This document shows, one piece after another, positions 1 to 64,000 of a stretch of 64,000 nucleotides of DNA. The DNA comes from Wielerella bovis. Its GTDB lineage: Bacteria > Pseudomonadota > Gammaproteobacteria > Burkholderiales > Neisseriaceae. Position 1 is the first letter of the stretch, and each line of letters begins with the position of its first letter. Both the position numbers and the translations under genes were made by a program. Below the pieces are notes generated by a model. That model saw only the letters and a program-made list of their open reading frames with translations. It did no database searches and had not been told where the DNA came from. The stretch covers positions 558,001 to 622,000 of the forward strand of contig NZ_CP092361.1 in NCBI RefSeq assembly GCF_022354465.1. Reading direction: 5' to 3'.

Positions 1-195
1 CACCATGCGGACAGTTTTTCCACGAAACATATCTACCGCAGCAGCTGATACCAAATCTACATAATTTTGGTCAAAATGACTCACTTGATGGTATACAGAC
101 AAAGGCATACCAGAATCCAAATCTACGACAGCTACAGCAATAGCACCATCAACTTCCGAATAGACTTCCGCACAAATTTCGTCTAATTTACTCAT
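1..195 (-). CDS. Hypothetical protein, N-terminal 65 residues only
   Basis: Reading leftwards from the ATG at 195, an open frame continues to the window edge and gives 65 residues beginning MSKLDEICAEVYSEVDGAIA. A GAGGAA ribosome site lies just before the start (about 203-209). The alternating hydrophobic pattern followed by a VAVVDLDSG stretch resembles the roadblock/LC7 fold of small GTPase-associated proteins, but this is only a pattern impression. The C-terminal part is outside the window, so the function is not assigned. Confidence 0.7.
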   Translation of the reverse strand, partial: MSKLDEICAEVYSEVDGAIAVAVVDLDSGMPLSVYHQVSHFDQNYVDLVSAAAVDMFRGKTVRMV

Positions 196-362
196 AATTT
201 ATGTTCCTCAATAATGTGAAATATAACAATCGCTTTTTCATTAGCCTTGTTAAATAAATAGCATACAAATATTTATTTGTATGCCTATATTAAAATGGAA
301 GTAAAATAATAACTATTTGAAAAAATAAAATCAATTCCTTTTATTGAGCCGATTCAATTTAA

Positions 363-405
363 AAATAAAGGCAGCCTGAAAACATTTTCAGGCTGCCTTT
401 ATTTT
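363..405. terminator. DUS inverted pair, terminator of sbp
   Basis: Two uptake sequences in opposite orientation form a perfect long stem (AAATAAAGGCAGCCTGAAAA with its complement) with a 2-3 base loop and flanking A/T tracts. It lies directly after the sbp stop codon on the minus strand and would also stop transcripts arriving on the plus strand. Confidence 0.85.
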
Positions 406-409
406 AATT

Positions 410-1450
410 TTAACGTTTATTCACTTGGTCAAACACACCACCATCAGCAAAATACGTTTGCATAATATCGTCCCATGAACCAAATACATCATTAGCGCGG
501 AAAGTTTCCACTTGTGGGAAACGGTCATTGTGTTTGGCTAAAACTTCAGTTTTGCTTGGGCGCAGATAAAAATTTGCTGCTAGATTTTGTGCGTCATCCG
601 ACCACAAATAATCCAAATACGCTTTTGCCGCCTCTGTTGTGCCCTTCTTATCTGTAACCGATGTTACAACCGCCACAGGATTTTCGGCTGCAATCGTGTA
701 TTTTGGGTACACAATTTCAAACTTATCTGCACCAAATTGTTGCAAAATCACATGCGCCTCATTTTCAAATGTAATCAATACATCACCAATATTACGTTGT
801 GCAAATGTAGTTGTTGCACCACGTCCACCTGCCTCAAATACTTCCACATTTTTCAAGAATTTTTGTGCAAATGTCTTGGCGGCATCTTGATTATTTCCAT
901 TTTCTTTCAAAGCATTAGCATAGGCTGCTAAAAATGTATAACGTCCATTACCTGCTGTTTTGGGATTAGCAATGACTAATTTCATACCATCTTTGGCTAA
1001 ATCGTTCCAATCGTGAACACCTTTCGGATTGCCTTTGTGTACCAAAAACACCGTAATACTTGTAAACGGTACGGCATTATTAGCAAAAGATTTTTGCCAA
1101 TCTTCTGCAACTAATTGTTTCTTTTGTAATAATTCAATATCCGATGTTTGATTCATGGTAACCACGTCTGCCGTCAAACCATTGGCAACGGATAAGGCTT
1201 GTTTGCTAGAACCGCCATGTGATTGTTTGATGTCAATGCTGATATTCGGATTTTTAGCTTGATAATCCTTAATAAACAATGGATTAAAATCTTTGTAAAA
1301 ATCGCGCATCACGTCATAAGATACGTTGAGTAATTCAATTTTTGCGCCATTTTGTGCGGCAGATGTGCTGCTGGCTGCATTATTATTTTGACCGTCACAA
1401 GCAGTAAGTACGCTTGCCAATAGTAAACCGATTGCCCATTGTTTTAACAT
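410..1450 (-). CDS. sbp: Sulfate/thiosulfate ABC transporter substrate-binding lipoprotein
   Basis: A 346-residue protein that captures sulfate (or thiosulfate) outside the inner membrane and hands it to the CysTWA importer. The N-terminus MLKQWAIGLLLASVLTAC is a lipoprotein signal with a lipobox ending at Cys18, so the protein is probably membrane-tethered rather than freely periplasmic. The mature part has the CysP/Sbp family start (LLNVSYDVMRDFYKDFN) and the sulfate-binding loop QSHGGSSKQA at about residue 77. It is transcribed away from cysT, with the shared upstream region 1451-1830. A DUS hairpin terminates it. Confidence 0.93.
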   Translation of the reverse strand: MLKQWAIGLLLASVLTACDGQNNNAASSTSAAQNGAKIELLNVSYDVMRDFYKDFNPLFIKDYQAKNPNISIDIKQSHGGSSKQALSVANGLTADVVTMNQTSDIELLQKKQLVAEDWQKSFANNAVPFTSITVFLVHKGNPKGVHDWNDLAKDGMKLVIANPKTAGNGRYTFLAAYANALKENGNNQDAAKTFAQKFLKNVEVFEAGGRGATTTFAQRNIGDVLITFENEAHVILQQFGADKFEIVYPKYTIAAENPVAVVTSVTDKKGTTEAAKAYLDYLWSDDAQNLAANFYLRPSKTEVLAKHNDRFPQVETFRANDVFGSWDDIMQTYFADGGVFDQVNKR

Positions 1451-1830
1451 GATATTTCCTTATTGATATGTGAAAGAATGGCGAGATATTAAGGAATAAT
1501 GATATTTTTGGGAAAGAATTTACGGTTTTTTGATAAAGAATATGTGGTTATATGGTTTTCAGGCTACCTAAAAAATACATCAATCCACATTTTGATTGAA
1601 ATAATCAGGGAAAATTGATGGATATTGGATTATTTCAGGCAGCCTGAAAAACGGTTTATACAATTTTTGCATAAGGGAAATAAATTAGTATTCTTTGAAA
1701 GCGCATCAGCTTTTCGGTACATTGTACGTTTTAAATTTAGGGGAAGTTTTTTAACTTTGTTGCAGCTTAATGGGCTTTCAGGCTGCCTGAAACCTAATTC
1801 CCCAAAATAAAAAAATGGATTTTAAATAAT
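1451..1830. other. Divergent sbp/cysT intergenic region
   Basis: This 380-base stretch separates the divergent sbp and cysT starts and must carry both promoters. It holds uptake sequences or near-copies near 1559-1571, 1637-1649 and 1778-1792 and AT-rich DNA. No supported gene or clear operator is visible. Confidence 0.6.
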
Positions 1831-2649
1831 ATGTTACTCAAATCCCCTACCGTTTTACCTGCGTTTAAGTTGAGCTTTGGCATCAGCGTGTTTGCGCTGT
1901 CTCTGTTGGTGTTGCTGCCGTTTACCATGCTGTTGATTACCGTGCAGGGCATGGGTTTTGCCGCGTTTTGGCAAACGATTAGCGAACCGCGCACGCTGTT
2001 TGCCGTGTGGCTGACCTTGAAAACATCGCTGTTTGCCGCGCTGACCAATGTGGTGTTTGGCACGCTCACCGCGTGGGTGTTGGTGCGCTATGAATTTGCT
2101 GGCAAAAGCATAGTCAATGCTTTGGTGGATTTGCCGTTTGCGTTGCCCACAGCCGTAATGGGCGTGGCGTTGGCGACTTTGTACGCGCCCAATGGTTTGA
2201 TTGGGCAACTGTTTCCTTTCAAAATTGCGTTTACGCCCATTGGCATTTGGTTGGCGTTGGTGGTGGTGAGTTTGCCATTTGTGGTGCGTTCGGTGCAGCC
2301 CGTGTTGGCGGAATTGTCACCCGAATACGAAGAGGCAGCCGCCACATTGGGCGCAAACCGTTTGACCGTGTTTCGCCGCGTTTTGCTGCCTGAAATGTTG
2401 CCTGCTTTGGTAACAGGCGCAGGCATGGCGTTTGCCCGTGCGACTGGCGAGTACGGCTCGGTCATTTTCATTGCAGGCAATATTCCCATGGAATCGGAAA
2501 TTTTGCCTTTGATTATCGCGGGCAAATTTGAATTGTTTGACATTCAAGGTGCGAGTGCGGTGGCTTTATTTATGTTGATGATTTCGTTTGTGATTTTATT
2601 TGCATTGAATGTTTGGCAATGGCGTTTGAACAAAAGAATGAATCGATAA
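1831..2649 (+). CDS. cysT: Sulfate ABC transporter permease CysT (CysU)
   Basis: A 272-residue inner-membrane permease of the sulfate importer. Several hydrophobic spans are clear, and the binding-protein-dependent permease loop (EYEEAAATLGANRLTVFRRV followed by LP) that docks onto the ATPase lies at about residues 167-188. The start ATG at 1831 gives the usual family length (about 275 aa); the ribosome site is weak. It is followed by cysW after a 250-base spacer that contains an inverted pair of C-rich/G-rich palindromic repeats. Its partners are CysW, CysA and Sbp. Confidence 0.93.
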   Translation: MLLKSPTVLPAFKLSFGISVFALSLLVLLPFTMLLITVQGMGFAAFWQTISEPRTLFAVWLTLKTSLFAALTNVVFGTLTAWVLVRYEFAGKSIVNALVDLPFALPTAVMGVALATLYAPNGLIGQLFPFKIAFTPIGIWLALVVVSLPFVVRSVQPVLAELSPEYEEAAATLGANRLTVFRRVLLPEMLPALVTGAGMAFARATGEYGSVIFIAGNIPMESEILPLIIAGKFELFDIQGASAVALFMLMISFVILFALNVWQWRLNKRMNR

Positions 2650-2700
2650 AAATGTTTCAGGCAGCCTGAAAATATTTTTTGAAATAAGCAGCAATCTGTT

Positions 2701-2739
2701 CCCTCCCCCGTCTCAAACAGGGGAGGGCTAGGGTGGGGG
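2701..2739. repeat. Palindromic intergenic repeat, left copy
   Basis: A CCCTCCCCCGTCTC...GGGGAGGGCTAGGGTGGGGG unit. It is repeated in inverted orientation at 2781-2821, and the pair could form a long cruciform or RNA hairpin between cysT and cysW. Similar GGGGGAGGGTTAGGGTGGGGG repeats are common REP-like intergenic sequences in many proteobacteria. Confidence 0.75.
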
Positions 2740-2780
2740 AAATTGGGTGCTGTAAATGAATGTTGTTGAAAATCAAAGAG

Positions 2781-2821
2781 CCACCCCCACCCTAACCCTC
2801 CCCCGCCAGACGGGAGAGGGG
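2781..2821. repeat. Palindromic intergenic repeat, right (inverted) copy
   Basis: The inverted partner of the repeat at 2701-2739 (CCACCCCCACCCTAACCCTC followed by CCCCGCCAGACGGGAGAGGG). It lies upstream of the chosen cysW start and argues against the longer N-terminal frame starting at 2756, which would translate through the repeat and two uptake sequences. Confidence 0.75.
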
Positions 2822-2899
2822 ACAGGTTTCAGGCAGCCCACAGATTTTTATCGCACATTTTCAGGCAGCCTGAAAAAAATCAAAATTAGGAAAAATCCC

Positions 2900-3742
2900 A
2901 TGTCTCACAATCATTTAACCGAACCGCGCTGGTTGCGCTACACCTTAATTGGCACGACTTTGCTGTTTTTGGCAGCGATGTTGGTTGTGCCGTTGATTTC
3001 CGTGTTTTACTACGCGCTGGAACGCGGTTGGCAGCTTTATATTGATGCGCTGACCGAACCCGAAGCCTTGCACGCGCTGAAACTCACGTTGATTATTGCC
3101 GCTATTGTCGTGCCATTGAACGCGATTTTGGGCATCGCCTTGGCGTGGTTGCTGACACGCTTTGATTTTCGTGGCAAACAATTTTTGACCACGCTGCTGG
3201 ATTTGCCGTTTTCCGTGTCGCCTGTGGTGGCAGGTTTGATGTTTGTGCTGCTGTTTGGCGCGAACAGCACGATGGGTGGCTGGTTTGAATCGCACGGCAT
3301 ACAAATCGTCTTTGCCTTGCCGAGCATGATTTTGGCGACTTTATTTGTAACATTCCCCTTTGTTGCCCGAGAGTTAATCCCCCTGATGCAAGCACAAGGC
3401 GACAGCGAAGAGCAGGCAGCCTTAATTTTGGGTGCAAACGCATGGCAAATGTTTTGGCGCGTAACGCTGCCGAACATCAAATGGGCATTGCTGTATGGCA
3501 TCATTTTGACCAATGCACGGGCGATGGGCGAATTTGGCGCGGTGAGCATGGTGTCGGGACACATACGCGGTCAAACCAACACGCTGCCTTTGCAGGTGGA
3601 AATTTTGTACAATGAATACAATTTTGTGGGCGCATTTGCCTTGTCCAGTTTATTGGCGTTGTTGGCATTGCTGACTTTGTTGCTGCAAAACTTTTTGGAT
3701 TGGCGACAAGCCAAAGCATTGGCAGCCGCAGAGCGCGAATAA
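2900..3742 (+). CDS. cysW: Sulfate ABC transporter permease CysW
   Basis: The second inner-membrane permease of the sulfate importer, 280 residues from the ATG at 2900, close to the family length. The start has a TTAGGA site 6 bases upstream; the frame is open back to 2756, but that extension reads through repeats and is not CysW-like. The protein has multiple membrane spans, and the docking loop (EEQAALILGANAWQMFWRV and TLPNI) sits near residues 175-200. It pairs with CysT to form the channel driven by CysA. Confidence 0.93.
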   Translation: MSHNHLTEPRWLRYTLIGTTLLFLAAMLVVPLISVFYYALERGWQLYIDALTEPEALHALKLTLIIAAIVVPLNAILGIALAWLLTRFDFRGKQFLTTLLDLPFSVSPVVAGLMFVLLFGANSTMGGWFESHGIQIVFALPSMILATLFVTFPFVARELIPLMQAQGDSEEQAALILGANAWQMFWRVTLPNIKWALLYGIILTNARAMGEFGAVSMVSGHIRGQTNTLPLQVEILYNEYNFVGAFALSSLLALLALLTLLLQNFLDWRQAKALAAAERE

Positions 3743-3783
3743 TTTTCAGGCAGCCTGAAAACAATTACTTAAAGGGATAAATC

Positions 3784-4443
3784 ATGAAAACTTTACAAGA
3801 CTTGATTAATTTAGAAGAGCCAGCTTGGGAATGGATGCAGGAAGAATGGTTCAGCCAAGCCCGTAATCATTATGAAATTATTCCGAAAAATCAAATGCAA
3901 GCAGAAAAAGAATTGCTTGCCAATCAAGTTACCACACGTTCGCCTATGGGCGCGATGATTTATGAAACAGGCGGCATGTTCATTGATAACGGTTGGTTGC
4001 GGATTTTGGGTTCAGGTGGTGCCAAATTGAACAGAAGCATTAGCGAATGGAACAAAGGCAAAATTTTTGAGCAATTAGGCGACATACCTCCCTTTTTGTT
4101 GATTGCAGATGATGTGCTGGGCGGCTACTTTGCGATTAATGGCGGGGGATTGGGCGACAATTTGGGTCAGATTCATTATTTTTCGCCCGATTCATTGGCA
4201 TGGGAAGATTTGAATATCACTTACTCACACTTTCTTGAATGGGTATTAATGGGCAATTTGGAACAGTTTTACCAAAATCTGCGTTGGGAAAATTGGCAAG
4301 ACGATGTGAAACAATTAGACGGCAATCAAGTTTTTTCTTTCTTTCCATTCTTATCAAGCAAAGAAGGGAAAAATATCAATGAAATCAGCCGAAAAGTGAT
4401 TCCAATACAAGAACATTATTTTGCATTTGTATCATCAAATTAA
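3784..4443 (+). CDS. DUF2625 family protein
   Basis: A 219-residue cytoplasmic protein with the DUF2625 signature: an acidic start (LINLEEPAWEWMQEEW), then VTTRSPMGAMIYETGGMFID and GWLRILGSG at residues 56-85. The function of the family is unknown. A good ribosome site (AAGGGATAAATC) precedes the ATG. It sits between cysW and cysA with two other unrelated genes, so it is co-oriented with the sulfate operon but nothing in it suggests a transport role. Confidence 0.8.
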   Translation: MKTLQDLINLEEPAWEWMQEEWFSQARNHYEIIPKNQMQAEKELLANQVTTRSPMGAMIYETGGMFIDNGWLRILGSGGAKLNRSISEWNKGKIFEQLGDIPPFLLIADDVLGGYFAINGGGLGDNLGQIHYFSPDSLAWEDLNITYSHFLEWVLMGNLEQFYQNLRWENWQDDVKQLDGNQVFSFFPFLSSKEGKNINEISRKVIPIQEHYFAFVSSN

Positions 4444-4482
4444 TTTCGTTTCAGGCAGCCTGAAAAACCTAGAAGGAAAAAC

Positions 4483-5121
4483 ATGAAAGCAATCGTCATT
4501 GGCGCGACAGGTGCAACAGGCAAACATTTAACCGAACAGTTATTAAACCACCCAGCCTTTTCACAAGTAACGATTTTTGTGAGAAAACCCCTTGCCATTT
4601 CCCACGCCAAATTAACGGTTAAAGTGATAGATTTTGATGCGCCCGAAATTTGGGCGCAAGATGTACAAGGCGATGTGTTATTCAGTTGTTTGGGGACAAC
4701 TTTAAAACAAGCAGGCAGCAAAGAAAACCAATACAAAATAGACCACACATATCAATACCATTTTGCCAAAATCGCCAAAGAAAACGGCATACAACATTAC
4801 GTTTTGATTTCATCAGAAATGGCAAATGCCAATGCCTTAACATTTTATGCCCAACTCAAAGGCAAATTGGACAACGATGTATTGGCATTGAATTTTCCCA
4901 AAATCAGCATTTTCAGACCGCCTTTATTGGTGCGTGAAAACACAAACCGTTTTGCCGAGAAAATGGCGGAAAAATGTTTGATGTTTGCCAATCAACTGGG
5001 CTTGTTCCAATCGGCACGCCCCCTGCCCACACAAAAATTGGCTTATGCGATGATAAACGCGGTTATTCAAAATCAAACAGGAATTGTGAATAAACAAGCC
5101 ATTTGGGAATTGGCGAAATAA
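4483..5121 (+). CDS. NAD(P)H-binding atypical short-chain dehydrogenase-like protein
   Basis: A 212-residue Rossmann-fold protein. The N-terminal dinucleotide motif is GATGATG at residues 8-14. LFSCLGTTLKQAGS (about residues 67-80) and HYVLISSEMANA (about 105-116) match the TIP30/HTATIP2-like NAD(P)-binding group of atypical SDRs. The substrate cannot be read from sequence. AGAAGGAAAAAC before the ATG is a strong ribosome site. It is separated by DUS-containing spacers from its neighbours. Confidence 0.8.
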   Translation: MKAIVIGATGATGKHLTEQLLNHPAFSQVTIFVRKPLAISHAKLTVKVIDFDAPEIWAQDVQGDVLFSCLGTTLKQAGSKENQYKIDHTYQYHFAKIAKENGIQHYVLISSEMANANALTFYAQLKGKLDNDVLALNFPKISIFRPPLLVRENTNRFAEKMAEKCLMFANQLGLFQSARPLPTQKLAYAMINAVIQNQTGIVNKQAIWELAK

Positions 5122-5181
5122 AAATACTGCGTTTCAGGCAGCCTGAAAACCCTGACGAAACCAAAACGAGACCACATCAAA

Positions 5182-5571
5182 ATGAATCATGAAACAGCCA
5201 AAAATCAATTAAAACCTTTATTTCTGAATTATTTGCAGGAAATTAGTCAAGAGCCTTTTTCTGATGATATTCAAGCATGGTGGTTTGGATTGTATGAACC
5301 CTATGGGATTTATGTTTTGGGTTCAACAGAATTTGATGAACAAGATGAATACTTTGAATGGGCGTGTCCCAAAGATGATGATTTTTCCCCATCAGCCCAT
5401 GCACCCGATTTAACCATTTTATCAACATGGCATTGGGAAAATGTTTTCAAAATCATTCAAGAAATATTGACAGAATTATTCCATGAAAATCCCAATCTGG
5501 CTCTATTGCGTGTACCCAAAATTGGATTGGGATTTGATGATGGGGACGGAATATTGATACACAAACAGTAG
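5182..5571 (+). CDS. Hypothetical protein
   Basis: A 129-residue acidic protein without signal peptide or membrane span. It is rich in Trp, Asp and Glu (AWWFGLYEPYGIYVLGSTEF at about residues 32-51). I do not recognise the family; the size and composition resemble small proteins found with polymorphic-toxin immunity genes, but no toxin is nearby. It is the last of three unrelated genes between cysW and cysA. Confidence 0.7.
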   Translation: MNHETAKNQLKPLFLNYLQEISQEPFSDDIQAWWFGLYEPYGIYVLGSTEFDEQDEYFEWACPKDDDFSPSAHAPDLTILSTWHWENVFKIIQEILTELFHENPNLALLRVPKIGLGFDDGDGILIHKQ

Positions 5572-5660
5572 GGTATATCGCGTACCAAATCGTTATCCTA
5601 ATTTATTGCTTTTAAAATTTTTTTCAGGCAGCCTGAAAACAAAAATATGGAACACAAACA

Positions 5661-6743
5661 ATGTCTATCCAAATTAAAAACCTAAACAAACATTTCGGCA
5701 AATTCCATGCCTTAAAAGACATCAACCTGACCGCCGATTCAGGCAGCCTAACTGCATTATTAGGGCCCAGCGGTTGCGGCAAAACCACCCTATTACGCAT
5801 CATCGCAGGCTTGGAAACCGCCAGCGATGGACAAATTCTGTTTGACAATCAAGATGTTTCCCAAGTACCCGTGCGCGAACGTCAAGTCGGTTTCATGTTT
5901 CAACATTACGCGCTGTTCCGCCACATGAATGTTGCCGACAACATCGCCTTTGGTTTGGACGTCAAACCCCGCGCCACACGCCCCAGCAAAGAGCAAATCG
6001 CACAAAAAGTCAACGAATTGCTCAAATTGGTGCAACTGGAACACCTTGCCAAAGCCTTCCCCAGCCAATTATCGGGCGGACAACGCCAACGCATTGCGCT
6101 TGCCCGCGCTTTGGCAACCGAACCCAAATTATTGTTATTGGACGAACCCTTTGGTGCATTGGACGCAAAAGTCCGCAAAGAATTGCGCGCGTGGTTACGT
6201 CAAATTCAACAAGAATTGGGCATCACCACCATTTTGGTAACGCACGACCAAGAAGAAGCATTGGAAATGGCAGACCAAATTGTGATTATGAATCATGGTG
6301 TTGTAGAGCAAATTGGCACAGGCGACCATTTATATCACGCGCCCAAAAACGTGTTTGTAAACGAATTCTTGGGCGAAACCAACGCCTTTGAATTTGCCAA
6401 AATTGAACAAGGCGAATTACACATAGGCGGCTACCGCGAAACGCTGAATCCACGCCCCACAGAACGGCAAAATGTCATCGCCTATGTGCGCCCACACGAA
6501 TTGGTTTTGCACACCACGCAGCCTGAAAATGCAATTGGTGCAGCAGAAATCGTGCAAATTCATCATATTGGTGCGGTGGTTCGCGTGGCATTAAGGCTGC
6601 CTGAAACATCAAAATTGATTTGGTCAGCATTGTCGCCCGCACAATTCAAAGCGTTGAATGTGCAAACAGGCGATACCGTTTGGCTGTTACCGCAGCAAAC
6701 CAGCATTTTCAGGCTGCCTGAAATGGTGGAATATGTGATTTGA
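5661..6743 (+). CDS. cysA: Sulfate ABC transporter ATP-binding protein CysA
   Basis: The 360-residue ATPase of the sulfate importer. Visible are Walker A (GPSGCGKTT, residues 35-43), signature [15 protein letters not shown] (about 137-151), Walker [13 protein letters not shown] (about 158-169) and the switch histidine in LVTHDQEEA. The C-terminal third is the regulatory/TOBE part. It lies about 1.9 kb beyond cysW with three unrelated genes between, an unusual split. Its 3' part carries uptake-sequence cores inside the coding frame that encode TQPEN, RLPET and FRLPEM. Confidence 0.94.
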
Positions 6744-6992
6744 TGATGAAAAAAGAGTAGATGATTTTATATGAAATATATAAAAAACAAATATTTAATA
6801 GGTATGGGAAATGTTATATTTAAGAATCCGACCTGCCGTTTGGGGTTTTGCAAAGGATTCAGCTAAAACTTTTGCATAATCTCCATCATTGATACATTTT
6901 GGCGTGCTATGACTTTGAATTGTATAGGCTAATGACAACTCAAGCCAGAATTGTCATTAGCTCTTAGTGTTTCTCAAAGGTTGTTGCACGGC
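6744..6992. repeat. Intergenic region with repeat remnants
   Basis: Between the convergent cysA and fumarase genes. It contains an AATCCGACCTGCC/GTTTTGCAAAGG remnant (6826-6858, related to repeats at 14393 and 30731) and an inverted repeat GGCTAATGACAA...TTGTCATTAGC (about 6927-6962) that could act as a terminator. No gene is supported. Confidence 0.6.
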
Positions 6993-8516
6993 TTATGCTT
7001 CAACAGGAATAATCCCAATTTTCGCTTGCCATTGTTTCGGTGCAATCGCATGAACAGATTGACCGTTACTGTCCACTGCTACGGTAACAGGCATATCTTG
7101 CACGTCAAATTCATAAATCGCTTCCATGCCTAATTCTGGGAATGCCAATACTTTGGATGATTTAATCGCTTTGGCTACTAAATAAGCGGCGCCACCTGTT
7201 GCCATTAAATAAACAGCTTTGTTGTCGGCAATTGCTTCGCAAGTTGCTGCACCGCGTTCGGATTTACCAATCATGCCCAACAAACCAGTTTGTTCCAGCA
7301 TTTGACGAGTAAATTTATCCATGCGTGTCGCGGTTGTTGGACCTGCTGGCCCAACCACTTCATCACGAACTGGGTCAACTGGGCCAACGTAATAAATGAT
7401 GCGATTAGTGAAATCCACTGGCAATTTTTCGCCTTTGTTCAACATATCAATCAAGCGTTTGTGTGCTGCATCACGACCCGTCAAAATTTTGCCATTGAGT
7501 AACAAAACATCGCCTGTTTTCCAAGTAGCCACTTCTTCTTTGGTTAAGTTATTGACATCAACACGTTTACCGTTTTCTGGGCTGTATGTAATGTCTGGCC
7601 AATCTTCCAAGCTTGGTGCTTGTAAATTTGCAGGACCACTGCCGTCCAATTCAAATTCAACGTGGCGCGTTGCTGCACAGTTTGGAATCATCGCAATCGG
7701 TTTACCTGCCGCATGAGTTGGATAATCCAAAATTTTCACGTCCAACACGGTTGTTAAACCACCCAAACCTTGAGCACCAATGCCCAAAGCGTTCACTTTC
7801 TCATAAATTTCCAAGCGCAATTTTTCAACGGTGTTCAATTCAGCACCCGATGCGGCTTTTTCTTGCAATTCGTGGATATCAATATGCCCCATCAAGCTTT
7901 CTTTTGCCATCATCATCGCTTTTTCGGGAGTTCCGCCAATACCGATGCCCAAAATTCCTGGTGGACACCAGCCAGCACCCATAGTTGGTACAGTTTTAAT
8001 CACCCAATCTACAATATTGTCAGATGGATTGAGCATTGCCAATTTGGATTTATTTTCTGAACCACCACCTTTTGCTGCACAAATCACTTCCACCTTGTCG
8101 CCTTCTACCACTTCATAATGCACGACCGCAGGTGTATTGTCTTTGGTGTTGATACGTTTGCCTGCAGGGTCAGCCAATACCGATGCGCGTAAAACATTAT
8201 CTGGATGTGTGTAAGCACGGCGAACACCTTCATTCACCATTTCTTGCACCGACAATTTCGCATTCCATTGTACATTCATACCAATTTTCAAAAATACCGT
8301 TGCAATCCCTGTATCTTGGCAAACTGGACGATGCCCTTCAGCACACATGCGGCTATTAACCAAAATTTGTGCCATTGCATCTTTGGCAGCAGGATTTTCT
8401 TCTTTCTCCCATGCTTTGGTCAGTGCTTGAATAAAATCTTTGGGATGATAGTAGCTGATAAATTGAAACGCATCAGCAATGCTTTGAATGAAATCTTCTT
8501 GTTTGATAATGGTCAT
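6993..8516 (-). CDS. Fumarate hydratase, class I (4Fe-4S, FumA/FumB type)
   Basis: A 507-residue fumarase that interconverts malate and fumarate. It has the class I features: Cys66 (RPVCQDTG), Cys184 (GWCPPGILGIGIGG) and Cys280 (PNCAATRH) as probable ligands of the oxygen-sensitive 4Fe-4S cluster. The ATG at 8516 follows AAAGGA; an upstream in-frame ATG at 8558 lacks support. It is divergent from the iron-sulfur/flavoprotein/NuoF-like/transporter genes and shares a promoter region that has an FNR-type box, so it probably supplies fumarate for reduction under low oxygen. Confidence 0.95.
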   Translation of the reverse strand: MTIIKQEDFIQSIADAFQFISYYHPKDFIQALTKAWEKEENPAAKDAMAQILVNSRMCAEGHRPVCQDTGIATVFLKIGMNVQWNAKLSVQEMVNEGVRRAYTHPDNVLRASVLADPAGKRINTKDNTPAVVHYEVVEGDKVEVICAAKGGGSENKSKLAMLNPSDNIVDWVIKTVPTMGAGWCPPGILGIGIGGTPEKAMMMAKESLMGHIDIHELQEKAASGAELNTVEKLRLEIYEKVNALGIGAQGLGGLTTVLDVKILDYPTHAAGKPIAMIPNCAATRHVEFELDGSGPANLQAPSLEDWPDITYSPENGKRVDVNNLTKEEVATWKTGDVLLLNGKILTGRDAAHKRLIDMLNKGEKLPVDFTNRIIYYVGPVDPVRDEVVGPAGPTTATRMDKFTRQMLEQTGLLGMIGKSERGAATCEAIADNKAVYLMATGGAAYLVAKAIKSSKVLAFPELGMEAIYEFDVQDMPVTVAVDSNGQSVHAIAPKQWQAKIGIIPVEA

Positions 8517-9035
8517 GATTTTGTGTCCTTTAAAAGGAAGTTTATGAAGAAAATGCAAATTTGTTCAATCTTTCAGGCAGCCTGAAAGATTACCACCAGT
8601 TATATTTTTAATTTATGTCAGAAAGTTACAGAATTTTAACATTTTTGTCATGCTAAAAAAGCGTTTATTTGACTTATATCAAACATCATTCATTTTCTGA
8701 ATTGCTAACAAATTTAAACAAATTACATCGGTGTCTATGCAAATTCCTTAAAAATTATAGGGATATAAAATTAAAACAAATACTTGTTTTTATTGTTCTT
8801 TGTTACAATTTGTTTAAATTTTAAGCAAAATATCAATAGGCGAAAATCAATCTTATTTAAAAATATTTAAATTCAATTAATTAACATAACTTAAAATAAA
8901 TAAACAAAATAAAACCTATTTGAGCTTTGTGAAAATATTTTGTATTATTCCTACAAAATTTATATTTATTATTCTGATAAAATCCTACTAAAAATAATCA
9001 TATTAAAACTCTTTAAATGAACAGGAACATCAACC
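8517..9035. other. AT-rich divergent promoter region, fumarase / fumarate-reductase genes
   Basis: A 519-base very AT-rich stretch between divergent starts. It holds a DUS at 8573-8588, a good FNR-type palindrome at 8669-8682 and long A/T runs of the kind bound by IHF or H-NS-like proteins. No coding capacity or RNA gene is seen. Confidence 0.7.
8669..8682. promoter_or_regulatory. Putative FNR box
   Basis: TTGACTTATATCAA matches the FNR consensus TTGAT-N4-ATCAA at 9 of 10 defined positions. It lies 153 bases before the fumarase start and 354 before the iron-sulfur gene, so it could serve either direction. Neither -10 spacing is convincing by eye. Confidence 0.65.
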
Positions 9036-9668
9036 ATGAGCGAAGAAAAATACAAATTAATCATTGATGGTTTGGAAGTGGAAGCCGATAAAAATGACAC
9101 CATTATTCAAGCCTATGCCAAAGCAGGTAAGGCGATTACTGCCAATGTGGGTTGCATGGGGCAGGGTGTATGTGGTTCTTGCCGCTGCTTGGTGCGTAAA
9201 GAAGGCGAACGTTCTGCTGAAACCAAATTAGGTTGCGAAACCAAAATTGAAGCAGGTATGCAAGTGAGCTTTTTGGATTACTTCTTGCCTACTCATGTGC
9301 ATCATTATGATATGAATAAAGTTGGCGATGGTTGGAATTGGTTAGAAGAAGTAGATGAAACATTCCCAGAAGCGAAAAATTGCCGTCATTGTGGTGGTTG
9401 TGATACTGCTTGTCCCAAAGGTTTGGAAGTACAAAATGGCGTGGCACAAGTGGTAATGGGCGATTTTTCTACCGCTTCTACTACATTTGATGAATGCGTT
9501 ATGTGTAATTTATGCACGTTGGCTTGCCCTGAGCATATTCGTCCGAATCATTTAGGTTTATTTGCTCGTCGCATGAAAGCAGCGCGTACTTTGCGTCCAA
9601 TTGATTTGATGCGCCGTTTGCAAGAAATTGATTCTGGCAAAGTTTCTGTAAACATTGATGCAATTTGA
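9036..9668 (+). CDS. Iron-sulfur subunit of a fumarate-reductase-like complex
   Basis: A 210-residue soluble electron carrier. The N-terminal ferredoxin fold has C40-x5-C46-x2-C49 and C67, the 2Fe-2S ligand pattern of SdhB/FrdB/TfrB. Two full C-x2-C-x2-C-x3-CP sets follow (C116/119/122/126 and C154/157/160/164), so it would hold two 4Fe-4S clusters, unlike classical SdhB, which has one 4Fe-4S and one 3Fe-4S. It probably carries electrons from the NuoF-like protein to the flavoprotein encoded 17 bases downstream. A GGAAC ribosome site precedes the ATG. No SdhC/SdhD anchor genes are present. Confidence 0.85.
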   Translation: MSEEKYKLIIDGLEVEADKNDTIIQAYAKAGKAITANVGCMGQGVCGSCRCLVRKEGERSAETKLGCETKIEAGMQVSFLDYFLPTHVHHYDMNKVGDGWNWLEEVDETFPEAKNCRHCGGCDTACPKGLEVQNGVAQVVMGDFSTASTTFDECVMCNLCTLACPEHIRPNHLGLFARRMKAARTLRPIDLMRRLQEIDSGKVSVNIDAI

Positions 9669-9684
9669 AAGGCAGCCTGAAAAA

Positions 9685-11313
9685 ATGAGTACACAACAAA
9701 AATTTACTGGTATTCCTTATGAAACTGCGCTGGCAAATTTGCGCGCGAAAACACCCGAATTAAACGGTACGCTGCCTGAAAAAGATGTTTTGCTGAAAAC
9801 CTTTCACCCTGACCATGCTGAAACAGCGCGTACCACTTTAACTGTGGGCGCAAATGCAGGTGATTTTTGTCATCCAGATTTAGCCAAATTATTAACAGCC
9901 AATCCTTTAATTGAAGATGCTGATTTGGCTGGCGCTGAAAATATGGTAACCGATGTGCTGGTTATCGGTGGTGGCGGTGCAGGTGCTGCCGCAGCTTTAA
10001 CAGCGGTACAAGAGGGCGCACAAGTCATCATGGCAAACAAATTGCGTATTGGCGACAGCAATACCGTTATGGCAGAAGGTGGTATGCAAGCTGCCGTTGG
10101 TGCAGATGATAGCCTACAACGCCACTTTGAGGATACGCTCAAAGGTGGGCATATGGCAGGCAAAAAAGAATTGGTTGCGCAAATGGTTACCGATGCACCT
10201 AGTGCTGTTCGCTGGTTGATTGGCTTGGGTATGAGTTTTGATACGCAAGGTGGAGACCCAAATGGCTTACTGGTACGCAAAAAAGCTGGTGGCACAACAG
10301 CACAACGCATTTTGTGTCATCGCGACTTTACAGGTTTGGAATTGATGAAAGTATTGCGTGAAGCCGTTGATATTGAGCCACGCATCACACAACTAAATCG
10401 CCACCCAGCCGTAGAGTTGCTATCTGATGCAGAAGGTCGTTGCGTAGGCGCGGTTTTATATGATTTGGAACGTCGCAAACTGATTACTGTCCATGCCAAA
10501 GCCGTTATTTTGGCAACAGGTGGTTCAGGTCGTTTGCATTTGCAAGGTTTTGCCACGTCCAACCATTATGGCGCAACAGCAGATGGTTTAGTTTTGGCAT
10601 ATCGCATGGGTGCGAAATTGCGTGATGTGGATAGTTTCCAATACCACCCAACTGGCGTTGCCCATCCACCACATTTGGCTGGCGCATTGATTTCTGAAGC
10701 TACACGTTCAGCAGGTACTAAATTGGTTAATGGTTTAGGCGAACGTTTTGTAGATGAATTACAACCACGCGATGTGGTTGCTGCTGCCATATTGCGCGAA
10801 GTTCGTGAAGGTCGTGGCGTAGAGCGCGACGGTCAAGTAGGCGTATTCTTGGATACACCGCGCATCATTGCTGAGCAGCCTGATATTTTGCAACGCTTGG
10901 TTACTTTGGGACACATTGCCCACAAATGCGGTGTCAATCCAGCCGAAGAGCCTTTAATCATTCATCCTACGTTGCATTACCAAAATGGTGGCATAGAAAT
11001 CAATGGTAATGGCGAAACTTGTGTACGCGGTTTATTTGCTGCTGGCGAAGTTACAGGTGGCATTCACGGACGCAACCGTTTGATGGGTAATGCTTTATTA
11101 GACATCATCAGTTTTGGTCGCCGTGCAGGTAAAGCTGCTGCACATGCAGAACCTGCACACAATAATCGTGGCGGTTTATCTCACGTTCACAATTTCCAAC
11201 GTGCGCTGCAAAAAGCTGGTGTGAAAAGTGAGGGCAAAGCTCCAGTGTTATACCCAAATTACGGTACATTTGATTGGAAAGAACACGCTGGTTTGGTTTG
11301 CAATATTGACTAA
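9685..11313 (+). CDS. Fumarate-reductase/succinate-dehydrogenase-type flavoprotein
   Basis: A 542-residue FAD protein with a ~88-residue N-terminal extension, then VLVIGGGGAGAAAA (residues 91-104). The four catalytic positions of FrdA are conserved: His321 (HPTG), Arg362 (PRD), His431 (HYQNGG) and Arg465 (HGRNRLMGN). Where FrdA/SdhA have the FAD-linking His of RSHT, this protein has DSNT (124-127), so FAD should be non-covalent. The ATG at 9685 is preceded by an uptake sequence that overlaps the ribosome-binding region. Fumarate reduction to succinate is the most likely reaction; L-aspartate oxidase is less likely because of the neighbours. Confidence 0.85.
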   Translation: MSTQQKFTGIPYETALANLRAKTPELNGTLPEKDVLLKTFHPDHAETARTTLTVGANAGDFCHPDLAKLLTANPLIEDADLAGAENMVTDVLVIGGGGAGAAAALTAVQEGAQVIMANKLRIGDSNTVMAEGGMQAAVGADDSLQRHFEDTLKGGHMAGKKELVAQMVTDAPSAVRWLIGLGMSFDTQGGDPNGLLVRKKAGGTTAQRILCHRDFTGLELMKVLREAVDIEPRITQLNRHPAVELLSDAEGRCVGAVLYDLERRKLITVHAKAVILATGGSGRLHLQGFATSNHYGATADGLVLAYRMGAKLRDVDSFQYHPTGVAHPPHLAGALISEATRSAGTKLVNGLGERFVDELQPRDVVAAAILREVREGRGVERDGQVGVFLDTPRIIAEQPDILQRLVTLGHIAHKCGVNPAEEPLIIHPTLHYQNGGIEINGNGETCVRGLFAAGEVTGGIHGRNRLMGNALLDIISFGRRAGKAAAHAEPAHNNRGGLSHVHNFQRALQKAGVKSEGKAPVLYPNYGTFDWKEHAGLVCNID

Positions 11314-11491
11314 AACAAATCTTTCAGGCTGCCTCTATTCATTATTCTTTCACAGAATTGCAATTTATTTTATTTAAAAATAAGCATAGGCAGCCTGAAA
11401 AATATCATATTTAAATTAAACTTTTTCAGGCTGCCTGAAAACATAAATGCAGCCTGAAAACGTAGCCAACACAAAATATGGAACAAAAATC

Positions 11492-12754
11492 ATGACCCAA
11501 TCCACAAACGAATTAAATCAAGTATTACTGCATCCCAGCCGTTTAGTCGGCGCTGATTTGAACGCATGGCTGGCAGTTGGTGGCGGCGAAGGTTTGCTCA
11601 ACGCATTGAGTGCGCCTGACAACATCGTCAAAGTTTTGGAAGAAGCGGGCTTATGCGGCATGGGTGGCGCAGGTTTTCCAACGCATAAAAAATGGTCAGC
11701 AATGGCAGAAAGCCCCAGCGAATCAGGCGACCGTTATGTTGTCTGCAATGCCAACGAAGACGAACCTGGTACATTCAAAGATTGTTTTTTATTAGAAAAA
11801 TCGCCTAACCAAGTCATTGAAGGTGCGTTAATTGCTGCCGTGTACACGCGTGCAAATAATGTGATTTTGTATATCAATCCACATTTAACCGAAGCATTAG
11901 CCAATACACGCGCTGCGATTGCTTTGTGGCAACAACACGATTTATTCAAACGCATTGAAGCGCATTTGGGTAAAACATTGAATATTAAAGTAGTTGAATC
12001 GTCAGGTCGTTATATTGGTGGTGAAGAAACTGCGGTGGTTTCATGGTTAAACGGCGGTTTCCCTTTCCCACAACGCAAACCACCCTTCCCATTCCAAAAA
12101 GGCGTGGCAGGCGAACCAACTTTGCTGAACAACACCGAAACTTTGGCAAATATTCCGCACATTTTGCGTAATGGTGCAGCATGGTATCGCTCATTGGGTC
12201 GTGCCAATGGTGTGGGGACAAAATTGTATTCATTGTCTGGCGATGTCTTAAACCCAGGTTTATACGAATTACCCATGGGCATTACTTTGCGTGAATTGAT
12301 TGAGAATTACGGCGGCGGTATGTTGGAAGGTCGCTTATTCAAAGCTGTATTTATGGGTGGACCCTCAAACAATTTGCTGACTGCAAAAGATATGGATGTG
12401 CCATTGGACTTTATTTCTGCGCGTGAACGTGAATCAGGTTTGGGTACGGGCGCGATGATTGTGATTTCAGAAGGCACCAGCATTGTCCGCAAAACAGCCG
12501 AATACATTCAGTTTTTTGCCAATAATTCTTGTGGACAATGTCCGCCTTGCAAAGGTGGAACCTATCAGTTGGCACGTTTGGTTGAACGTGTGGACAATGG
12601 CATCAGCACACCTGACGATTTGCGTGCACTGCAAAACTTGGTAAACATTATGCCTGGTGCAGGGCGTTGTGGCTTGATTACAGGTGCAGCTACTGTGGTT
12701 GCCAGCTCCATGCGTACGTTCCCGATTGAATACGGTTTGCCAGAAAAAGAATAA
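11492..12754 (+). CDS. NuoF-like NADH dehydrogenase subunit
   Basis: A 420-residue homologue of the NADH-oxidising subunit of complex I. It keeps the NADH-binding GLCGMGGAGFPTHKKW (53-68), the FMN loop CNANEDEPGTFKD (85-97), YIGGEETA (174-181) and the 4Fe-4S ligands Cys347, Cys350, Cys353 and Cys393. No NuoE or other Nuo gene adjoins it. Its position after the iron-sulfur and flavoprotein genes suggests that it feeds NADH electrons into them. The start is the ATG at 11492 with GGAAC upstream; the frame back to 11447 begins in an uptake sequence. Confidence 0.88.
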   Translation: MTQSTNELNQVLLHPSRLVGADLNAWLAVGGGEGLLNALSAPDNIVKVLEEAGLCGMGGAGFPTHKKWSAMAESPSESGDRYVVCNANEDEPGTFKDCFLLEKSPNQVIEGALIAAVYTRANNVILYINPHLTEALANTRAAIALWQQHDLFKRIEAHLGKTLNIKVVESSGRYIGGEETAVVSWLNGGFPFPQRKPPFPFQKGVAGEPTLLNNTETLANIPHILRNGAAWYRSLGRANGVGTKLYSLSGDVLNPGLYELPMGITLRELIENYGGGMLEGRLFKAVFMGGPSNNLLTAKDMDVPLDFISARERESGLGTGAMIVISEGTSIVRKTAEYIQFFANNSCGQCPPCKGGTYQLARLVERVDNGISTPDDLRALQNLVNIMPGAGRCGLITGAATVVASSMRTFPIEYGLPEKE

Positions 12755-12870
12755 TCAGTATTTTGAGTATGATGATTTTTCAGGCTGCCTGAATATTTTT
12801 TATCTTATATTAAAAGGCAGCCTGAACATTACCCGATTTTTAACCAGAACTTCATTACGAGGTAGTTACA

Positions 12871-14352
12871 ATGGGCTTTAAGAAAGTTCCAGCAGCCATT
12901 GCATTAGCATTAACGCTAATCGTTTGGTTTATTCCTGCGCCAGAAGGCGTATCCGAAAATGCGTGGCATTTACTTGCTTTGTTTATTGGTATTATTGCAG
13001 GCATTATTGGCAAAGCCATGCCGATTGGTGCAATGGCAGTGTTGGCAATGACGATTGTTGCCTTGCTACAAGTTACGGTACCAGAACTAGATGCACAAGG
13101 TGCACCAATTAAAAATCCATCCGCACAAGCAGCACGCGATGCGTTAAGCAGCCTGAACAGCACTTTAATTTGGATGATTGGTATTGCCATCATGATTTCA
13201 CGCGGTTTGCTGAAAACAGGTTTAGGAACGCGCATTGGTTATTTATTTTTGTCTGTATTCGGTAGAAAAACCATTGGCGTAGCGTATAGTTTGGCATTGT
13301 GTGATTTGTTGATTGCGCCCGTAACTCCGTCCAATACGGCACGCGGTGGTGCGATTGTTCACCCAATCATGAAAGCCATTGCTGCCAGTTTTGATTCTGA
13401 CCCTGAAAAAGGTACACAAAACAAAATCGGTCGCTATTTATCGTTGGTAAACTACCATTCCAACATTATTTCATGTTTGATTTTTATTACCGCCACAGCT
13501 CCCAATCCATTGGTGGTAGATTTAATCGCCAAAGGCACCAATCAAGACATTCAGTTATCTTGGGGAACATGGTTTGTTGCAATGGTTGTACCAGGATTGG
13601 TGGCTATGGCAGTTATGCCCATCATTTTGTTTTTCTTGTATAAACCTGAAATTACCAGCACCCCAAATGCACCTGAAATGGCGCGTAGCAAATTAAAAGA
13701 AATGGGTGCAATGTCTATGCACGAAAAAATCATGTTGGGAGTATTTGCTATTTTATTGCTCTTGTGGGCAGGTATTCCAGATATGCTGTTTGGCATTAAA
13801 GTAGATGCCACCACAACCACTTTCTTGGGCTTGTCTTTATTATTAATCACAGGCGTGCTGACTTGGGATGATGTCCTGAAAGAAAAAGGGGCATGGGACA
13901 CGATTGTATGGTTTGCCGCTTTGGTTATGATGGCAACTTTCCTAAACAAATTAGGTTTGATTAAATGGTTCTCCGACATGATGGGAAGTGGCATTTCACA
14001 CATGGGATTAAGTTGGGTATGGGGCTGCGCCTTATTAACTTTGGTGTATATTTACTCACACTATATGTTCGCCAGCGGTACAGCACACGTTACTGCCATG
14101 TTAGGCGCATTTTATGCCGCAGGATTGGGATTGGGCGCACCACCTATGTTGTTCGCCTTAATTCTCGCAGCTTCAACAGGCATTATGATGTCTCTGACTC
14201 ACTACGCATCAGGTTCATCACCTGTCATTTATAATTCAGGCTACACCACTATGGGAGAATGGTGGATTGCAGGCTTTGTTATGAGTGCAGTAGAAATCCT
14301 GATTTTCGCCACCATCGGTTTAGCTTGGTGGAAAGCATTGGGTCATTGGTAA
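12871..14352 (+). CDS. DASS-family dicarboxylate/anion transporter (CitT/TtdT-like)
   Basis: A 493-residue inner-membrane carrier with many hydrophobic spans. It has the divalent-anion:sodium symporter family signatures: PVTPSNTARGGAIVHPIM (about 150-167) and, near the end, a second substrate loop THYASGSSPVIYNSGY (about 442-457). The start MGFKKVPAAIALALTLIVWF is like CitT/TtdT antiporters. In this context exchange of succinate for an incoming C4-dicarboxylate (malate, fumarate or tartrate) is the natural guess; substrate and mode cannot be read from the sequence. It is last in the operon, 116 bases after the NuoF-like gene, with uptake sequences between. Confidence 0.88.
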   Translation: MGFKKVPAAIALALTLIVWFIPAPEGVSENAWHLLALFIGIIAGIIGKAMPIGAMAVLAMTIVALLQVTVPELDAQGAPIKNPSAQAARDALSSLNSTLIWMIGIAIMISRGLLKTGLGTRIGYLFLSVFGRKTIGVAYSLALCDLLIAPVTPSNTARGGAIVHPIMKAIAASFDSDPEKGTQNKIGRYLSLVNYHSNIISCLIFITATAPNPLVVDLIAKGTNQDIQLSWGTWFVAMVVPGLVAMAVMPIILFFLYKPEITSTPNAPEMARSKLKEMGAMSMHEKIMLGVFAILLLLWAGIPDMLFGIKVDATTTTFLGLSLLLITGVLTWDDVLKEKGAWDTIVWFAALVMMATFLNKLGLIKWFSDMMGSGISHMGLSWVWGCALLTLVYIYSHYMFASGTAHVTAMLGAFYAAGLGLGAPPMLFALILAASTGIMMSLTHYASGSSPVIYNSGYTTMGEWWIAGFVMSAVEILIFATIGLAWWKALGHW

Positions 14353-14386
14353 ACAGACTTGAACTGACCAAGGGTAGCCTGAAAAC

Positions 14387-14480
14387 TTGTGGGTCGGATA
14401 CTTGTATCCGACATCTAAATCAAAATAAATGTTTGATTAAAAATGTTTGATTTAAGAATCTGACCTACCATTTTAGGTTT
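14387..14480. repeat. GTCGGAT-type palindromic repeat
   Basis: Starts with the palindrome GTCGGATACTTGTATCCGAC (14393-14412) and ends AATCTGACCTACCATTTTAG. A diverged copy lies at 50972-51078 and a fragment at 6822-6848. It lies between the transporter and a Correia-like element. Confidence 0.65.
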
Positions 14481-14587
14481 TATAGTGAATTCAATTTAAA
14501 CCAGTACAGCGTTGCCAGCTCCCTTATGTAGTCGGTGTACACAGCGGTCGCTGTCGCCTTGTCCTGATTTAAATTGAATCCACTATA
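14481..14587. repeat. Correia-like element (type A)
   Basis: A 107-base unit with inverted ends TATAGTGAATTCAATTTAAA / TTTAAATTGAATCCACTATA and the core GCGTTGCCAGCTCCC...GCGGTCGCTGTCGCCTTGTC. The ends and GCGTTGCC/CAAGGCGA core match the Neisseria Correia repeat enclosed element (ends TATAGTGGATT, TA target duplication). It lies between the convergent transporter and GyrI-like genes. Confidence 0.85.
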
Positions 14588-14628
14588 CAAAGGTTTCAGG
14601 CTACCTTCATACCTGATAAATACAGGTT

Positions 14629-15075
14629 CTAAAACTCTTCTGAAATATTCACTTGTCCTTCAATACCAACATACACACGTGCATCGCCAAAGGCAGGATA
14701 ACTTTCAAAATCCGCTTGAAAACGGCGTGATAAATCCCCTTGTGCTATTTGCGTCCATACCGATAATGCTGCAGAATATTGTTTCTCAGATAATGTGTAT
14801 ACTTGGTATTGCTGTGACGGCAACCAAACATCATTTACCGTTGCTTCTAATTCAGTATCATTTGCCACCAAATAACCAATAATCACACTAAAACTACCAT
14901 CAACCTGATAATCATAGCGCACACAATAAACCGTTTTACTGAATGCAGGTAACGTATCTTTCAGGCTGCCTTGAAGCCAATTTTGCCATAAAGCTGCTAA
15001 ATCATCCGCTTGATGTGCTACACGAATAATAGCGTGTAAGCCAGCGACACGAAAAACGGGTAATGTTGTTTGCAT
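14629..15075 (-). CDS. GyrI-like small-molecule-binding protein
   Basis: A 148-residue protein resembling the GyrI-like/AraC effector-binding domain: it opens with a FRVAGLHAIIRVAH strand, has the GYLVANDTELEATVNDVWLP middle and ends DARVYVGI (around 130-137). No DNA-binding domain is attached. Such stand-alone domains bind or hydrolyse small hydrophobic compounds; no ligand can be named. An uptake sequence inside the frame encodes QGSLKD. Confidence 0.7.
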   Translation of the reverse strand: MQTTLPVFRVAGLHAIIRVAHQADDLAALWQNWLQGSLKDTLPAFSKTVYCVRYDYQVDGSFSVIIGYLVANDTELEATVNDVWLPSQQYQVYTLSEKQYSAALSVWTQIAQGDLSRRFQADFESYPAFGDARVYVGIEGQVNISEEF

Positions 15076-15101
15076 AATTCCACCTAAAATTTAGAATATG
15101 A

Positions 15102-15131
15102 AAAAGCCTTGCAATGAAAATTGCAAGGCTT
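15102..15131 (-). terminator. Intrinsic terminator of the tRNA pair
   Basis: On the minus strand a perfect AAGCCTTGCAA stem with a short loop is followed by a T run (TTTTTC). It lies 8 bases beyond the CCA end of tRNA-Glu. Confidence 0.85.
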
Positions 15132-15138
15132 ATGAAAC

Positions 15139-15213
15139 TGGCACGCCCACGGGGAATCGAACCCCGGTTACCGCCGTGAAAGGGCGATGTCCTAACCGCT
15201 AGACGATGGGCGC
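15139..15213 (-). tRNA. tRNA-Glu (anticodon TTC)
   Basis: The minus strand folds as a tRNA with acceptor GCGCCCA/TGGGCGT, D arm GTCTAGCGGTTAGGAC, anticodon loop CTTTCAC (anticodon TTC), T loop GTTCGAATC and encoded CCA. It is 75 bases long and follows tRNA-Arg in the same transcription unit. Confidence 0.95.
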
Positions 15214-15228
15214 GGATAAAATCTTTTC

Positions 15229-15305
15229 TGGCGCACCCGGAGCGATTCGAACGCCCGACCCTTTGGTTCGTAGCCAAATACTCTATCCAACTGAGCTACG
15301 GGTGC
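15229..15305 (-). tRNA. tRNA-Arg (anticodon ACG)
   Basis: The minus strand gives a 77-base tRNA: acceptor GCACCCG/CGGGTGC, D arm GCTCAGTTGGATAGAGT, anticodon stem TTTGG/CCAAA with loop CTACGAA (anticodon ACG), T loop GTTCGAATC and encoded CCA. A34 is expected to be converted to inosine to read CGN codons. It is first in the pair with tRNA-Glu. Confidence 0.95.
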
Positions 15306-15414
15306 AGCAAAGATTTGAATTATAGGCAGCCTGAAAGTTTCTGTCAATATATGTTTTACGAAATTTTATGAAAATCGTATAATTTACGAAATTTATTCAG
15401 AAAATTTTTAAATC

Positions 15415-16782
15415 ATGGATACTTCTTTTTCGGCACTAACAGAATTTTTTCAACATTTTCCCATTCCTGTAGTCGTTGTGGATTTGGAAACGACAGGCGG
15501 TCATTTGTATGAAGACCGTATCACAGAAATCGCTTTTTTACATTTTTGGCAAGGTAGGGTTACGTCTGTTCAACAACTTATCAATCCTGAACGTGGCATC
15601 AGCGAATTTGTGCAAAATTTGACGGGAATCAGCGATGCGATGGTTGCAGATGCGCCAACATTTGCGGAATTTGCGCCTAATGTATTGCCTTTGTTGCGTG
15701 GTAGTTTAATTGTGGCACACAATAGTAAGTTTGATTATGCGTTTTTGCGGCATGAATTTGCACGATTGAATATTGCCTTTGCTGCACCTGCGTTGTGTAG
15801 TGTGCAATTGTCGCGCAAATTGTATCCCGAATTTTATAAGCATAATTTGGATACGATTATTGAGCGACATGGTTTAGCGGTGGATAGTCGGCATCGGGCG
15901 ATGAGTGATGTGTTGGCACTGACGGCATTTTTGCAGTTAGCGTTGCGTGAAAAAGGTGAATGGGTATGGCTTCAAGCAGCCAAACAGTTGTTTAATCCGC
16001 CTATGCTGCCTGAAAATTTGGCGTCGCATTTGGTTCAGGCTGCCTATGCGCTGCCAGATTCGTATGGTGTCTCAATTTGGCGTGATGCACGTGGAGAAAT
16101 AACCGCTATTCGTTGCCATGAACAAGCGTTTCGCGAGGTGGCGCTTTTGCTACGGCAGCCTGAATATGCGCGCGCGGCACAGTTGGATTTTGTGCCAACG
16201 GTGGGTGCATTGCATTCAGTGGTGGTGCGAGCAGAAAAGATGTTGCATGAGGGTTTATTGCCACATAATGAACTATTGCGCCATACTATTGTTTTTCAAG
16301 AAGTTTCAGGCTGCCTGAAAGCGCGAGTTCGTCCATTAAAAGCAGGTTTTCGTGATGCGCCACCACATGGTTTGTTTATACATTCAAAAGCAGCCAAACG
16401 CGCATTATTAACATGGGCAAAAGCGCATGATTTGTGTCCGAATTTATTGGGAATTTTGCCTGACGAGTTACCGCAGGGTGCGCCATGTCCCGTGTCTTTG
16501 TTGGGCAAATGTTCAACAGCGTGTGCTGCAAATGACATAGAGGCGCATAATTTAGCGGTTCGTGCGGCTTTGAATAAATTGCCTGTATGTGATTGGGGGC
16601 AATCGCCATGCGTGCGTATAACAGAACGCCATATTTTGCATGGGCAGGTATTTGAATTTTTGTGTGATAGTGGTGCAGTACGTTTGACTGATGGAACGTG
16701 GTTTGTGGATAAGGAATTATTGATGATATTAAAAACAAAATTTAAGACAGACAGGAAAAATATTCAGAACTTGTCTTCTTAA
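15415..16782 (+). CDS. DnaQ-like 3'-5' exonuclease with degenerate GIY-YIG-like C-terminal region
   Basis: A 455-residue protein. Residues 18-180 are a DEDDh exonuclease: motif I VVVDLETTGG, motif II LIVAHNSKFDYAFLRHEF and motif III HRAMSDVLAL. The rest resembles the UvrC/Cho nuclease half of known exonuclease-Cho fusions: ALPDSYGVSIWRDARGEITAIR aligns with the LPDxPGVYxFxDxxGxxLYVGK pattern, but the GIY, YIG and lysine positions are changed (GVS, AIR), so this half is probably not a nuclease. It is unlikely to be the replicative epsilon subunit because it is about twice that length; a repair role is inferred. Confidence 0.8.
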   Translation: MDTSFSALTEFFQHFPIPVVVVDLETTGGHLYEDRITEIAFLHFWQGRVTSVQQLINPERGISEFVQNLTGISDAMVADAPTFAEFAPNVLPLLRGSLIVAHNSKFDYAFLRHEFARLNIAFAAPALCSVQLSRKLYPEFYKHNLDTIIERHGLAVDSRHRAMSDVLALTAFLQLALREKGEWVWLQAAKQLFNPPMLPENLASHLVQAAYALPDSYGVSIWRDARGEITAIRCHEQAFREVALLLRQPEYARAAQLDFVPTVGALHSVVVRAEKMLHEGLLPHNELLRHTIVFQEVSGCLKARVRPLKAGFRDAPPHGLFIHSKAAKRALLTWAKAHDLCPNLLGILPDELPQGAPCPVSLLGKCSTACAANDIEAHNLAVRAALNKLPVCDWGQSPCVRITERHILHGQVFEFLCDSGAVRLTDGTWFVDKELLMILKTKFKTDRKNIQNLSS

Positions 16783-16850
16783 TGAAGCTCTGTGAAATTG
16801 AATATGGGTGGGTTGGATATAAGTTTTTTCTACGGTTTGTTGTATGTGTA

Positions 16851-16893
16851 AGGCAGCCTGAAAACACAAAAATCTATGCTTTCAGGCTGCCTT
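16851..16893. terminator. DUS inverted pair between the exonuclease gene and ppa
   Basis: AAGGCAGCCTGAAAA and its inverted copy TTTCAGGCTGCCTT are separated by about 14 bases. It can terminate the exonuclease transcript and lies just upstream of the ppa promoter. Confidence 0.7.
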
Positions 16894-16897
16894 TCGT

Positions 16898-16903
16898 TAT
16901 AAT
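16898..16903 (+). promoter_or_regulatory. -10 element of ppa
   Basis: A perfect TATAAT 38 bases before the ppa start. The matching -35 would fall inside the preceding uptake-sequence hairpin and is weak (TATGCT, spacing 17). Confidence 0.55.
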
Positions 16904-16940
16904 TATCGCTTTAATTTACCCTGTGAAGAGGAAAAATAAA

Positions 16941-17471
16941 ATGGCAGATTTTAATCAAATATTAGATGCAGGTGATGTAGATGGCGGCATCATCAACGTG
17001 GTAGTAGAAATCCCAGAAGGCAGCACGCATAAAATTGAATGGGACAGAAAAAATGCTGTGATGAAACTTGACCGCATTGAGCCGCAAATCTTCGCTAAAC
17101 CAACCAATTATGGTTTTATTCCTCAAACTTTGGATGAAGATGGTGACGAATTGGATGCTTTGATTATCACTAAAAATCCATTGCCAACAGGTATTTATAT
17201 GGAGGCGCGTGTAATTGGCATCATGAAATTTGTAGATGATGGTGAAGTAGATGATAAAGTGGTTGTTGTGCCAGCCGATGACCGCGATGCAGGTAATGAA
17301 ATTAAAACTTTGGCAGATTTGCCCGCACAACTGATTAAACAAATTGAGTTTCACTTCAATAACTACAAAGCCTTGAAAAAACCTGGTACCACCAAAGTAA
17401 GCCATTGGGGCGATGTAGAAGAAGCTAAAACCGTGATTCGTGAATGCCAAGCACGCTGGAAAAATCAATAA
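16941..17471 (+). CDS. ppa: Inorganic pyrophosphatase (family I)
   Basis: A 176-residue soluble enzyme that hydrolyses pyrophosphate to phosphate and pulls biosynthetic reactions forward. Family I motifs are present: EIPEGSTHKIEWD, NYGFIPQTLDEDGDELDALI with the metal-binding acidic residues, and VVVVPADDRDA. The start at 16941 follows GAAGAGGAAAAATAAA; the open frame back to 16782 lacks a start that makes sense. A DUS hairpin terminates it. Confidence 0.96.
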   Translation: MADFNQILDAGDVDGGIINVVVEIPEGSTHKIEWDRKNAVMKLDRIEPQIFAKPTNYGFIPQTLDEDGDELDALIITKNPLPTGIYMEARVIGIMKFVDDGEVDDKVVVVPADDRDAGNEIKTLADLPAQLIKQIEFHFNNYKALKKPGTTKVSHWGDVEEAKTVIRECQARWKNQ

Positions 17472-17476
17472 TAGAC

Positions 17477-17508
17477 AGGCAGCCTGAAAAAGTTTCAGGC
17501 TGCCTTTT
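17477..17508 (+). terminator. DUS hairpin terminator of ppa
   Basis: A 13-base stem AGGCAGCCTGAAA / TTTCAGGCTGCCT with a 3-base loop followed by TTT, starting 6 bases after the ppa stop. Confidence 0.85.
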
Positions 17509-17512
17509 AGTG

Positions 17513-17597
17513 CAAAAAATGATAGTTCACACAAAAAATATGGGCAGCCTGAAAGAGTGCCAAAAAATGTTAGTTTTATCCACAAGCAAAAAATATG
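17513..17597 (+). repeat. Imperfect direct duplication before dnaB, with a DnaA-box match
   Basis: CAAAAAATGATAGTTCACAC...AAAAAATATGG (17514-17543) is repeated as CAAAAAATGTTAGTTTTATCCACA...AAAAAATATGG (17561-17598), the second copy ending in the dnaB start. The second copy contains a perfect DnaA box TTATCCACA at 17576-17584. No clear Shine-Dalgarno sequence precedes dnaB. Confidence 0.6.
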
Positions 17598-18998
17598 GAC
17601 GATTATCAAAATAACCCAGACAATGAAGTACGCAGCCTGAATTTACCGCCACATTCCATTGAAGCAGAACAATCTTTGCTCGGCGGTTTGATGCTGGAAA
17701 ACGCCGCATGGGACAGAATTGCGGATTTGCTGACCGATGAGGATTTTTATCGTCATGAACATCGTTTAATTTTTCGCGCGATTGCTGCGCTGATTAACGA
17801 AAGTCGCCCAGCAGATATTATTACCGTTCAAGAAGAGTTGGAGAGAAATGACCAACTAGAACAAGCAGGTGGATTTGATTATCTGGTTACACTGGCGCAA
17901 ACCACGCCATCAGCCGCCAATATTCGGCGTTATGGCGAAATTGTGCGCGAACGTTCGGTTATCCGCCAACTGGCAGAGGTTGGAACAGAAATTGCTAGAA
18001 ATGCCTATAATCCGCAGGGTAAAAACGCAGAACAATTATTGGACGAGGCGGAAAATAAAGTCTTTCAAATTGCCGAAAGTACGGCAAAATCCAAGCAAGG
18101 TTTCTTGGAAATGCCTGATTTGCTGCGACAAAATATTGAGCGCATCGACTTATTGTATCAGCGTGATAATCCCAACGAAGTAACAGGGGTTTCTACTGGT
18201 TTTACCGATTTGGATAAAATCACATCTGGTTTACAAGCAGGTGATTTAATCATTGTGGCAGGTCGCCCATCAATGGGTAAAACCGCATTTTCTATCAATA
18301 TTGCGGAGCATATTGCGATTTATGACAAATTACCTGTTGCCGTGTTTTCAATGGAAATGGGCGGAGCGCAGCTGGTTATGCGTATGTTGTCTTCTGTTGG
18401 ACGGCTTGACCAAAGTGTTTTAAAACATGGTAATTTGCAAGATGAACACTGGGAGCGTTTAAACGAGGCGGTTGCTAAATTGTCCGATGCGCCCATGTTT
18501 ATTGATGAAACACCAGGTCTAACTGCTTTGGAATTGCGTGCTCGCGCCAGACGTTTAGCACGGCGATTTGATGGTAAATTAGGTTTAATTGTTATTGACT
18601 ATTTACAGTTAATGTCGGGTTCAGGGCGCAGTGATAACCGCGCAGCAGAATTAGGGGAAATATCACGCAGCCTGAAATCACTTGCCAAAGAATTACATGT
18701 TCCTGTGATTGCTTTATCACAATTATCGCGTACGGTAGAGCAGCGTACCGATAAACGACCGATGATGTCGGATTTGCGTGAATCTGGCGCGATTGAACAA
18801 GATGCGGATTTGATTATGTTTATGTTCCGCGATGAGTATTACACCAAAGAACAAAGCCAATTCAAAGGATTGGCAGAATGTATTATTGGTAAACATCGTA
18901 ATGGACCTACGGGGCGTGTGTTTTTAACATTTTTGGGGCAGTTTACGAAATTTGAAAATGCCGCTTATATTCCTGACCATGCAGCAGATTCTGAATAA
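17595..18998 (+). CDS. dnaB: Replicative DNA helicase DnaB
   Basis: The 467-residue hexameric helicase that unwinds the chromosome ahead of the replisome. The N-terminal DnaB domain starts at NLPPHSIEAEQSLLGGLML (about 15-33). The RecA-like motor has Walker A GRPSMGKTAF (about 216-225), Walker B LIVIDYLQLMSG (about 330-341) and the SQLSRTVEQR loop. It is followed by the pilHIJKX genes, the order known from pathogenic Neisseria. Confidence 0.97.
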   Translation: MDDYQNNPDNEVRSLNLPPHSIEAEQSLLGGLMLENAAWDRIADLLTDEDFYRHEHRLIFRAIAALINESRPADIITVQEELERNDQLEQAGGFDYLVTLAQTTPSAANIRRYGEIVRERSVIRQLAEVGTEIARNAYNPQGKNAEQLLDEAENKVFQIAESTAKSKQGFLEMPDLLRQNIERIDLLYQRDNPNEVTGVSTGFTDLDKITSGLQAGDLIIVAGRPSMGKTAFSINIAEHIAIYDKLPVAVFSMEMGGAQLVMRMLSSVGRLDQSVLKHGNLQDEHWERLNEAVAKLSDAPMFIDETPGLTALELRARARRLARRFDGKLGLIVIDYLQLMSGSGRSDNRAAELGEISRSLKSLAKELHVPVIALSQLSRTVEQRTDKRPMMSDLRESGAIEQDADLIMFMFRDEYYTKEQSQFKGLAECIIGKHRNGPTGRVFLTFLGQFTKFENAAYIPDHAADSE

Positions 18999-19052
18999 AA
19001 GAGATAGCTGACGTGTGTCGCTTTATTTTATTTTTATTGAGTATTTTTGAAT

Positions 19053-19778
19053 ATGCTGAATTATAGAAAATCACAAGGTTTCACATTAGTGGAATTGATG
19101 GTCGTTATTGCGATTATCGCAATTATGGCAGCGATTGCGTTGCCAAGTATGAGTAAGTTTGTTTCTAATACCCGTATTGTGAATCGTTCAGAACAAATTG
19201 CAAACTTATTCCGTTTTGCAAAAAGTGAATCCATTCGTATGAATACACCAGTGTTAGTATGTGGTGTGAAAATTCGGAGTGATGGCCGTCCAACGGGAGT
19301 GTGTTCAGCAAATGAAATTCAAAATGGTATGATGGCGTATGCAGACAAAAATCAAAATGGTGTGTATGATGATACAGATGTGCCGTTGCGTTCTATTACC
19401 TTGAATGCACCTAATGTTGCAGAAAATAATAAGGTGGTTTTTTCTATTGATGCTTGTGCGTTTAATGCTAATAATTGCAAAAAAAGTGTCAGTACAAATA
19501 CATTTGTATTTATGCCAAATGGTATGTTTGGTTTTACCAAAGCTACGGGTTCTTCAACAAACTATGCAGCATTATCGGCAAATACTGATTTATCAGCAAA
19601 CTATGTTCGCTTTTTGGTTTCAGATAAAGCCCGTGAAAATTCGCCCTCTCGTTTTGTGATTATTAGTCCAAGTGGTTCAGCTTCTATTTGTAATGTATCT
19701 AGTACCAAAAATAAAACTGGTGGTGAACAATTAACAGGTGATATGGCAGAAGTTTGTTCACGTGCTATTCCCTCTTAA
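19053..19778 (+). CDS. pilH: Minor pseudopilin PilH (FimT/GspH-like)
   Basis: A 241-residue prepilin of the type IV pilus initiation complex. The leader MLNYRKSQG is cut before F, followed by [20 protein letters not shown] with Glu5 of the mature protein. The ATG at 19053 is preferred; a TTG at 19047 is an alternative with slightly better spacing to TTGAG. It is the first of five co-oriented pilin-like genes after dnaB. GspH/FimT family by position and pattern; the rest is diverged. Confidence 0.88.
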   Translation: MLNYRKSQGFTLVELMVVIAIIAIMAAIALPSMSKFVSNTRIVNRSEQIANLFRFAKSESIRMNTPVLVCGVKIRSDGRPTGVCSANEIQNGMMAYADKNQNGVYDDTDVPLRSITLNAPNVAENNKVVFSIDACAFNANNCKKSVSTNTFVFMPNGMFGFTKATGSSTNYAALSANTDLSANYVRFLVSDKARENSPSRFVIISPSGSASICNVSSTKNKTGGEQLTGDMAEVCSRAIPS

Positions 19779-19850
19779 TATAGATGCTTGTGTGGTTTTT
19801 CAGGCTGCCTGAAAATGTTTTAGTAACTTAAATATGTAAATGAGATTCTC

Positions 19851-20471
19851 ATGAAAATGCGTAATAGCAAAAAATTTAGTTCACGCAAAAGTATGCAAGG
19901 TGCAACTATTATTGAAGTAATGGTGTCTGTATTGTTGCTAACTTTTGGTGTGTTGGCTTTGATGGCTGCTCAAATTCGTTCTGTTGCAAGTGTAACAGAG
20001 GCAGAAAACCGAAGCATTATTTCTCAAGCAGCGGAAGCATTGGCAGAAGGGATGCAAATCAATTCTACTTTGTCTAAGCAAAATGTGAATGGGCAGCAGA
20101 TGTACGTTCATAGTTATGAAAATTATAACTTGGGAGAAGTACAAAAGCTTACTTTGAAAGCAGGTAGCAAGCAGCCTGAACCTAAAAAAGATGCTTCTTT
20201 GAGTAAAGAGGATTTGGCAAAGCAATATCTTGATGAATTTGAATATGTATTGCAATCGCAAGTACCTAATGTAAGTAATATTAGTTACATTATTTGTCAA
20301 GACAAAGATGGAGCTGAAGCACCTACGATGAGCGATACAGGGGTAATGGACGGCAAATGTACTAATGGTAGAACGACAACAATTAAAGTTGCTTGGCGTA
20401 TGCGTGGTGCAAATGGTACAGAAAACCCTGAAAGCCCTGTGTATACTTATACATTGCAAGTGGCAAATTAA
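19851..20471 (+). CDS. pilI: Minor pilin PilI (PilV/GspI-like)
   Basis: A 206-residue prepilin. The leader ends KSMQG and is followed by ATIIEVMVSVLLLTFGVLAL, with Ala at the first mature position instead of Phe and Glu at mature position 5. It is expected at the pilus tip complex with PilH, PilJ and PilK. A DUS lies between pilH and pilI. Confidence 0.85.
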   Translation: MKMRNSKKFSSRKSMQGATIIEVMVSVLLLTFGVLALMAAQIRSVASVTEAENRSIISQAAEALAEGMQINSTLSKQNVNGQQMYVHSYENYNLGEVQKLTLKAGSKQPEPKKDASLSKEDLAKQYLDEFEYVLQSQVPNVSNISYIICQDKDGAEAPTMSDTGVMDGKCTNGRTTTIKVAWRMRGANGTENPESPVYTYTLQVAN

Positions 20472-20486
20472 TTATTCAGAAAGTTT

Positions 20487-21584
20487 ATGATGAGAAATAA
20501 TAGAAATTATTTATCCAGTCGTGCGAAATATGCTGGTTTTACATTGATTGAATTTTTGGTTGCTAGTGCTTTATCGCTGATTGTCATCGTTGCGGCAGGT
20601 GGAACGTATTTTATGACACGCCAATTAAATGCCAATGCGCAAAAGCGTTTAGATGTGCAACAGAATTTGCGTAATGCAGCATCATTGATTACGCGTGATG
20701 CGCGTAATGCAGGTTCGTTTGGCTGTTTTAGTACATCTTCAGTAGTTGTAAAGGCTGAATCAGAAGGCGTGGGTGCAACGGTAGGTAAATTTCCAAATTT
20801 CACAGATGCGGAAAGACGGCAGTTAGAATTGGATCCCAATAAGAATGATGGATTTGGTTTGAAATTGATTTCCCAAGCACAAGCACAAGCTGCAGGATTT
20901 GATCTTCAAGGTATTCAATTTAAAGGTAATGCCATTGCTTTTATTTATGGTAAAGGTTCAGCTAGTGTAACAGATAATGGTATTCCTGCACCTAAAGCAG
21001 ATGGTTCTGCTAGTCCATATACGTTGGGGACATTGACCGTTAGTGACTATCAGAATGAGCCAGATATTAGTAATACAGTTGCAAGTCAAGGGGAATTAGT
21101 TGTAAGTAGTTGTAATGACGCTTTTGGTAGTAAGGCACAAAGCGGAAGTAATAACTCAATTACATTTGCTGCTACACAAGCGGATGAATTGACCAAAGCG
21201 CAAAGAAGTTCGGGTGAATTGGGTGTTACCAAATTGTATGCTTCTGCATATGTAGTGGCAGATGTAAATAATGTAAGTAGCTTATTGCGTTATGACCTTA
21301 ATGGTGCGGGTGAATGGCAAGGTCCTCAACTGTTGGCAAAAAATGTAACGGGGATAACACCTATGTTTGGCTATGTGGAAAACTGTCAAAATATGTCTGA
21401 TGATGTAAGTAAACATAATCAGGAAACATTTAAGTTTACTGAAAATTTAGATAAGGCAGACTTACCTGCTGTTGTTCGTTTACATGTAACATACAGATAT
21501 CCAGAAGGTGATCAAGACGTTGATTATATTATCAATGCAAGCGTTCGTAGCGGCAGTAGTTGTTCCACTACTCTTCCCGTTTAA
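20487..21584 (+). CDS. pilJ: Minor pilin PilJ (PilW-like)
   Basis: A 365-residue prepilin, the largest of the set, as expected for PilW/GspJ proteins. Cleavage after KYAG leaves FTLIEFLVASALSLIVIVAA. Cysteines at about residues 80, 211, 304 and 361 could form disulfides in the periplasmic domain. It starts at ATG 20487 or the adjacent ATG 20490 and is 15 bases after pilI, so it is co-transcribed. Confidence 0.88.
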   Translation: MMRNNRNYLSSRAKYAGFTLIEFLVASALSLIVIVAAGGTYFMTRQLNANAQKRLDVQQNLRNAASLITRDARNAGSFGCFSTSSVVVKAESEGVGATVGKFPNFTDAERRQLELDPNKNDGFGLKLISQAQAQAAGFDLQGIQFKGNAIAFIYGKGSASVTDNGIPAPKADGSASPYTLGTLTVSDYQNEPDISNTVASQGELVVSSCNDAFGSKAQSGSNNSITFAATQADELTKAQRSSGELGVTKLYASAYVVADVNNVSSLLRYDLNGAGEWQGPQLLAKNVTGITPMFGYVENCQNMSDDVSKHNQETFKFTENLDKADLPAVVRLHVTYRYPEGDQDVDYIINASVRSGSSCSTTLPV

Positions 21585-21599
21585 TGAAGGATGACAACG

Positions 21600-22190
21600 A
21601 TGAAGTTTAAAACAAAACAACAAGGTTTCTCCTTGTTCATGGTAATGATATTGATGCTGGTTATTGCATTATTAGTAATGGTTTCTGTTCAATCATCAAC
21701 CACAGAAATGCGGATGAGTACGAATGAAGCTGACCGTAAGTTTGCTGTCTCTTTAGCAGAAAATGGTTTACGAGAGGCGGAAGGTAGAATTCGTCAATTA
21801 GCTCAAGGCCCAAATGTAATCACGTTTACAGCAAATTGTACCAAGGGGTATTGTGCAGCTGCAGAAGATGGTGTGAATAACAGCATGGAAGGTGCATATT
21901 TCAAACTTGAGAAGACAGCCAATTCTGCTGTTCCAGCATGGGAGCGTTGTACAAATAGTACCAATAGATGCGATGTAGGTAGTACAGTTTTGGATAATGG
22001 ATGCGACACAAGTGACCGCTGTATCACAACCAATAACGGTAAAGTACACTATGTAATTGAATATTTGGGCAATAGAAGTTTGTCTGATGAATTAGTAACC
22101 GATTATTTCCGTGTAACTTCACGCGCTCGCGGTAATAACCAAGATACCATTGTTACATTGCAAACTCATGTGGAGTTGCAAACACCATGA
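21600..22190 (+). CDS. pilK: Minor pilin PilK (PilX/GspK-like)
   Basis: A 196-residue prepilin, MKFKTKQQG then [20 protein letters not shown]. Unusually for class III signal peptides Glu5 is absent (mature FSLFM), as in PilX/GspK proteins at the pilus tip. The in-frame ATG at 21591 touches the GAAGG ribosome site directly, so the ATG at 21600 (9-base spacing) is the better start. Four cysteine pairs or near-pairs in the second half suggest disulfides. It overlaps pilX by 4 bases (ATGA). Confidence 0.87.
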
Positions 22191-22624
22191 TAACTACATT
22201 GAATAAACGAGCAGTTCAAGGTTTTACTTTGGTAGAGCTGATGGTTGTAGTAGCCATTATTGCAATTTTATCCGCAGTAGCCTTGCCAAATTATCAGCGT
22301 TATGTTGAAAAAACGAACTTGGCTCATGCTAAACAATTAATTGTTTCAGCAAAACAAAAAGTTGAAGCAGAACGATTGATTAATCCGCGTGGTTTTGATG
22401 TAGAAAAACACATTGGAACAAGATTAGCAGTGGCGGATAAAGAAAATACCAAATATAAGTTTACTCATAATAAAACAGATGATGGTAGCGTATTTATTCA
22501 GGCTGCCCCATTGACTGGATATAAATACGGCGTATGGTTAGATGACGGTGGTGTTGCATACCGATGCGAAGGTTTGTCGGGTAAAGCACCAACAAAAAAA
22601 CCAGCAAACTGTGAGCGTATGTAA
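22187..22624 (+). CDS. pilX: PilE-like minor pilin (PilX/PilL position)
   Basis: A 145-residue type IVa prepilin. The leader KRAVQG precedes [28 protein letters not shown] with Glu5, as in PilE/PilX. Two C-terminal cysteines (about residues 126 and 142) mark the D-region loop. It is translationally coupled to pilK and is last of the cluster, the place of pilX (meningococcus) or pilL (gonococcus), which affect aggregation and pilus number. The gene name rests on position. Confidence 0.85.
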
Positions 22625-22718
22625 CGTAGCCTGAAAATAACAGCGTGTTCAGCAGAATACGCTGTTTTTCTATAGGTATTCTGCTAAAATTGCATCCATT
22701 AAAATATAAGGAAAAAAT

Positions 22719-23165
22719 ATGTCTATCGCAAACAATCGCAAGGCGTTTCACGATTATTTTATTGAAGAGCAAATTCAGGCAGGTTTGGTGCTAGAAGGTT
22801 GGGAAGTCAAAGCCATTCGCGCAGGTCGTGTGCAGCTTAAAGAAAGCTATATTTATTGGAAAAAAGATGCGTTTTATTTGGTCAGTTGCCATATTACCGC
22901 GCTGCCAACCGCTTCCACGCACGTTAAACCTGACCCCGTTCGGGCGCGAAAATTATTGCTCAATCAACGAGAAATCAATAAACTCATCGGCAAAGTGGAA
23001 CGCGCAGGTTACACTATCGTCCCCTTGAATATGCACTTTCATCGTGGCAAAATCAAAATGGAAATTGGCGTAGCAAAAGGTAAAAAATTGCACGACAAAC
23101 GCGAATCCTCCAAAGAAGCAGATTGGAAACGTGAAAAACAACGTTTGATGAAAAATACACGGTAA
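22719..23165 (+). CDS. smpB: SsrA-binding protein SmpB
   Basis: A 148-residue tmRNA-binding protein for ribosome rescue. It has the family features [32 protein letters not shown] and the basic C-terminal tail [20 protein letters not shown] that enters the empty mRNA channel. The tmRNA gene is not in the window. TATAAGGAAAAAAT precedes the ATG. Confidence 0.97.
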
Positions 23166-23218
23166 TTTTCAGGCAGCCTGAAAAAATAAACCCTTCCCTC
23201 TACAAAAGGAAATTTATC

Positions 23219-23869
23219 ATGATTAATTTGTACCAAATACTCAACATCCCACCACATGCCAGCGTCAGCCAAATTCAGGCTGCCTTACAACGCACGCAAG
23301 CAGGACTTGACCCAAAAACCATTAAAGCCGTGAACGAATGGTTGCTGGTTCACGATGTACGCGTGCGTTACGATGCCAAATTGCGCCAAGAGCAGCCCGA
23401 CTTTTTCATGATAACAGAATCAACATCGCCGCAAGAAAAACCGAAAATCGTGTTAAGCAATAGCGAAACCGAAAATGACGATGATTACATGGATTTACCA
23501 CCCTTGTGGAATCCCAAAGCCGCAATGTGGTGGTCAGTATTTTTCAATGTTGTATTGGGTGCAGTATTGCACGCAAAAAACTGGGAAAGTTTAGGCGAAA
23601 AAGAATTGGCAAAACAAAACTGGATTTGGGCGGGTATAGGTGCAGTATTTTTGTTTATCGTCATGGTTACTGGAATGAAAATCGGTTTAGGTGTACAAAT
23701 TGGTTTGGTTGTTGCGTGGTATTATGCACTGGGCAAAAAACAAGTTCTCTTTTTTGAAGAAGAGTTTAATAACGATTACGAACGCAAAGGTTGGCTTAAA
23801 CCAATTTTGCTGACCATTATCGCTATTTTTGTTGCTGCATTTGTTGCAGTTTTGATTGCTCCCGAATAA
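23219..23869 (+). CDS. Membrane protein with degenerate J-like N-terminal domain
   Basis: A 216-residue protein. Residues 1-65 have a DnaJ-like pattern (LYQILNIPPHASVSQIQAAL ... VRVRYDAKLR), but the HPD motif that stimulates DnaK is missing (LVHDVRV instead), so it is not a functional J-protein by that test. A linker leads to three or four hydrophobic segments from about residue 100 onward, ending near the C-terminus. The function is unknown. Confidence 0.7.
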   Translation: MINLYQILNIPPHASVSQIQAALQRTQAGLDPKTIKAVNEWLLVHDVRVRYDAKLRQEQPDFFMITESTSPQEKPKIVLSNSETENDDDYMDLPPLWNPKAAMWWSVFFNVVLGAVLHAKNWESLGEKELAKQNWIWAGIGAVFLFIVMVTGMKIGLGVQIGLVVAWYYALGKKQVLFFEEEFNNDYERKGWLKPILLTIIAIFVAAFVAVLIAPE

Positions 23870-23926
23870 TACAATCTTTTCAGGCTGCCTATTTAGCAAA
23901 AAGCAGCCTGAAAGCCAAAAAAATCT

Positions 23927-24412
23927 ATGAAAACAACCATCATTGCATTTGGCAGCAATCTACAAAATCCTGCCGAACAAATCCGTCGCGCTATTGTTGC
24001 CGTATCCGCATTACCCAAAATAGGCAGCCTGAAAACCTCATCGCTGTATCGTACCACGCCTGTGGGCTATGCCGACCAGCCCGATTTTATTAACGCAGTC
24101 GCCAGCGCCCAAACCGATTACACCGCCACCGAATTGCTAACCGAATTGCAAGCGATTGAACAACAATTTGGACGCGAACGCAGTTTTCGCAATGCACCGC
24201 GTACTTTGGATTTAGATATTATTGATTATAATCACGAAATTTATCAAACGGATACGCTGATTTTGCCCCACCTACGCGCTCATGAGCGTAGTTTTGTGAT
24301 GCAACCGCTCGCTGAAATCGCCCCCGATTACACGCTGGGTAAACATGGTACCGCCGCACAAATCGCCGCAGAACTGGGTCATGATGGCATACAACTTTTT
24401 CAGGCTGCATAA
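23927..24412 (+). CDS. folK: HPPK, folate pathway pyrophosphokinase
   Basis: A 161-residue enzyme (2-amino-4-hydroxy-6-hydroxymethyldihydropteridine pyrophosphokinase). It keeps AFGSNLQNP, SLYRTTPVGYADQPDFINAV, RTLDLDIIDY (the acidic Mg-binding DxD) and LILPHLRAHERSFV. The C-terminus LFQAA is encoded by an uptake sequence. A diverged second copy of the last codons lies downstream, at 24500-24583. Confidence 0.96.
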   Translation: MKTTIIAFGSNLQNPAEQIRRAIVAVSALPKIGSLKTSSLYRTTPVGYADQPDFINAVASAQTDYTATELLTELQAIEQQFGRERSFRNAPRTLDLDIIDYNHEIYQTDTLILPHLRAHERSFVMQPLAEIAPDYTLGKHGTAAQIAAELGHDGIQLFQAA

Positions 24413-24432
24413 ATATTTTTCATCTGAACGTT

Positions 24433-24498
24433 GTAGGTCGGGCATTTATGCCCGACATGATAACAGTACATTGTGTCGGGCATAAATGCCCGACCTAC
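24433..24498. repeat. GTCGGGC palindromic intergenic repeat
   Basis: A near-perfect inverted repeat: GTAGGTCGGGCATTTATGCC ... GGCATAAATGCCCGACCTAC, 66 bases with short inner palindromes GGCATTTATGCC. It sits exactly between folK and the duplicated folK 3' end. It resembles the GTCGGAT palindrome at 14393. Confidence 0.8.
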
Positions 24499-24499
24499 G

Positions 24500-24583
24500 G
24501 AAGCTGTCGTACAAATTGCTACGCAACTGGGATATGACGGCATACAACTTTTTCAGGCTGCCTCTCATACAAAAGCAGCCTGA
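24500..24583 (+). pseudogene. Duplicated 3' end of folK
   Basis: Translating from 24500 gives EAVVQIATQLGYDGIQLFQA then ASHTKAA and stop, which matches the FolK C-terminus AAQIAAELGHDGIQLFQAA. The two DNA segments differ at roughly one base in six, so this is not a fresh duplication. It has no start and is separated from folK by the palindrome, so it is a fragment, possibly the remains of the older 3' end. Confidence 0.8.
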
Positions 24584-24637
24584 AAAAACAAAAAAAGCGT
24601 ATAATTTAACCCCTTTTTCATTTTAACGAGCAGAATC

Positions 24638-24961
24638 ATGAATCCTTTTGCACAAGCGTTATCCGCCGCGTTGGAATATGCCATTGTTAGTCGCCAAGTG
24701 AGCGTAGATGGTGAACCGATTGGTTTTGTATACCGTGAACCTGCCGCGTTTCCGCACGATAGTGGTTGGCGGATGTTTAGCGGTGCAGAAACCGATGAAT
24801 ATGTGGAAAATCCTGCTCATTTTGATACATTGGTATTGCGTGATTTATTGGTAGGTAATCCCGAACTGGCTGATTTGATGAAAGAAAAACAAGGTGCATG
24901 GGAATGGGATGATGAAACGGAAACTTTTGTTCCCGTCAGCGATTGGCAACCGCAAGAATAG
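24638..24961 (+). CDS. DUF2185 family protein
   Basis: A 107-residue acidic cytoplasmic protein. IVSRQVSVDGEPIGFVYREP followed by DSGWRMFSGAETDEYVENPA is the DUF2185 pattern, found in proteins of unknown role and in some immunity-protein families. There is no toxin gene next to it. It lies between folK and ribH; a TATAAT-like -10 (GCGTATAATTTA, about 24598-24609) precedes it. Confidence 0.8.
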   Translation: MNPFAQALSAALEYAIVSRQVSVDGEPIGFVYREPAAFPHDSGWRMFSGAETDEYVENPAHFDTLVLRDLLVGNPELADLMKEKQGAWEWDDETETFVPVSDWQPQE

Positions 24962-25013
24962 CTTTCAGGCTGCCTTTGAATTTAAATATAAATGATTGAA
25001 TAGGATAAAGAAT

Positions 25014-25469
25014 ATGAAAAAAATTGAGCCTGATTTAAATGGCAAAGATTTGAAAATCGGCATCGTACAAGCGCGTTTTACCAATGAAATTGGCAGTGCG
25101 ATGGTAGAAGTGGCACGCCAAAAATTATTGGAATTGGGCGTGGCAGACGATGATATTACTTTGGTAACGGTGGCTGGTGCGTTGGAAGTGCCATTAGCGT
25201 TGCAAAATTTAGCAGCGAGCGAAGAATACGATGCGTTAATTGCATTTGGTGCGGTCATTCGTGGTGAAACCTATCATTTTGAATTGGTGGCCAATGAATC
25301 GGGCGCAGGCGTAACACGCGTGGGTTTGGACTTCAATATTCCGATTGCCAATGCAATTTTAACCACAGAAAACGATGAGCAAGCCCATGTTCGCATTCAA
25401 GAAAAAGCCACCGATGCGGCTTTGGTTGCCGTAGAAATGGCAAATTTGCTGCGTGTTTTGGCTGATTAA
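25014..25469 (+). CDS. ribH: 6,7-dimethyl-8-ribityllumazine synthase
   Basis: A 151-residue enzyme, the penultimate step of riboflavin synthesis, forming an icosahedral or pentameric capsid. It shows [29 protein letters not shown] and [20 protein letters not shown] with the catalytic His. The ATG at 25014 with AGGATAAAG upstream is preferred to the TTG at 24996. nusB follows 74 bases later, a common pairing. Confidence 0.96.
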
Positions 25470-25543
25470 ATTGCCATTAACCCTGATAATGCAGCCTGAA
25501 AATGTGTTCAGGCTGCCTCACTTTATAAAATGATTGAACGAAA

Positions 25544-25990
25544 ATGACTGAATTAAAAAAAACGACTAAATCGCCACGTCGTCGTGCGCGTGAATTTGCG
25601 GTACAGGCTTTGTATCAAGTTGCTTTGAATAATGTACCTGCACCTGAAGTAGCCAATAATATCCGCGAACACACGGATTTTAAACGTGCTGATGCAGAAT
25701 TGTTTACGCAGATTTTCTTTGGTGCGAACAGTAATCAACGTGAATATATGCAACTGGTGCGTCCACATTTAGACCGCGATGAAAATTTGGTTAATCTGAT
25801 TGAACGCGCAATCTTGTTGATGGCGGTACACGAATTGAAGGAAATGCCCGAAACGCCGTATCCTGTCATCATCAATGAAGCGATTGAAGTAACCAAAACG
25901 TTCGGTGGCACGGATAGCCATAAGTTTATTAACGGAATTTTAGATAAATTGGTAACAGATTTACGTCCGAATGACCCAAAACGTGGTTGA
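25544..25990 (+). CDS. nusB: Transcription antitermination factor NusB
   Basis: A 148-residue all-helical protein that with NusE/S10 binds BoxA RNA for rRNA antitermination. It begins with an Arg-rich segment (KSPRRRAREFAVQALYQVAL) and keeps LIERAILLMAVHEL, PVIINEAIEVTKTFGGTDSHKFINGILDK. A DUS pair lies on each side. Confidence 0.96.
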   Translation: MTELKKTTKSPRRRAREFAVQALYQVALNNVPAPEVANNIREHTDFKRADAELFTQIFFGANSNQREYMQLVRPHLDRDENLVNLIERAILLMAVHELKEMPETPYPVIINEAIEVTKTFGGTDSHKFINGILDKLVTDLRPNDPKRG

Positions 25991-26041
25991 TATTTTTCAG
26001 GCTGCCTATATACTGGATAGGCAGCCTGAAAACTTATTTTC

Positions 26042-26146
26042 TAGTCGTTTCAAATAGAAATCATACCGTGTTGCCAGTTCCCTTATGTACTCGATGTACA
26101 CGGCGGTCGCTGTCGTCTTGTCTTATTTCTATTTTAAACGACTATA
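26042..26146. repeat. Correia-like element (type B)
   Basis: 105 bases with ends TAGTCGTTTCAAATAGAAAT / ATTTCTATTTTAAACGACTA and the same core as type A (GTTGCCAGTTCCCTTATGTA ... CGGTCGCTGTCGTCTTGTC). It lies between nusB and the small membrane protein gene, ending 12 bases before that start. Confidence 0.8.
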
Positions 26147-26158
26147 TGAGGAAAAAAT

Positions 26159-26500
26159 ATGAAACCTTCACTTGGAATGCCTTTATTTTTGGTTATTATT
26201 GGCGCGTTGTGGTTTTTGAAAAGCGTGGATTTGTTCCCCAGTACGGCAAATATTATTGCGTTTGCGATTGCCACAGCAGGTTTGCTGGTGTTGGTTTTGG
26301 ACGGCATCAACAAACAATCCATCGTGTCCGCGCCTTTGTTGATGTATATTGGCGCGGCGATTTATGCGGTAAATGAAGAAGGTTTTGCCACGTCGCCTTT
26401 GATTGCATTGGGCATGGTTTTTTCAGGCTGCCTGATGTTATTGGCGCGAAGTGATGCTGTGCCCAATAAACGTTCGCGCCGTTTGCCACCGAAAGATTGA
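26159..26500 (+). CDS. Small integral membrane protein
   Basis: A 113-residue protein with about four hydrophobic segments (MPLFLVIIGALWFL, IIAFAIATAGLLVLVL, APLLMYIGAAIYAV, LIALGMVFSGCLMLLA) and a basic C-terminal tail RSRRLPPKD. The family is not recognised. GAGGAAAAAAT before the ATG is a good ribosome site, created at the edge of the Correia-like element. A DUS in the frame encodes SGCLM. Confidence 0.65.
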   Translation: MKPSLGMPLFLVIIGALWFLKSVDLFPSTANIIAFAIATAGLLVLVLDGINKQSIVSAPLLMYIGAAIYAVNEEGFATSPLIALGMVFSGCLMLLARSDAVPNKRSRRLPPKD

Positions 26501-26546
26501 TTTCTTCACAAGGCAGCCTGAAATCTTTGCAAAATCCCTATATTTA

Positions 26547-26755
26547 TATAGCCGCTTAAAATAAAAATAGGACAAGGCGACCACGCCCATCGTGTACATC
26601 TAGTACATAAGGGCGTGGGCAATGCAGTATAGTCGCAGAACTGAAAAAGCAGTACGGCGTTGCCAACGTCCTTATGTACTATTCGTACACGGCGGGCGTT
26701 GTCGCCTTGCACTGCATTTTCATTTCTACGACTATAGTATTTTTAAGCGACTATA
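26547..26755. repeat. Correia-like element (type B), interrupted
   Basis: Outer element with ends TATAGCCGCTTAAAATA / TATTTTTAAGCGACTATA. Its right terminal repeat is split by a second complete element at 26628-26736, with TA at the junctions. Confidence 0.8.
26628..26736. repeat. Correia-like element nested inside another
   Basis: 109 bases, ends TATAGTCGCAGAACTGAAAA / TCATTTCTACGACTATA, core GGCGTTGCCAACGTCCTTAT ... GGGCGTTGTCGCCTTGC. It lies within the right end of the element at 26547-26755. Confidence 0.8.
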
Positions 26756-26811
26756 GTCACAGAATGGAATTTACTGAAACGACTATAAAGGAGTAGGATA
26801 CATCATAATAG

Positions 26812-26841
26812 AAGGCAGCCTGAAAACCTTTCAGGCTGCCT
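26812..26841. terminator. DUS hairpin terminator of thrS
   Basis: AGGCAGCCTGAAA and its complement with a 3-base loop, a few bases after the thrS stop codon on the minus strand. Confidence 0.85.
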
Positions 26842-26847
26842 AAAATA

Positions 26848-28764
26848 TTACGCCACGCCAATCGTGTCCGCAATTTCTTTCTGCAACATTGCAATCAAAT
26901 CATCAACACTCATTGCGCCCAAATCTTCCGCTTTGCGGCGCACGGCAACTTGACCGTTTTCCTTCTCTTTGTCGCCAATCACTAATTGATAGGGGAAACG
27001 ATATTGGCTGTTGTCGCGGATTTTGTAGCCGATTTTCTCGTTACGCGTATCCAGTTCCACACGGAAACCTGCGGCGCGTAATTTATCCGCCACTTCGGCG
27101 CAATAATCGGCTTGTTTTTCCGTGATGTTCATCACCACCATTTGCACGGGCGCAAGCCATAAGGGGAATGAACCCGCGTGTTCTTCAATCAAAATACCAA
27201 TAAAACGCTCCATTGAACCTAAAATCGCGCGGTGCAACATCACGGGGCGGGCTTTATTATTGTCTTCGGTAACGTATTCCGCGTCCAAGCGTTCTGGTAA
27301 CACGAAATCCAATTGAATCGTGCCGCATTGCCATGAACGACCCAGCGCGTCTTTAATGTGGTATTCCACTTTGGGCCCGTAGAACGCGCCTTCGCCCGGT
27401 AATTCTTCCCATGTTACGCCGCAGGCTGTCAAAGCTTGACGCAAACCGTTTTCTGCTTTGTCCCAAATTGCGTCATCGCCAGCACGTTTTTCGGGGCGCA
27501 AAGACAATTTAATGCTAACGTGTTCAAAACCAAATTGTTGGTAAACTTTCATAACCAATAAATTAAAGGCTTTGGTTTCTTCTGCGATTTGGTCTTCGGT
27601 ACAGAAAATATGCGCGTCATCTTGCACAAAACCGCGTACGCGCATTAAGCCGTGTAATGCGCCGCTTGGTTCGTTGCGGTGACATGAGCCAAATTCCGCC
27701 AAACGCATCGGCAAATCACGATATGAACGCAAACCGTGATTGAAAATTTGCACGTGTCCAGGGCAGTTCATCGGTTTAACGGCGTATTCGCGTTTTTCTG
27801 AAGCGGTCAGGAACATATTGTCTTTGTAATTGTCCCAATGCCCTGATTTTTCCCAAAATGTTTTGTCCATGATTTGTGGTGTTTTCACTTCTTGGTAGCC
27901 TGCGGCGGTTAATTCGCGGCGCATGTGTTGTTCAATCACTTGCCACAATGTCCAACCGCGCGGGTGCCAGAACACCATACCAGGGGCTTCATCTTGCAAA
28001 TGGAATAAGTCCAATTGTTTGCCCAATTTGCGGTGGTCGCGTTTTTCTGCTTCTTCAATGCGCGTGATGTAGGCTTTCAAATCGTCTTTATTGCCCCACG
28101 CGGTGCCGTAAATGCGTTGTAATTGTTCATTATTGCTGTCGCCGCGCCAGTACGCGCCCGACATTTTGGTTAATTGAAAATGTTTCAAAAAACGCGTGTT
28201 CGGCACGTGGGGACCACGACACATATCCACATATTCTTGGTGGAAATACATGCCCATTGCGGTGATGTCGTCTGTCATGTCGTCAATCAGACGCAATTTG
28301 TATTCTTCGCCACGATTTTTAAAGATTTCAATCACTTCGGCGCGTGGTGTCATTTTTTTGATGACATCGTAATCTTGGTTAATCAATTCTTTCATGCGCG
28401 ATTCAATTGCCGCCATGTCTTCGGGCGTGAACGGTTTTTCGGTGGCAATATCGTAATAAAAGCCGTCTTCAATCACAGGACCGATGACCATTTTGGCATT
28501 GGGGAACAATTGTTTTACCGCGTGTCCGACCAAATGGGCACAGGAGTGGCGGATAATGTCCACGCCTTCGGGGTCTTTGGGGGTGAGAATTTGCACGGTG
28601 GCGTCTGCGGTAATCGGGTCGCACGCGTCCACTTGCACGCCGTTTACTTTGCCTGCAACGGTGGCTTTGGCTAAACCCGCGCCGATGGATTGGGCAATTT
28701 GCATAACGGTAACGGGCGATTCGTATTGGCGTACTGAACCGTCTGGAAGAGTAATATTAATCAT
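26848..28764 (-). CDS. thrS: Threonyl-tRNA synthetase
   Basis: A 638-residue class II aminoacyl-tRNA synthetase. Domains in order: TGS (residues 1-60), editing domain with [16 protein letters not shown] (about 73-88), the catalytic core with [10 protein letters not shown] (about 333-342; Zn Cys and His), [14 protein letters not shown], and the C-terminal anticodon domain ([15 protein letters not shown] on). AAGGAAT precedes the ATG at 28764. A DUS hairpin terminates it. Confidence 0.97.
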
Positions 28765-28977
28765 ATTAATTCCTTGAATTTTATTGTATAAATTAAGTAG
28801 GCAGCCTGAATCGCTTTCAGGCTGCCTGAAAATATGGAAACGATAAAATTATAGAGAAAACAAGGTAGTTTTTCAAGAAAATGCGCTTTCAGGCTGCCTG
28901 AAACCATAATCTTCACTCATAATCTTATCGTTTGAAATAAAAATTCAAACAAGAGAGCTGACAACGCTGTATTATTT

Positions 28978-29084
28978 TATAGTGGATTCAATTTAAATTA
29001 GGATAAGGCGACAGCAACCGCCGTGTACACCTAGTACATAAGGGAGCTGGCAGCGCTGTACTGGTTTAAATTGAATTCACTATG
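28978..29084. repeat. Correia-like element (type A) beside a truncated type B
   Basis: Ends TATAGTGGATTCAATTTAAA / TTTAAATTGAATTCACTAT with core GGATAAGGCGACAGCAACCG ... GGAGCTGGCAGCGCTGTACT. Immediately left (28927-28977) are the two outer parts of a type B element (TCGTTTGAAATAAAAA and GAGAGCTGACAACGCTGTAT) with the middle deleted. Confidence 0.8.
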
Positions 29085-29205
29085 TATATTCACAAATTGG
29101 TTCAATTCAAAAATCTGCCTTACTTTTGTTGCGCAGGAACGTTATTCTTGGTTTTTGCCATACCTCTTATTATTTCATTTGTGTTAAAATTAATTTACAT
29201 ATTAT

Positions 29206-29365
29206 TAGGGGCTAATAACAATTCGTGTGTGGTCAGATTTTGTGTTAACAAGCCCAATTCTGCGTTAAAAATGTTCGTTAATGGATAACATTGGCTTGCA
29301 TTTTTGCCTTGAATTCGGCGTTATCTGCAAAACCAATATCGCATCCGAATAGTCATTAGCCCCTA
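29206..29365. repeat. Miniature inverted-repeat element, TAGGGGCTAAT ends
   Basis: Ends TAGGGGCTAATAAC and its inverse GTCATTAGCCCCTA enclose 160 bases without a gene. Solo ends occur near 40270 (ATTAGCCCCTAG) and a mini-palindrome of the same type at 6927-6962. It is probably a non-autonomous IS derivative. Confidence 0.6.
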
Positions 29366-29423
29366 GCATAATATGCTTATAGTTTAATAAGTTGGCACAT
29401 TAACATAAATAGTGTGCATTTTT

Positions 29424-29546
29424 GGAACCTATATTCGTAAGATTGAAAGCTTGATTTTGTTGCTAATTCTTGTAAATTCAAGGTAAATTCTCATACTAGG
29501 AACTATTGGCATAAAAGCAAACTATGAAGTTTATGAATACAGGCTC
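29424..29546. repeat. AGAACCTGTATTCA-type inverted repeat element, copy 1
   Basis: Begins GGAACCTATATTCGTAAGAT and ends ATGAATACAGGCTCT, with AAAAGCAA near the right end. Related copies are at 30826-30888 and 42615-42778. Confidence 0.7.
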
Positions 29547-29578
29547 TTAATTTTGAAAACATTTAAGAGGTGAATAAC

Positions 29579-30427
29579 ATGAAAAAATTAAAATACTTAA
29601 CTATTTTAGTATTAGGAATTGGCTTATCTGCTTGCTCTGGAGAATCAACAACCACTGAACAAAATACCACACCTGCTACTCCAAACGCATCTGTTCAAAC
29701 AGCAAGTGCGACCAATCAAGCTAATCCTGATTTTCCAACTTATATGGTTGGTTCTGAAGTAAGCTATGAACCGTTTGAATTTAAAGATGAAAAAGGTCAT
29801 CCCATTGGATTTGAAGTAGAATTACTGGAAGAAATTGGTAAAGCAGCTCAATTTAATGTGGTCTTCATTCATACACCACGCAATGCTTTGGAAGCAGATT
29901 TGAACAGCGAGCGTTTTAGTATTTTGGCATCAGCTTTATCTGTTTCTCCTGAACGCATGGAAAAAATGGATTTCAGCGAACCGTTTTTGGATTTTGTACG
30001 TGAAGTTTATATTTTAGATACACCTGAAAATGCCGCTTTAAAATCAATAAGCGATTTAAATGGCAAACGTATTGCTGTCAATGGTGGTAGTAGCACAGCG
30101 GTTGCTACTGCTCAAGAATTAGCAGGTTCAGCAGATAGAGTAGAAAAGGCAGATAGTTTTTACCTTTCTTTGGCAGCTATGTACAATGGAAAAGCTATTG
30201 GTACCTTGGGTGATAGTCGTATTTTGCAGTATTATGATGCAAAAACTCCTGAAATTAAAACACGTGCTATTTCTTTGGGCGACAAACCTAAATATATTGC
30301 ATTTGCTGTGAAAAAAGGTAATACCGAATTACGAGATAAAATTAATCAAGGTCTGAAAATAGTCAAAGAAAATGGCACATACGACCAATTACTGAAAAAA
30401 TGGTTTGACCAAGATAGCACAAAATAA
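29579..30427 (+). CDS. Amino-acid-type ABC transporter substrate-binding lipoprotein
   Basis: A 282-residue family 3 solute-binding protein. A lipoprotein signal ends LGIGLSAC (Cys19), then a Ser/Thr/Asn-rich linker, then the binding fold: VGSEVSYEPFEFKDEKGHPI, GFEVELLEEIGKAA, SALSVSPERMEKMDFSEPF and the hinge region KRIAVNGGSSTAV. This is typical of polar or sulfur amino acid binding proteins (cystine, glutamine, arginine); the ligand is not fixed. The ATG at 29579 follows AGAGGTGAATAAC; the GTG at 29570 lies inside that site. No permease or ATPase gene is adjacent. Confidence 0.87.
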   Translation: MKKLKYLTILVLGIGLSACSGESTTTEQNTTPATPNASVQTASATNQANPDFPTYMVGSEVSYEPFEFKDEKGHPIGFEVELLEEIGKAAQFNVVFIHTPRNALEADLNSERFSILASALSVSPERMEKMDFSEPFLDFVREVYILDTPENAALKSISDLNGKRIAVNGGSSTAVATAQELAGSADRVEKADSFYLSLAAMYNGKAIGTLGDSRILQYYDAKTPEIKTRAISLGDKPKYIAFAVKKGNTELRDKINQGLKIVKENGTYDQLLKKWFDQDSTK

Positions 30428-30531
30428 AATGTCTAGGGTAGCCTGTAACTTGTGTAAATCTATTTTAAACTAATACAAGGGCGGATTTCATATCTGCCCT
30501 ATCATTTTTAGGTCAAAATCTTTGCAAAATC

Positions 30532-30821
30532 TATTGTTGTTTCAAATTAACACAAACAAGGTGACAGCGACCGCCGTGTACAATGGTATAGTGAATTCAA
30601 TTTAAACCAGTACAGCGTTGCCAGCTCTCTTATGTACTGAAACTTTTGCAAAACTCCTAAAATTTGACATTGAAAAATTTTAATTTTTTGAATTTTAAGA
30701 AATTTATTTTTTCAAAAAGTTCAAAAAATAGGGTTTTGCAAAGGTTTCGTATGTGTACACGGCAGTCGCTGTCGCCTTGTCCTGATTTAAATTGAATCCA
30801 CTATAATTTGAAACGACTATA
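30532..30821. repeat. Nested Correia-like elements (type B carrying type A)
   Basis: Outer parts TATTGTTGTTTCAAATTAAC ... and ATTTGAAACGACTATA belong to a type B element. Inside is a type A element (30587-30805, ends TATAGTGAATTC / GAATCCACTATA), itself interrupted at 30639-30748. Confidence 0.8.
30639..30748. mobile_element. 110-base miniature element in a Correia-like repeat
   Basis: Ends GAAACTTTTGCAAAACTCC and its inverse GGGTTTTGCAAAGGTTTC, with an AT-rich interior (inner palindrome GAAAAATTTTAATTTTTTG region). It interrupts the element at 30587-30805 after TTATGTACT. The GAAACCTTTGCAAAA ends look like those of IS5-group elements known in Neisseria, so it may be mobilised by such a transposase. 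Confidence 0.65.
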
Positions 30822-30825
30822 GCCT

Positions 30826-30888
30826 AGAACCTGTATTCACATAAAATAGCAATAAAAGCAAGCTATTAAGATAATGAATACAGGTGCT
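30826..30888. repeat. AGAACCTGTATTCA-type element, short copy
   Basis: AGAACCTGTATTCACATAAA ... AAGCAAGCTATTAAG ... TGAATACAGGTGCT. It directly abuts the nested Correia-like block and ends 10 bases before the ccp stop codon. Confidence 0.7.
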
Positions 30889-30897
30889 TAATTACTA

Positions 30898-32010
30898 TTA
30901 CTCTGGTAATTCAGGTACTTTTAATGCATCAGCAGGCACCTCACCAGTCAATGTATTCAAAAATGCAACAATATCTTCAACTTCTTGTTGTGATAACGTT
31001 TTACCTAATTGAGTTTCAGCCATCACACTGACCGCAGTTGCTAAATCTGGCGTAGCTCCATTATGGAAATAAGGTGCGGTTTTTGCCACATTACGCAAAC
31101 CAGGTACACGGAAAAAATATTTATCCGAATCTTTTTGTGTAACTTCAAACAAACCTTCATCGTGTGGTTCTTTGCTGTCAATAAAATTCCAGTAAGGACC
31201 TTTAACTAAACCAAATTTTTGGAATGTGCCATTACTCAAAGTAGCACCTGTATGGCAAGTAATACACGCATTATCTATGAAAGCTTTCACGCCGCGTTTT
31301 TCTTGTTCATTCAAGGCATTCACATCACCTTTCAAATAATTATCCCATTTACTAGGTGTCAGCAAGGTTCGTTCAAATGCACCAATCGCATGCGCAATAT
31401 TATCAATCGTTGGCTTACCACCTTGGTCAGCATAAGCTGTTTTAAATGAATCTGCATAGCCTTGAATGCTTTCTACTTTTTTCGCTACCGCATCCAAATC
31501 AGGCATTGCCATTTCTTTAGGATTAACCAAAGGTCCTTTGGCTTGCTCTTCTACTGTTTCTGCACGACCATCCCAAAATTGTGAAGTAAGCAAAAAAGCA
31601 TTTAATGCAGTAGGCGAATTACGCGCACCAAAAACTCCTTTGTGTGCACCTTCACTGGTTGGTGTCATGCGGTCATCGGCACCAAAATTTGTCAAACTAT
31701 GGCAAGTATTACAACTTTGGCTATCATTAACCGATAAACGTGGCTCATACCACAACTGCTGACCCAATTTCACTTGCTCATCTGTATAAGCATAAGATTT
31801 TTTAGTTTCTTCTAAACTTGGCAGTGGTTGAAAAAATGATTGTGCTTGTTTCAGCAATTGCGCATCTTCTGCTGAAACAGATTGGCTATTAACACTAGAA
31901 GAAGCTGTTGATGCACTTGATGCGCTTGATGGTGCAGGTAGCGGTTCCGTACAGGCACCCAATGCCAACATTGTGAACAAAAGAGAAAAAGCTGTGGTTT
32001 TGTGGTTCAT
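30898..32010 (-). CDS. ccp: Di-heme cytochrome c peroxidase, lipoprotein
   Basis: A 370-residue periplasmic enzyme that reduces H2O2 with electrons from c-type cytochromes. The signal LLFTMLALGAC gives a lipidated Cys18, followed by an Ala/Ser-rich linker. Two heme motifs are visible: CNTCH (about residue 101) and CITCH (about 250); the C-terminal heme region includes MAETQLGK. The ATG at 32010 follows AAAGGAAACATC; the frame extends upstream to 32103 but that part is not signal-like. An FNR box with a well-placed -10 lies upstream. The family is FNR-controlled in gonococcus. Confidence 0.94.
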   Translation of the reverse strand: MNHKTTAFSLLFTMLALGACTEPLPAPSSASSASTASSSVNSQSVSAEDAQLLKQAQSFFQPLPSLEETKKSYAYTDEQVKLGQQLWYEPRLSVNDSQSCNTCHSLTNFGADDRMTPTSEGAHKGVFGARNSPTALNAFLLTSQFWDGRAETVEEQAKGPLVNPKEMAMPDLDAVAKKVESIQGYADSFKTAYADQGGKPTIDNIAHAIGAFERTLLTPSKWDNYLKGDVNALNEQEKRGVKAFIDNACITCHTGATLSNGTFQKFGLVKGPYWNFIDSKEPHDEGLFEVTQKDSDKYFFRVPGLRNVAKTAPYFHNGATPDLATAVSVMAETQLGKTLSQQEVEDIVAFLNTLTGEVPADALKVPELPE

Positions 32011-32067
32011 GATGTTTCCTTTAAAACGGGATTGTGAAAATAACAACGGAATATTGAATTTTTTTAC

Positions 32068-32110
32068 ATCATACAAGGTCTTAATAAAATCTCTTTTTGA
32101 CAAATATCAA
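32068..32110 (-). promoter_or_regulatory. FNR-dependent-type promoter of ccp
   Basis: On the minus strand TTGATATTTGTCAA (32097-32110) matches the FNR consensus at 9 of 10 positions. A -10 element TATGAT lies at 32068-32073, so the box is centred near -41.5 relative to the expected start, the class II arrangement. Confidence 0.75.
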
Positions 32111-32240
32111 ACAATATTTTTTGATAGGTTTTTACTATATATGTCATATAAATATAAAAGGTAGCCTGAAATGCCAAATCTAGCAAGTTCTCTAAATTTC
32201 ATTTTAGAATCAATAAATTTTCAATAGAATACCAATCATT

Positions 32241-32341
32241 TATAGTTAGTTAAAATAAAAATAACACCACATTGCCAGTTACCTTATGTACTTATTTGTA
32301 CACAGTAATTACCGCTACCTTGTTGTTTAGTTTTATTCCAA
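32241..32341. repeat. Degenerate Correia-like element
   Basis: TATAGTTAGTTAAAATAAAA ... CATTGCCAGTTACCTTATGT ... CGCTACCTTGTTG ... TAGTTTTATTCC: the type B layout with many substitutions, suggesting an old copy. It lies upstream of the leuA promoter. Confidence 0.65.
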
Positions 32342-32420
32342 CCGATGATACCCATTATAGACATAATGTCTAATAAACCAATTTTCAAAAATAAAACTGG
32401 ACGGTTTATCAAAAATACTA

Positions 32421-32475
32421 TTGCCATATTGTCCAAAATCAGTATAATCCACAATAAGAAATTCAATTTGGACAA
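32421..32475 (+). promoter_or_regulatory. leuA promoter with inverted repeat TTGTCCAAA / TTTGGACAA
   Basis: TTGCCA (32421-32426) and TATAAT (32443-32448) with a 16-base spacer form a good promoter. TTGTCCAAA (32429-32437) lies between them and its inverse TTTGGACAA (32467-32475) sits in the leader just before the start. A third TTGGACAAA is at 32707-32715. This looks like an operator, perhaps for the HTH domain encoded just downstream. Confidence 0.55.
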
Positions 32476-32481
32476 ATTATC

Positions 32482-34266
32482 ATGCAACTAGACATTGAAC
32501 AATTAATCGCTTATTTTGGTGGCGTCAACGCACTTGCTGAAGCTTTAAAGCAATACGACCCTAAAAATGCTGCCAGCACTGCTGCTATTTATAAATGGCG
32601 TACGCGAGGTTCTTTGCCTTTGGCACAGTTGCAAAAATTATCCGAATTAGCACAGCATCAAGGCAAATCTTTGGATTTGAACGCATTTATTAAACAACAA
32701 CCTGAATTGGACAAACCCATCATGAATACGAGCAACCGCATTATTATTTTTGATACCACTCTGCGCGATGGCGAGCAATCCCCTGGTGCAGCTATGACCA
32801 AAGAAGAAAAATTACGCATTGCACGCCAATTAGAAAAAATGGGTGTGGACGTGATTGAAGCAGGTTTTGCCGCTGCCAGTGATGGCGATTGGGAAGCGGT
32901 ACATGAAATTGCGAAAAATATCAAAAATTCAACTGTTTGCTCACTTTGCCGTGCAGTTGAACGCGATATTCGCCGTGCAGGTGAAGCGATTGCACCCGCA
33001 CAAAAACGCCGTATTCATACTTTCATTGCCACCAGCCCAATCCACATGGAACACAAGCTGAAAATGCAGCCCAAACAAGTCATTGAAACGGCAGTAAAAG
33101 CTATTAAAATTGCCAAAGAATATACCGATGACGTGGAATTTTCGTGTGAAGATGCATTGCGTTCAGAAATTCCATTTTTAGCAGAAATCTGCGGTGCTGT
33201 GATTGAGGCTGGTGCTACGACCATTAATATCCCCGATACCGTTGGTTATTCTATTCCACATAAAACCGAAGCATTTTTCCGTGAATTAATTGCCAAAACA
33301 CCCAATAGCGACAAAGTGGTATGGTCAGCACATTGCCATAACGATTTAGGTTTGGCGGTGGCCAATTCTTTGGCAGCGGCACAAGGTGGTGCGCGACAAA
33401 TTGAATGCACCATCAATGGACTAGGCGAGCGTGCAGGAAATGCATCTCTAGAAGAAATCGTTATGGCTTTGAAAGTACGCAGCGATGTATTTGGTTTGGA
33501 AACAGGCATTGATACCACTCAAATCGTACCTGCATCCAAATTGGTTTCTACGATTACAGGCTATCCCGTGCAACCAAATAAAGCCGTGGTAGGCGCCAAT
33601 GCTTTCTCACATGAAAGTGGTATCCACCAAGATGGCGTGCTAAAACACCGTGAAACTTATGAAATTATGTCCGCAGAATCAGTTGGTTGGGCAACCAATC
33701 GTTTGACTTTGGGAAAATTATCAGGACGCAATGCTTTCAAAACCAAATTAACCGAATTAGGCATTGACTTGGGCAGCGAAGAAGCTCTGAATGCCGCATT
33801 TGCGCGTTTCAAAGAATTGGCAGATAAAAAACGTGAAATTTTTGATGAAGATTTGCACGCATTGGTATCGGACGAAATGTCCAATTTATCGCAAGACAGC
33901 TATAAATTCATTTCGCAACGTGTTGTCACAGAAACAGGCGAAGCACCTCGTGCGCACATCGTATTTAGTTTGGATGGCGAAGAAAAACACGCCGAAGCAA
34001 CGGGTACAGGTCCTGTTGATGCAATTTTCAAAGCGATTGAAAGCGTGGCGCAATCAGGTGCAGTATTAGAAATTTATTCTGTGAATGCGATTACCAAAGA
34101 AGCCGAAAGTCAAGGCGAAACATCGGTACGTTTGTCCAAAAATGGCAAAGTAGCCAACGGACAAGGTTCGGATACTGATGTTTTGGTAGCGACCAGTAAA
34201 GCATATTTATCAGCACTTTCGCGTTTGTCTAACAATCAAAAAATCAAAGCTCAAGGCGATATTTAA
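32482..34266 (+). CDS. leuA: 2-isopropylmalate synthase with N-terminal helix-turn-helix domain
   Basis: A 594-residue open frame. Residues 81-594 are LeuA, the first step of leucine synthesis (acetyl-CoA plus 2-oxoisovalerate): [31 protein letters not shown] with the metal His residues, GLGERAGNA and a C-terminal leucine-sensing domain. Residues 1-80 are extra: [20 protein letters not shown] ... [19 protein letters not shown] is a Cro/YdaS-like helix-turn-helix. Usual LeuA begins near Met81, but no stop separates the two, a good promoter precedes residue 1 and Met81 has only a poor ribosome site. Confidence 0.9.
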
Positions 34267-34304
34267 ACCGTATATTAGGGCTACCTATACCGCCATTAAC
34301 CCAG

Positions 34305-34337
34305 AGGCAGCCTGAAAATATTTTTTTCAGGCTGCCT
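34305..34337 (+). terminator. DUS hairpin terminator of leuA
   Basis: AGGCAGCCTGAAAATA / TTTTTTTCAGGCTGCCT inverted pair 39 bases after the leuA stop. Confidence 0.8.
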
Positions 34338-34501
34338 ATTTATGATATTTTGTGGCAAAATAAACCAAATCACTTTTTATCATTATGGTGAATTATTTTT
34401 AGATGAAAGATAGTGCCGTTTTGACCTGACCTAATCAAAATATAATTCACAATAATCTAAAACTTTTTTAAACAAAATGATGTAATGACGAGAGGGAGTT
34501 C

Positions 34502-35557
34502 ATGGCTATCTTATCCGAAGTAAAAAAATTGGGGCAACAAATTTGGCTGGATAATTTATCACGCAGTTTGGTGCAAAGTGGTCAATTAGCGGCGTTTTTG
34601 ACCAATGGTGTCAGTGGTGTAACGTCCAATCCTGCTATTTTCCAAAAAGCGTTTTCGGGCGATGCTTTATACACGCCTGAAATTGCGGCATTAAAAGCAC
34701 AAGGCAAAAATGCCAAAGAAATTTACGAAACATTGGCGATTGCCGATGTTCAGGCTGCCTGCGATGTATGTCGTACAGAATTTGATAGTACGGGTGGCAA
34801 AACAGGTTTTGTGAGCTTGGAAGTTTCGCCTGAATTATCGCGTGATGCGGCTGGCACAATTGCGGAAGCCAAACGTTTGCATACTGCCATCAATCGCCCG
34901 AATGCAATGATTAAAGTACCTGCTACCGATGAAGGTTTGGTCGCTTTGACCGAATTGGTGGCAAGTGGCATATGCGTGAATTTGACTTTGTTGTTTTCGC
35001 GTGAACAAACGAAAAAAGCGTATGCAGCTTATGTAGCTGGTTTGGAAAAATTGGCAGCCAATGGTGGCGATGTGTCTAAAATTCAAGTAGTTGCCAGTTT
35101 CTTTATTTCGCGTGTGGACAATGCTTTGGACGCGACGCTGCCTGAAAAATTACAAGGCAAAATCGCCATTTCTTTGGCAAAAGCAGCATATCAAGATTGG
35201 GCAGATTTCTTTGCTGCCGACAAATTTACCGCATTGGCAGCCAAAGGAGCGAATAAAGTTTCTTTGTTGTGGGCATCAACTGGCGTGAAAAATCCAGCTT
35301 ATCCTGACACATTATATGTGGACAGTTTGATTGGCGAACACACCGTCAATACCGTTCCCGATGCCACATTGAATGCGTTTATTGACCATGGCAAAGTCGC
35401 ATTAACGCTGCCTGAAAATACCACAGAAGCGTTAGCAAATATTGCCGAAGTCGCCAAATTGGGTGTAGATTTGGAAACTTTGGCAACTCGTTTGCAAGAC
35501 GATGGTTTGAAACAATTTGAAGAAGCATTTGCTAAATTGCTTGCACCATTGGCATAA
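34502..35557 (+). CDS. tal: Transaldolase
   Basis: A 351-residue enzyme of the pentose phosphate pathway that transfers dihydroxyacetone units between sugar phosphates. [10 protein letters not shown] (residues 16-25), [13 protein letters not shown] (40-52), the Schiff-base lysine in [10 protein letters not shown] (about residue 139) and NLTLLFS are visible. Uptake sequences in the frame encode VQAAC and LPEK/LPEN. A GAGGGAG site precedes the ATG. Confidence 0.95.
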
Positions 35558-35569
35558 ATTTTGTGTACT

Positions 35570-35605
35570 AGGCAGCCTGAAAACTATTTTCAGGCTGCTT
35601 TTTTT
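35570..35605 (+). terminator. DUS hairpin terminator of tal
   Basis: AGGCAGCCTGAAAA / TTTTCAGGCTGCTTTTTTT stem followed by a T run, 12 bases after the tal stop. Confidence 0.85.
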
Positions 35606-35675
35606 AATAATGAATAAGCATGGTAAACGGTTTATGTTACAATCACGCTCTAAAAAAATCATATAAGGAAACAAG

Positions 35676-36344
35676 ATGATGCAAAAAATTATTGCCATTG
35701 ATGGACCCTCTGCATCGGGAAAAGGGACAGTTGCAGCGCGTGTTGCAGCCGCATTGGGCTGGGCATATTTGGATTCGGGCGCACTTTATCGTTTAACTGC
35801 ATTACATGCGAAAAATCAATCGCTTGCATGGGATGATGAAATAGGTGTCGCCCAAATTGCGGCCAGTTTGCCTGTGGTATTTTCCAATCAAAACATCTTA
35901 TTAGATGGACAAGATGTCTCGCAACAAATCCGCAGCGAAGAAATTGGCATGGGTGCATCAGCGGTGGCAAAACTACCCGCCGTTCGTAGCGCATTATTGC
36001 AACGCCAACGTGATTTTTTAACCGAACAAGGTTTGGTGGCAGATGGGCGCGACATGGGTTCAGTCGTATTTCCTGATGCGCCACTCAAAATTTTCTTAAC
36101 CGCATCCGCACAAGTACGCGCAGAACGCCGTGCCAAACAAATCAATGTACCACTTTCAGGCTGCCAATTTGAGCAAATTTTGGCGGATATTCAAACGCGT
36201 GATGAAAATGACCGTAATCGCGCCGTTGCCCCCTTACAACAGCTACCCGATGCCAAATTATTGGATACAGATAATTTGACCGTTGAACAAGCGGTGCAGC
36301 AAGTTTTAGATTGGTACGAAAAAAGTATCAATAAAACAGCTTGA
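35676..36344 (+). CDS. cmk: Cytidylate kinase
   Basis: A 222-residue kinase that phosphorylates CMP and dCMP. It has the P-loop GPSASGKGT (residues 11-19), GWAYLDSGALYR (substrate-binding) and DGRDMGSVVFPDA. Either of the adjacent ATG codons (35676 or 35679) may start it; ATAAGGAAACAAG precedes. cmk-rpsA-ihfB is a widely conserved order. Confidence 0.96.
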   Translation: MMQKIIAIDGPSASGKGTVAARVAAALGWAYLDSGALYRLTALHAKNQSLAWDDEIGVAQIAASLPVVFSNQNILLDGQDVSQQIRSEEIGMGASAVAKLPAVRSALLQRQRDFLTEQGLVADGRDMGSVVFPDAPLKIFLTASAQVRAERRAKQINVPLSGCQFEQILADIQTRDENDRNRAVAPLQQLPDAKLLDTDNLTVEQAVQQVLDWYEKSINKTA

Positions 36345-36349
36345 TACCC

Positions 36350-36377
36350 TAGCCAAATTTTAAAAAAAGCGTATAAT
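36350..36377 (+). promoter_or_regulatory. rpsA promoter
   Basis: TATAAT at 36372-36377 in GCGTATAATGCG, with a weak -35 TAGCCA at 36350-36355 (16-base spacing). A DUS inverted pair (36391-36428) follows and would be in the leader of the rpsA mRNA. Confidence 0.6.
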
Positions 36378-36390
36378 GCGCAAATTCCTT

Positions 36391-36428
36391 TTTTTCAGGC
36401 TGCCTAAAATAAAAGGCAGCCTGAAAAA
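36391..36428. repeat. DUS inverted pair in the rpsA leader
   Basis: TTTTTTCAGGCTGCCTAAAA followed by AGGCAGCCTGAAAAA: the arms can pair around an 8-base loop, but no T run follows on the plus strand. It lies after the rpsA -10 and could end cmk transcripts or fold in the leader. Confidence 0.65.
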
Positions 36429-36499
36429 TGTCGTTTAATCGTTTATGAGCCAGAGGCATAAACGTACATTCAACCTAACCCCGCACACTCTGGCGGTGC

Positions 36500-38188
36500 A
36501 TGAAAGCAAACCCAAACATGGAAAATTTTGCCCAGTTATTTGAAGAATACTCAGCAGCCCAAGAAATGAACTACGGTGAAGTAATTACCGCAGAAGTTGT
36601 TGATATTACAGATAAATTTGTAATTGTAAACGCAGGCTTGAAATCAGAATCTCTGATTGATGTTGCTGAATTCAAAAACGCCCAAGGCGAATTAGAAGTT
36701 AAAGTTGGTGACTTCGTTACAGTTACCATTGAATCTATTGAAAACGGTTTCGGCGAAACCAAATTGTCTCGCGAAAAAGCACGTCGTGCTGCTGACTGGA
36801 TTGCTTTGGAAGAAGCAATGGAAGATGGTGAAATCTTGTCTGGCGTAATCAATGGCAAAGTTAAAGGTGGCTTGACTGTGATGATTAACAGCATTCGCGC
36901 ATTCTTGCCAGGTTCTTTGCTAGATGTTCGTCCAATCAAAGATACTTCTCACTTTGAAGGCAAAGAAGTTGAATTCAAAGTAATTAAATTAGACCGCAAA
37001 CGCAACAACGTGGTTGTTTCTCGTCGCGCTGTATTGGAAGCAACTTTGGGCGAAGAGCGCAAAGCTTTGATGGAAAACTTGCAAGAAGGTACTGTTGTAA
37101 CTGGTGTTGTGAAAAACATCACTGATTACGGTGCATTCGTTGATTTGGGTGGTATTGATGGCTTGTTGCACATCACTGACTTGGCATGGCGCCGTGTGAA
37201 ACACCCAAGCGAAGTATTGGAAGTGGGTCAAGAAGTTCAAGCTAAAGTATTGCGCTTTGACCAAGACAAACAACGTGTTTCTTTGGGCTTGAAACAATTG
37301 GGCGAAGACCCATGGGATGGTTTGGCTCGTCGCTACCCACAAGGCACTCGCTTGTTCGGTAAAGTATCTAACTTGACTGATTACGGTGCATTTGTTGAAA
37401 TTGAACAAGGCATTGAAGGTTTGGTTCACGTTTCTGAAATGGACTGGACAAACAAAAATGTTCACCCAAGCAAAGTTGTTCAATTGGGCGATGAAGTTGA
37501 AGTGATGATTTTAGATATTGACGAAGACAAACGCCGCATTTCTTTGGGCATGAAACAATGTCAATCTAATCCATGGTCTGATTTTGAAGCTAACTACAAC
37601 AAAGGCGACAAAATCAAAGGCGCAGTAAAATCTATTACTGATTTTGGCGTATTCATCGGCTTGCCAGGTAATATTGATGGCTTGGTTCACTTGTCTGACT
37701 TGTCTTGGACAGAAGCTGGCGAAGAAGCTGTTCGCAAATACAAAAAAGGCGAAGAAGTGGAAGCTGTTGTATTGGCGATTGATGTGGAAAAAGAACGCAT
37801 CAGCTTGGGTATCAAACAATTGGAAGGCGACCCATTCAACAACTTCTTGGCAATGAACGACAAAGGTGCTTTAGTTAAAGGTACAGTAAAATCTGTTGAA
37901 GCAAAAGGTGCTGTTGTTGCCTTGGGCGATGAAGTAGAGGGTTACTTGCCTGCTGCTGAATTTGCTGCTGACCGCGTTGAAGATTTGACTACCAAATTGA
38001 AAGAAGGCGATGAAGTTGAAGCTATCATCGTAACTGTAGACCGCAAAAACCGCAGCATCAAATTGTCTATCAAAGCAAAAGATGCCAAAGCCAATGAAGA
38101 AGCATTGAAAGCAGCTCAAACTGCTGCACCAGCTAATGCTGGTACAACCAGCTTGGGTGATTTGTTGAAAGCGTCTTTAAACAAATAA
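36500..38188 (+). CDS. rpsA: Ribosomal protein S1
   Basis: A 562-residue protein that binds mRNA on the 30S subunit. Six S1 domains are readable: two degenerate ones at the start, then repeats with [17 protein letters not shown] / GFVEIEQG / FGVFIGLPG cores and a GYLPAAEF-containing last one. The start may be ATG 36500 (GGCGG nearby) or ATG 36518, where the family homology (MENFAQL) begins; S1 genes commonly lack a strong ribosome site because S1 represses its own translation. Confidence 0.96.
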
Positions 38189-38199
38189 GGTAAACGAAA

Positions 38200-38502
38200 A
38201 TGACCAAATCAGAGTTAATGGCTCGCTTGGCAGAAACTTTCATTGCAAAAAATGAAGGTACTGAATTACAAGCCAAAGACATTGAATATGGCGTAAAAGT
38301 TTTGGTAGATACCATGACTCGCTCGCTCGCAAAAGGTCAACGTATTGAAATCCGTGGTTTTGGTAGTTTTGATTTGAACTACCGCCCACCACGTATCGGT
38401 CGCAATCCTAAAACAGGTGAAAAAGTGGAAGTGCCTGCCAAACATGTGCCTCACTTCAAACCTGGTAAAGAATTGCGTGAACGTGTAGACATTACGGCTT
38501 AA
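38200..38502 (+). CDS. ihfB: Integration host factor subunit beta
   Basis: A 100-residue DNA-bending protein that works as a dimer with Ihf[32 protein letters not shown] and the proline-tipped arm [21 protein letters not shown] are all present. It starts 11 bases after rpsA and has its own terminator. IHF binds Correia elements in Neisseria, of interest given the related repeats here. Confidence 0.97.
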
Positions 38503-38524
38503 TACATATATCGTTGATTTTATA

Positions 38525-38562
38525 AAAAACCGTATCTCTTTTGGGATACGGTTTTTGTTTTT
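38525..38562 (+). terminator. Intrinsic terminator of the rpsA-ihfB operon
   Basis: AAAAACCGTATC / GATACGGTTTTT stem followed by GTTTTTT, 22 bases after the ihfB stop. It is one of the few terminators here not built from uptake sequences. Confidence 0.9.
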
Positions 38563-38779
38563 TAGAAAGGCAGCCTGAAAATGCTAATTCACGTTAATCT
38601 ATGAATAGATAAAATTATGTTTCAGGCTGCCTATATTTAATAAAATTAAATAAAATCAATTTATTAGATATTTAATACAAAATATCTCATCTATTAACTT
38701 TATTTAAATTGACGTAAAAATTAACACGGTCAACCCATTTTCCAGTACAGTATGTTTTTTATGAAAGGAACTTACCATT

Positions 38780-39079
38780 ATGAAGAAAAATATTTTAGCT
38801 TGGGTAACAGTTGCCATGCTTACTGCTGTACCATTTGCAAGCGCAAAAGATAAGTTACCGAATATTCAAACAAATACATCTAACATTACCAACAATGCAT
38901 TTATTAACAATGTTGCCACAGCTGCTATGGGAATGGGTGTCAAAGAACCTTTATCCATCAGTGAAACGCAGACAAATGGAAAACGTGCATTGCTTGTAGC
39001 TGGTAGTAACAGTACAACTTGTCGTATCAATATTTCTGAAGGGAATGCCCCAAAAATGATGGGGATTAGTTGCAAATAA
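38780..39079 (+). CDS. Small exported protein
   Basis: A 99-residue protein with a classical signal peptide (MKKNILAWVTVAMLTAVPFA, cleavage likely after ASA at 22). The mature ~77 residues are Asn/Thr-rich with two cysteines near the end (TCRIN and GISCK) that could pair. The family is not recognised. GAAAGGAACTTACC precedes the ATG. Confidence 0.75.
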   Translation: MKKNILAWVTVAMLTAVPFASAKDKLPNIQTNTSNITNNAFINNVATAAMGMGVKEPLSISETQTNGKRALLVAGSNSTTCRINISEGNAPKMMGISCK

Positions 39080-39088
39080 ACATTAAAA

Positions 39089-39120
39089 AGGCAGCCTGAA
39101 ATGATTTTTCAGGCTGCCTT
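39089..39120. terminator. Bidirectional DUS hairpin
   Basis: AAGGCAGCCTGAAA / TTTCAGGCTGCCTT between the convergent small exported protein and bioC genes, serving both. Confidence 0.85.
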
Positions 39121-39123
39121 ATC

Positions 39124-39921
39124 TTATTTTTGTCTTGGATAAAACTGCACAGGCTGCGCGTTGTTGGGTAATACCTGCTTTTTCAGTGCATGCCCGAATA
39201 CTGTCTCCAAAGTCATTTCACGCAATAATCCTTGTTCCCATGCTGCCATTATTGCGCATTGGGGAGAATTATCATCAAGCGATAATGCCTGCCACACTCC
39301 AATACTTGCCAAATCTTGCAATAATGTGTCCAGTTTCTCATACGACAAAACCAGTTTCGCTGTATCCACAATCGGGTCATAAAAACCATGTGCTAACAAT
39401 AAATCACCCAAATCATGCATTTCTGGCAAACCTTTTGCACTGTATGCGATGGAGGCAGCCTGAAAGACTGCGCGTAATTCTGGAAAACTATCTGCACCCA
39501 AACATGTGAAAAACAATAGACCATTGGGTTGTAACGCCTGCGCCCAATTATCCAGCAAGTCTGCTGTGTGTGCATGATACGGTAACAATAAATTGGACCA
39601 CAACATATCTGCCGATTGCTCGGGCAAATAATCATTGATGGTTTTCAGGCTGCCTTGTTTAACCCAATTTGTTTTGCCTGATATTTTTGCCCACCAACCA
39701 CTATTTTCTTGCCTTATGGCAAGCGTTTGCGTGGCAAAATCTGTGCGTGATTCAAATTCAATTAACGTAGCTTGTGGATAACGTGCTGCTAATAAACTGC
39801 GGCTAATGTCGCCATCTGCACCGTGTAGCAAAATATGTTGCGGTGACTGACGCAATAACAATAACCGACTGTCCATATGCTCAGCAAAGTGGCGATGAAT
39901 TAACCAATGTTCTGCGTTCAT
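39124..39921 (-). CDS. bioC: Malonyl-ACP O-methyltransferase BioC-like
   Basis: A 265-residue SAM-dependent methyltransferase-like protein. ILLHGADGDISRSLLAARYP replaces the usual glycine-rich SAM loop, DMLWSNLLLPYHAH matches the BioC post-I region, and LPEMHDLGDLLLAHGFYDPI with VDTAKLVLSYEKLDTLLQDL is the BioC C-terminal pattern. It would methylate malonyl-ACP to start pimeloyl synthesis for biotin. The SAM loop is not fully canonical. A small gene overlaps it upstream by 4 bases. Confidence 0.82.
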   Translation of the reverse strand: MNAEHWLIHRHFAEHMDSRLLLLRQSPQHILLHGADGDISRSLLAARYPQATLIEFESRTDFATQTLAIRQENSGWWAKISGKTNWVKQGSLKTINDYLPEQSADMLWSNLLLPYHAHTADLLDNWAQALQPNGLLFFTCLGADSFPELRAVFQAASIAYSAKGLPEMHDLGDLLLAHGFYDPIVDTAKLVLSYEKLDTLLQDLASIGVWQALSLDDNSPQCAIMAAWEQGLLREMTLETVFGHALKKQVLPNNAQPVQFYPRQK

Positions 39922-40142
39922 TCTTCTGTTTTTTCAGTCGTGTGACGTGGCGTAATTTTTGGCATGGGTCGCCAATAATTGTTAGCAGCAGCAACAGTTG
40001 CAAAATGTTGCGCAACCACTTGCGCCGCGTGGTCATTTTCACGGTAGAGCTTATTTTGTATCCCAAATTCATATAAGCGATAGGCAATTAACCAGCCATC
40101 TTCAACATTTTGGGCAAATAAATTATCACTTAATTGATTCAT
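39918..40142 (-). CDS. Small conserved-looking hypothetical protein
   Basis: A 74-residue protein without signal or membrane span (MNQLSDNLFAQNVEDGWLIA at the start, basic/Thr-rich end). Its stop overlaps the bioC start by 4 bases, so the two are translationally coupled. AGGAGAACACC before the ATG is a strong ribosome site. The family is not recognised. Confidence 0.7.
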   Translation of the reverse strand: MNQLSDNLFAQNVEDGWLIAYRLYEFGIQNKLYRENDHAAQVVAQHFATVAAANNYWRPMPKITPRHTTEKTEE

Positions 40143-40384
40143 GGTGTTCTCCTGAATATGAAGGTTTTATACGATAGAATTATTCCAGCATTTTGCTTGC
40201 CATTATTTTAGCATTTTCAGGCTACCTTATCGCATAGAGTAAAATAAAAAATCACCACCAACAAATTATGATTAGCCCCTAGTCCCTTCATGCAGATACG
40301 TTTACAATAAGTCTATCTATTTTATTGTGATAAGGCGGCCTGAAAATCATGCTGTATGATATTTCCACACAAACAGGACAAAAT

Positions 40385-42580
40385 ATGAGCGAAATCACCG
40401 CAGTCCAACAAGCTCGTCGAGATTATTTAGATTACACTGAAAAGCAGCCTGAAAGCGAACAAAAAATTCTACTCGCTGCCTTGCAAATTGCCGAGCAACA
40501 TTACCCTGATAATGCCACCACACACATCACTCAAGAGCCTTTATTTCTGCATTTACTCTCTGCCGCCAAAATGGTTGCTGATATGGATTTGCTGCCTGAT
40601 GCCGTTGCTGCCACTATTTTGGCAGACATCAGCACATACTGGAAAGAAGATTGGGTAGAAGCAGTACAAGAACAATGTGGCAAAAACGTGTTGGAATTGA
40701 TTAAAGGCATTGACGAAGTCCAAAAACTGACCGATGTAGCCAAAAACGAAAGCATCATCACGCCACAAGAACGCGACAATCAAGCTGAAACCATGCGCAA
40801 AATGTTGCTGGCTATGGTGTCCGACATTCGCGTTGTGTTGATTAAATTGGCATTGCGTACCCGAACCATGCAATCTATGGCGCATTTGCCCGATAGCGAA
40901 GAAAAACGCAAAACTGCCACCGAAACATTGGATATTTTTGCACCACTCGCCAATCGTTTGGGCGTATGGCAATTAAAATGGCAGTTAGAAGATTTGGGCT
41001 TTCGTCATCAAAATCCCGAAGAATACCATCGCATCGCCAAATTATTAGATGAAAAACGTGTGGAGCGATTGGAATACATCAACCATTTTCTTGACCAAAT
41101 TCGCATGGAAATGGACAAAATCGGTATTCAATACGATGTCGCGGGTCGCCCCAAACACATTTATTCCATTTACAAAAAAATGGTTAAGAAAAAACTAGAT
41201 TTTGATGGTTTATACGATATTCGTGCGGTGCGGATTTTGGTCGATAGCGTATCGGAATGTTATTCCACATTGGGGATTATTCACAGCCTATTTCAGCCTA
41301 TCCCAGGGGAATTTGATGATTACATCGCCAATCCCAAAAGCAATGGCTACAAAAGTTTGCACACAGTCATCATTGGCCCAGAAAACAAAAGCATTGAAGT
41401 GCAAATCCGCACGTTTGATATGCACCAATTCAATGAATTTGGCGTAGCAGCACACTGGCGATACAAAGAAGGTGGCAAAGGCGATAGCGCGTATGAACAA
41501 AAAATTGCGTGGTTGCGCCAACTTTTGGATTGGCGTGAAAACATGGCAGACAGCAGCAGTGAAAATTTAGCTGCGGCGTTCAAAACCGAATTGTTTCACG
41601 ATACGATTTACGTTTTAACGCCCAAAGGACGCGTATTTTCCTTGCCAGCAGGTTCTACGCCGATTGATTTTGCCTACGCTTTACACAGCGATGTTGGCAA
41701 TCGTTGCCGCGGTGCCAAAGTGGGCGGTACGATTGTGCCTTTGTCTACACCATTAGAAAATGGACAACAGGTAGAAATCATCACGGCAAAAGAAGGCAAT
41801 CCATCGGTCAATTGGCTGTATGACGGTTGGGTCAAATCGCCCAAAGCCATCAGTAAAATTCGCGCATTTATTCGTCAGCAAAATGCAGAAACCATACGCG
41901 AAGAAGGCAAAAACCAATTTGACAAAATTTTGGCAAAAGGCAGCCTGAAACCCAATTTAAGCAAATTATGTGAACAATTAAGCTTCAAAACATTAGACGA
42001 GTTATACAGCGCAATGGGGCAAGGCGAAATCACGCCGCGTACCGTGCAAAAAGCCATCGGTTTATTGGTTGAACCCGAACCCGTGCCAGTCAATGAAACC
42101 ACGATTGTCAAACAATCCAAAATCAAAACAAACAGCAAAAATAGCGTGTTAGTTAATGGCGAAGATGGCTTGCTGACCAATTTAGCGCGTTGTTGTAAAC
42201 CTGCCCCACCTGATAAAATTGTCGGATTTGTTACCCGCGAAAAAGGCGTGTCTATTCATCGCCAAGGCTGCTCCGATTTTGAACATTTGGCACTACAATC
42301 ACCCGATAAAGTTTTGTCGACAACATGGGCAAGATTAGATGCTAATCAGGTTTTTGCCATAGATATTGAGATACGCGCCCAAGACCGCAATGGCTTATTG
42401 CGCGATGTGTCCGACACATTGGCGCGGCATAAAGTCAATGTTACCGCCGTGCATACGCAAACACGTGATTTGGAAGCAAGTATGCGTTTTACGCTGGAAG
42501 TGAAAAAAGTGGACGATTTACCGCGTGTCATGGCAAGTTTAGGTGATGTAAAAGGTGTAAGTGGCGTATCGCGGATTTAA
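40385..42580 (+). CDS. relA: GTP pyrophosphokinase RelA
   Basis: A 731-residue (p)ppGpp synthetase of the stringent response. The N-terminal hydrolase-like domain has lost the HD residues (FLHLLSAAKMVADM and ATILADIST), so hydrolysis is not expected. The synthetase has YDIRAVRILV and EFDDYIANPKSNGYKSLHT; the acidic EFDD matches the EXDD signature of monofunctional RelA. TGS (about residue 390), zinc-finger-type (LARCCKPAPPDKI) and C-terminal ACT domains follow. The ATG at 40385 with AGGACAAAAT is preferred over 40349. Confidence 0.95.
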   Translation: MSEITAVQQARRDYLDYTEKQPESEQKILLAALQIAEQHYPDNATTHITQEPLFLHLLSAAKMVADMDLLPDAVAATILADISTYWKEDWVEAVQEQCGKNVLELIKGIDEVQKLTDVAKNESIITPQERDNQAETMRKMLLAMVSDIRVVLIKLALRTRTMQSMAHLPDSEEKRKTATETLDIFAPLANRLGVWQLKWQLEDLGFRHQNPEEYHRIAKLLDEKRVERLEYINHFLDQIRMEMDKIGIQYDVAGRPKHIYSIYKKMVKKKLDFDGLYDIRAVRILVDSVSECYSTLGIIHSLFQPIPGEFDDYIANPKSNGYKSLHTVIIGPENKSIEVQIRTFDMHQFNEFGVAAHWRYKEGGKGDSAYEQKIAWLRQLLDWRENMADSSSENLAAAFKTELFHDTIYVLTPKGRVFSLPAGSTPIDFAYALHSDVGNRCRGAKVGGTIVPLSTPLENGQQVEIITAKEGNPSVNWLYDGWVKSPKAISKIRAFIRQQNAETIREEGKNQFDKILAKGSLKPNLSKLCEQLSFKTLDELYSAMGQGEITPRTVQKAIGLLVEPEPVPVNETTIVKQSKIKTNSKNSVLVNGEDGLLTNLARCCKPAPPDKIVGFVTREKGVSIHRQGCSDFEHLALQSPDKVLSTTWARLDANQVFAIDIEIRAQDRNGLLRDVSDTLARHKVNVTAVHTQTRDLEASMRFTLEVKKVDDLPRVMASLGDVKGVSGVSRI

Positions 42581-42614
42581 GAGTCTGTGTTCATAACTTT
42601 AACTAACTATAATT

Positions 42615-42778
42615 AGAACCTGTATTCATAAGATTGATTGCTTGATTTTATTGCCAATTTTTGCGGATACAAGGCGACTTTTCATACCAATATTGAACAT
42701 ATTGGCATGAAAAGTTAACGCAGTAGGCGCATAAAGTGGCGATAAAAGCAAGTTATTAAGATTGTGAATACAGGTTCT
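42615..42778. repeat. AGAACCTGTATTCA-type element, longest copy
   Basis: 164 bases with perfect ends AGAACCTGTATTCA / TGAATACAGGTTCT and inner subterminal inverted arms (GCTTGATTTTATTGCC / GGCGATAAAAGCAAG) and a central palindrome (CTTTTCATACCAATAT ... ATATTGGCATGAAAAG). It has the layout of a non-autonomous mobile element. Confidence 0.75.
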
Positions 42779-42781
42779 TAC

Positions 42782-42822
42782 AATAAAGGCAGCCTGAAAA
42801 CATGTTTTCAGGCTGCCTTTAT
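42782..42822. terminator. DUS inverted pair after relA
   Basis: AATAAAGGCAGCCTGAAAAC ATG GTTTTCAGGCTGCCTTTAT, a long perfect stem. It lies 200 bases after relA beyond a repeat element. Confidence 0.75.
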
Positions 42823-42848
42823 CCAAATATAGATTATCTCCACTATAT

Positions 42849-42953
42849 TATAGTGGATTCAATTTAAATCATGACAAGGCGACAGCGACCGCCGTGTACA
42901 ACTAGTACATAAGGAAGCTGGCAACACTGTTCTGGTTTAGTGAATTCACTATA
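42849..42953. repeat. Correia-like element (type A)
   Basis: 105 bases, ends TATAGTGGATTCAATTTAAA / GGTTTAGTGAATTCACTATA, core GACAAGGCGACAGCGACCGC ... GGAAGCTGGCAACACTGTTC. It ends 2 bases before the queH stop codon. Confidence 0.85.
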
Positions 42954-42954
42954 T

Positions 42955-43629
42955 TTACTCATCATCACCATAATATTTCACACCAATTTTAATTGGCTCA
43001 CGCCCTCTTTCTCGTCGCCATGCATTACTATCACGCAAAGAATACGCACAACCACAATATTCTTGCTGATAAAAACGTTCACGCTTACTGATTTCAATCA
43101 TACGCGCCGAGCCACCACCTTTACGCCAGTTATAATCCCAATACACCATATTGGGATAATGGCTTGCCGCACGTTTACCACAATCATTGATTTGGTTCAT
43201 ATCCTTCCAACGCGAAATCCCCAAACTACTGGAAATCACATTAAAACCATGTTCGTGTGCATACAACGCCGTGCGCTCAAATCGCATATCAAAACACATG
43301 GTGCAACGAATACCGCGTTCTGGCTCATATTCCATGCCTTTGGCGCGTTCAAACCAATTATCCACATCATAATCCGCATCAATAAACGGCACACCATGTT
43401 GTTCCGCAAACTTAATATTTTCCTCTTTGCGGATTTCGTATTCTTTAAGTGGATGAATATTCGGATTGTAAAAATAAATTGTGTAATCAATGCCACTTGC
43501 CAATAACGCCTCCATTACCTCGCCCGAACACGGAGCACAGCAAGAATGCAACAGCAATTTATCTGCACCATTTGGTAGCGTTAATTTAGGACGCTCAATC
43601 GGCGTAACATTGGGTTTAGTTGGGTTCAT
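42955..43629 (-). CDS. queH: Epoxyqueuosine reductase QueH
   Basis: A 224-residue iron-sulfur enzyme for the last step of queuosine tRNA modification, the non-cobalamin alternative to QueG. It has the DUF208/QueH motifs: [14 protein letters not shown] (cysteine pair and C-x2-C), [20 protein letters not shown] (C-x2-C) and YCGCAYSL. A Correia-like repeat abuts the 3' end. Confidence 0.93.
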
Positions 43630-43686
43630 AGTATTCCTAAAATCTTGATATTTGTGATATTAAGGCAGCCTGAAACAGCAGTTTAT

Positions 43687-43793
43687 TATAGTCGTTTAAA
43701 ATAGAAATAAGACAAGGCGACAGCGACTGCCGTGTACAGCTAGTACATAAGGGAGCTGGCAACGCAGTATTATTTTTATTTTAAACGATTATA
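43687..43793. repeat. Correia-like element (type B)
   Basis: 107 bases, ends TATAGTCGTTTAAAATAGAA / TTTTTATTTTAAACGATTATA, core GACAAGGCGACAGCGACTGC ... GGGAGCTGGCAACGCAGTAT. It separates queH from the zinc-finger gene and ends 3 bases before the latter's stop. Confidence 0.85.
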
Positions 43794-43795
43794 TT

Positions 43796-43987
43796 TTAAT
43801 GGTGTTTTGCTTCACCATTTAATTGATAAATCGCACCACAATATGGACATTCAATTTTACCGTGCGACTGAATCGGCAAAAACACACGCGGATGCCCATT
43901 CCAAGCATCTGTATCCGCACCGCTGCAATGCAATGGCAAATCATGCGATTCAATGACCACTACTTGTCTTTCAGAAACATGAGACAT
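43796..43987 (-). CDS. Zinc-finger CHCC domain protein
   Basis: A 63-residue protein with LHCSG and, near the C-terminus, IECPYCGAIYQL plus nearby His residues: the zinc-binding CHCC layout of NDUFS6-like zinc-finger proteins. Related small proteins are widespread in Neisseriales and other Betaproteobacteria; their role is not established. A GGAAAATC site lies before the ATG. Confidence 0.82.
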   Translation of the reverse strand: MSHVSERQVVVIESHDLPLHCSGADTDAWNGHPRVFLPIQSHGKIECPYCGAIYQLNGEAKHH

Positions 43988-44112
43988 AAGATTTTCCTTT
44001 CAAAAATGGCACAAATTATACCGCAAACCCCAATTTACAGGCAGCCTGAAATACTATTTACACCACGAAAAAATCCTGCACAAACCAATAATTTATGGCA
44101 TAATGCTGGTTT

Positions 44113-44195
44113 CGCTTACTTAGGTAAGCGATTTTTTCGGAGTTTGCTGGCTGGTAGCGTTTTGCTGCTCGGCAAACTTGTCGCCGTAAGGCTTT
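44113..44195 (+). promoter_or_regulatory. Structured rpsO leader
   Basis: CGCTTAC TTAG GTAAGCG followed by ATTTTTT (44113-44137) is a terminator-like hairpin. A second possible stem pairs AGTTTGC (44141-44147) with GCAAACT about 30 bases on. A -10-like CATAAT is at 44099-44104. S15 represses its own mRNA through leader structures in several bacteria; whether this one binds S15 cannot be judged from sequence. Confidence 0.5.
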
Positions 44196-44218
44196 ATATT
44201 TTTTAGGAATTTTCAATC

Positions 44219-44488
44219 ATGGCATTGACCGTAGAACAAAAAGCACAAATCGTAAAAGATTTCCAACGCAAAGAAGGCGATACTGGTTCGTCAGAAGTAC
44301 AAATCGCATTGTTGACTTTCCGCATCAACGACTTAACACCTCACTTTAAAGCAAACCCAAAAGACAAACACAGTCGTCGTGGTTTGTTGAAAATGGTTAG
44401 CGCACGTCGTCGTTTGTTGGCTTACTTGCGTCGCACAGATGCAGAAACTTATCGCAACGTGATTACCCGTTTGGGTCTGCGTAAATAA
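44219..44488 (+). CDS. rpsO: Ribosomal protein S15
   Basis: An 89-residue protein that binds 16S rRNA in the central domain. [20 protein letters not shown] and [20 protein letters not shown] are family hallmarks. A TTAGGAATTTTCAATC ribosome site precedes the ATG and a DUS hairpin follows. Confidence 0.97.
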
Positions 44489-44507
44489 TTTTCGCGCATA
44501 CAATTTT

Positions 44508-44544
44508 AAAGGCAGCCTGAAAAAATATTTTCAGGCTGCCTTTT
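44508..44544 (+). terminator. DUS hairpin terminator of rpsO
   Basis: AAAGGCAGCCTGAAAA / TTTTCAGGCTGCCTTTT stem 20 bases after the rpsO stop. Confidence 0.85.
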
Positions 44545-44562
44545 GGATTATTGATACATAAA

Positions 44563-44597
44563 AAAAACAGATTCTATTGTGTTATAGAATCTGTTTT
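44563..44597 (-). terminator. Intrinsic terminator of ccoNOQP
   Basis: AAACAGATTCTAT / ATAGAATCTGTTT stem; on the minus strand it is followed by a T run (TTTTTTT). It lies 20 bases beyond the ccoP stop and may also act in the other direction. Confidence 0.85.
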
Positions 44598-44616
44598 CAT
44601 TTAGGCAGCCTAAAAA

Positions 44617-45585
44617 TTATTTCGGCGTACCAATTTGTGGTGCAGTATCTGTTGGTAAAGCTTTACCGTCTGGATGTGATTTACCCCACACATAAGCTGT
44701 CAGCAAGTGCATTTTTTCTTCGGTTAAGAAACCTTCCCAAGCTGGCATTTGGTTATGACGACCGCTAGTAATGGTTTCAATAATCCCTTTTTCACTACCG
44801 CTCCATAACCACACATCATCAGTCAGATTAGGCGCAAGACCCATTGTACCTTGACCTTTATCACCATGGCACGCTACACAATTTGCTTTGAAAATTTCTT
44901 GACCACGTGCAGCACGATTTTCATCAAAACCTTCTTTGCGTGATAAAGAAATAACATAATGTGCGGCATCTTTTACGCCTTCTTCACCCAACTGTGGTCC
45001 CCACGGTGTCATCACACCGATGCGTCCTTTATTTATGGATTCGTGGATTTTTTCAGGTGTACCACCATAAATCCAGTCTGTATCAACCAAATTCGGGAAA
45101 CCGCGTGAACCTTGTGCATCTGAACCATGACATTGGATACAGTAGGTATTAAACAAGTTTTGACCAATGGTCATTGCCGCTGGGTCTTTGGCAACATCTT
45201 CTACTTTCATGCCTTTAAATTTGGCATACAATGCACCTGTTTCTTTTTCAGCAGCCTCAACTTCCCATTTGTATTGATTGTGTTGCGACCAAGGTTCTTT
45301 GCCACCAAAAGACCAGCCTTTGTAATCGCCCAAACCAGGGTAAACAATCAAATAACCAATGCTGAATACGATTGTCCCCAAGAACATGAGAAACCACCAA
45401 CGAGGCAGAGGATTATTGTATTCTTCAATACCGTCCCAAGAATGCCCCATGGTTTGTGCTTCTTCGCCTTTTTTCACTTTGATTTTGTTTTGTGATATTA
45501 ACAAAAACAAGATGTAAAGGAAGCTCAACACCACAATCGCGATGATGTAGTAACCCCAAAATGGGGAAGTGAATTGTGATTCCAT
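44617..45585 (-). CDS. ccoP: cbb3-type cytochrome c oxidase subunit III
   Basis: A 322-residue membrane-anchored di-heme cytochrome c that passes electrons to CcoN. An N-terminal membrane span (YYIIAIVVLSFLYILFLL) and a second (WWFLMFLGTIVFSIGYL) are followed by two c-heme motifs, CIQCH and CVACH. There is no third heme domain as in the tri-heme gonococcal CcoP. The start ATG at 45585 with GGAGCATAAA fits better than 45597; it lies one base after the ccoQ stop. Confidence 0.95.
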   Translation of the reverse strand: MESQFTSPFWGYYIIAIVVLSFLYILFLLISQNKIKVKKGEEAQTMGHSWDGIEEYNNPLPRWWFLMFLGTIVFSIGYLIVYPGLGDYKGWSFGGKEPWSQHNQYKWEVEAAEKETGALYAKFKGMKVEDVAKDPAAMTIGQNLFNTYCIQCHGSDAQGSRGFPNLVDTDWIYGGTPEKIHESINKGRIGVMTPWGPQLGEEGVKDAAHYVISLSRKEGFDENRAARGQEIFKANCVACHGDKGQGTMGLAPNLTDDVWLWSGSEKGIIETITSGRHNQMPAWEGFLTEEKMHLLTAYVWGKSHPDGKALPTDTAPQIGTPK

Positions 45586-45586
45586 T

Positions 45587-45769
45587 TTATGCTCCATTCT
45601 CACGACTTGATTGGGTATCGCCCATTGGGGTGTCTGCATCATCAATGATGCTATTGGCAGCATCTTGATAATTGCTCTTGTTGCGCTTATTAAACACAAT
45701 GCACAATACCAGCATAAAACTGATAAATACGCATACCGTAAATAGGGTTCTTGCCCAATTCAAGTCCAT
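45587..45769 (-). CDS. ccoQ: cbb3-type cytochrome oxidase subunit CcoQ
   Basis: A 60-residue protein with one membrane span (LFTVCVFISFMLVLCIVF) and a charged tail (NKRNKSNYQDA), typical of CcoQ/FixQ, which stabilises the oxidase. It lies between ccoO (6 bases) and ccoP (1 base). Confidence 0.9.
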   Translation of the reverse strand: MDLNWARTLFTVCVFISFMLVLCIVFNKRNKSNYQDAANSIIDDADTPMGDTQSSRENGA

Positions 45770-45775
45770 GATTTT

Positions 45776-46387
45776 TTACCTTTTGTTTTTCAATGCCAAA
45801 CCCAAGCCTTGCAGATAGGCAACCACTGCATCCAATTCAGATTTATTTTTCAACTCTTCAGGAGCTTTCTCATAATCTTCTTTGGTATAAGGTGTACCCA
45901 CTTTTTCCAATGCTTTCATATTGCGAATAACTTCATCTGCATTGACTCTATTACGCGCCAACCAAGGGAATGAAGGCATATTGGAGTCAGGAACCACGTC
46001 GCGCGGATTCAACAAGTGAATGCGATGCCATTCATCTGAATAACGTCCACCCACACGCGCCAAATCTGGACCTGTTCGTTTAGAACCCCATTGGAATGGG
46101 TGATCAAAAACAGACTCACCTGCTACAGAATAATGACCATAGCGTTCTGTTTCTGCACGGAATGGACGAATTTGTTGCGAATGGCAGTTATAACAACCTT
46201 CACGAATATAAATATCACGACCAGCCACTTGCAGCGCAGTATAAGGTTTTACCCCTTCGGTTGCCGTAATCACTTCTTTTTGGAAGAACAAGGGCACGAT
46301 TTGCACAAACAAACCGACACTAATAACCAGCAAGGTAAAAACAATCAGAAAACCGACTTTTTCTTCGGCTAATTGTTGCAGTTTCAT
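45776..46387 (-). CDS. ccoO: cbb3-type cytochrome c oxidase subunit II
   Basis: A 203-residue mono-heme membrane cytochrome. N-terminal span [20 protein letters not shown], heme motif [13 protein letters not shown] (about residues 63-75), [18 protein letters not shown] and the axial methionine in SNMPSFPWL. It starts 20 bases after ccoN. Confidence 0.96.
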
Positions 46388-46407
46388 TATAGTCCGCCTT
46401 TCCGTGA

Positions 46408-47844
46408 TTAATGGTGTTGTGTTTGCGGCAATGTTGGGATTTCCGCTTCAACAGGTTTACCAGATACAATGGTGCGATACACGTTATACGCCATAATGAA
46501 CATACCGCTCAAATACAATGCACCACCTACAAAACGAATCACATAGTAAGGCATGGTACGGCTGATTGATGCAATAAATGTATGTACCAATGTACCATCT
46601 GGATTCATTTGACGCCACATCAAACCTTGCATCACACCTGATACCCACATTGAGGTAATGTATAACACCACACCAATAGTCGCAATCCAGAAATGTAAAT
46701 CAATCAATTTAGTGCTGTACATTTCTTTTTTGCCATACAAACGTGGGATTAAATAGTACAAAGAACCGATGGTTACAAAACCTACCCAACCCAATGCACC
46801 AGAGTGTACGTGTCCGACTGTCCAGTCTGTGTAATGGCTCAATGCGTTTACTGTTTTGATAGACATCATTGGACCTTCAAATGTGGACATACCGTAGAAC
46901 GACAATGACACAATTAAGAATTTCAAAATTGGGTCAGTACGCAATTTGTCCCATGCGCCAGACAAAGTCATAATACCGTTAATCATGCCACCCCAAGAAG
47001 GTGCAAACAAAATCAACGACAGAATCATACCCAAAGATTGTGTCCAGTCAGGCAATGCGGTGTAGTGCAAATGGTGTGGACCTGCCCACATATAAGTGAA
47101 AATCAACGCCCAAAAGTGCACCACAGACAAACGGTATGAATACACGGGACGACCTGCTTGTTTGGGAACGAAATAATACATCATGCCCAAGAACGCAGCA
47201 GTCAGGAAGAAACCTACCGCATTATGACCGTACCACCATTGCACCATTGCATCAATCGCGCCATAGTACACAGAATACGATTTCATTGGACCTGCTGGGA
47301 TTGCCAAGCTATTGACAATGTGCAACAAGGCAACCGCCAAAATAAACGCGCCATAGAACCAGTTTGCCACATAAATGTGTTTGATTTTGCGTGTGGCAAT
47401 TGTGCCAAAAAACACAATCGCATAAACCACCCAAATCGCTGTAATCAGCAAGTCAATTGGCCATTCCAATTCAGCATATTCTTTACCTGTGGTATAACCC
47501 AAAGGCAAAGTAATTACTGCTAAAACAATAACCAGTTGCCAGCCCCAAAACGTAATGGCTGGCAAAATATTGCCACCGAACAAGCGCACATTACATGTCC
47601 GCTGCACGATGTAATAAGACGTGGCAAACAAACCGCAGCCACCAAATGCGAAAATAACCGCATTAGTATGCAGCGGACGAATGCGCCCGAAGTGAAACCA
47701 AGGCGCAACATCAGTAAAGTTAAGCGCAGGCCAACGCAGTTGTGCGGCGGCAATAACGCCCACCAGCATTCCCACGATACCCCACACTACTGTCATGATG
47801 GCGAACTGGCGCACCACTTTGTAGTTATAAGTTTGCGTTTCCAT
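46408..47844 (-). CDS. ccoN: cbb3-type cytochrome c oxidase subunit I
   Basis: The 478-residue catalytic subunit, with about twelve membrane spans and the high- and low-spin hemes plus CuB. Conserved His residues are visible in [41 protein letters not shown] and [19 protein letters not shown]. The ATG at 47844 follows GGAGAATC; the frame continues to 47880 without need. It is the first gene of the operon, with an FNR-type box upstream. Confidence 0.97.
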
Positions 47845-48150
47845 AAAAGATTCTCCATATACATGGCGTTGGTTTATCATTATTATTTACAAGCTAAATA
47901 GGCAGCCTGAAAATAATTTTTTTCTAAAATTAACTTCATTTGTGCAAAATCTTACACAAACAAAACAAAGTGCAACATTTTAAAGCAAATTTGACTGTTC
48001 CACCAAGCTAAATAATGATAAAACCCATGCTTTTGTCGCAAGATTGTGGTAAAACACACAATCTACGCAAGGTTATCCAAAAAATACTTCTCACAATTTG
48101 ACTCATGTCAAATAACATAAATAAACGATATTTTACATTTTCTATCAGCT
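47845..48150. other. Divergent ccoN / M61 peptidase promoter region
   Basis: 306 AT-rich bases with an uptake sequence (47901-47913) and the FNR-type box (48098-48111). No gene is seen. Confidence 0.7.
48098..48111. promoter_or_regulatory. Putative FNR box before ccoNOQP
   Basis: TTGACTCATGTCAA, a perfect palindrome that matches TTGAT-N4-ATCAA at 8 of 10 positions. It is about 255 bases before ccoN. FNR-family control of ccoNOQP is established in many proteobacteria. Confidence 0.6.
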
Positions 48151-49905
48151 ATGTTAATTTATTCAATCGCTCCACACCCACATCGTCATGTGTGGCACAT
48201 CACTTTTTCGTATGAACACGTTTCAGGCTGCCCTAATGTGCTTAAATTGGCAAATTGGGTAGCTGGTAGTTATATGATTCGTGATTTTTCACGACATATT
48301 ATGAGTATGGAGGCAGCCTGTAATGGCGAAACTGTGCCGATTATTCAACAAGATAAAAATACTTGGCAATTACCTGACCAAAGTGGCACATACGATATTC
48401 AATACACGGTTTACGCTAACGATTTATCTGTGCGCGCCAGTTTGCTCAATACCCAGCGCGGCTTTATTGATGGCGCGTGTTTATTTTTATATTTGCCACA
48501 TCGCCGTGAAGAAATGTGCCAAGTTCAATTTTTCAGGCTGCCTGAAAATTGGGATATTCACACCACTTTGCCACGCAATCCAGAAAACAATAGACGTAGT
48601 TTTCAGGCTGCCTCATACGCCGAATTAACCGACCACCCATTTGAATTGGGCGCGAATTTGGAAGTATTGGAATTTGTTGCCAATGATATTCCGCACAAAA
48701 TCGTGTTGAGCGGTTATTACGCGCCGTTTGACCGCGAGCGTTTATTGGACGATTGCCGCAAAATTTGTCAGTACGAATTGGCGATGTTCCCCCAACCTGC
48801 GCCATTTAAAGAATATCTGTTTTTGCTGCATTTGGGCGACAATATTTATGGTGGATTGGAACACCGCAGCAGTACCGCGTTGCATGCCGACCGTCGTTCT
48901 TTACCACCGTTTGGTATGAACGAAGCCAATGCGGCTTATACCGAATTACTTGGCTTAATCGCACATGAATATTTTCACGCATGGAATGTCAAATCCATCA
49001 AACCGACTCAATTCCAATCGTATGATTTGGATAAGGAAACTTATACCGAGCAATTGTGGGCATACGAAGGCATCACATCTTATTACGATGATTTGACTTT
49101 GGTACGTTGTGGTGCGATTTCGGTGGAAAACTATTTGAATTTATTGGCAAATAATATCACGCGCGTGCATCGCAATGCTGGACGCAAGTTGCAAACATTG
49201 GCGCAATCCAGTTTTGCCGCGTGGCACAAATATTATAAGCAAGACGAAAATTCGCCCAATGCTATTACCAGTTATTATCAACAAGGTGCATTGGCGGCGA
49301 TGTGTTTGGATTTGACCATTCGCGCTCAAACGCAATACAGCCTTGATTTTGTGATGCAAAAATTATACGAGCGATTTGTGTCCACAGGAAAAGGGATGGA
49401 CGAAGGAGAATGGCAAAATTTGGCGCAAGAATTTGTGGGCGCGGATTTGGACGCATTTTTTCAGGCTGCCTTATATTCAACCGAAGATTTACCACTTTCA
49501 GACTGCCTGAAAACCGTTGGCGTGGAATTGTGTTGGCAGCCTGAAAACCGCAGTTCGGGTAATGGACGTTTGGTGCGCGAATTTGTAGAAATGTTGCCGC
49601 AGCCTGAAATCGGCTGTCGTTTTAAACAGCAAGCCGATGGCGCAGTTTTGACCCACGTTTTTACCGAAGGCAGCGCAGAATGTGCTTCTTTGCAAGCGAA
49701 CGATAAAATCATTGCGGTGGACGGGTTTGTTTGCACGGATTTGCTGACACAAGCACAAACAGAAGTGGGCAATCGGCATTTGATACATTTTTTCCGACAA
49801 GGCTTGCTACACCAAACAGAATTATTGATTTTTCCTGCTAAACCAACAACGGCACATTTAAAAATTGTGGATAGAGATTTGTTGGAAAAATGGTTATTTC
49901 AATAA
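48151..49905 (+). CDS. M61 family peptidase with PDZ domain
   Basis: A 584-residue metallopeptidase of the glycyl-aminopeptidase family. The zinc motif HEYFHAWNVKSIKP is at about residues 271-284 with the downstream Glu in LWAYEGITSYY; GGLEHRSST (about 233) is the N-terminal exopeptidase-type motif. A PDZ-like domain (GAVLTHVFTEGSAECASLQA, NDKIIAVDGF) lies near 495-530. No signal peptide, so it is probably cytoplasmic. Uptake sequences in the frame encode FRLPENW, FQAAS and FQAALY. Confidence 0.9.
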   Translation: MLIYSIAPHPHRHVWHITFSYEHVSGCPNVLKLANWVAGSYMIRDFSRHIMSMEAACNGETVPIIQQDKNTWQLPDQSGTYDIQYTVYANDLSVRASLLNTQRGFIDGACLFLYLPHRREEMCQVQFFRLPENWDIHTTLPRNPENNRRSFQAASYAELTDHPFELGANLEVLEFVANDIPHKIVLSGYYAPFDRERLLDDCRKICQYELAMFPQPAPFKEYLFLLHLGDNIYGGLEHRSSTALHADRRSLPPFGMNEANAAYTELLGLIAHEYFHAWNVKSIKPTQFQSYDLDKETYTEQLWAYEGITSYYDDLTLVRCGAISVENYLNLLANNITRVHRNAGRKLQTLAQSSFAAWHKYYKQDENSPNAITSYYQQGALAAMCLDLTIRAQTQYSLDFVMQKLYERFVSTGKGMDEGEWQNLAQEFVGADLDAFFQAALYSTEDLPLSDCLKTVGVELCWQPENRSSGNGRLVREFVEMLPQPEIGCRFKQQADGAVLTHVFTEGSAECASLQANDKIIAVDGFVCTDLLTQAQTEVGNRHLIHFFRQGLLHQTELLIFPAKPTTAHLKIVDRDLLEKWLFQ

Positions 49906-49908
49906 AAT

Positions 49909-49940
49909 AAAGGCAGCCTGAAAGGTTTCAGGCTGCCTTT
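49909..49940 (+). terminator. DUS hairpin terminator of the M61 gene
   Basis: AAAGGCAGCCTGAAA GG TTTCAGGCTGCCTTT, 4 bases after the stop. Confidence 0.85.
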
Positions 49941-49950
49941 GCCCTATTTT

Positions 49951-50087
49951 TATAATCGTTTGAAATTAAAATAATATATAGTGGATTCAATTTAAATCAG
50001 CCCAGTACAGCATTGCTAGCTCCCTTGTACCAGTTTTGTACACGGCGGTCGCTGTCGCCTTATCTATGTTAATCTGAAACGACTATA
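49951..50087. repeat. Composite Correia-like element
   Basis: Type B ends TATAATCGTTTGAAATTAAA / AATCTGAAACGACTATA enclose a type A left end (TATAGTGGATTCAATTTAAA at 49977-49996) and half a core (GTACAGCATTGCTAGCTCCC ... GGCGGTCGCTGTCGCCTTA). It looks like a nested pair reduced by recombination. Confidence 0.7.
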
Positions 50088-50122
50088 GTTTAAACAATAA
50101 TATTTATTAATAAACACACATC

Positions 50123-50842
50123 ATGAAATCTCTACTCTTCTCCCTATTCATCGCATCTAGTTTAACAGCTTGCGTTGCGATACCCTCTTCGCCCAATAAT
50201 CAGCAGCCTGAAACTGCATCAACACCTGCTGTAGCCGAGTCAGAACAGACTCCTCTCCCTTACCCTGATTTAAATAGTATGGCAGACCAACGAGAGCAAT
50301 TCGAACAACTCGCAATTCAAGTAGTTCGTTTGGAACAGCAAGTGGAACAATTACAAATGCGTGTACACCAATTAGAGCAACGTTCGCATTCTGCGCCTCG
50401 TAATACACCGCGTCCACGAATGGCATCTAAACCTGAAACTATGCCAGTATCAGGCAGCCTGAAAAACGTTACACATCCATCTGCGCAAAATTTGTTGCAC
50501 CAAGCCCAAATGCAATTTAAACAAGGTAATTATCGTGCAACTGCCACAATTTTGCACGATGCTGACAGTGGTGGTGATGGTAGTGAAATTGCACGTCAAT
50601 CCATGTATTTATTGTTACAAAGCCAACAAAAATTGGGAAATTGTCAATCGGTTATTAATATTGGACAACGATACGCTTCACGTTTTGCCAGCAGCACTTT
50701 TGCGGCAGATGCGCTGTATGCGGTAGGCGACTGCCAATGGAAAATTCAGCAGCAAGACATTGCTAAAGATACTTGGCGTAATTTAATTCGCTTGTATCCT
50801 AATAGCCTCGCAGCACGCCGTTCAGCTATCCATTTAAAATAA
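50123..50842 (+). CDS. TPR lipoprotein, CpoB/YbgF-like
   Basis: A 239-residue lipoprotein: signal ending SSLTAC (Cys17), a Pro/Ser/Thr linker, a coiled coil around residues 55-90 (REQFEQLAIQVVRLEQQVEQ, LQMRVHQLEQR), then TPR-like repeats from about residue 120 (NLLHQAQMQFKQGNYRATAT; GDCQWKIQQQDIAKDTW). The layout is that of CpoB, which coordinates Tol-Pal with peptidoglycan synthesis, but no tol or pal gene is adjacent, so the name is not assigned. Confidence 0.8.
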   Translation: MKSLLFSLFIASSLTACVAIPSSPNNQQPETASTPAVAESEQTPLPYPDLNSMADQREQFEQLAIQVVRLEQQVEQLQMRVHQLEQRSHSAPRNTPRPRMASKPETMPVSGSLKNVTHPSAQNLLHQAQMQFKQGNYRATATILHDADSGGDGSEIARQSMYLLLQSQQKLGNCQSVINIGQRYASRFASSTFAADALYAVGDCQWKIQQQDIAKDTWRNLIRLYPNSLAARRSAIHLK

Positions 50843-50854
50843 AACGAAAAATAA

Positions 50855-50872
50855 TATAGTGAATTCACTATA
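50855..50872. repeat. Minimal Correia-end palindrome
   Basis: TATAGTGAATTCACTATA: two type A ends fused with no core, a likely deletion or excision remnant. Confidence 0.7.
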
Positions 50873-50971
50873 AAACACAGCCTGAAAATCACTCTTTTTA
50901 TATTTGGACTATAATATGCATATGTAATGGTCGGGAATCTTTACAAAACTTATTCAGGCTGCCTGAAAACT

Positions 50972-51078
50972 TGTGGGTTAGATATTGGTATCCGATATTT
51001 TTAAATAAAAATCAAATAGTTGATTAATGTAAAAAGTTGGACTCAATAATCCAACCGACAATTTTAGGTCTTGCCAAG
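50972..51078. repeat. GTCGGAT-type repeat, diverged copy
   Basis: GTGGGTTAGATATTGGTATC ... CAACCGACAATTTTAGGTCT resembles 14387-14480. It ends CCAAGGTTTCAG, a match to the ends of the miniature element at 30639-30748. Confidence 0.6.
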
Positions 51079-51127
51079 GTTTCAGACATAGAATCTGTAT
51101 AAAAATACCAAATGAAATGACATAAAC

Positions 51128-51667
51128 ATGAAAAAATTTGTATTATTCTTAATGGGGCTAACAGGATTAGCTGGCGTCATTTTTTGGTGGTGGAAACCGA
51201 TTTCTTCGCTAGAAAATGCTGCGTTGCCATTACCTGAAAATGCACAAATCACACGCTTATTGGTATTGAAATCTGAACGAAAAATGTTGGCTTATGAAAA
51301 CAATCAATTATTGAAAAGTTATGATATTGCGTTGGGATTTAATCCGATTGGACACAAACAATTTGAAGGCGATGGCAAAACGCCAGAGGGCATTTATCGC
51401 ATCAACGAACGCAATCCCAATAGCGCATATCATAAAAACTTAGGTATTTCTTATCCAAATCAACAAGATAAAGATTACGCACAATCGCAAGGCAAAAGTG
51501 CAGGTGGTTTGATTAAAATTCATGGCATCAAAAATGGTTTGGGCGCGATTGGGCGCAATCATCTTCGCAGCGACTGGACACATGGCTGCATTGCAGTTAC
51601 CAACGAAGAAATAGATGAATTGTTCCGCCACGTTATCCACAATGCAGAAATTGAAATTCGCCCTTAA
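51128..51667 (+). CDS. L,D-transpeptidase (YkuD family)
   Basis: A 179-residue protein with an N-terminal membrane anchor or signal (MKKFVLFLMGLTGLAGVIFW) and a periplasmic YkuD domain. The catalytic SDWTHGCIAVTNEEIDEL has the H-x-G-C core (Cys near residue 154), and KIHG supplies the second His. Family members cross-link or modify peptidoglycan; the exact substrate is not visible. Confidence 0.92.
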   Translation: MKKFVLFLMGLTGLAGVIFWWWKPISSLENAALPLPENAQITRLLVLKSERKMLAYENNQLLKSYDIALGFNPIGHKQFEGDGKTPEGIYRINERNPNSAYHKNLGISYPNQQDKDYAQSQGKSAGGLIKIHGIKNGLGAIGRNHLRSDWTHGCIAVTNEEIDELFRHVIHNAEIEIRP

Positions 51668-51778
51668 AATTCGTGTCAAATGTTGATAAATTGATTTTTT
51701 CAGGCTGCCTATATTGGATTATGATGTAGAAAGGCAGCCTGAAAATCCCAAAAATTTAACTTAAAGAAACAAAATATT

Positions 51779-52930
51779 ATGACCACCAAATACACCCTAT
51801 TCGCCACCTGCCCACGCGGTTTAGAAACCATTTTGGCGCAAGAACTCGCTGCACAAGGCTGCACCGACATCGCTCCCACAGACGGCGGCGTATCCTGCAA
51901 AGGCAGCCTGAACGAAGTTTATCGCGCCAATTTGCACAGCCGCACCGCCAGCCGCGTGTTGCTGCAACTCACACGCGCCAGCTACCGCAGCGAAGACGAC
52001 ATCTACCGCGCCGCCAAAAACATTCAATGGCAAAATTGGTTTCAGGCAGCCCAAACTTTCCGCGTCAAAGTGGAAGGAAAACGCGCCAGAGTCAAAAGCC
52101 TTGATTTCATTGCCCTGAAAATCAAAGATGGTGTATGCGACCGTTTCCGCGACCATTGTGGCGAACGCCCCAGCGTAGACAAAAATCGCCCCGATGTCCG
52201 CATTCACGCCTTTTTGGACGAGCAAAATGTGTCCATTTTCGTGGACACGAGCGGCGAAGCCTTGTTCAAACGCGGCTACCGCCAAGACACGGGCGAAGCA
52301 CCTTTGCGCGAAAACTTGGCGGCAGGTTTGCTGTTGTTAGCAGGCTATGACGGTTCGCAGCCGTTCCAAGACCCGTTTTGCGGCAGTGGCACGATTGCGA
52401 TTGAAGCGGCATGGATTGCTTTAAATCGCGCCGTTGGATTAAATCGCCGTTTCGGTTTTGAAAAATTGTTGAATTTTGACAAAGCCTTGTGGGTCAAATT
52501 GAAAGCCGAAGCGCGCGCTCAAATCAAAGACAAACCTGCCAACAAATTGTCCGCCAGCGACAACGACCGCGCCATGACCCGAATCGCCCAAGAAAACGCA
52601 CGCGCCGCCGAAGTGGATATGTTTATGGATTTCAACACTTTGGACGTGCAAGACACGCGACCCAATGGCGAAAACGGTATTGTGATGAGCAATCCGCCTT
52701 ATGGCGTGCGTTTGGCGGAAGTGCAGGCTTTGCACGCGCTTTATCCCCAGCTTGGTAGCTGGCTGAAACAGCATTATGCGGGCTGGACGATTGGTTTGCT
52801 GTCGGGCGATATGGAAATGCCCAAACTGATGCGCTTGAAACCGAAACGCAAAATTCCTTTGTACAATGGGCAGTTGGATTGCCGTTTGTTTTTGTTGGAT
52901 ATGGTGTCGGGCAGCAATCGGGATAAGTGA
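51779..52930 (+). CDS. THUMP-domain 23S rRNA methyltransferase, RlmL-like
   Basis: A 383-residue SAM-dependent RNA methyltransferase. The N-terminal THUMP part (about 45-155; [20 protein letters not shown]) is followed by [34 protein letters not shown] (SAM loop) and the catalytic SNPPYGVRL at about 306-314. This corresponds to the N-terminal half of E. coli RlmKL (m2G2445 of 23S rRNA). Base composition is more GC-rich than the neighbours. Confidence 0.92.
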
Positions 52931-53487
52931 TGAATGATGTTGCAGGCAGCCTGAAAACCATTGGTGGCAAAGAAATTCGCATTCCGCAGCCCATTCCATA
53001 TTGGGATAGGCTGCAAACAGTTTTTTGCATTGTTGGCGGTGTGTTGGGATTGATGAGCAGCGACTGGAAATGGATTGTGGTGGCGAGTTTGTGGCTGGTG
53101 TTTTGGTTGTGGACTGGTTGGCGGGAATGGCGTGATTTTGTTTATGAAATTGTGTTTGCTGGCGATGGCACGGTTCAATTTATCAGTCGTAAAGGGAAAC
53201 GTGTTGTGCCTTTATCGCAATTTGTCGGCATTGCCAGCGCAAGAAACACCCAACGCGGTCGCATTGGCAATGTTTACCAAACGGCATTAATCCCGCGTAA
53301 AGCATTTGCAAATGCGGCGGTGGTGCAAACACAAGTGGTGTCTTTTGACCGCCAACCTGCCACGCTGCCTGAAAATATGACGACTTTACGCCAACAAATC
53401 TCCGCTTTGACAGGCTTGCGTGATTTTAGCGATGTGGGCGTGGCTACGGGGTCGGAGTGGTGTTTACGTTGTCATAACCATGACTAA
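52930..53487 (+). CDS. Membrane protein of unknown function
   Basis: A 185-residue protein. It starts [20 protein letters not shown], with GSLKT encoded by an uptake sequence. Two hydrophobic segments (LQTVFCIVGGVLGLMS and WIVVASLWLVFWLW) are followed by a soluble domain (VYEIVFAGDGTVQFISRKGK). The ATG overlaps the preceding stop codon (TGATG), so it is coupled to the RlmL-like gene. The family is not recognised. Confidence 0.75.
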   Translation: MNDVAGSLKTIGGKEIRIPQPIPYWDRLQTVFCIVGGVLGLMSSDWKWIVVASLWLVFWLWTGWREWRDFVYEIVFAGDGTVQFISRKGKRVVPLSQFVGIASARNTQRGRIGNVYQTALIPRKAFANAAVVQTQVVSFDRQPATLPENMTTLRQQISALTGLRDFSDVGVATGSEWCLRCHNHD

Positions 53488-53602
53488 ATATAGTCGTTTG
53501 AAATTAAAATAATACAGCGTTACCAGTCCCCTTATGTATAGTGGATTCAATTTAAATCAGGACAAGGCGACAGCGACCGCCGTGTACACCTAGTACATAA
53601 GG

Positions 53603-54477
53603 TGTAGAAATTACTAGCGTTGTTTACAGTATTGAAAGACAATACTGCCATGAATATCCATAAGAACACTCGCCTTACCCCACACCATCGTCAAGCCATT
53701 TGGCTAGCTTATACGCAAAACAAAGAAAGCGTTACTTCACTGGCTCGCCGTTTTATGGTTAGTCGCCAAACCATTTATCGTGTACTGAAAGCCGCTCGTC
53801 TTCGCCTACTTAAACCGCAAAACAGCACCAACAATCGTTTCAAACAAGCAAAATACGGTATGAAACGATTAGCCAAAGTAGAACGAGAAATTCAAGAGAA
53901 ACTCAAAAAGCAAGCACAACGATACAATAAATCTTATCCTGGCGAAATGGTACATGTAGATACCAAACGCTTACCTTTACTTAAAGGACAAAAAGCAACG
54001 GATAAACGTGAGTATCTGTTTGTTGCTATTGATGATTTTTCTCGTGAGTTGTATGCTGCCATTTTGCCTGATAAAACTGCTACAAGTGCGGCTAAATTTC
54101 TAACTGAACAAGTCATAGAGCCTTGCCCATACCAAATTGACTGCATTTATTCAGATAATGGTAGTGAATACAAAGGTGCGGCAAATCATGCGTTTGGTGT
54201 GGCGTGTTTTGAAAACAATATCAATCAAAAATTCACTCGCCCAGCACGTCCACAAACCAATGGCAAAGCGGAACGCGTAATACGAACGATTATGCAGATG
54301 TGGTATGAGAAAACAGAGTTTACTGATCCATTGCATCGGCAAAAGGAATTATGTCGTTTTGTGAATTTTTATAATACTGTAAAGCCGCACAGTTCCTTAA
54401 ATGGCGATACGCCATTTGAAGTGTTACAAGCTTATTTTTCTCAACCTGTTGTGTAAACAACTCGGTTTATTTCTACA
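53603..54477 (+). mobile_element. IS481-family insertion sequence, intact
   Basis: 875 bases with imperfect inverted ends TGTAGAAATTACTAGCGTTG / TGTAGAAATAAACCGAGTTG (read inward; both continue TTTAC). It is flanked by a 7-base direct repeat CATAAGG (53596-53602 and 54478-54484). It carries one full-length transposase gene and no passenger gene. Confidence 0.92.
53650..54456 (+). CDS. IS481-family transposase
   Basis: A 268-residue DDE transposase from the ATG at 53650 (an ATG-less frame opens to 53620). The N-terminal helix-turn-helix (AIWLAYTQNKESVTSLARRF then MVSRQTIYRVL) precedes the rve integrase core with Asp in HVDTKRLPLL, Asp in YSDNGSEYKG and Glu in NGKAERVIRTI. No frameshift or stop is seen, so the element may be active. 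Confidence 0.93.
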   Translation: MNIHKNTRLTPHHRQAIWLAYTQNKESVTSLARRFMVSRQTIYRVLKAARLRLLKPQNSTNNRFKQAKYGMKRLAKVEREIQEKLKKQAQRYNKSYPGEMVHVDTKRLPLLKGQKATDKREYLFVAIDDFSRELYAAILPDKTATSAAKFLTEQVIEPCPYQIDCIYSDNGSEYKGAANHAFGVACFENNINQKFTRPARPQTNGKAERVIRTIMQMWYEKTEFTDPLHRQKELCRFVNFYNTVKPHSSLNGDTPFEVLQAYFSQPVV

Positions 54478-54529
54478 CATAAGGGAGCTGGCAACGCTGT
54501 ACTGGTTTAAATTGAATTCACTATAAAAT

Positions 54530-54568
54530 GCAGCCTGAAAAACAAATAGTATGTTTTTCAGGCTGCCT
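54530..54568. terminator. DUS hairpin terminator of metG
   Basis: GCAGCCTGAAAAACA / TGTTTTTCAGGCTGC stem 22 bases beyond the metG stop on the minus strand. Confidence 0.8.
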
Positions 54569-54589
54569 TATATTTTTTACGATAAATGA

Positions 54590-56647
54590 TTAACCCACTT
54601 TATCGCCCGCTTTCGCACCTTCATGCACGTCCAGCAAACGCAATTTGCCGTCTGCAGTTGCCGCCGACAAAATCATGCCTTCCGACACGCCAAATTTCGC
54701 CATTTTGCGCGGCGCGAAATTCGCCACCGCAATCACATGACGACCATTCAATTCACTCGGATTCGGATAGCTCGCCGCAATGCCCGAGAAAATCGTGCGC
54801 TGCTCAAAACCAAAATCCAAGCTGAATTTCAATAATTTGGTGCTGCCCTCCACCGCTTCACAGTTCAACACTTTCGCCACGCGCATGTCCACTTTCATAA
54901 AATCGTCAAAGCTGCATTCGGGCGACACAGGCGCGTATGGGCTGCTTTCAGCTGGCGTTTCTACCGCAGGGGCAGCCTGAATGGTTTGTTTGTTGGCTTC
55001 TACTAAATCGTTCACTTGTTTTTCCTCAATACGTTGCATTAAATGTTTGTATTCATTGATTTTATGATTTTCAGGCAGCGTGATTGTGCTGTCTGCCCAC
55101 ATCAATTTGTCTACGTTCAAAAACGCCGCCGCTTGTTCCGCCACTTTCGGCAAAACTGGCGATAAGTACACGGTTAAAATTTTGAATGCATTGATTAATT
55201 CGCTGCACACTTCATGCAAACGCGTTTCCATGCCTTCTTGTTTTGCCAATTCCCAAGGCTTGTTCGCATCCACATATTCATTAACCACATCCGCCAAAGC
55301 CATGATTTCACGAATGGCTTTGCCATATTCACGGTCTTCATAATCTTGGGCGATTTGTGCTGATTTTTCAGTTAATTGTTTGATTAAATCGCTGCCCGAA
55401 ACATTTTTCAGGCTGCCTGCAAATTTTTTGCGGATAAAACCGCTGGCTCGCGCGGCAATATTCACATATTTGCCAACCAAATCGCTGTTTACACGCGCAA
55501 TAAAATCCTGCAAATTCAAATCAATGTCTTCAATTTTGCTGTTTAATTTGGCGGCGATGTAGTAACGCATCCATTCTGGATTCAAACCGCCGTCCAAATA
55601 CGATTTGGCGGTGATGAAGGTGCCGCGTGATTTGGACATTTTTTGCCCGTCCACCGTCAAAAAGCCGTGTGCGAAAATGCCAGTTGGGGCGCGATAACCG
55701 CTAAATTGCAACATTGCCGTCCAGAACAAGGCATGGAAATACAAAATGTCTTTGCCGATAAAATGGTACATTTCTGTTTGACTATCGGCTTGGAAAAATT
55801 CGTCAAAATTCAAGCCAATGCGGTCGCATAAATTTTGGAAACTCGCCATATAGCCCACAGGCGCGTCCAACCAAACATAGAAATATTTGTTCGGTTCATC
55901 GGGAATTTCAAAGCCGAAATATGGCGCATCGCGGCTGATGTCCCAATCGGACAATTCGCCATCTTTGAGCCATTCATTCATTTTGTTCAGGGCTTCGGGT
56001 TGCAAATGGGCTTTGCCATTGGTTTCGCCCGAAGTCCAAGATTTCAAATAATCCGCGCAATCGCTTAATTTAAAAAAGAAATGTTCGGTTTCTTTCATCA
56101 CAGGCGTTGCGCCCGATACGGCGGAATACGGGTTAATCAAATCGGTGGGCGCGTAGGTCGTGCCGCAGACTTCGCAATTGTCGCCATATTGGTCTTTGGC
56201 GTGGCATTTGGGGCATTCGCCTTTGACAAAGCGGTCGGGCAAGAACATTTGTTTTTCGGGGTCAAACAATTGGTTGATGTTTTTGCTGATGATTTTGCCG
56301 TTGGCTTTGAGTGCGCGGTAAATTTTTTCGGAATAGTGTTTGTTTTCAGGGGAATGGGTGGAGTAGTAATTGTCGTAGCCAATGCCAAAACCTGTGAAAT
56401 CCGCCAAATGTTCGGCGTGGGTTTTCTCAATCATTTGTTCGGGTGTGATGCCTTGTTTTTGTGCGGCGAGCATGATGGGTGTGCCGTGTGTGTCGTCAGC
56501 GCAGCAGTAGTAGCATTCGTGTCCGCGCGATTTTTGGAAGCGTACCCAAATATCGGTTTGAATGTGTTCAACCATGTGTCCCAAGTGAATTGAACCATTG
56601 GCGTAGGGTAGGGCGGAGGTTACAAGAATTTTGCGAGTTTTGTTCAT
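54590..56647 (-). CDS. metG: Methionyl-tRNA synthetase
   Basis: A 685-residue class I synthetase. [17 protein letters not shown] carries the HIGH-type signature (HLGH), [17 protein letters not shown] is the zinc knuckle (about 147-163), and [11 protein letters not shown] is the KMSKS loop (about 332-342). The C-terminal 110 residues are a tRNA-binding OB domain ([20 protein letters not shown]) typical of dimeric MetRS. A DUS encodes GSLKN in the middle. Confidence 0.97.
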
Positions 56648-56873
56648 ATTGATTATCTTTTTGTATGAAAAATTTTAAATGTAAACGAAAAATATTGAGC
56701 GTATTATGCCATAAAATACATTGGTTTGAATGATGAGATTGTGCTTTCAGGCAGCCTGAAAACCATGCAAAATCCATATTCTTTGGTGTATAGAGAAATT
56801 TAAGATAATTTGAATTCAGAATATTACAAAGTTTTCAGGCTGCCTATCTATGTAATAGGCAGCCTGAAAAACG

Positions 56874-57437
56874 CTATTGAACCGCAGAGGCTGCGCTTGC
56901 TGTTGCATTGACTAACACATTATCTGCTGCATGCAATTCTACTGCATGACCTTGGCTCGGCAACCATTTGTTTTCCACGCGCCATTTACCTGTCGCATCT
57001 TCCACGCGTACATACCAATGTACTGCAGCTTTCAATGGCTGTAATGCTGCGGTGTATTCTGTTTTGTTACCTGAGGCAGGAACAGCCGTTTTTTTGAGTG
57101 AAATGGTTTGGTCGTATGCTTGAGTTGCAGGGTGCAGCAATAATAAATTTAAGGGCATTTCTGGGTCAAAATCGCCACTCACAAAAACTTTTGCTGCTGA
57201 ACCATCATCATTGAACAATACCTGCGCCACAATATTACGCTTAATGGCTTCTGCATCACGTTCAATTTGCATATTAATATGCTTACCTTCTTTGTAATAA
57301 TCATCGGTAACCATATCATTCGCCGTGTGTTTTGCTACAAAAAATGTCGCAAAACCCGCAATGACCACAATAATTGGTCCCATCATCAACAACCAAAACG
57401 CAGTTTGTTTAAACCACGGCGCGTTATTATCCGCCAT
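56874..57437 (-). CDS. fixH: FixH family protein
   Basis: A 187-residue protein with an N-terminal membrane span (AFWLLMMGPIIVVIAGFATF) and a periplasmic domain; the DDYYKEGKHINMQIERD stretch after the span is typical of FixH/CcoH, which is needed for assembly or stability of cbb3 oxidase. It follows ccoG by 2 bases. The cco structural genes are about 10 kb away on the same strand. Confidence 0.88.
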   Translation of the reverse strand: MADNNAPWFKQTAFWLLMMGPIIVVIAGFATFFVAKHTANDMVTDDYYKEGKHINMQIERDAEAIKRNIVAQVLFNDDGSAAKVFVSGDFDPEMPLNLLLLHPATQAYDQTISLKKTAVPASGNKTEYTAALQPLKAAVHWYVRVEDATGKWRVENKWLPSQGHAVELHAADNVLVNATASAASAVQ

Positions 57438-57439
57438 AC

Positions 57440-58882
57440 TTACTCCCCAATAAAAATAGCTTTTTCTTTAATTTCACGAGCCTTGTCTTCAGGCTGCCCT
57501 TCTTCGCGATATTTAAACGTAAACAGAATTGGGTGGCTACCCTTATCTGCGTATTCAGGCTGCGTTGCCACTTGCACAGGTACTTTCACAATGTCGCCAC
57601 CTTTGACACTTATCCCATTTTCAGGCAGCCCTGTCAAACGAATATCATCAAAACCCGATACCGTTGCTGTTACAATTTGCGTATTTTCGCTGGCATTACT
57701 GATACTCAAATTATACGCATTTTCCAACATACCTTTGTTTTCACGCACCATCACGCCGCGGTCTTTAATCACATCAATTTGCATGGTTTGACGCGTGGCA
57801 ATACCAACCAATAAACCAATAATTGCCACCAATAAAACACCGCCATAACCCACCACTTTTGGACGCAACAAGCGTTTTTTAATATCCGCATCGGTGTATT
57901 CTTTTTTGAGTACCGCTTCGGTTGTGTAACGAATCAAGCCGCGTTGATAACCCATTTTGTCCATGATTTCATCGCAAGCATCAATACACGCCGCACAACC
58001 AATACATTGATATTGCAAGCCATCACGAATATCAATCCCTGTTGGACAAACTTGTACGCACGCAGTACAGTTGATGCAATCACCCAAAGGTTTTTCGCCT
58101 TCTTTTGGTACCGCGTTTTTCTTACGCGCACCGCGTGGTTCGCCGCGTTCTGCGTCATACGAAATAATCAGCGTGTCGTGGTCAAACATGGCACTTTGGA
58201 AACGCGCATACGGGCACATATAAAAACAGACTTGTTGGCGCATAATATGACCAAATAACCATGTTACAAAACCGTAAAATATGGCTGTGCCCAATGCTAC
58301 GCCGCTTGCTGTGCCATTGAATACCGCAGGGACAAACTCACGAATGGGCACAAACCAACCAACAAATGAAATCCCTGTCCATGCACACACAATAAAAATC
58401 AATAGATATTTAATTGCTTTGATACGGATTTTGCGTGCGTTCCACGGTTCTTTGTCTAATTTCAAGCGTTTATTGCGGTCGCCTTCTACCAAGTGGTCAA
58501 TCCACAACATGATTTCGGTGTACACAGTTTGCGGACAAGAATAACCGCACCACAAACGCCCTGCAATCGTTGTCCACCAAAATAAACCAAATGCAGAAAT
58601 AACCAATAAACCTGTTAAATACAATAAATCCGCAGGTTCCAATACCAAACTAAAAATATAAAAATGCCTGCCAGGAATATCAAACCACACTGCTTGCCGA
58701 CCGTGCCACATTAACCATGGCATACCGTAGAAAAACAGTTGCGTGGCGATAATCATAAAAATACGCAGATTAGCAAAACGTCCTTTTGCCATTTTGGGGT
58801 GAATGCGTTTTGCACCTTGATATAATTGAATAACTTGTTCTTTTGCCTGTGGTTTTTCAGGCTGTGTTGTGGGTTGAGACAT
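57440..58882 (-). CDS. ccoG: cbb3 oxidase accessory protein CcoG (FixG/RdxA)
   Basis: A 480-residue membrane ferredoxin involved in copper delivery to cbb3 oxidase. Five or so membrane spans (ILRIFMIIATQLFFYG-type at about 40-60; VVGYGGVLLVAIIGLLVG at about 345), GRLWCGYSCPQTVYTE, and two 4Fe-4S motifs CINCTACVQVCP and CIGCAACIDACD. A C-terminal Ig-like FixG domain follows (ENTQIVTATVSGFDDI). An uptake-sequence-like segment encodes LTGLPENG. Confidence 0.95.
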   Translation of the reverse strand: MSQPTTQPEKPQAKEQVIQLYQGAKRIHPKMAKGRFANLRIFMIIATQLFFYGMPWLMWHGRQAVWFDIPGRHFYIFSLVLEPADLLYLTGLLVISAFGLFWWTTIAGRLWCGYSCPQTVYTEIMLWIDHLVEGDRNKRLKLDKEPWNARKIRIKAIKYLLIFIVCAWTGISFVGWFVPIREFVPAVFNGTASGVALGTAIFYGFVTWLFGHIMRQQVCFYMCPYARFQSAMFDHDTLIISYDAERGEPRGARKKNAVPKEGEKPLGDCINCTACVQVCPTGIDIRDGLQYQCIGCAACIDACDEIMDKMGYQRGLIRYTTEAVLKKEYTDADIKKRLLRPKVVGYGGVLLVAIIGLLVGIATRQTMQIDVIKDRGVMVRENKGMLENAYNLSISNASENTQIVTATVSGFDDIRLTGLPENGISVKGGDIVKVPVQVATQPEYADKGSHPILFTFKYREEGQPEDKAREIKEKAIFIGE

Positions 58883-58990
58883 GATTTGAGTCCTTTTTGA
58901 ATATATTTTTTAGAATAAGACTTACTGCGTTACACAATTATACGCCTGTTGTGTTTGTAAAAAGTTATTAGCTTTTAACAAAAAGGCTAT

Positions 58991-59088
58991 TATAGTAAAT
59001 TCACTAAACCAGTATAGCGTTGTCAGCCCCCTTATGTGTGTACACGGCTGTCGCTGTCGCCTTGTCCTGATTTGGTGAATCCACTATA
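58991..59088. repeat. Correia-like element (type A), shortened
   Basis: 98 bases, ends TATAGTAAATTCACTAAACC / TTTGGTGAATCCACTATA, core GCGTTGTCAGCCCCCTTATG ... GGCTGTCGCTGTCGCCTTG. It lies between ccoG and hemW on the minus strand, adjacent to the hemW terminator. Confidence 0.8.
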
Positions 59089-59124
59089 AAAAGGCAGCCT
59101 GAAAACCATTTTTCAGGCTGCCTA
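59089..59124. terminator. DUS hairpin terminator of hemW
   Basis: AAGGCAGCCTGAAAA / TTTTTCAGGCTGCCT stem about 11 bases after the hemW stop on the minus strand. Confidence 0.85.
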
Positions 59125-59134
59125 TCTCATTTAT

Positions 59135-60298
59135 TTACAAAAAAATCTCAATTAAATCATTCAAAAAACGCCGCCCCAATGCCGTTGGGCGGAAAAACAT
59201 CGGATTGCTGTCCAGCAAACCTTTTTGCTGCGCTAATTGAATGCGTTGGCTGATTTTGGCGATGCTCACGCCCGTGCGTTCGGTAAAATATGCGCTGGGT
59301 ACGCCGTCTACCAAACGCAGCGCATTCATCATAAATTCAAACGGTAAATCAGATGTTGGCACGATTCTCCGTTCAATCGCATCGTGTGGATGGGCTTGCA
59401 TTGCCGCCAAATAATCCGCAGGGTGACGTTTGCGTGTGGTGCGTTCAATACGGTCGTGATGCGACAATTTGCCGTGTGCGCCCGCGCCGATGCCGATGTA
59501 ATCGCCAAATTGCCAATAATTGACATTGTGCCGTGCGCGTTGATTGCGGTGTTTGGCAAACGCGCTGGTTTCGTATTGTTCAAAACCAGCCGCTGCTAAT
59601 TGGGCGTGAACGGCATCTTCAATATCTTGCGCTGTGTCTTCTTCGGGTAAACCTTGTGGCGGCGTGTGTCCAAATGGCGTGTTGGGTTCAAGTGTCAGTT
59701 GATATGCGCTGATGTGGCTGGTGCCAAATGATATGGCAGTACGCACATCTTCGCAGGCAGCTTGAACGGTTTGATGCGGCAGCGCATACATCAAATCAAT
59801 ATTGACACGTTCAAAAATGCGCGTGGCAATATCAATCGCGGTTTTGGCTTCGTTTGCGTTGTGAATGCGCCCCAAAGTTTTCAGTTTTTCATTGTCAAAA
59901 CTCTGTACGCCAATAGACAAACGATTGATGCCCGCATCTTTAAATCCTTGAAATTTTTCATATTCAAACGTGCTGGGATTGGCTTCCAAAGTAATTTCGG
60001 CTGTGGGATTGAGTTTGACCAAGGCGCGAATGTCACTTAATAATTGGTCAATCGCTGCCGCGCTGAATACGCTCGGTGTGCCGCCACCGATAAAAATCGT
60101 TTCAATCGGGCGACCCCAAAAATGGGGTAATTCGGTTTGTAAATCGGTCAGCAAGGCGGCGATGTACGCTTGTTCGTTGAGCGTGGTTTTGATTTTGTGT
60201 GAATTGAAATCGCAATAGGGGCATTTTTGAATGCACCATGGAATGTGTATATACAGCGATAAAGGGGGGAGGGCGGTGAGAGAGGTTGAATTTAACAT
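59135..60298 (-). CDS. hemW: Radical SAM heme chaperone HemW
   Basis: A 387-residue protein: radical SAM motif CIQKCPYCDFNSH (residues 22-34, C-x3-C-x2-C), IFIGGGTPSVF, EANPSTFEYEKF and GVQSFDNEKLKTLGR. The intact CPYCDF cysteine beside the cluster is the HemW mark rather than coproporphyrinogen III oxidase HemN. It transfers heme to respiratory enzymes. The ATG at 60298 is within the target duplication of an IS982-family element whose end begins 2 bases upstream, so the native ribosome site is displaced. Confidence 0.93.
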   Translation of the reverse strand: MLNSTSLTALPPLSLYIHIPWCIQKCPYCDFNSHKIKTTLNEQAYIAALLTDLQTELPHFWGRPIETIFIGGGTPSVFSAAAIDQLLSDIRALVKLNPTAEITLEANPSTFEYEKFQGFKDAGINRLSIGVQSFDNEKLKTLGRIHNANEAKTAIDIATRIFERVNIDLMYALPHQTVQAACEDVRTAISFGTSHISAYQLTLEPNTPFGHTPPQGLPEEDTAQDIEDAVHAQLAAAGFEQYETSAFAKHRNQRARHNVNYWQFGDYIGIGAGAHGKLSHHDRIERTTRKRHPADYLAAMQAHPHDAIERRIVPTSDLPFEFMMNALRLVDGVPSAYFTERTGVSIAKISQRIQLAQQKGLLDSNPMFFRPTALGRRFLNDLIEIFL

Positions 60299-60299
60299 A

Positions 60300-61294
60300 A
60301 CGCGAACTCGGGATAAGAAATTTCATAAAAATTAAAGGGCAAACGTGATAATCTATTGTTTGCACACAACCAAGTATCACGAAAGCCCTTTAACATGGAT
60401 TATCTTACCGCACTTTTCTGCCAAATTGATGATTTTTGCAAAGAATTTGAACCCAAATTCAATAGCAAATTGATTAAAAACAATAAAATTCGTAATAGAC
60501 CAAGTTGTATCAGTACCGCAGAAATCATGACCGTACTGATTGCTTTTCATCAATATCGCATGCGTGATTTCAAAACCTATTACCAATGGCAAGTCCAATC
60601 CATTTGGCAGCGAGACTTCCCCAATATGCCCAGCTACAACCGCTTTTTGGAACTGGCTACACGAGCCTTACCTGCTATGTTGGTATTTTTAACCACCCAA
60701 ATGGGCAAATGCACAGGTATAGGTGTGGTGGATTCAACCACTTTGTCGGTTTGCCACAATCGCCGTATTCACTCGCATAAAGTGTTTAAAAACATCGCGC
60801 AAAGGGGCAAAAGCAGTACAGGCTGGTTTTACGGTTTCAAATTGCATGCGGTATTTAACCACTTGGGTGAGCTGGTCAATTTTTGCTTAACCGCAGGCAA
60901 TGTGGATGACCGTCAAGGTTTAAAACAAATGGCAAAGCACCTATTCGGCATTTTGGTGGCGGATAGGGGCTATATTGGAAAAGATTTAAGTGATTGGCTT
61001 AAAGAGAAATATGGCATTACTTTACTAACGGGTATCAAAAAAGGCATGAAACCCAAACAATACACAAGTGAGCAGAAAAAGCTGCTTAAAAAACGTGGTG
61101 TTATAGAAACCATTTTTGGGCAACTGAAAAATTTGTGTCAAATTGAACATACTCGGCATCGTTTGGAGCGTGGTTTTATCTTGAATTTGATTTCAGGTTT
61201 GACTGCCTATTGCCTGTTTCCTTATAAGCCAATGATGTTTGGAAAAAAGTCTTTGTTACCAATGAAGTAAGAAAGACTTATCCCGAGTTCGCGT
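60300..61294 (+). mobile_element. IS982-family insertion sequence, intact
   Basis: 995 bases with inverted ends ACGCGAACTCGGGATAAG / CTTATCCCGAGTTCGCGT, perfect over 18 bases, flanked by 7-base direct repeats TAACATA (60293-60299 and 61295-61301). One transposase gene, no passenger. The left duplication contains the hemW start codon (complement). Confidence 0.93.
60395..61270 (+). CDS. IS982-family transposase
   Basis: A 291-residue transposase from ATG 60395 (MDYLTALFCQIDDFCKEFEP). The DUF772-like start STAEIMTVLIAFHQYRMRDF is followed by the DDE core: Asp in GVVDSTTLSVC, Asp in LVADRGYIGK and Glu in VIETIFGQLKNL. The frame is intact, so the element may be active. Confidence 0.93.
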   Translation: MDYLTALFCQIDDFCKEFEPKFNSKLIKNNKIRNRPSCISTAEIMTVLIAFHQYRMRDFKTYYQWQVQSIWQRDFPNMPSYNRFLELATRALPAMLVFLTTQMGKCTGIGVVDSTTLSVCHNRRIHSHKVFKNIAQRGKSSTGWFYGFKLHAVFNHLGELVNFCLTAGNVDDRQGLKQMAKHLFGILVADRGYIGKDLSDWLKEKYGITLLTGIKKGMKPKQYTSEQKKLLKKRGVIETIFGQLKNLCQIEHTRHRLERGFILNLISGLTAYCLFPYKPMMFGKKSLLPMK

Positions 61295-61318
61295 TAACAT
61301 AGGTATCAATCATACAAA

Positions 61319-61349
61319 AGGCAGCCTGAAAAACTTTTTCAGGCTGCCT
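61319..61349. terminator. DUS hairpin
   Basis: AGGCAGCCTGAAAAA / TTTTTCAGGCTGCCT, 14 bases beyond the YdcH-like gene's stop on the minus strand. Confidence 0.85.
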
Positions 61350-61362
61350 ATTTTAAAAATCA

Positions 61363-61584
61363 TTAAACAGATGCTTTTTTCAAAATGATATAAAGTTCAT
61401 CTTTTAATGCCAGCTTTTTCTGTTTCAGCTCATGAATTTCATCTTTGGCTGTTGCGCTGGCAACTGGGTCATTCTCCAAATTAGAAATTTTCGTATCTAA
61501 CTCATTGTGTTCGTTGAATAGGCGAGCAAAATGAGCATCTTTTTGTTTCAGTTGGCTGATTAAATCACGATATTCTGGAAACAC
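61363..61584 (-). CDS. YdcH family (DUF465) small protein
   Basis: A 73-residue, highly charged, largely helical protein: FPEYRDLISQLKQKDAHFAR, then LFNEHNELDTKI and KDEIHELKQKKLALKDELY at the end, the DUF465 pattern. The role of the family is unknown. AAAGGACG precedes the ATG at a usual distance. With the hemW leader now interrupted by the IS, this gene may originally have been the neighbour upstream of hemW. Confidence 0.88.
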   Translation of the reverse strand: MFPEYRDLISQLKQKDAHFARLFNEHNELDTKISNLENDPVASATAKDEIHELKQKKLALKDELYIILKKASV

Positions 61585-61730
61585 TAGGCACGTCCTTTCT
61601 CGAGTGTGGAAAAAATAGAATAGTTCAACAGTTTTTCAGGCTGCCTTGTTTTTTTATTTAAACACATTCTATAACAATTTTAGGTGTTTTGCCATACAAT
61701 GCAGCCTGAAACACAAATAAGGAGCCATAA

Positions 61731-62357
61731 ATGATACAACCTAAATTTTTAACTTTGGACGGGATTGATGGTGCAGGCAAAACCACGCAATTAAATGTGA
61801 TACGAGCATGGTTTGAGGCACGTGGTTTACCTGTGTTGTTTACGCGTGAACCGGGGGGAACGCCTTTGGGCGAGCGTTTGCGTGAAATTTTGTTGGCACC
61901 TGAAACGCAAGTATCATTGCGAACCGAAACGTTGATGATGTTTGCGGCGCGTTGTCAGCATCTTGAAGATGTGATTTTGCCTGCGCTGAAAAATGGCGTG
62001 AATGTGGTCAGCGACCGTTTTACTGATGCGACTTTTGCCTATCAAGGGGGCGGACGCGGTTTGCCTGATGCGGATATTGCGGTGTTGGAGCGGTGGGTAC
62101 AAGGCAGCCTGAAACCTGATTTGACGATTTTATTAGATGTGCCGTTGGAAGTATCGTTGGCACGTATTGAATCTTCGCGTGAAAAAGACCGTTTTGAGCA
62201 GGAACAGGCGGATTTTTTCAGACGTGTGCGCGATGTGTATTTGCAGCGTGCGGCGGCTGCGCCTGAGCGTTATGTGGTGGTGAACAGCAATCGTGAAAAA
62301 GCTGATGTGAAAGTGGAGATTGAAACGGTGTTGGATAAATTGTTTCAGGCTGCCTGA
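61731..62357 (+). CDS. tmk: Thymidylate kinase
   Basis: A 208-residue enzyme converting dTMP to dTDP. P-loop DGIDGAGKTTQ (residues 8-18), TREPGGTPLGERLREILL (DR/TREP substrate loop), and SDRFTDATFAYQGGGRGL. The last five codons and the stop (TTTCAGGCTGCCTGA) are a perfect uptake sequence, so the protein ends LFQAA. It lies 2 bases before the DUF4230 gene. Confidence 0.97.
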   Translation: MIQPKFLTLDGIDGAGKTTQLNVIRAWFEARGLPVLFTREPGGTPLGERLREILLAPETQVSLRTETLMMFAARCQHLEDVILPALKNGVNVVSDRFTDATFAYQGGGRGLPDADIAVLERWVQGSLKPDLTILLDVPLEVSLARIESSREKDRFEQEQADFFRRVRDVYLQRAAAAPERYVVVNSNREKADVKVEIETVLDKLFQAA

Positions 62358-62359
62358 AT

Positions 62360-62977
62360 ATGAAAAAAATACTTTTGGGGTTGTTATTGGTTTTGTTGGT
62401 ACTGTGGTTTAGGGAAGATGTGTGGCAAGGTGTGCAAAAAATCAGGCAGCCTGAAAACCGCGTGGTCAATCAAGCAACGGTGTTGGCGCAAATTCGCTCG
62501 CTCAATCATTTGGATAGCACGGCGTTTCACATGGAAACGATTGTGAAAACGGAAAAACAGGGTAACTGGTTTGCTTTGTGGCAGGATAGCCAAAAGGGCA
62601 TTTTTACCGCACAAGGCAGCGTTCATGCGGGCTTGGATTTGAATAAGCTGACCGAAAAAAATGTACAAATAGCGGGCGATACAGTCATCATTACTTTGCC
62701 TCCTGTGGAAATTTTGTCAGTACGAGTAGAGGGGATTGATGTGTATGATTTGCGTACTGGAACATTGAATTTGCGCCCTGCGGATTTGAGTGTGCTGGAA
62801 CAAGTTCGCCAAGTGGCGCGTGTGCAGATGTTGCAACAAGCATGTGCTAATGGCGTGTTGGCGCATGCGAAAGAACAAACTCGGGCGCAAGTGGAACGGT
62901 TGTTTGCTTTGGCGCAAGTGAAGGTTTCAGTGTACACGCCTGCGGCTTTGCCTAAATGTGTGTATTCAGCAAAATGA
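62360..62977 (+). CDS. DUF4230 family membrane-anchored protein
   Basis: A 205-residue protein with an N-terminal membrane anchor (MKKILLGLLLVLLVLWF) and a periplasmic domain. SLNHLDSTAFHMETIVKTEK and AGLDLNKLTEKNVQIAGDTV with ITLPPVEILSV match DUF4230. Function unknown. A DUS encodes IRQPENR near residue 28. It begins immediately after tmk, so co-translation is likely. Confidence 0.85.
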   Translation: MKKILLGLLLVLLVLWFREDVWQGVQKIRQPENRVVNQATVLAQIRSLNHLDSTAFHMETIVKTEKQGNWFALWQDSQKGIFTAQGSVHAGLDLNKLTEKNVQIAGDTVIITLPPVEILSVRVEGIDVYDLRTGTLNLRPADLSVLEQVRQVARVQMLQQACANGVLAHAKEQTRAQVERLFALAQVKVSVYTPAALPKCVYSAK

Positions 62978-62989
62978 AAATAAATGAAC

Positions 62990-63018
62990 AGGCAGCCTGA
63001 AAATTTTTCAGGCTGCCT
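62990..63018 (+). terminator. DUS hairpin terminator of tmk-DUF4230
   Basis: AGGCAGCCTGAAAA / TTTTCAGGCTGCCT stem 13 bases after the stop. A further DUS lies at 63050-63061. Confidence 0.85.
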
Positions 63019-63120
63019 ATTTAGGAAATATTCTGTGTAAACATTGAAAGGCAGCCTGAAAAAGCGCACAATACCAATCTTTTTGTCATTTTAATCATCT
63101 ATATAAATCAGGGAAATATT

Positions 63121-64000
63121 ATGAAAACGCTGCATCCACAAACCCTTGCTATTCGTGGTGGCAAGGAACAAACCGAATACAACGAACATCATCAAGCCTT
63201 GTTTTTGACCAGCAGTTTTATGTTTGATAGTGCTGCTGATGGTGCAGCTTTGTTTAGCAAACAAAAACAGGGATTTACATACACGCGTACCGCCAATCCA
63301 ACGGTTTCGGCTTTCGCACAACGCATCGCGCATTTGGAACGCGCCGAAGCAGGCATCGCCACTGCTACAGGTATGGCAGCGATTCAAGCGGGTTTGATGA
63401 CATTTTTAAGCGCAGGCGACCATTTAATCAGTAGCCGCAGTTTGTTTGGCACAACGGCAGGGTTCATCACAGGACAGTTGATGCGTTTTGGCATTGAAGT
63501 AACCTTTGTATCACAAACCAATCTGCAAGAATGGCGTGATGCGATTCGTCCAAATACCAAAATGTTGTTTTTGGAAACGCCGTCCAATCCATTGGGTGAA
63601 GTGGCGGATATTGCTGCATTGGCAGAATTGGCGCATCAAAACCATGCTTTATTGGCGGTGGATAATTGTTTCTGTTCGCCAGCGGTGCAGCAGCCTTTGC
63701 GATTTGGTGCGGATTTGTCTATCCAATCCGCCACCAAAGCGATTGATGGACAAGGGCGAGTATTGGGTGGTGTGGTTTGCGGAAAAAATGACTTGATTCA
63801 ACAAATTGCCATGTTTGTTAATAGTATGGGGATTGGTTTGTCGCCTTTTAATGCGTGGGTGTTGATGAGTGGCACAGAAACCTTGATGTTGCGTGTGCAG
63901 GCACAAAATCAGGCAGCATTGACGATTGCGCAATGGTTGCAAACGCAGCCACAAGTGGCAAAAGTGTATTATTCGGGGCTGCCTGAAAACCCACAAGCGC
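63121..64000 (+). CDS. metZ: O-succinylhomoserine sulfhydrylase (partial, runs off the window)
   Basis: The frame opens at ATG 63121 (AGGGAAATATT before it) and is uninterrupted to the window edge, 293 residues. It is a PLP enzyme of the Cys/Met metabolism family: TRTANPTVSAFAQRIAHLE, ATGMAAIQAG, ETPSNPLGEVADI, and the PLP lysine in SIQSATKAIDGQGRVLGG, where SATK-x2-DGQG is the MetZ pattern. It would make homocysteine from O-succinylhomoserine and sulfide, which links to sulfate uptake at the left end of the window. Confidence 0.92.
   Translation, partial: MKTLHPQTLAIRGGKEQTEYNEHHQALFLTSSFMFDSAADGAALFSKQKQGFTYTRTANPTVSAFAQRIAHLERAEAGIATATGMAAIQAGLMTFLSAGDHLISSRSLFGTTAGFITGQLMRFGIEVTFVSQTNLQEWRDAIRPNTKMLFLETPSNPLGEVADIAALAELAHQNHALLAVDNCFCSPAVQQPLRFGADLSIQSATKAIDGQGRVLGGVVCGKNDLIQQIAMFVNSMGIGLSPFNAWVLMSGTETLMLRVQAQNQAALTIAQWLQTQPQVAKVYYSGLPENPQA

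Follow-up and report, generated by a model that had tools for sequence, protein, structure and literature searches.

A conserved three-gene module of Wielerella bovis as a candidate soluble NADH:fumarate oxidoreductase

Fumarate reduction in the Proteobacteria has mostly been thought to be a membrane-bound, quinol-linked process. Soluble systems are also recognized: the thiol:fumarate reductase of methanogens, TfrAB, is soluble, and so are, with non-covalent FAD, the single-chain NADH:fumarate reductases of Klebsiella and trypanosomes and the proteins FCc3 and Osm1, which are made up of one polypeptide or served by other donors. Hydrogenobacter thermophilus TK-6 reportedly possesses a soluble NADH-dependent fumarate reductase with an FrdA-type catalytic subunit that functions in the reductive TCA cycle, and this enzyme is said to be composed of five subunits encoded by scattered genes. 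The best reading of the locus described here is that its product would be of this already known kind and its three-gene make-up a variant; the genes lie in one string, and the likeness to the Hydrogenobacter enzyme is drawn from descriptions of it.

The locus was found in a 64,000-nucleotide stretch of the Wielerella bovis genome, hereafter the window (Table 1). Genes for an iron-sulfur protein, a flavoprotein and a NuoF-like subunit are co-directional between 9036 and 12754, and the gene for a DASS carrier is next. A preliminary description of this DNA had named these four genes and a divergent class I fumarase, and both the open reading frames and the domains agreed with it, the fumarase carrying Fumerase and Fumerase_C domains on the minus strand. 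Its claim that membrane anchors are absent was likewise borne out, as no anchor gene occurs within the gene string and no hydropathy window exceeds 1.6 in any of the three enzyme subunits. The trio is proposed to encode a soluble NADH:fumarate oxidoreductase functioning as a three-protein complex, a reading drawn from sequence to which a probability of roughly 0.75 is given.

Table 1. Features of the Wielerella bovis locus, in window coordinates.
Feature	Position	Strand	Remarks
Class I fumarate hydratase	6993..8516	-	Divergent to module; ORF 6993-8558(-), likely start MTIIKQ at 8516
FNR/CRP-type dyad TTGACTTATATCAA	8669..8682	n/a	Between fumarase and module
Iron-sulfur protein	9036..9668	+	Fer2 and Fer4 dicluster (Pfam)
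FrdA-fold flavoprotein, probable catalytic subunit	9685..11313	+	FAD_binding_2; ORF can start at 9655
NuoF-like NADH/FMN/4Fe-4S electron-entry subunit	11492..12754	+	Complex1_51K, SLBB, NADH_4Fe-4S; ORF can start at 11447
DASS-family carrier, probably for dicarboxylates	12871..14352	+	TIGR00785 above cut-off

The assignment of substrate depends largely on the flavoprotein. A domain search detected FAD_binding_2 and no Succ_DH_flav_C; the C-terminal helical domain of SDH is missing, and an N-terminal extension of approximately 85-90 amino acids is present. The best Foldseek match was FrdA of the E. coli quinol:fumarate reductase (1kf6; E 1.9e-34, TM 0.67). The conserved residues named previously, His321, Arg362, His431 and Arg465, are correct if counted from the ATG at 9685; they become 331, 372, 441 and 475 from the TTG at 9655, the numbering used below, and align with H233, R288, H356 and R391 of E. 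coli FrdA (Met counted). Module flavoproteins from 69 sources were compared, leaving out L064, whose flavoprotein is short, L089, whose protein is of SDH type, and L096, which yielded none, and retaining L039 and L058 with X at a stop that was taken to reflect an over-long start. Pocket residues H331, E348, R351, R372, H441, Y442 and R475 were kept in 68 of them, and T333 and S347 in 67; L054, a disrupted copy, was the deviating row at each of eight rechecked positions, and the further deviations were Ser at 333 in L087 and Thr at 347, as in FrdA, in L094. This is the dicarboxylate pocket of complex II save for one position, the Phe of FrdA/SdhA (residue 117 of E. coli FrdA with Met) that aligns with Glu121 of NadB, which is replaced by Ala, Pro, Val or Gly in 69/69. 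A histidine that binds the second carboxylate and separates fumarate reductases from urocanate reductase is described in PMC7921117; this residue is H331 in the predicted module flavoprotein. The histidine of covalent histidyl FAD is Asn in all 69, and three more loci show the same replacement, an argument for the reduction of fumarate rather than the oxidation of succinate. According to PMC9557727, fumarate reductases of the soluble type and aspartate oxidase, which bind FAD non-covalently, reduce fumarate and are unable to oxidise succinate.

The best NCBIfam profile for the flavoprotein was TfrA, at 335 bits and short of its cut-off of 718, and the NadB profiles scored about the same as those of SdhA/FrdA (TIGR00551, 288 bits vs a cut-off of 453). 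In a tree that carries a long-branch warning, the predicted flavoproteins cluster separately from the SdhA, FrdA and NadB sequences compared. It comprised module flavoproteins from 15 of the 71 loci together with the window protein and a single SDH-type row from Thiomargarita, without TfrA, flavocytochrome c or urocanate reductase; 4 of 14 relatives (L007, L013, L014 and L016) were dropped from it, their ORF having been missed by the search pattern.

The iron-sulfur protein had been described as SdhB-like with one 2Fe-2S and two 4Fe-4S motifs. The motifs were confirmed (2Fe-2S at C40, C46, C49 and C67; 4Fe-4S at C116-C126 and C154-C164), and 70/70 proteins (the window and 69 loci; L093 and L096 were too short) retain the twelve cluster cysteines, except that C40 is present in 69/70. 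The likeness to SdhB did not stand, the SdhB profile TIGR00384 scoring 19 bits where 88 are required; the predicted protein is like SdhB in cluster order only, both later clusters being four-cysteine motifs. A fold search returned only low TM-scores (TMq 0.22-0.37 among the 50 matches listed), and the domain search found no HdrB-like CCG domain. The NuoF-like subunit, earlier described as a lone one, was confirmed to have FMN, NADH and N3 4Fe-4S motifs. It carries NEDEPGTFKD and SCGQC and matches part of the complex I region of the same genome with 38% identity across 408 aa, without reaching the cut-off of the NuoF profile TIGR01959 (363 bits vs 559); that it is a stray NuoF of complex I was rejected, as the complex I region lies elsewhere in the genome. 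Bifurcating beta subunits carry Ala/Glu with Met, Phe and GGPSG, as set out in PMC7311640. This signature is missing in the module proteins, which have Thr with Lys in 68/69 (one unreadable), Tyr in 69/69 and GGPSN in 69/69, and the korAB-linked copies have these residues too; the predicted subunit has the residues published for non-bifurcating, NADH-dependent proteins.

Compared with complex II (FrdABCD/SdhABCD), the module shares the flavoprotein fold, the dicarboxylate pocket and an iron-sulfur protein with a 2Fe-2S and two more clusters, but it is without anchors in the string, an SdhB-type protein, the covalent-FAD His and the C-terminal helical domain, and has a NuoF-like subunit added. 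The best flavoprotein profile links it to TfrAB, from which it differs in falling below the TfrA cut-off and in the absence of CCG from its iron-sulfur protein. With the non-bifurcating HydAB and NAD-linked formate dehydrogenases it has in common an NADH/FMN/4Fe-4S entry subunit joined through Fe-S to a separate catalytic subunit; unlike in those enzymes, the catalytic subunit is a flavoprotein of fumarate-reductase type and the string is without a NuoE-like gene. In contrast to the single-chain reductases and FCc3/Osm1, NADH, Fe-S and FAD sites are on separate subunits. No matching description of the three-gene make-up appeared among the literature matches listed (titles and abstract openings), a negative of little weight.

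In a scan of named genomes, the three genes kept their order and shared strand in 68/71 loci, from Neisseria to Cupriavidus, Roseomonas and the Myxococcales, with the genes touching or overlapping in many loci, given the start codons chosen in the analysis. A chance arrangement is therefore unlikely and one specific to this strain was ruled out, so that the refuting condition set in the preliminary description, no co-occurrence beyond this strain, did not hold; the order is kept across several classes, and the module is not confined to the Neisseriaceae. The iron-sulfur protein gene is sparse, being found at E 1e-40 or better in only 10/300 sampled genomes of the order. The count of three subunits refers to the local gene string, which the search covered, and more could be encoded elsewhere, as with the scattered genes of Hydrogenobacter. 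Because antisense shadow ORFs occur in GC-rich contigs, neighbouring genes were re-called with a codon-position filter, some shadows remaining, and stretches L117 and L118 were left out.

Beyond the trio, neighbouring genes point to C4-dicarboxylates as the predicted substrates. The carrier was rightly assigned to the DASS family (TIGR00785, 355 bits vs a cut-off of 199). Its solved relatives are the chloroplast dicarboxylate transporters 1 and 2.1, presumably exchangers, and 6wtw/6wu1, named as a sodium-coupled symporter. Among E. coli proteins it is about equally related, at 32-34%, to YbhI (best; by name a putative tricarboxylate transporter), CitT and TtdT. A DASS gene was present in the fetched stretch of 30/58 trio loci outside the Neisseriaceae, one match being weak (28%) and that of L064 partial at a contig edge; in 14 of the 30 the encoded carrier is full-length and related to CitT (53-55%) and TtdT (52-54%), its gene lying right beside that of the iron-sulfur protein in divergent orientation, and L045 and L062 hold partial relatives of this type. 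The earlier proposal that succinate is exchanged out is helped by these adjoining genes in other genera, and succinate export by the carrier of the window, with its even distances, is plausible. Elsewhere, the trio of Azorhizobium is next to genes for an AspT antiporter and malic enzyme, that of a Cupriavidus has DctA nearby, and genes for a 2-oxoacid:ferredoxin oxidoreductase share the string of the trio in two betaproteobacterial genera, as korA-korB-trio (G071) and mdh-korA-korB-trio (G097). The remaining 28/58 loci gave no DASS match; some neighbours were scanned in 22 of them (all except L053, L056, L060, L063, L080 and L093), and an organic-acid-linked gene was seen only in L035, L037 and L074. 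The scanned neighbours in many Burkholderiales and Myxococcales loci have no evident link.

Profile searches of the complete Wielerella bovis genome found no other full-length SDH/FRD-family protein and no SdhB, 2-oxoglutarate dehydrogenase or SucD, leaving the trio flavoprotein as the only SDH relative found in a genome whose citric acid cycle is without its customary succinate half. The flavinylation factor SdhE was also not found there; it is present in 68/71 good family genomes. In this organism, with no succinate dehydrogenase, 2-oxoglutarate dehydrogenase or SucD found, flux through the C4 arm would be in the backward direction only, as a sink for NADH and probably at low oxygen under FNR. 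Malate would be converted by fumarase to fumarate, feeding the reductase. NADH is predicted to donate a hydride to the FMN of the NuoF-like subunit, from which single electrons would travel via the 4Fe-4S cluster of that subunit and then the three clusters of the small protein, two 4Fe-4S and one 2Fe-2S, to the FAD. This presumably non-covalent FAD of the FrdA-like subunit would then reduce fumarate to succinate, with Arg372 as the likely proton donor, and the DASS carrier may swap succinate for an incoming dicarboxylate. Of the cytoplasmic NADH:fumarate reduction put forward in the preliminary description, the fumarate part is backed by the pocket, the Asn at the FAD-linking site and the C4-dicarboxylate neighbours, while NADH as donor is a prediction.

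Not all of the evidence favours fumarate. Many hosts, among them Cupriavidus, Paraburkholderia and Variovorax, are mainly aerobes, odd hosts for a fermentative enzyme, which counts against the fumarate reductase reading, as do the sparse iron-sulfur protein gene, the trio loci that gave no DASS match and the even distances of the window's carrier. With the pocket Phe replaced by Ala, Pro, Val or Gly in every module flavoprotein, the substrate may also exceed fumarate in size, and the same machine could use NADH to reduce a larger unsaturated di- or tricarboxylate, such as mesaconate or aconitate, at the two carboxylate-binding sites that it would share with fumarate reductase. The match to the citrate:cation symporter family (below cut-off) near the Azospirillum module, YbhI as the closest E. 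coli protein to the carrier and the distance of the flavoprotein group from the references used are in keeping with this; however, the remaining fumarate residues are kept and the neighbours are fumarase, malic enzyme, malate dehydrogenase and relatives of succinate antiporters, so that a larger substrate is considered unlikely. As for direction, NADH has a potential of -320 mV, and NuoF-type subunits run both ways in some formate dehydrogenases and hydrogenases. The latter speaks for an NAD-reducing dehydrogenase that oxidises succinate or a related acid, as does HydAB of Syntrophus, which also reduces NAD+ by the account in PMC7311640. Such an enzyme is nonetheless very improbable, as electrons would move from succinate to NAD+ uphill by about 0.35 V (the fumarate potential is given as +30 mV in PMC3578206) and the Asn at the flavin-linking site speaks against succinate oxidation.

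The korA-korB genes of G071 and G097 raise another option, namely a fumarate reductase that bifurcates electrons and supplies the neighbouring oxidoreductase with reduced ferredoxin, a cost that the energy gap between NADH and fumarate would probably cover. Bifurcation was rejected on the Thr with Lys, Tyr and GGPSN found in place of the published signature and is given only a very slight chance; that signature was derived from hydrogenases and formate dehydrogenases and hence is no proof. The comparable scores of the NadB and SdhA/FrdA profiles, and the lack of any other NadB-like protein found in the genome of the window, would suit an L-aspartate oxidase standing in for NadB in NAD synthesis. 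In E. coli NadB, Glu121 is a functional residue of aspartate oxidase. The corresponding position is Glu in 0/69 and no NadA was found in the genome, grounds on which this role was rejected as barely credible; moreover, the G027 and G030 genomes contain, in addition to the module, another match as long as NadB.

Returning to the NADH:fumarate oxidoreductase, it is put at even odds that the module is a separate, unnamed class of such soluble enzymes, forming a quinone-free block of the reductive TCA cycle (korAB, mdh and antiporter links) that in this Neisseriaceae lineage outlived the oxidative succinate arm and left the C4 arm to run in reverse only, in a member of an otherwise respiratory family. 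If the main reading is true, the trio would provide a compact cytoplasmic outlet for NADH that yields succinate and could serve metabolic engineering, and it would help to explain how a Neisseriaceae genome manages with neither SDH nor 2-oxoglutarate dehydrogenase; in the korAB-bearing relatives it would be a possible catalyst of the fumarate step in segments of the reductive TCA cycle. With no other SDH/FRD proteins, Wielerella bovis offers a clean genetic test.

The fumarase exceeded the cut-offs of TIGR00722 and TIGR00723 (TtdA/FumA and FumA-C/TtdB domains), placing it in class I, and fell just under that of the PRK06246 fumarate hydratase profile (266 vs 276 bits). A tartrate dehydratase was rejected, identity to TtdA/TtdB being 25-31% and the tartrate profiles far under cut-off; fumarase neighbours in other Neisseriaceae are 86-89% identical. 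The low-oxygen use proposed earlier is partially backed by the FNR-like dyad and by an FNR gene in the genome. The dyad TTGACTTATATCAA has one mismatch to TTGATNNNNATCAA, a site of such quality arising in 90/1000 shuffles of the window region, and its conservation ranked 42nd of 970 alignment windows. Its half-sites, TTGA/TCAA, occur at the aligned position in 10/11 Neisseriaceae regions, the window included, with a spacer that varies.

Judged from their sequences, the genes for a small Fe-S protein, an FrdA-fold flavoprotein and a NuoF-like protein probably encode a soluble NADH:fumarate reductase (we put this at about three chances in four). The type is already known from Hydrogenobacter thermophilus, whose soluble NADH-dependent fumarate reductase reportedly catalyzes the same transfer from NADH to fumarate, with a different subunit set. 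ORFs and profiles bore out the five-gene set of the preliminary description, in which a fumarase gene is divergent from those of the trio and a DASS-family carrier. As it had also stated, the string holds no fumarate reductase anchor gene, and no membrane-helix-like stretch was found in the three enzyme subunits. Several DNA-uptake-like 12-mers lie between the flavoprotein and NuoF-like genes (11314-11491), which touch in several Neisseria loci; across the window there are 90 copies of AGGCAGCCTGAA and 23 of AGGCTGCCTGAA. At lower coordinates than the fumarase gene (410-6743) lie genes resembling those of a sulfate/thiosulfate ABC transporter, with a binding protein, two permeases and an ATPase, identified by eye from ORF lists.

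Genes of the module in the window, and korA-korB-trio strings in stretches (L114, L115) from two genera of the same order
Feature	Position	Strand	Basis
Class I fumarase	6993-8516	divergent to module	domain/profile search
Fe-S protein	9036-9668	+	domain/profile search
Flavoprotein	9685-11313 (ORF from 9655)	+	domain/profile search
NuoF-like protein	11492-12754 (ORF from 11447)	+	domain/profile search
DASS carrier	12871-14352	+	domain/profile search
korA-korB-(Fe-S, flavoprotein, NuoF-like)	L115:6717-14350		
korA-korB-(Fe-S, flavoprotein, NuoF-like)	L114:5404-11617		

For the flavoprotein, the top profiles were TfrA, NadB and SdhA/FrdA, the best 25 listed all being under their own cut-offs, and the first Foldseek match of its AlphaFold model (mean pLDDT 85) was FrdA of the E. 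coli quinol:fumarate reductase (1kf6; E 1.9e-34; TM 0.67). An N-terminal extension of ~85-90 residues is common to the orthologues; no C-terminal helical domain was found by Pfam. In a tree of 30 rows, which left out TfrA and carried a long-branch warning, the 16 module flavoproteins clustered together with support 100/100, separate from the SdhA, FrdA and NadB rows. The claimed conservation of FrdA-type catalytic residues held across 69 flavoproteins (the window's and those of 68 loci): equivalents of E. coli FrdA H233, E246, R249, R288, H356, Y357 and R391 are kept in 68, and those of T235 and T245 (the latter position being Ser in the module) in 67. The deviating row is a disrupted copy (L054); in addition, position 333 is Ser in locus L087 and position 347 is Thr in L094, counted in the window protein from the TTG at 9655. 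Asn replaces the flavin-linking His in all 69, and one account describes relatives with non-covalent FAD as reducing fumarate and being unable to oxidize succinate (PMC9557727). His331 of the window protein occupies the position of the His contacting the second carboxylate, given in another source as one difference between fumarate and urocanate reductases (PMC7921117).

Set beside this pocket, the reading of the trio as an NADH-linked reductase acting on a substrate other than fumarate appears rather improbable. The position that is Phe in FrdA (residue 117, counting Met) and SdhA, and Glu121 in NadB, holds Pro in 46, Ala in 20, Val in two and Gly in one of the 69 module proteins; with no Glu there a NadB-type enzyme is disfavoured, and the residues replacing Phe would leave room for a larger substrate. 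The window's DASS carrier slightly raises the other-substrate reading and slightly lowers that of fumarate, since the closest of three E. coli carriers compared is YbhI, which is not a succinate antiporter.

The simplest electron route through an NADH:fumarate reductase of this make-up would run from NADH to FMN, the N3 cluster, the clusters of the small Fe-S protein, FAD and finally fumarate. FMN, NADH and N3 motifs are present in the NuoF-like protein, with SCGQCxxC in 67/69. At the positions given in one study as separating bifurcating from plain NADH-dependent beta subunits (PMC7311640), the residues are of the plain type (Thr and Lys in 68/69, one being unreadable; Tyr in 69/69; GGPSN instead of GGPSG in 69/69). 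The SdhB/TfrB-like label of the Fe-S protein stood in part: one 2Fe-2S-type Fer2 domain (C40, C46, C49, C67) and two CxxCxxCxxxC 4Fe-4S motifs (C116-C126, C154-C164) were found, their cysteines kept in all 70 proteins compared except for C40 (69/70), but the SdhB profile scored 19 bits against a cut-off of 88. The AlphaFold model of the Fe-S protein is of fair quality (mean pLDDT 86), and the Foldseek matches listed were partial, to parts of RNF, Nfn, complex I proteins and similar. The potential of NADH is -320 mV. With fumarate at +30 mV, as quoted in one source (PMC3578206), the drop would make the reaction irreversible in practice.

Co-occurrence of the three genes extends well beyond this strain. 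A scan of one genome per species (84,980 species) with the window Fe-S protein, seeded by six short peptides and thus reaching close relatives only, found 71 loci; at 68 of these, a few damaged or cut copies included (L054, L064, L093), the trio keeps its order and strand. Of the other three, L096 is a fragment, L089 a Thiomargarita contig and L094 a Nitrospirota contig that has just the first two genes. Among the hosts are Neisseria, Alysiella, Cupriavidus, Paraburkholderia, Caballeronia, Variovorax, Roseomonas, Azorhizobium, Azospirillum, Wohlfahrtiimonas and Myxococcales. The Fe-S gene occurs in 10/300 sampled genomes of the order (E 1e-40 or better) and is thus rare and patchy there. In the Nitrospirota locus, two Fe-S-protein-like genes precede the flavoprotein (L094:6917-10009) and nothing matches the NuoF-like protein; this version may use a different electron donor.

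The fumarase-trio-DASS order recurs in Neisseria loci. Among ten Neisseriaceae loci, the DASS gene is present at nine, the contig of the tenth (Alysiella) ending just past the trio; fumarase is likewise present at nine (4.5 kb off in Alysiella), the tenth stretch (L033) starting close to the trio. The counts are not independent, many hosts being close kin. Outside the Neisseriaceae, a DASS match lies anywhere in the fetched stretch at 30/58 trio loci (of these matches one is weak, and another stands 6.6 kb away at a contig edge). At 14 of these 30 it is a full-length relative, directly divergent from the Fe-S gene, of the E. coli citrate:succinate antiporter CitT (53-55%) and tartrate:succinate antiporter TtdT (52-54%); partial ones occur in L045 and L062. 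Of the 28 loci with no DASS match, 22 had neighbours scanned and an organic-acid gene was evident at L035, L037 and L074 only. Individual neighbours include an AspT-type antiporter and malic enzyme in Azorhizobium (with a transporter, sigma-54 response regulator and kinase on the opposite side), DctA in a Cupriavidus, a citrate:cation symporter family gene (below family cut-off) in Azospirillum, and L-lactate dehydrogenase genes in Azospirillum and, below cut-off, Roseomonas GC11. In two genomes (G071, G097), a trio 42-57% identical to that of the window comes after the korA and korB genes for a 2-oxoacid:ferredoxin oxidoreductase, korB of G071 being assigned from sequence rather than profile. 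Both of these trios have the pocket residues and the Asn, as well as Ala at the FrdA Phe position and the non-bifurcating residues; in G097, a malate dehydrogenase gene on the same strand is found further upstream. If 2-oxoglutarate were the 2-oxoacid, these genes would represent steps of a reductive TCA segment. Of these two korA-korB-trio strings (L114, L115), one has mdh and the other a [NiFe] hydrogenase close by. A DUF3300 gene (by profile in two loci) lies near the module in 12 Burkholderiales loci (e.g., L061:936-2312, L068:5412-6806), often alongside a second family (11 loci) taken by eye for DUF2950.

The window's own genome, rated 100% complete, is a single 2.29 Mb contig. Among its FAD_binding_2 hits the module flavoprotein alone is full-length, the seven others being pieces of 32-70 positions, and SdhB, 2-oxoglutarate dehydrogenase E1, SucD, SdhE and NadA were not found on searching this complete genome; complex I (NuoE) and FNR are present. 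Within the family, 2-oxoglutarate dehydrogenase is found in 69/71 and SdhE in 68/71 good genomes, and all five compared relatives carrying the module flavoprotein have, besides it, another match about as long as SdhA. This Neisseriaceae genome seems to have lost the oxidative succinate half of the TCA cycle. From these results, succinate, if made, would probably come from the module and not be respired.

A candidate control site, TTGACTTATATCAA, stands ~155 bases from the fumarase start on one side and 367 from the Fe-S gene on the other; 90/1000 shuffles of this AT-rich region gave a site of this kind. It ranks 42 of 970 alignment windows in conservation, and so is not the region's most conserved part. 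In three of the sequences with the aligned site, it departs from the E. coli consensus at two positions; in the eleventh sequence aligned, N. dentiae, a site is at another place, and in Alysiella, outside the alignment, one stands at a similar distance from the Fe-S gene. In 10/11 sequences the half-sites hold their aligned position and the spacer varies; the site is compatible with FNR control.
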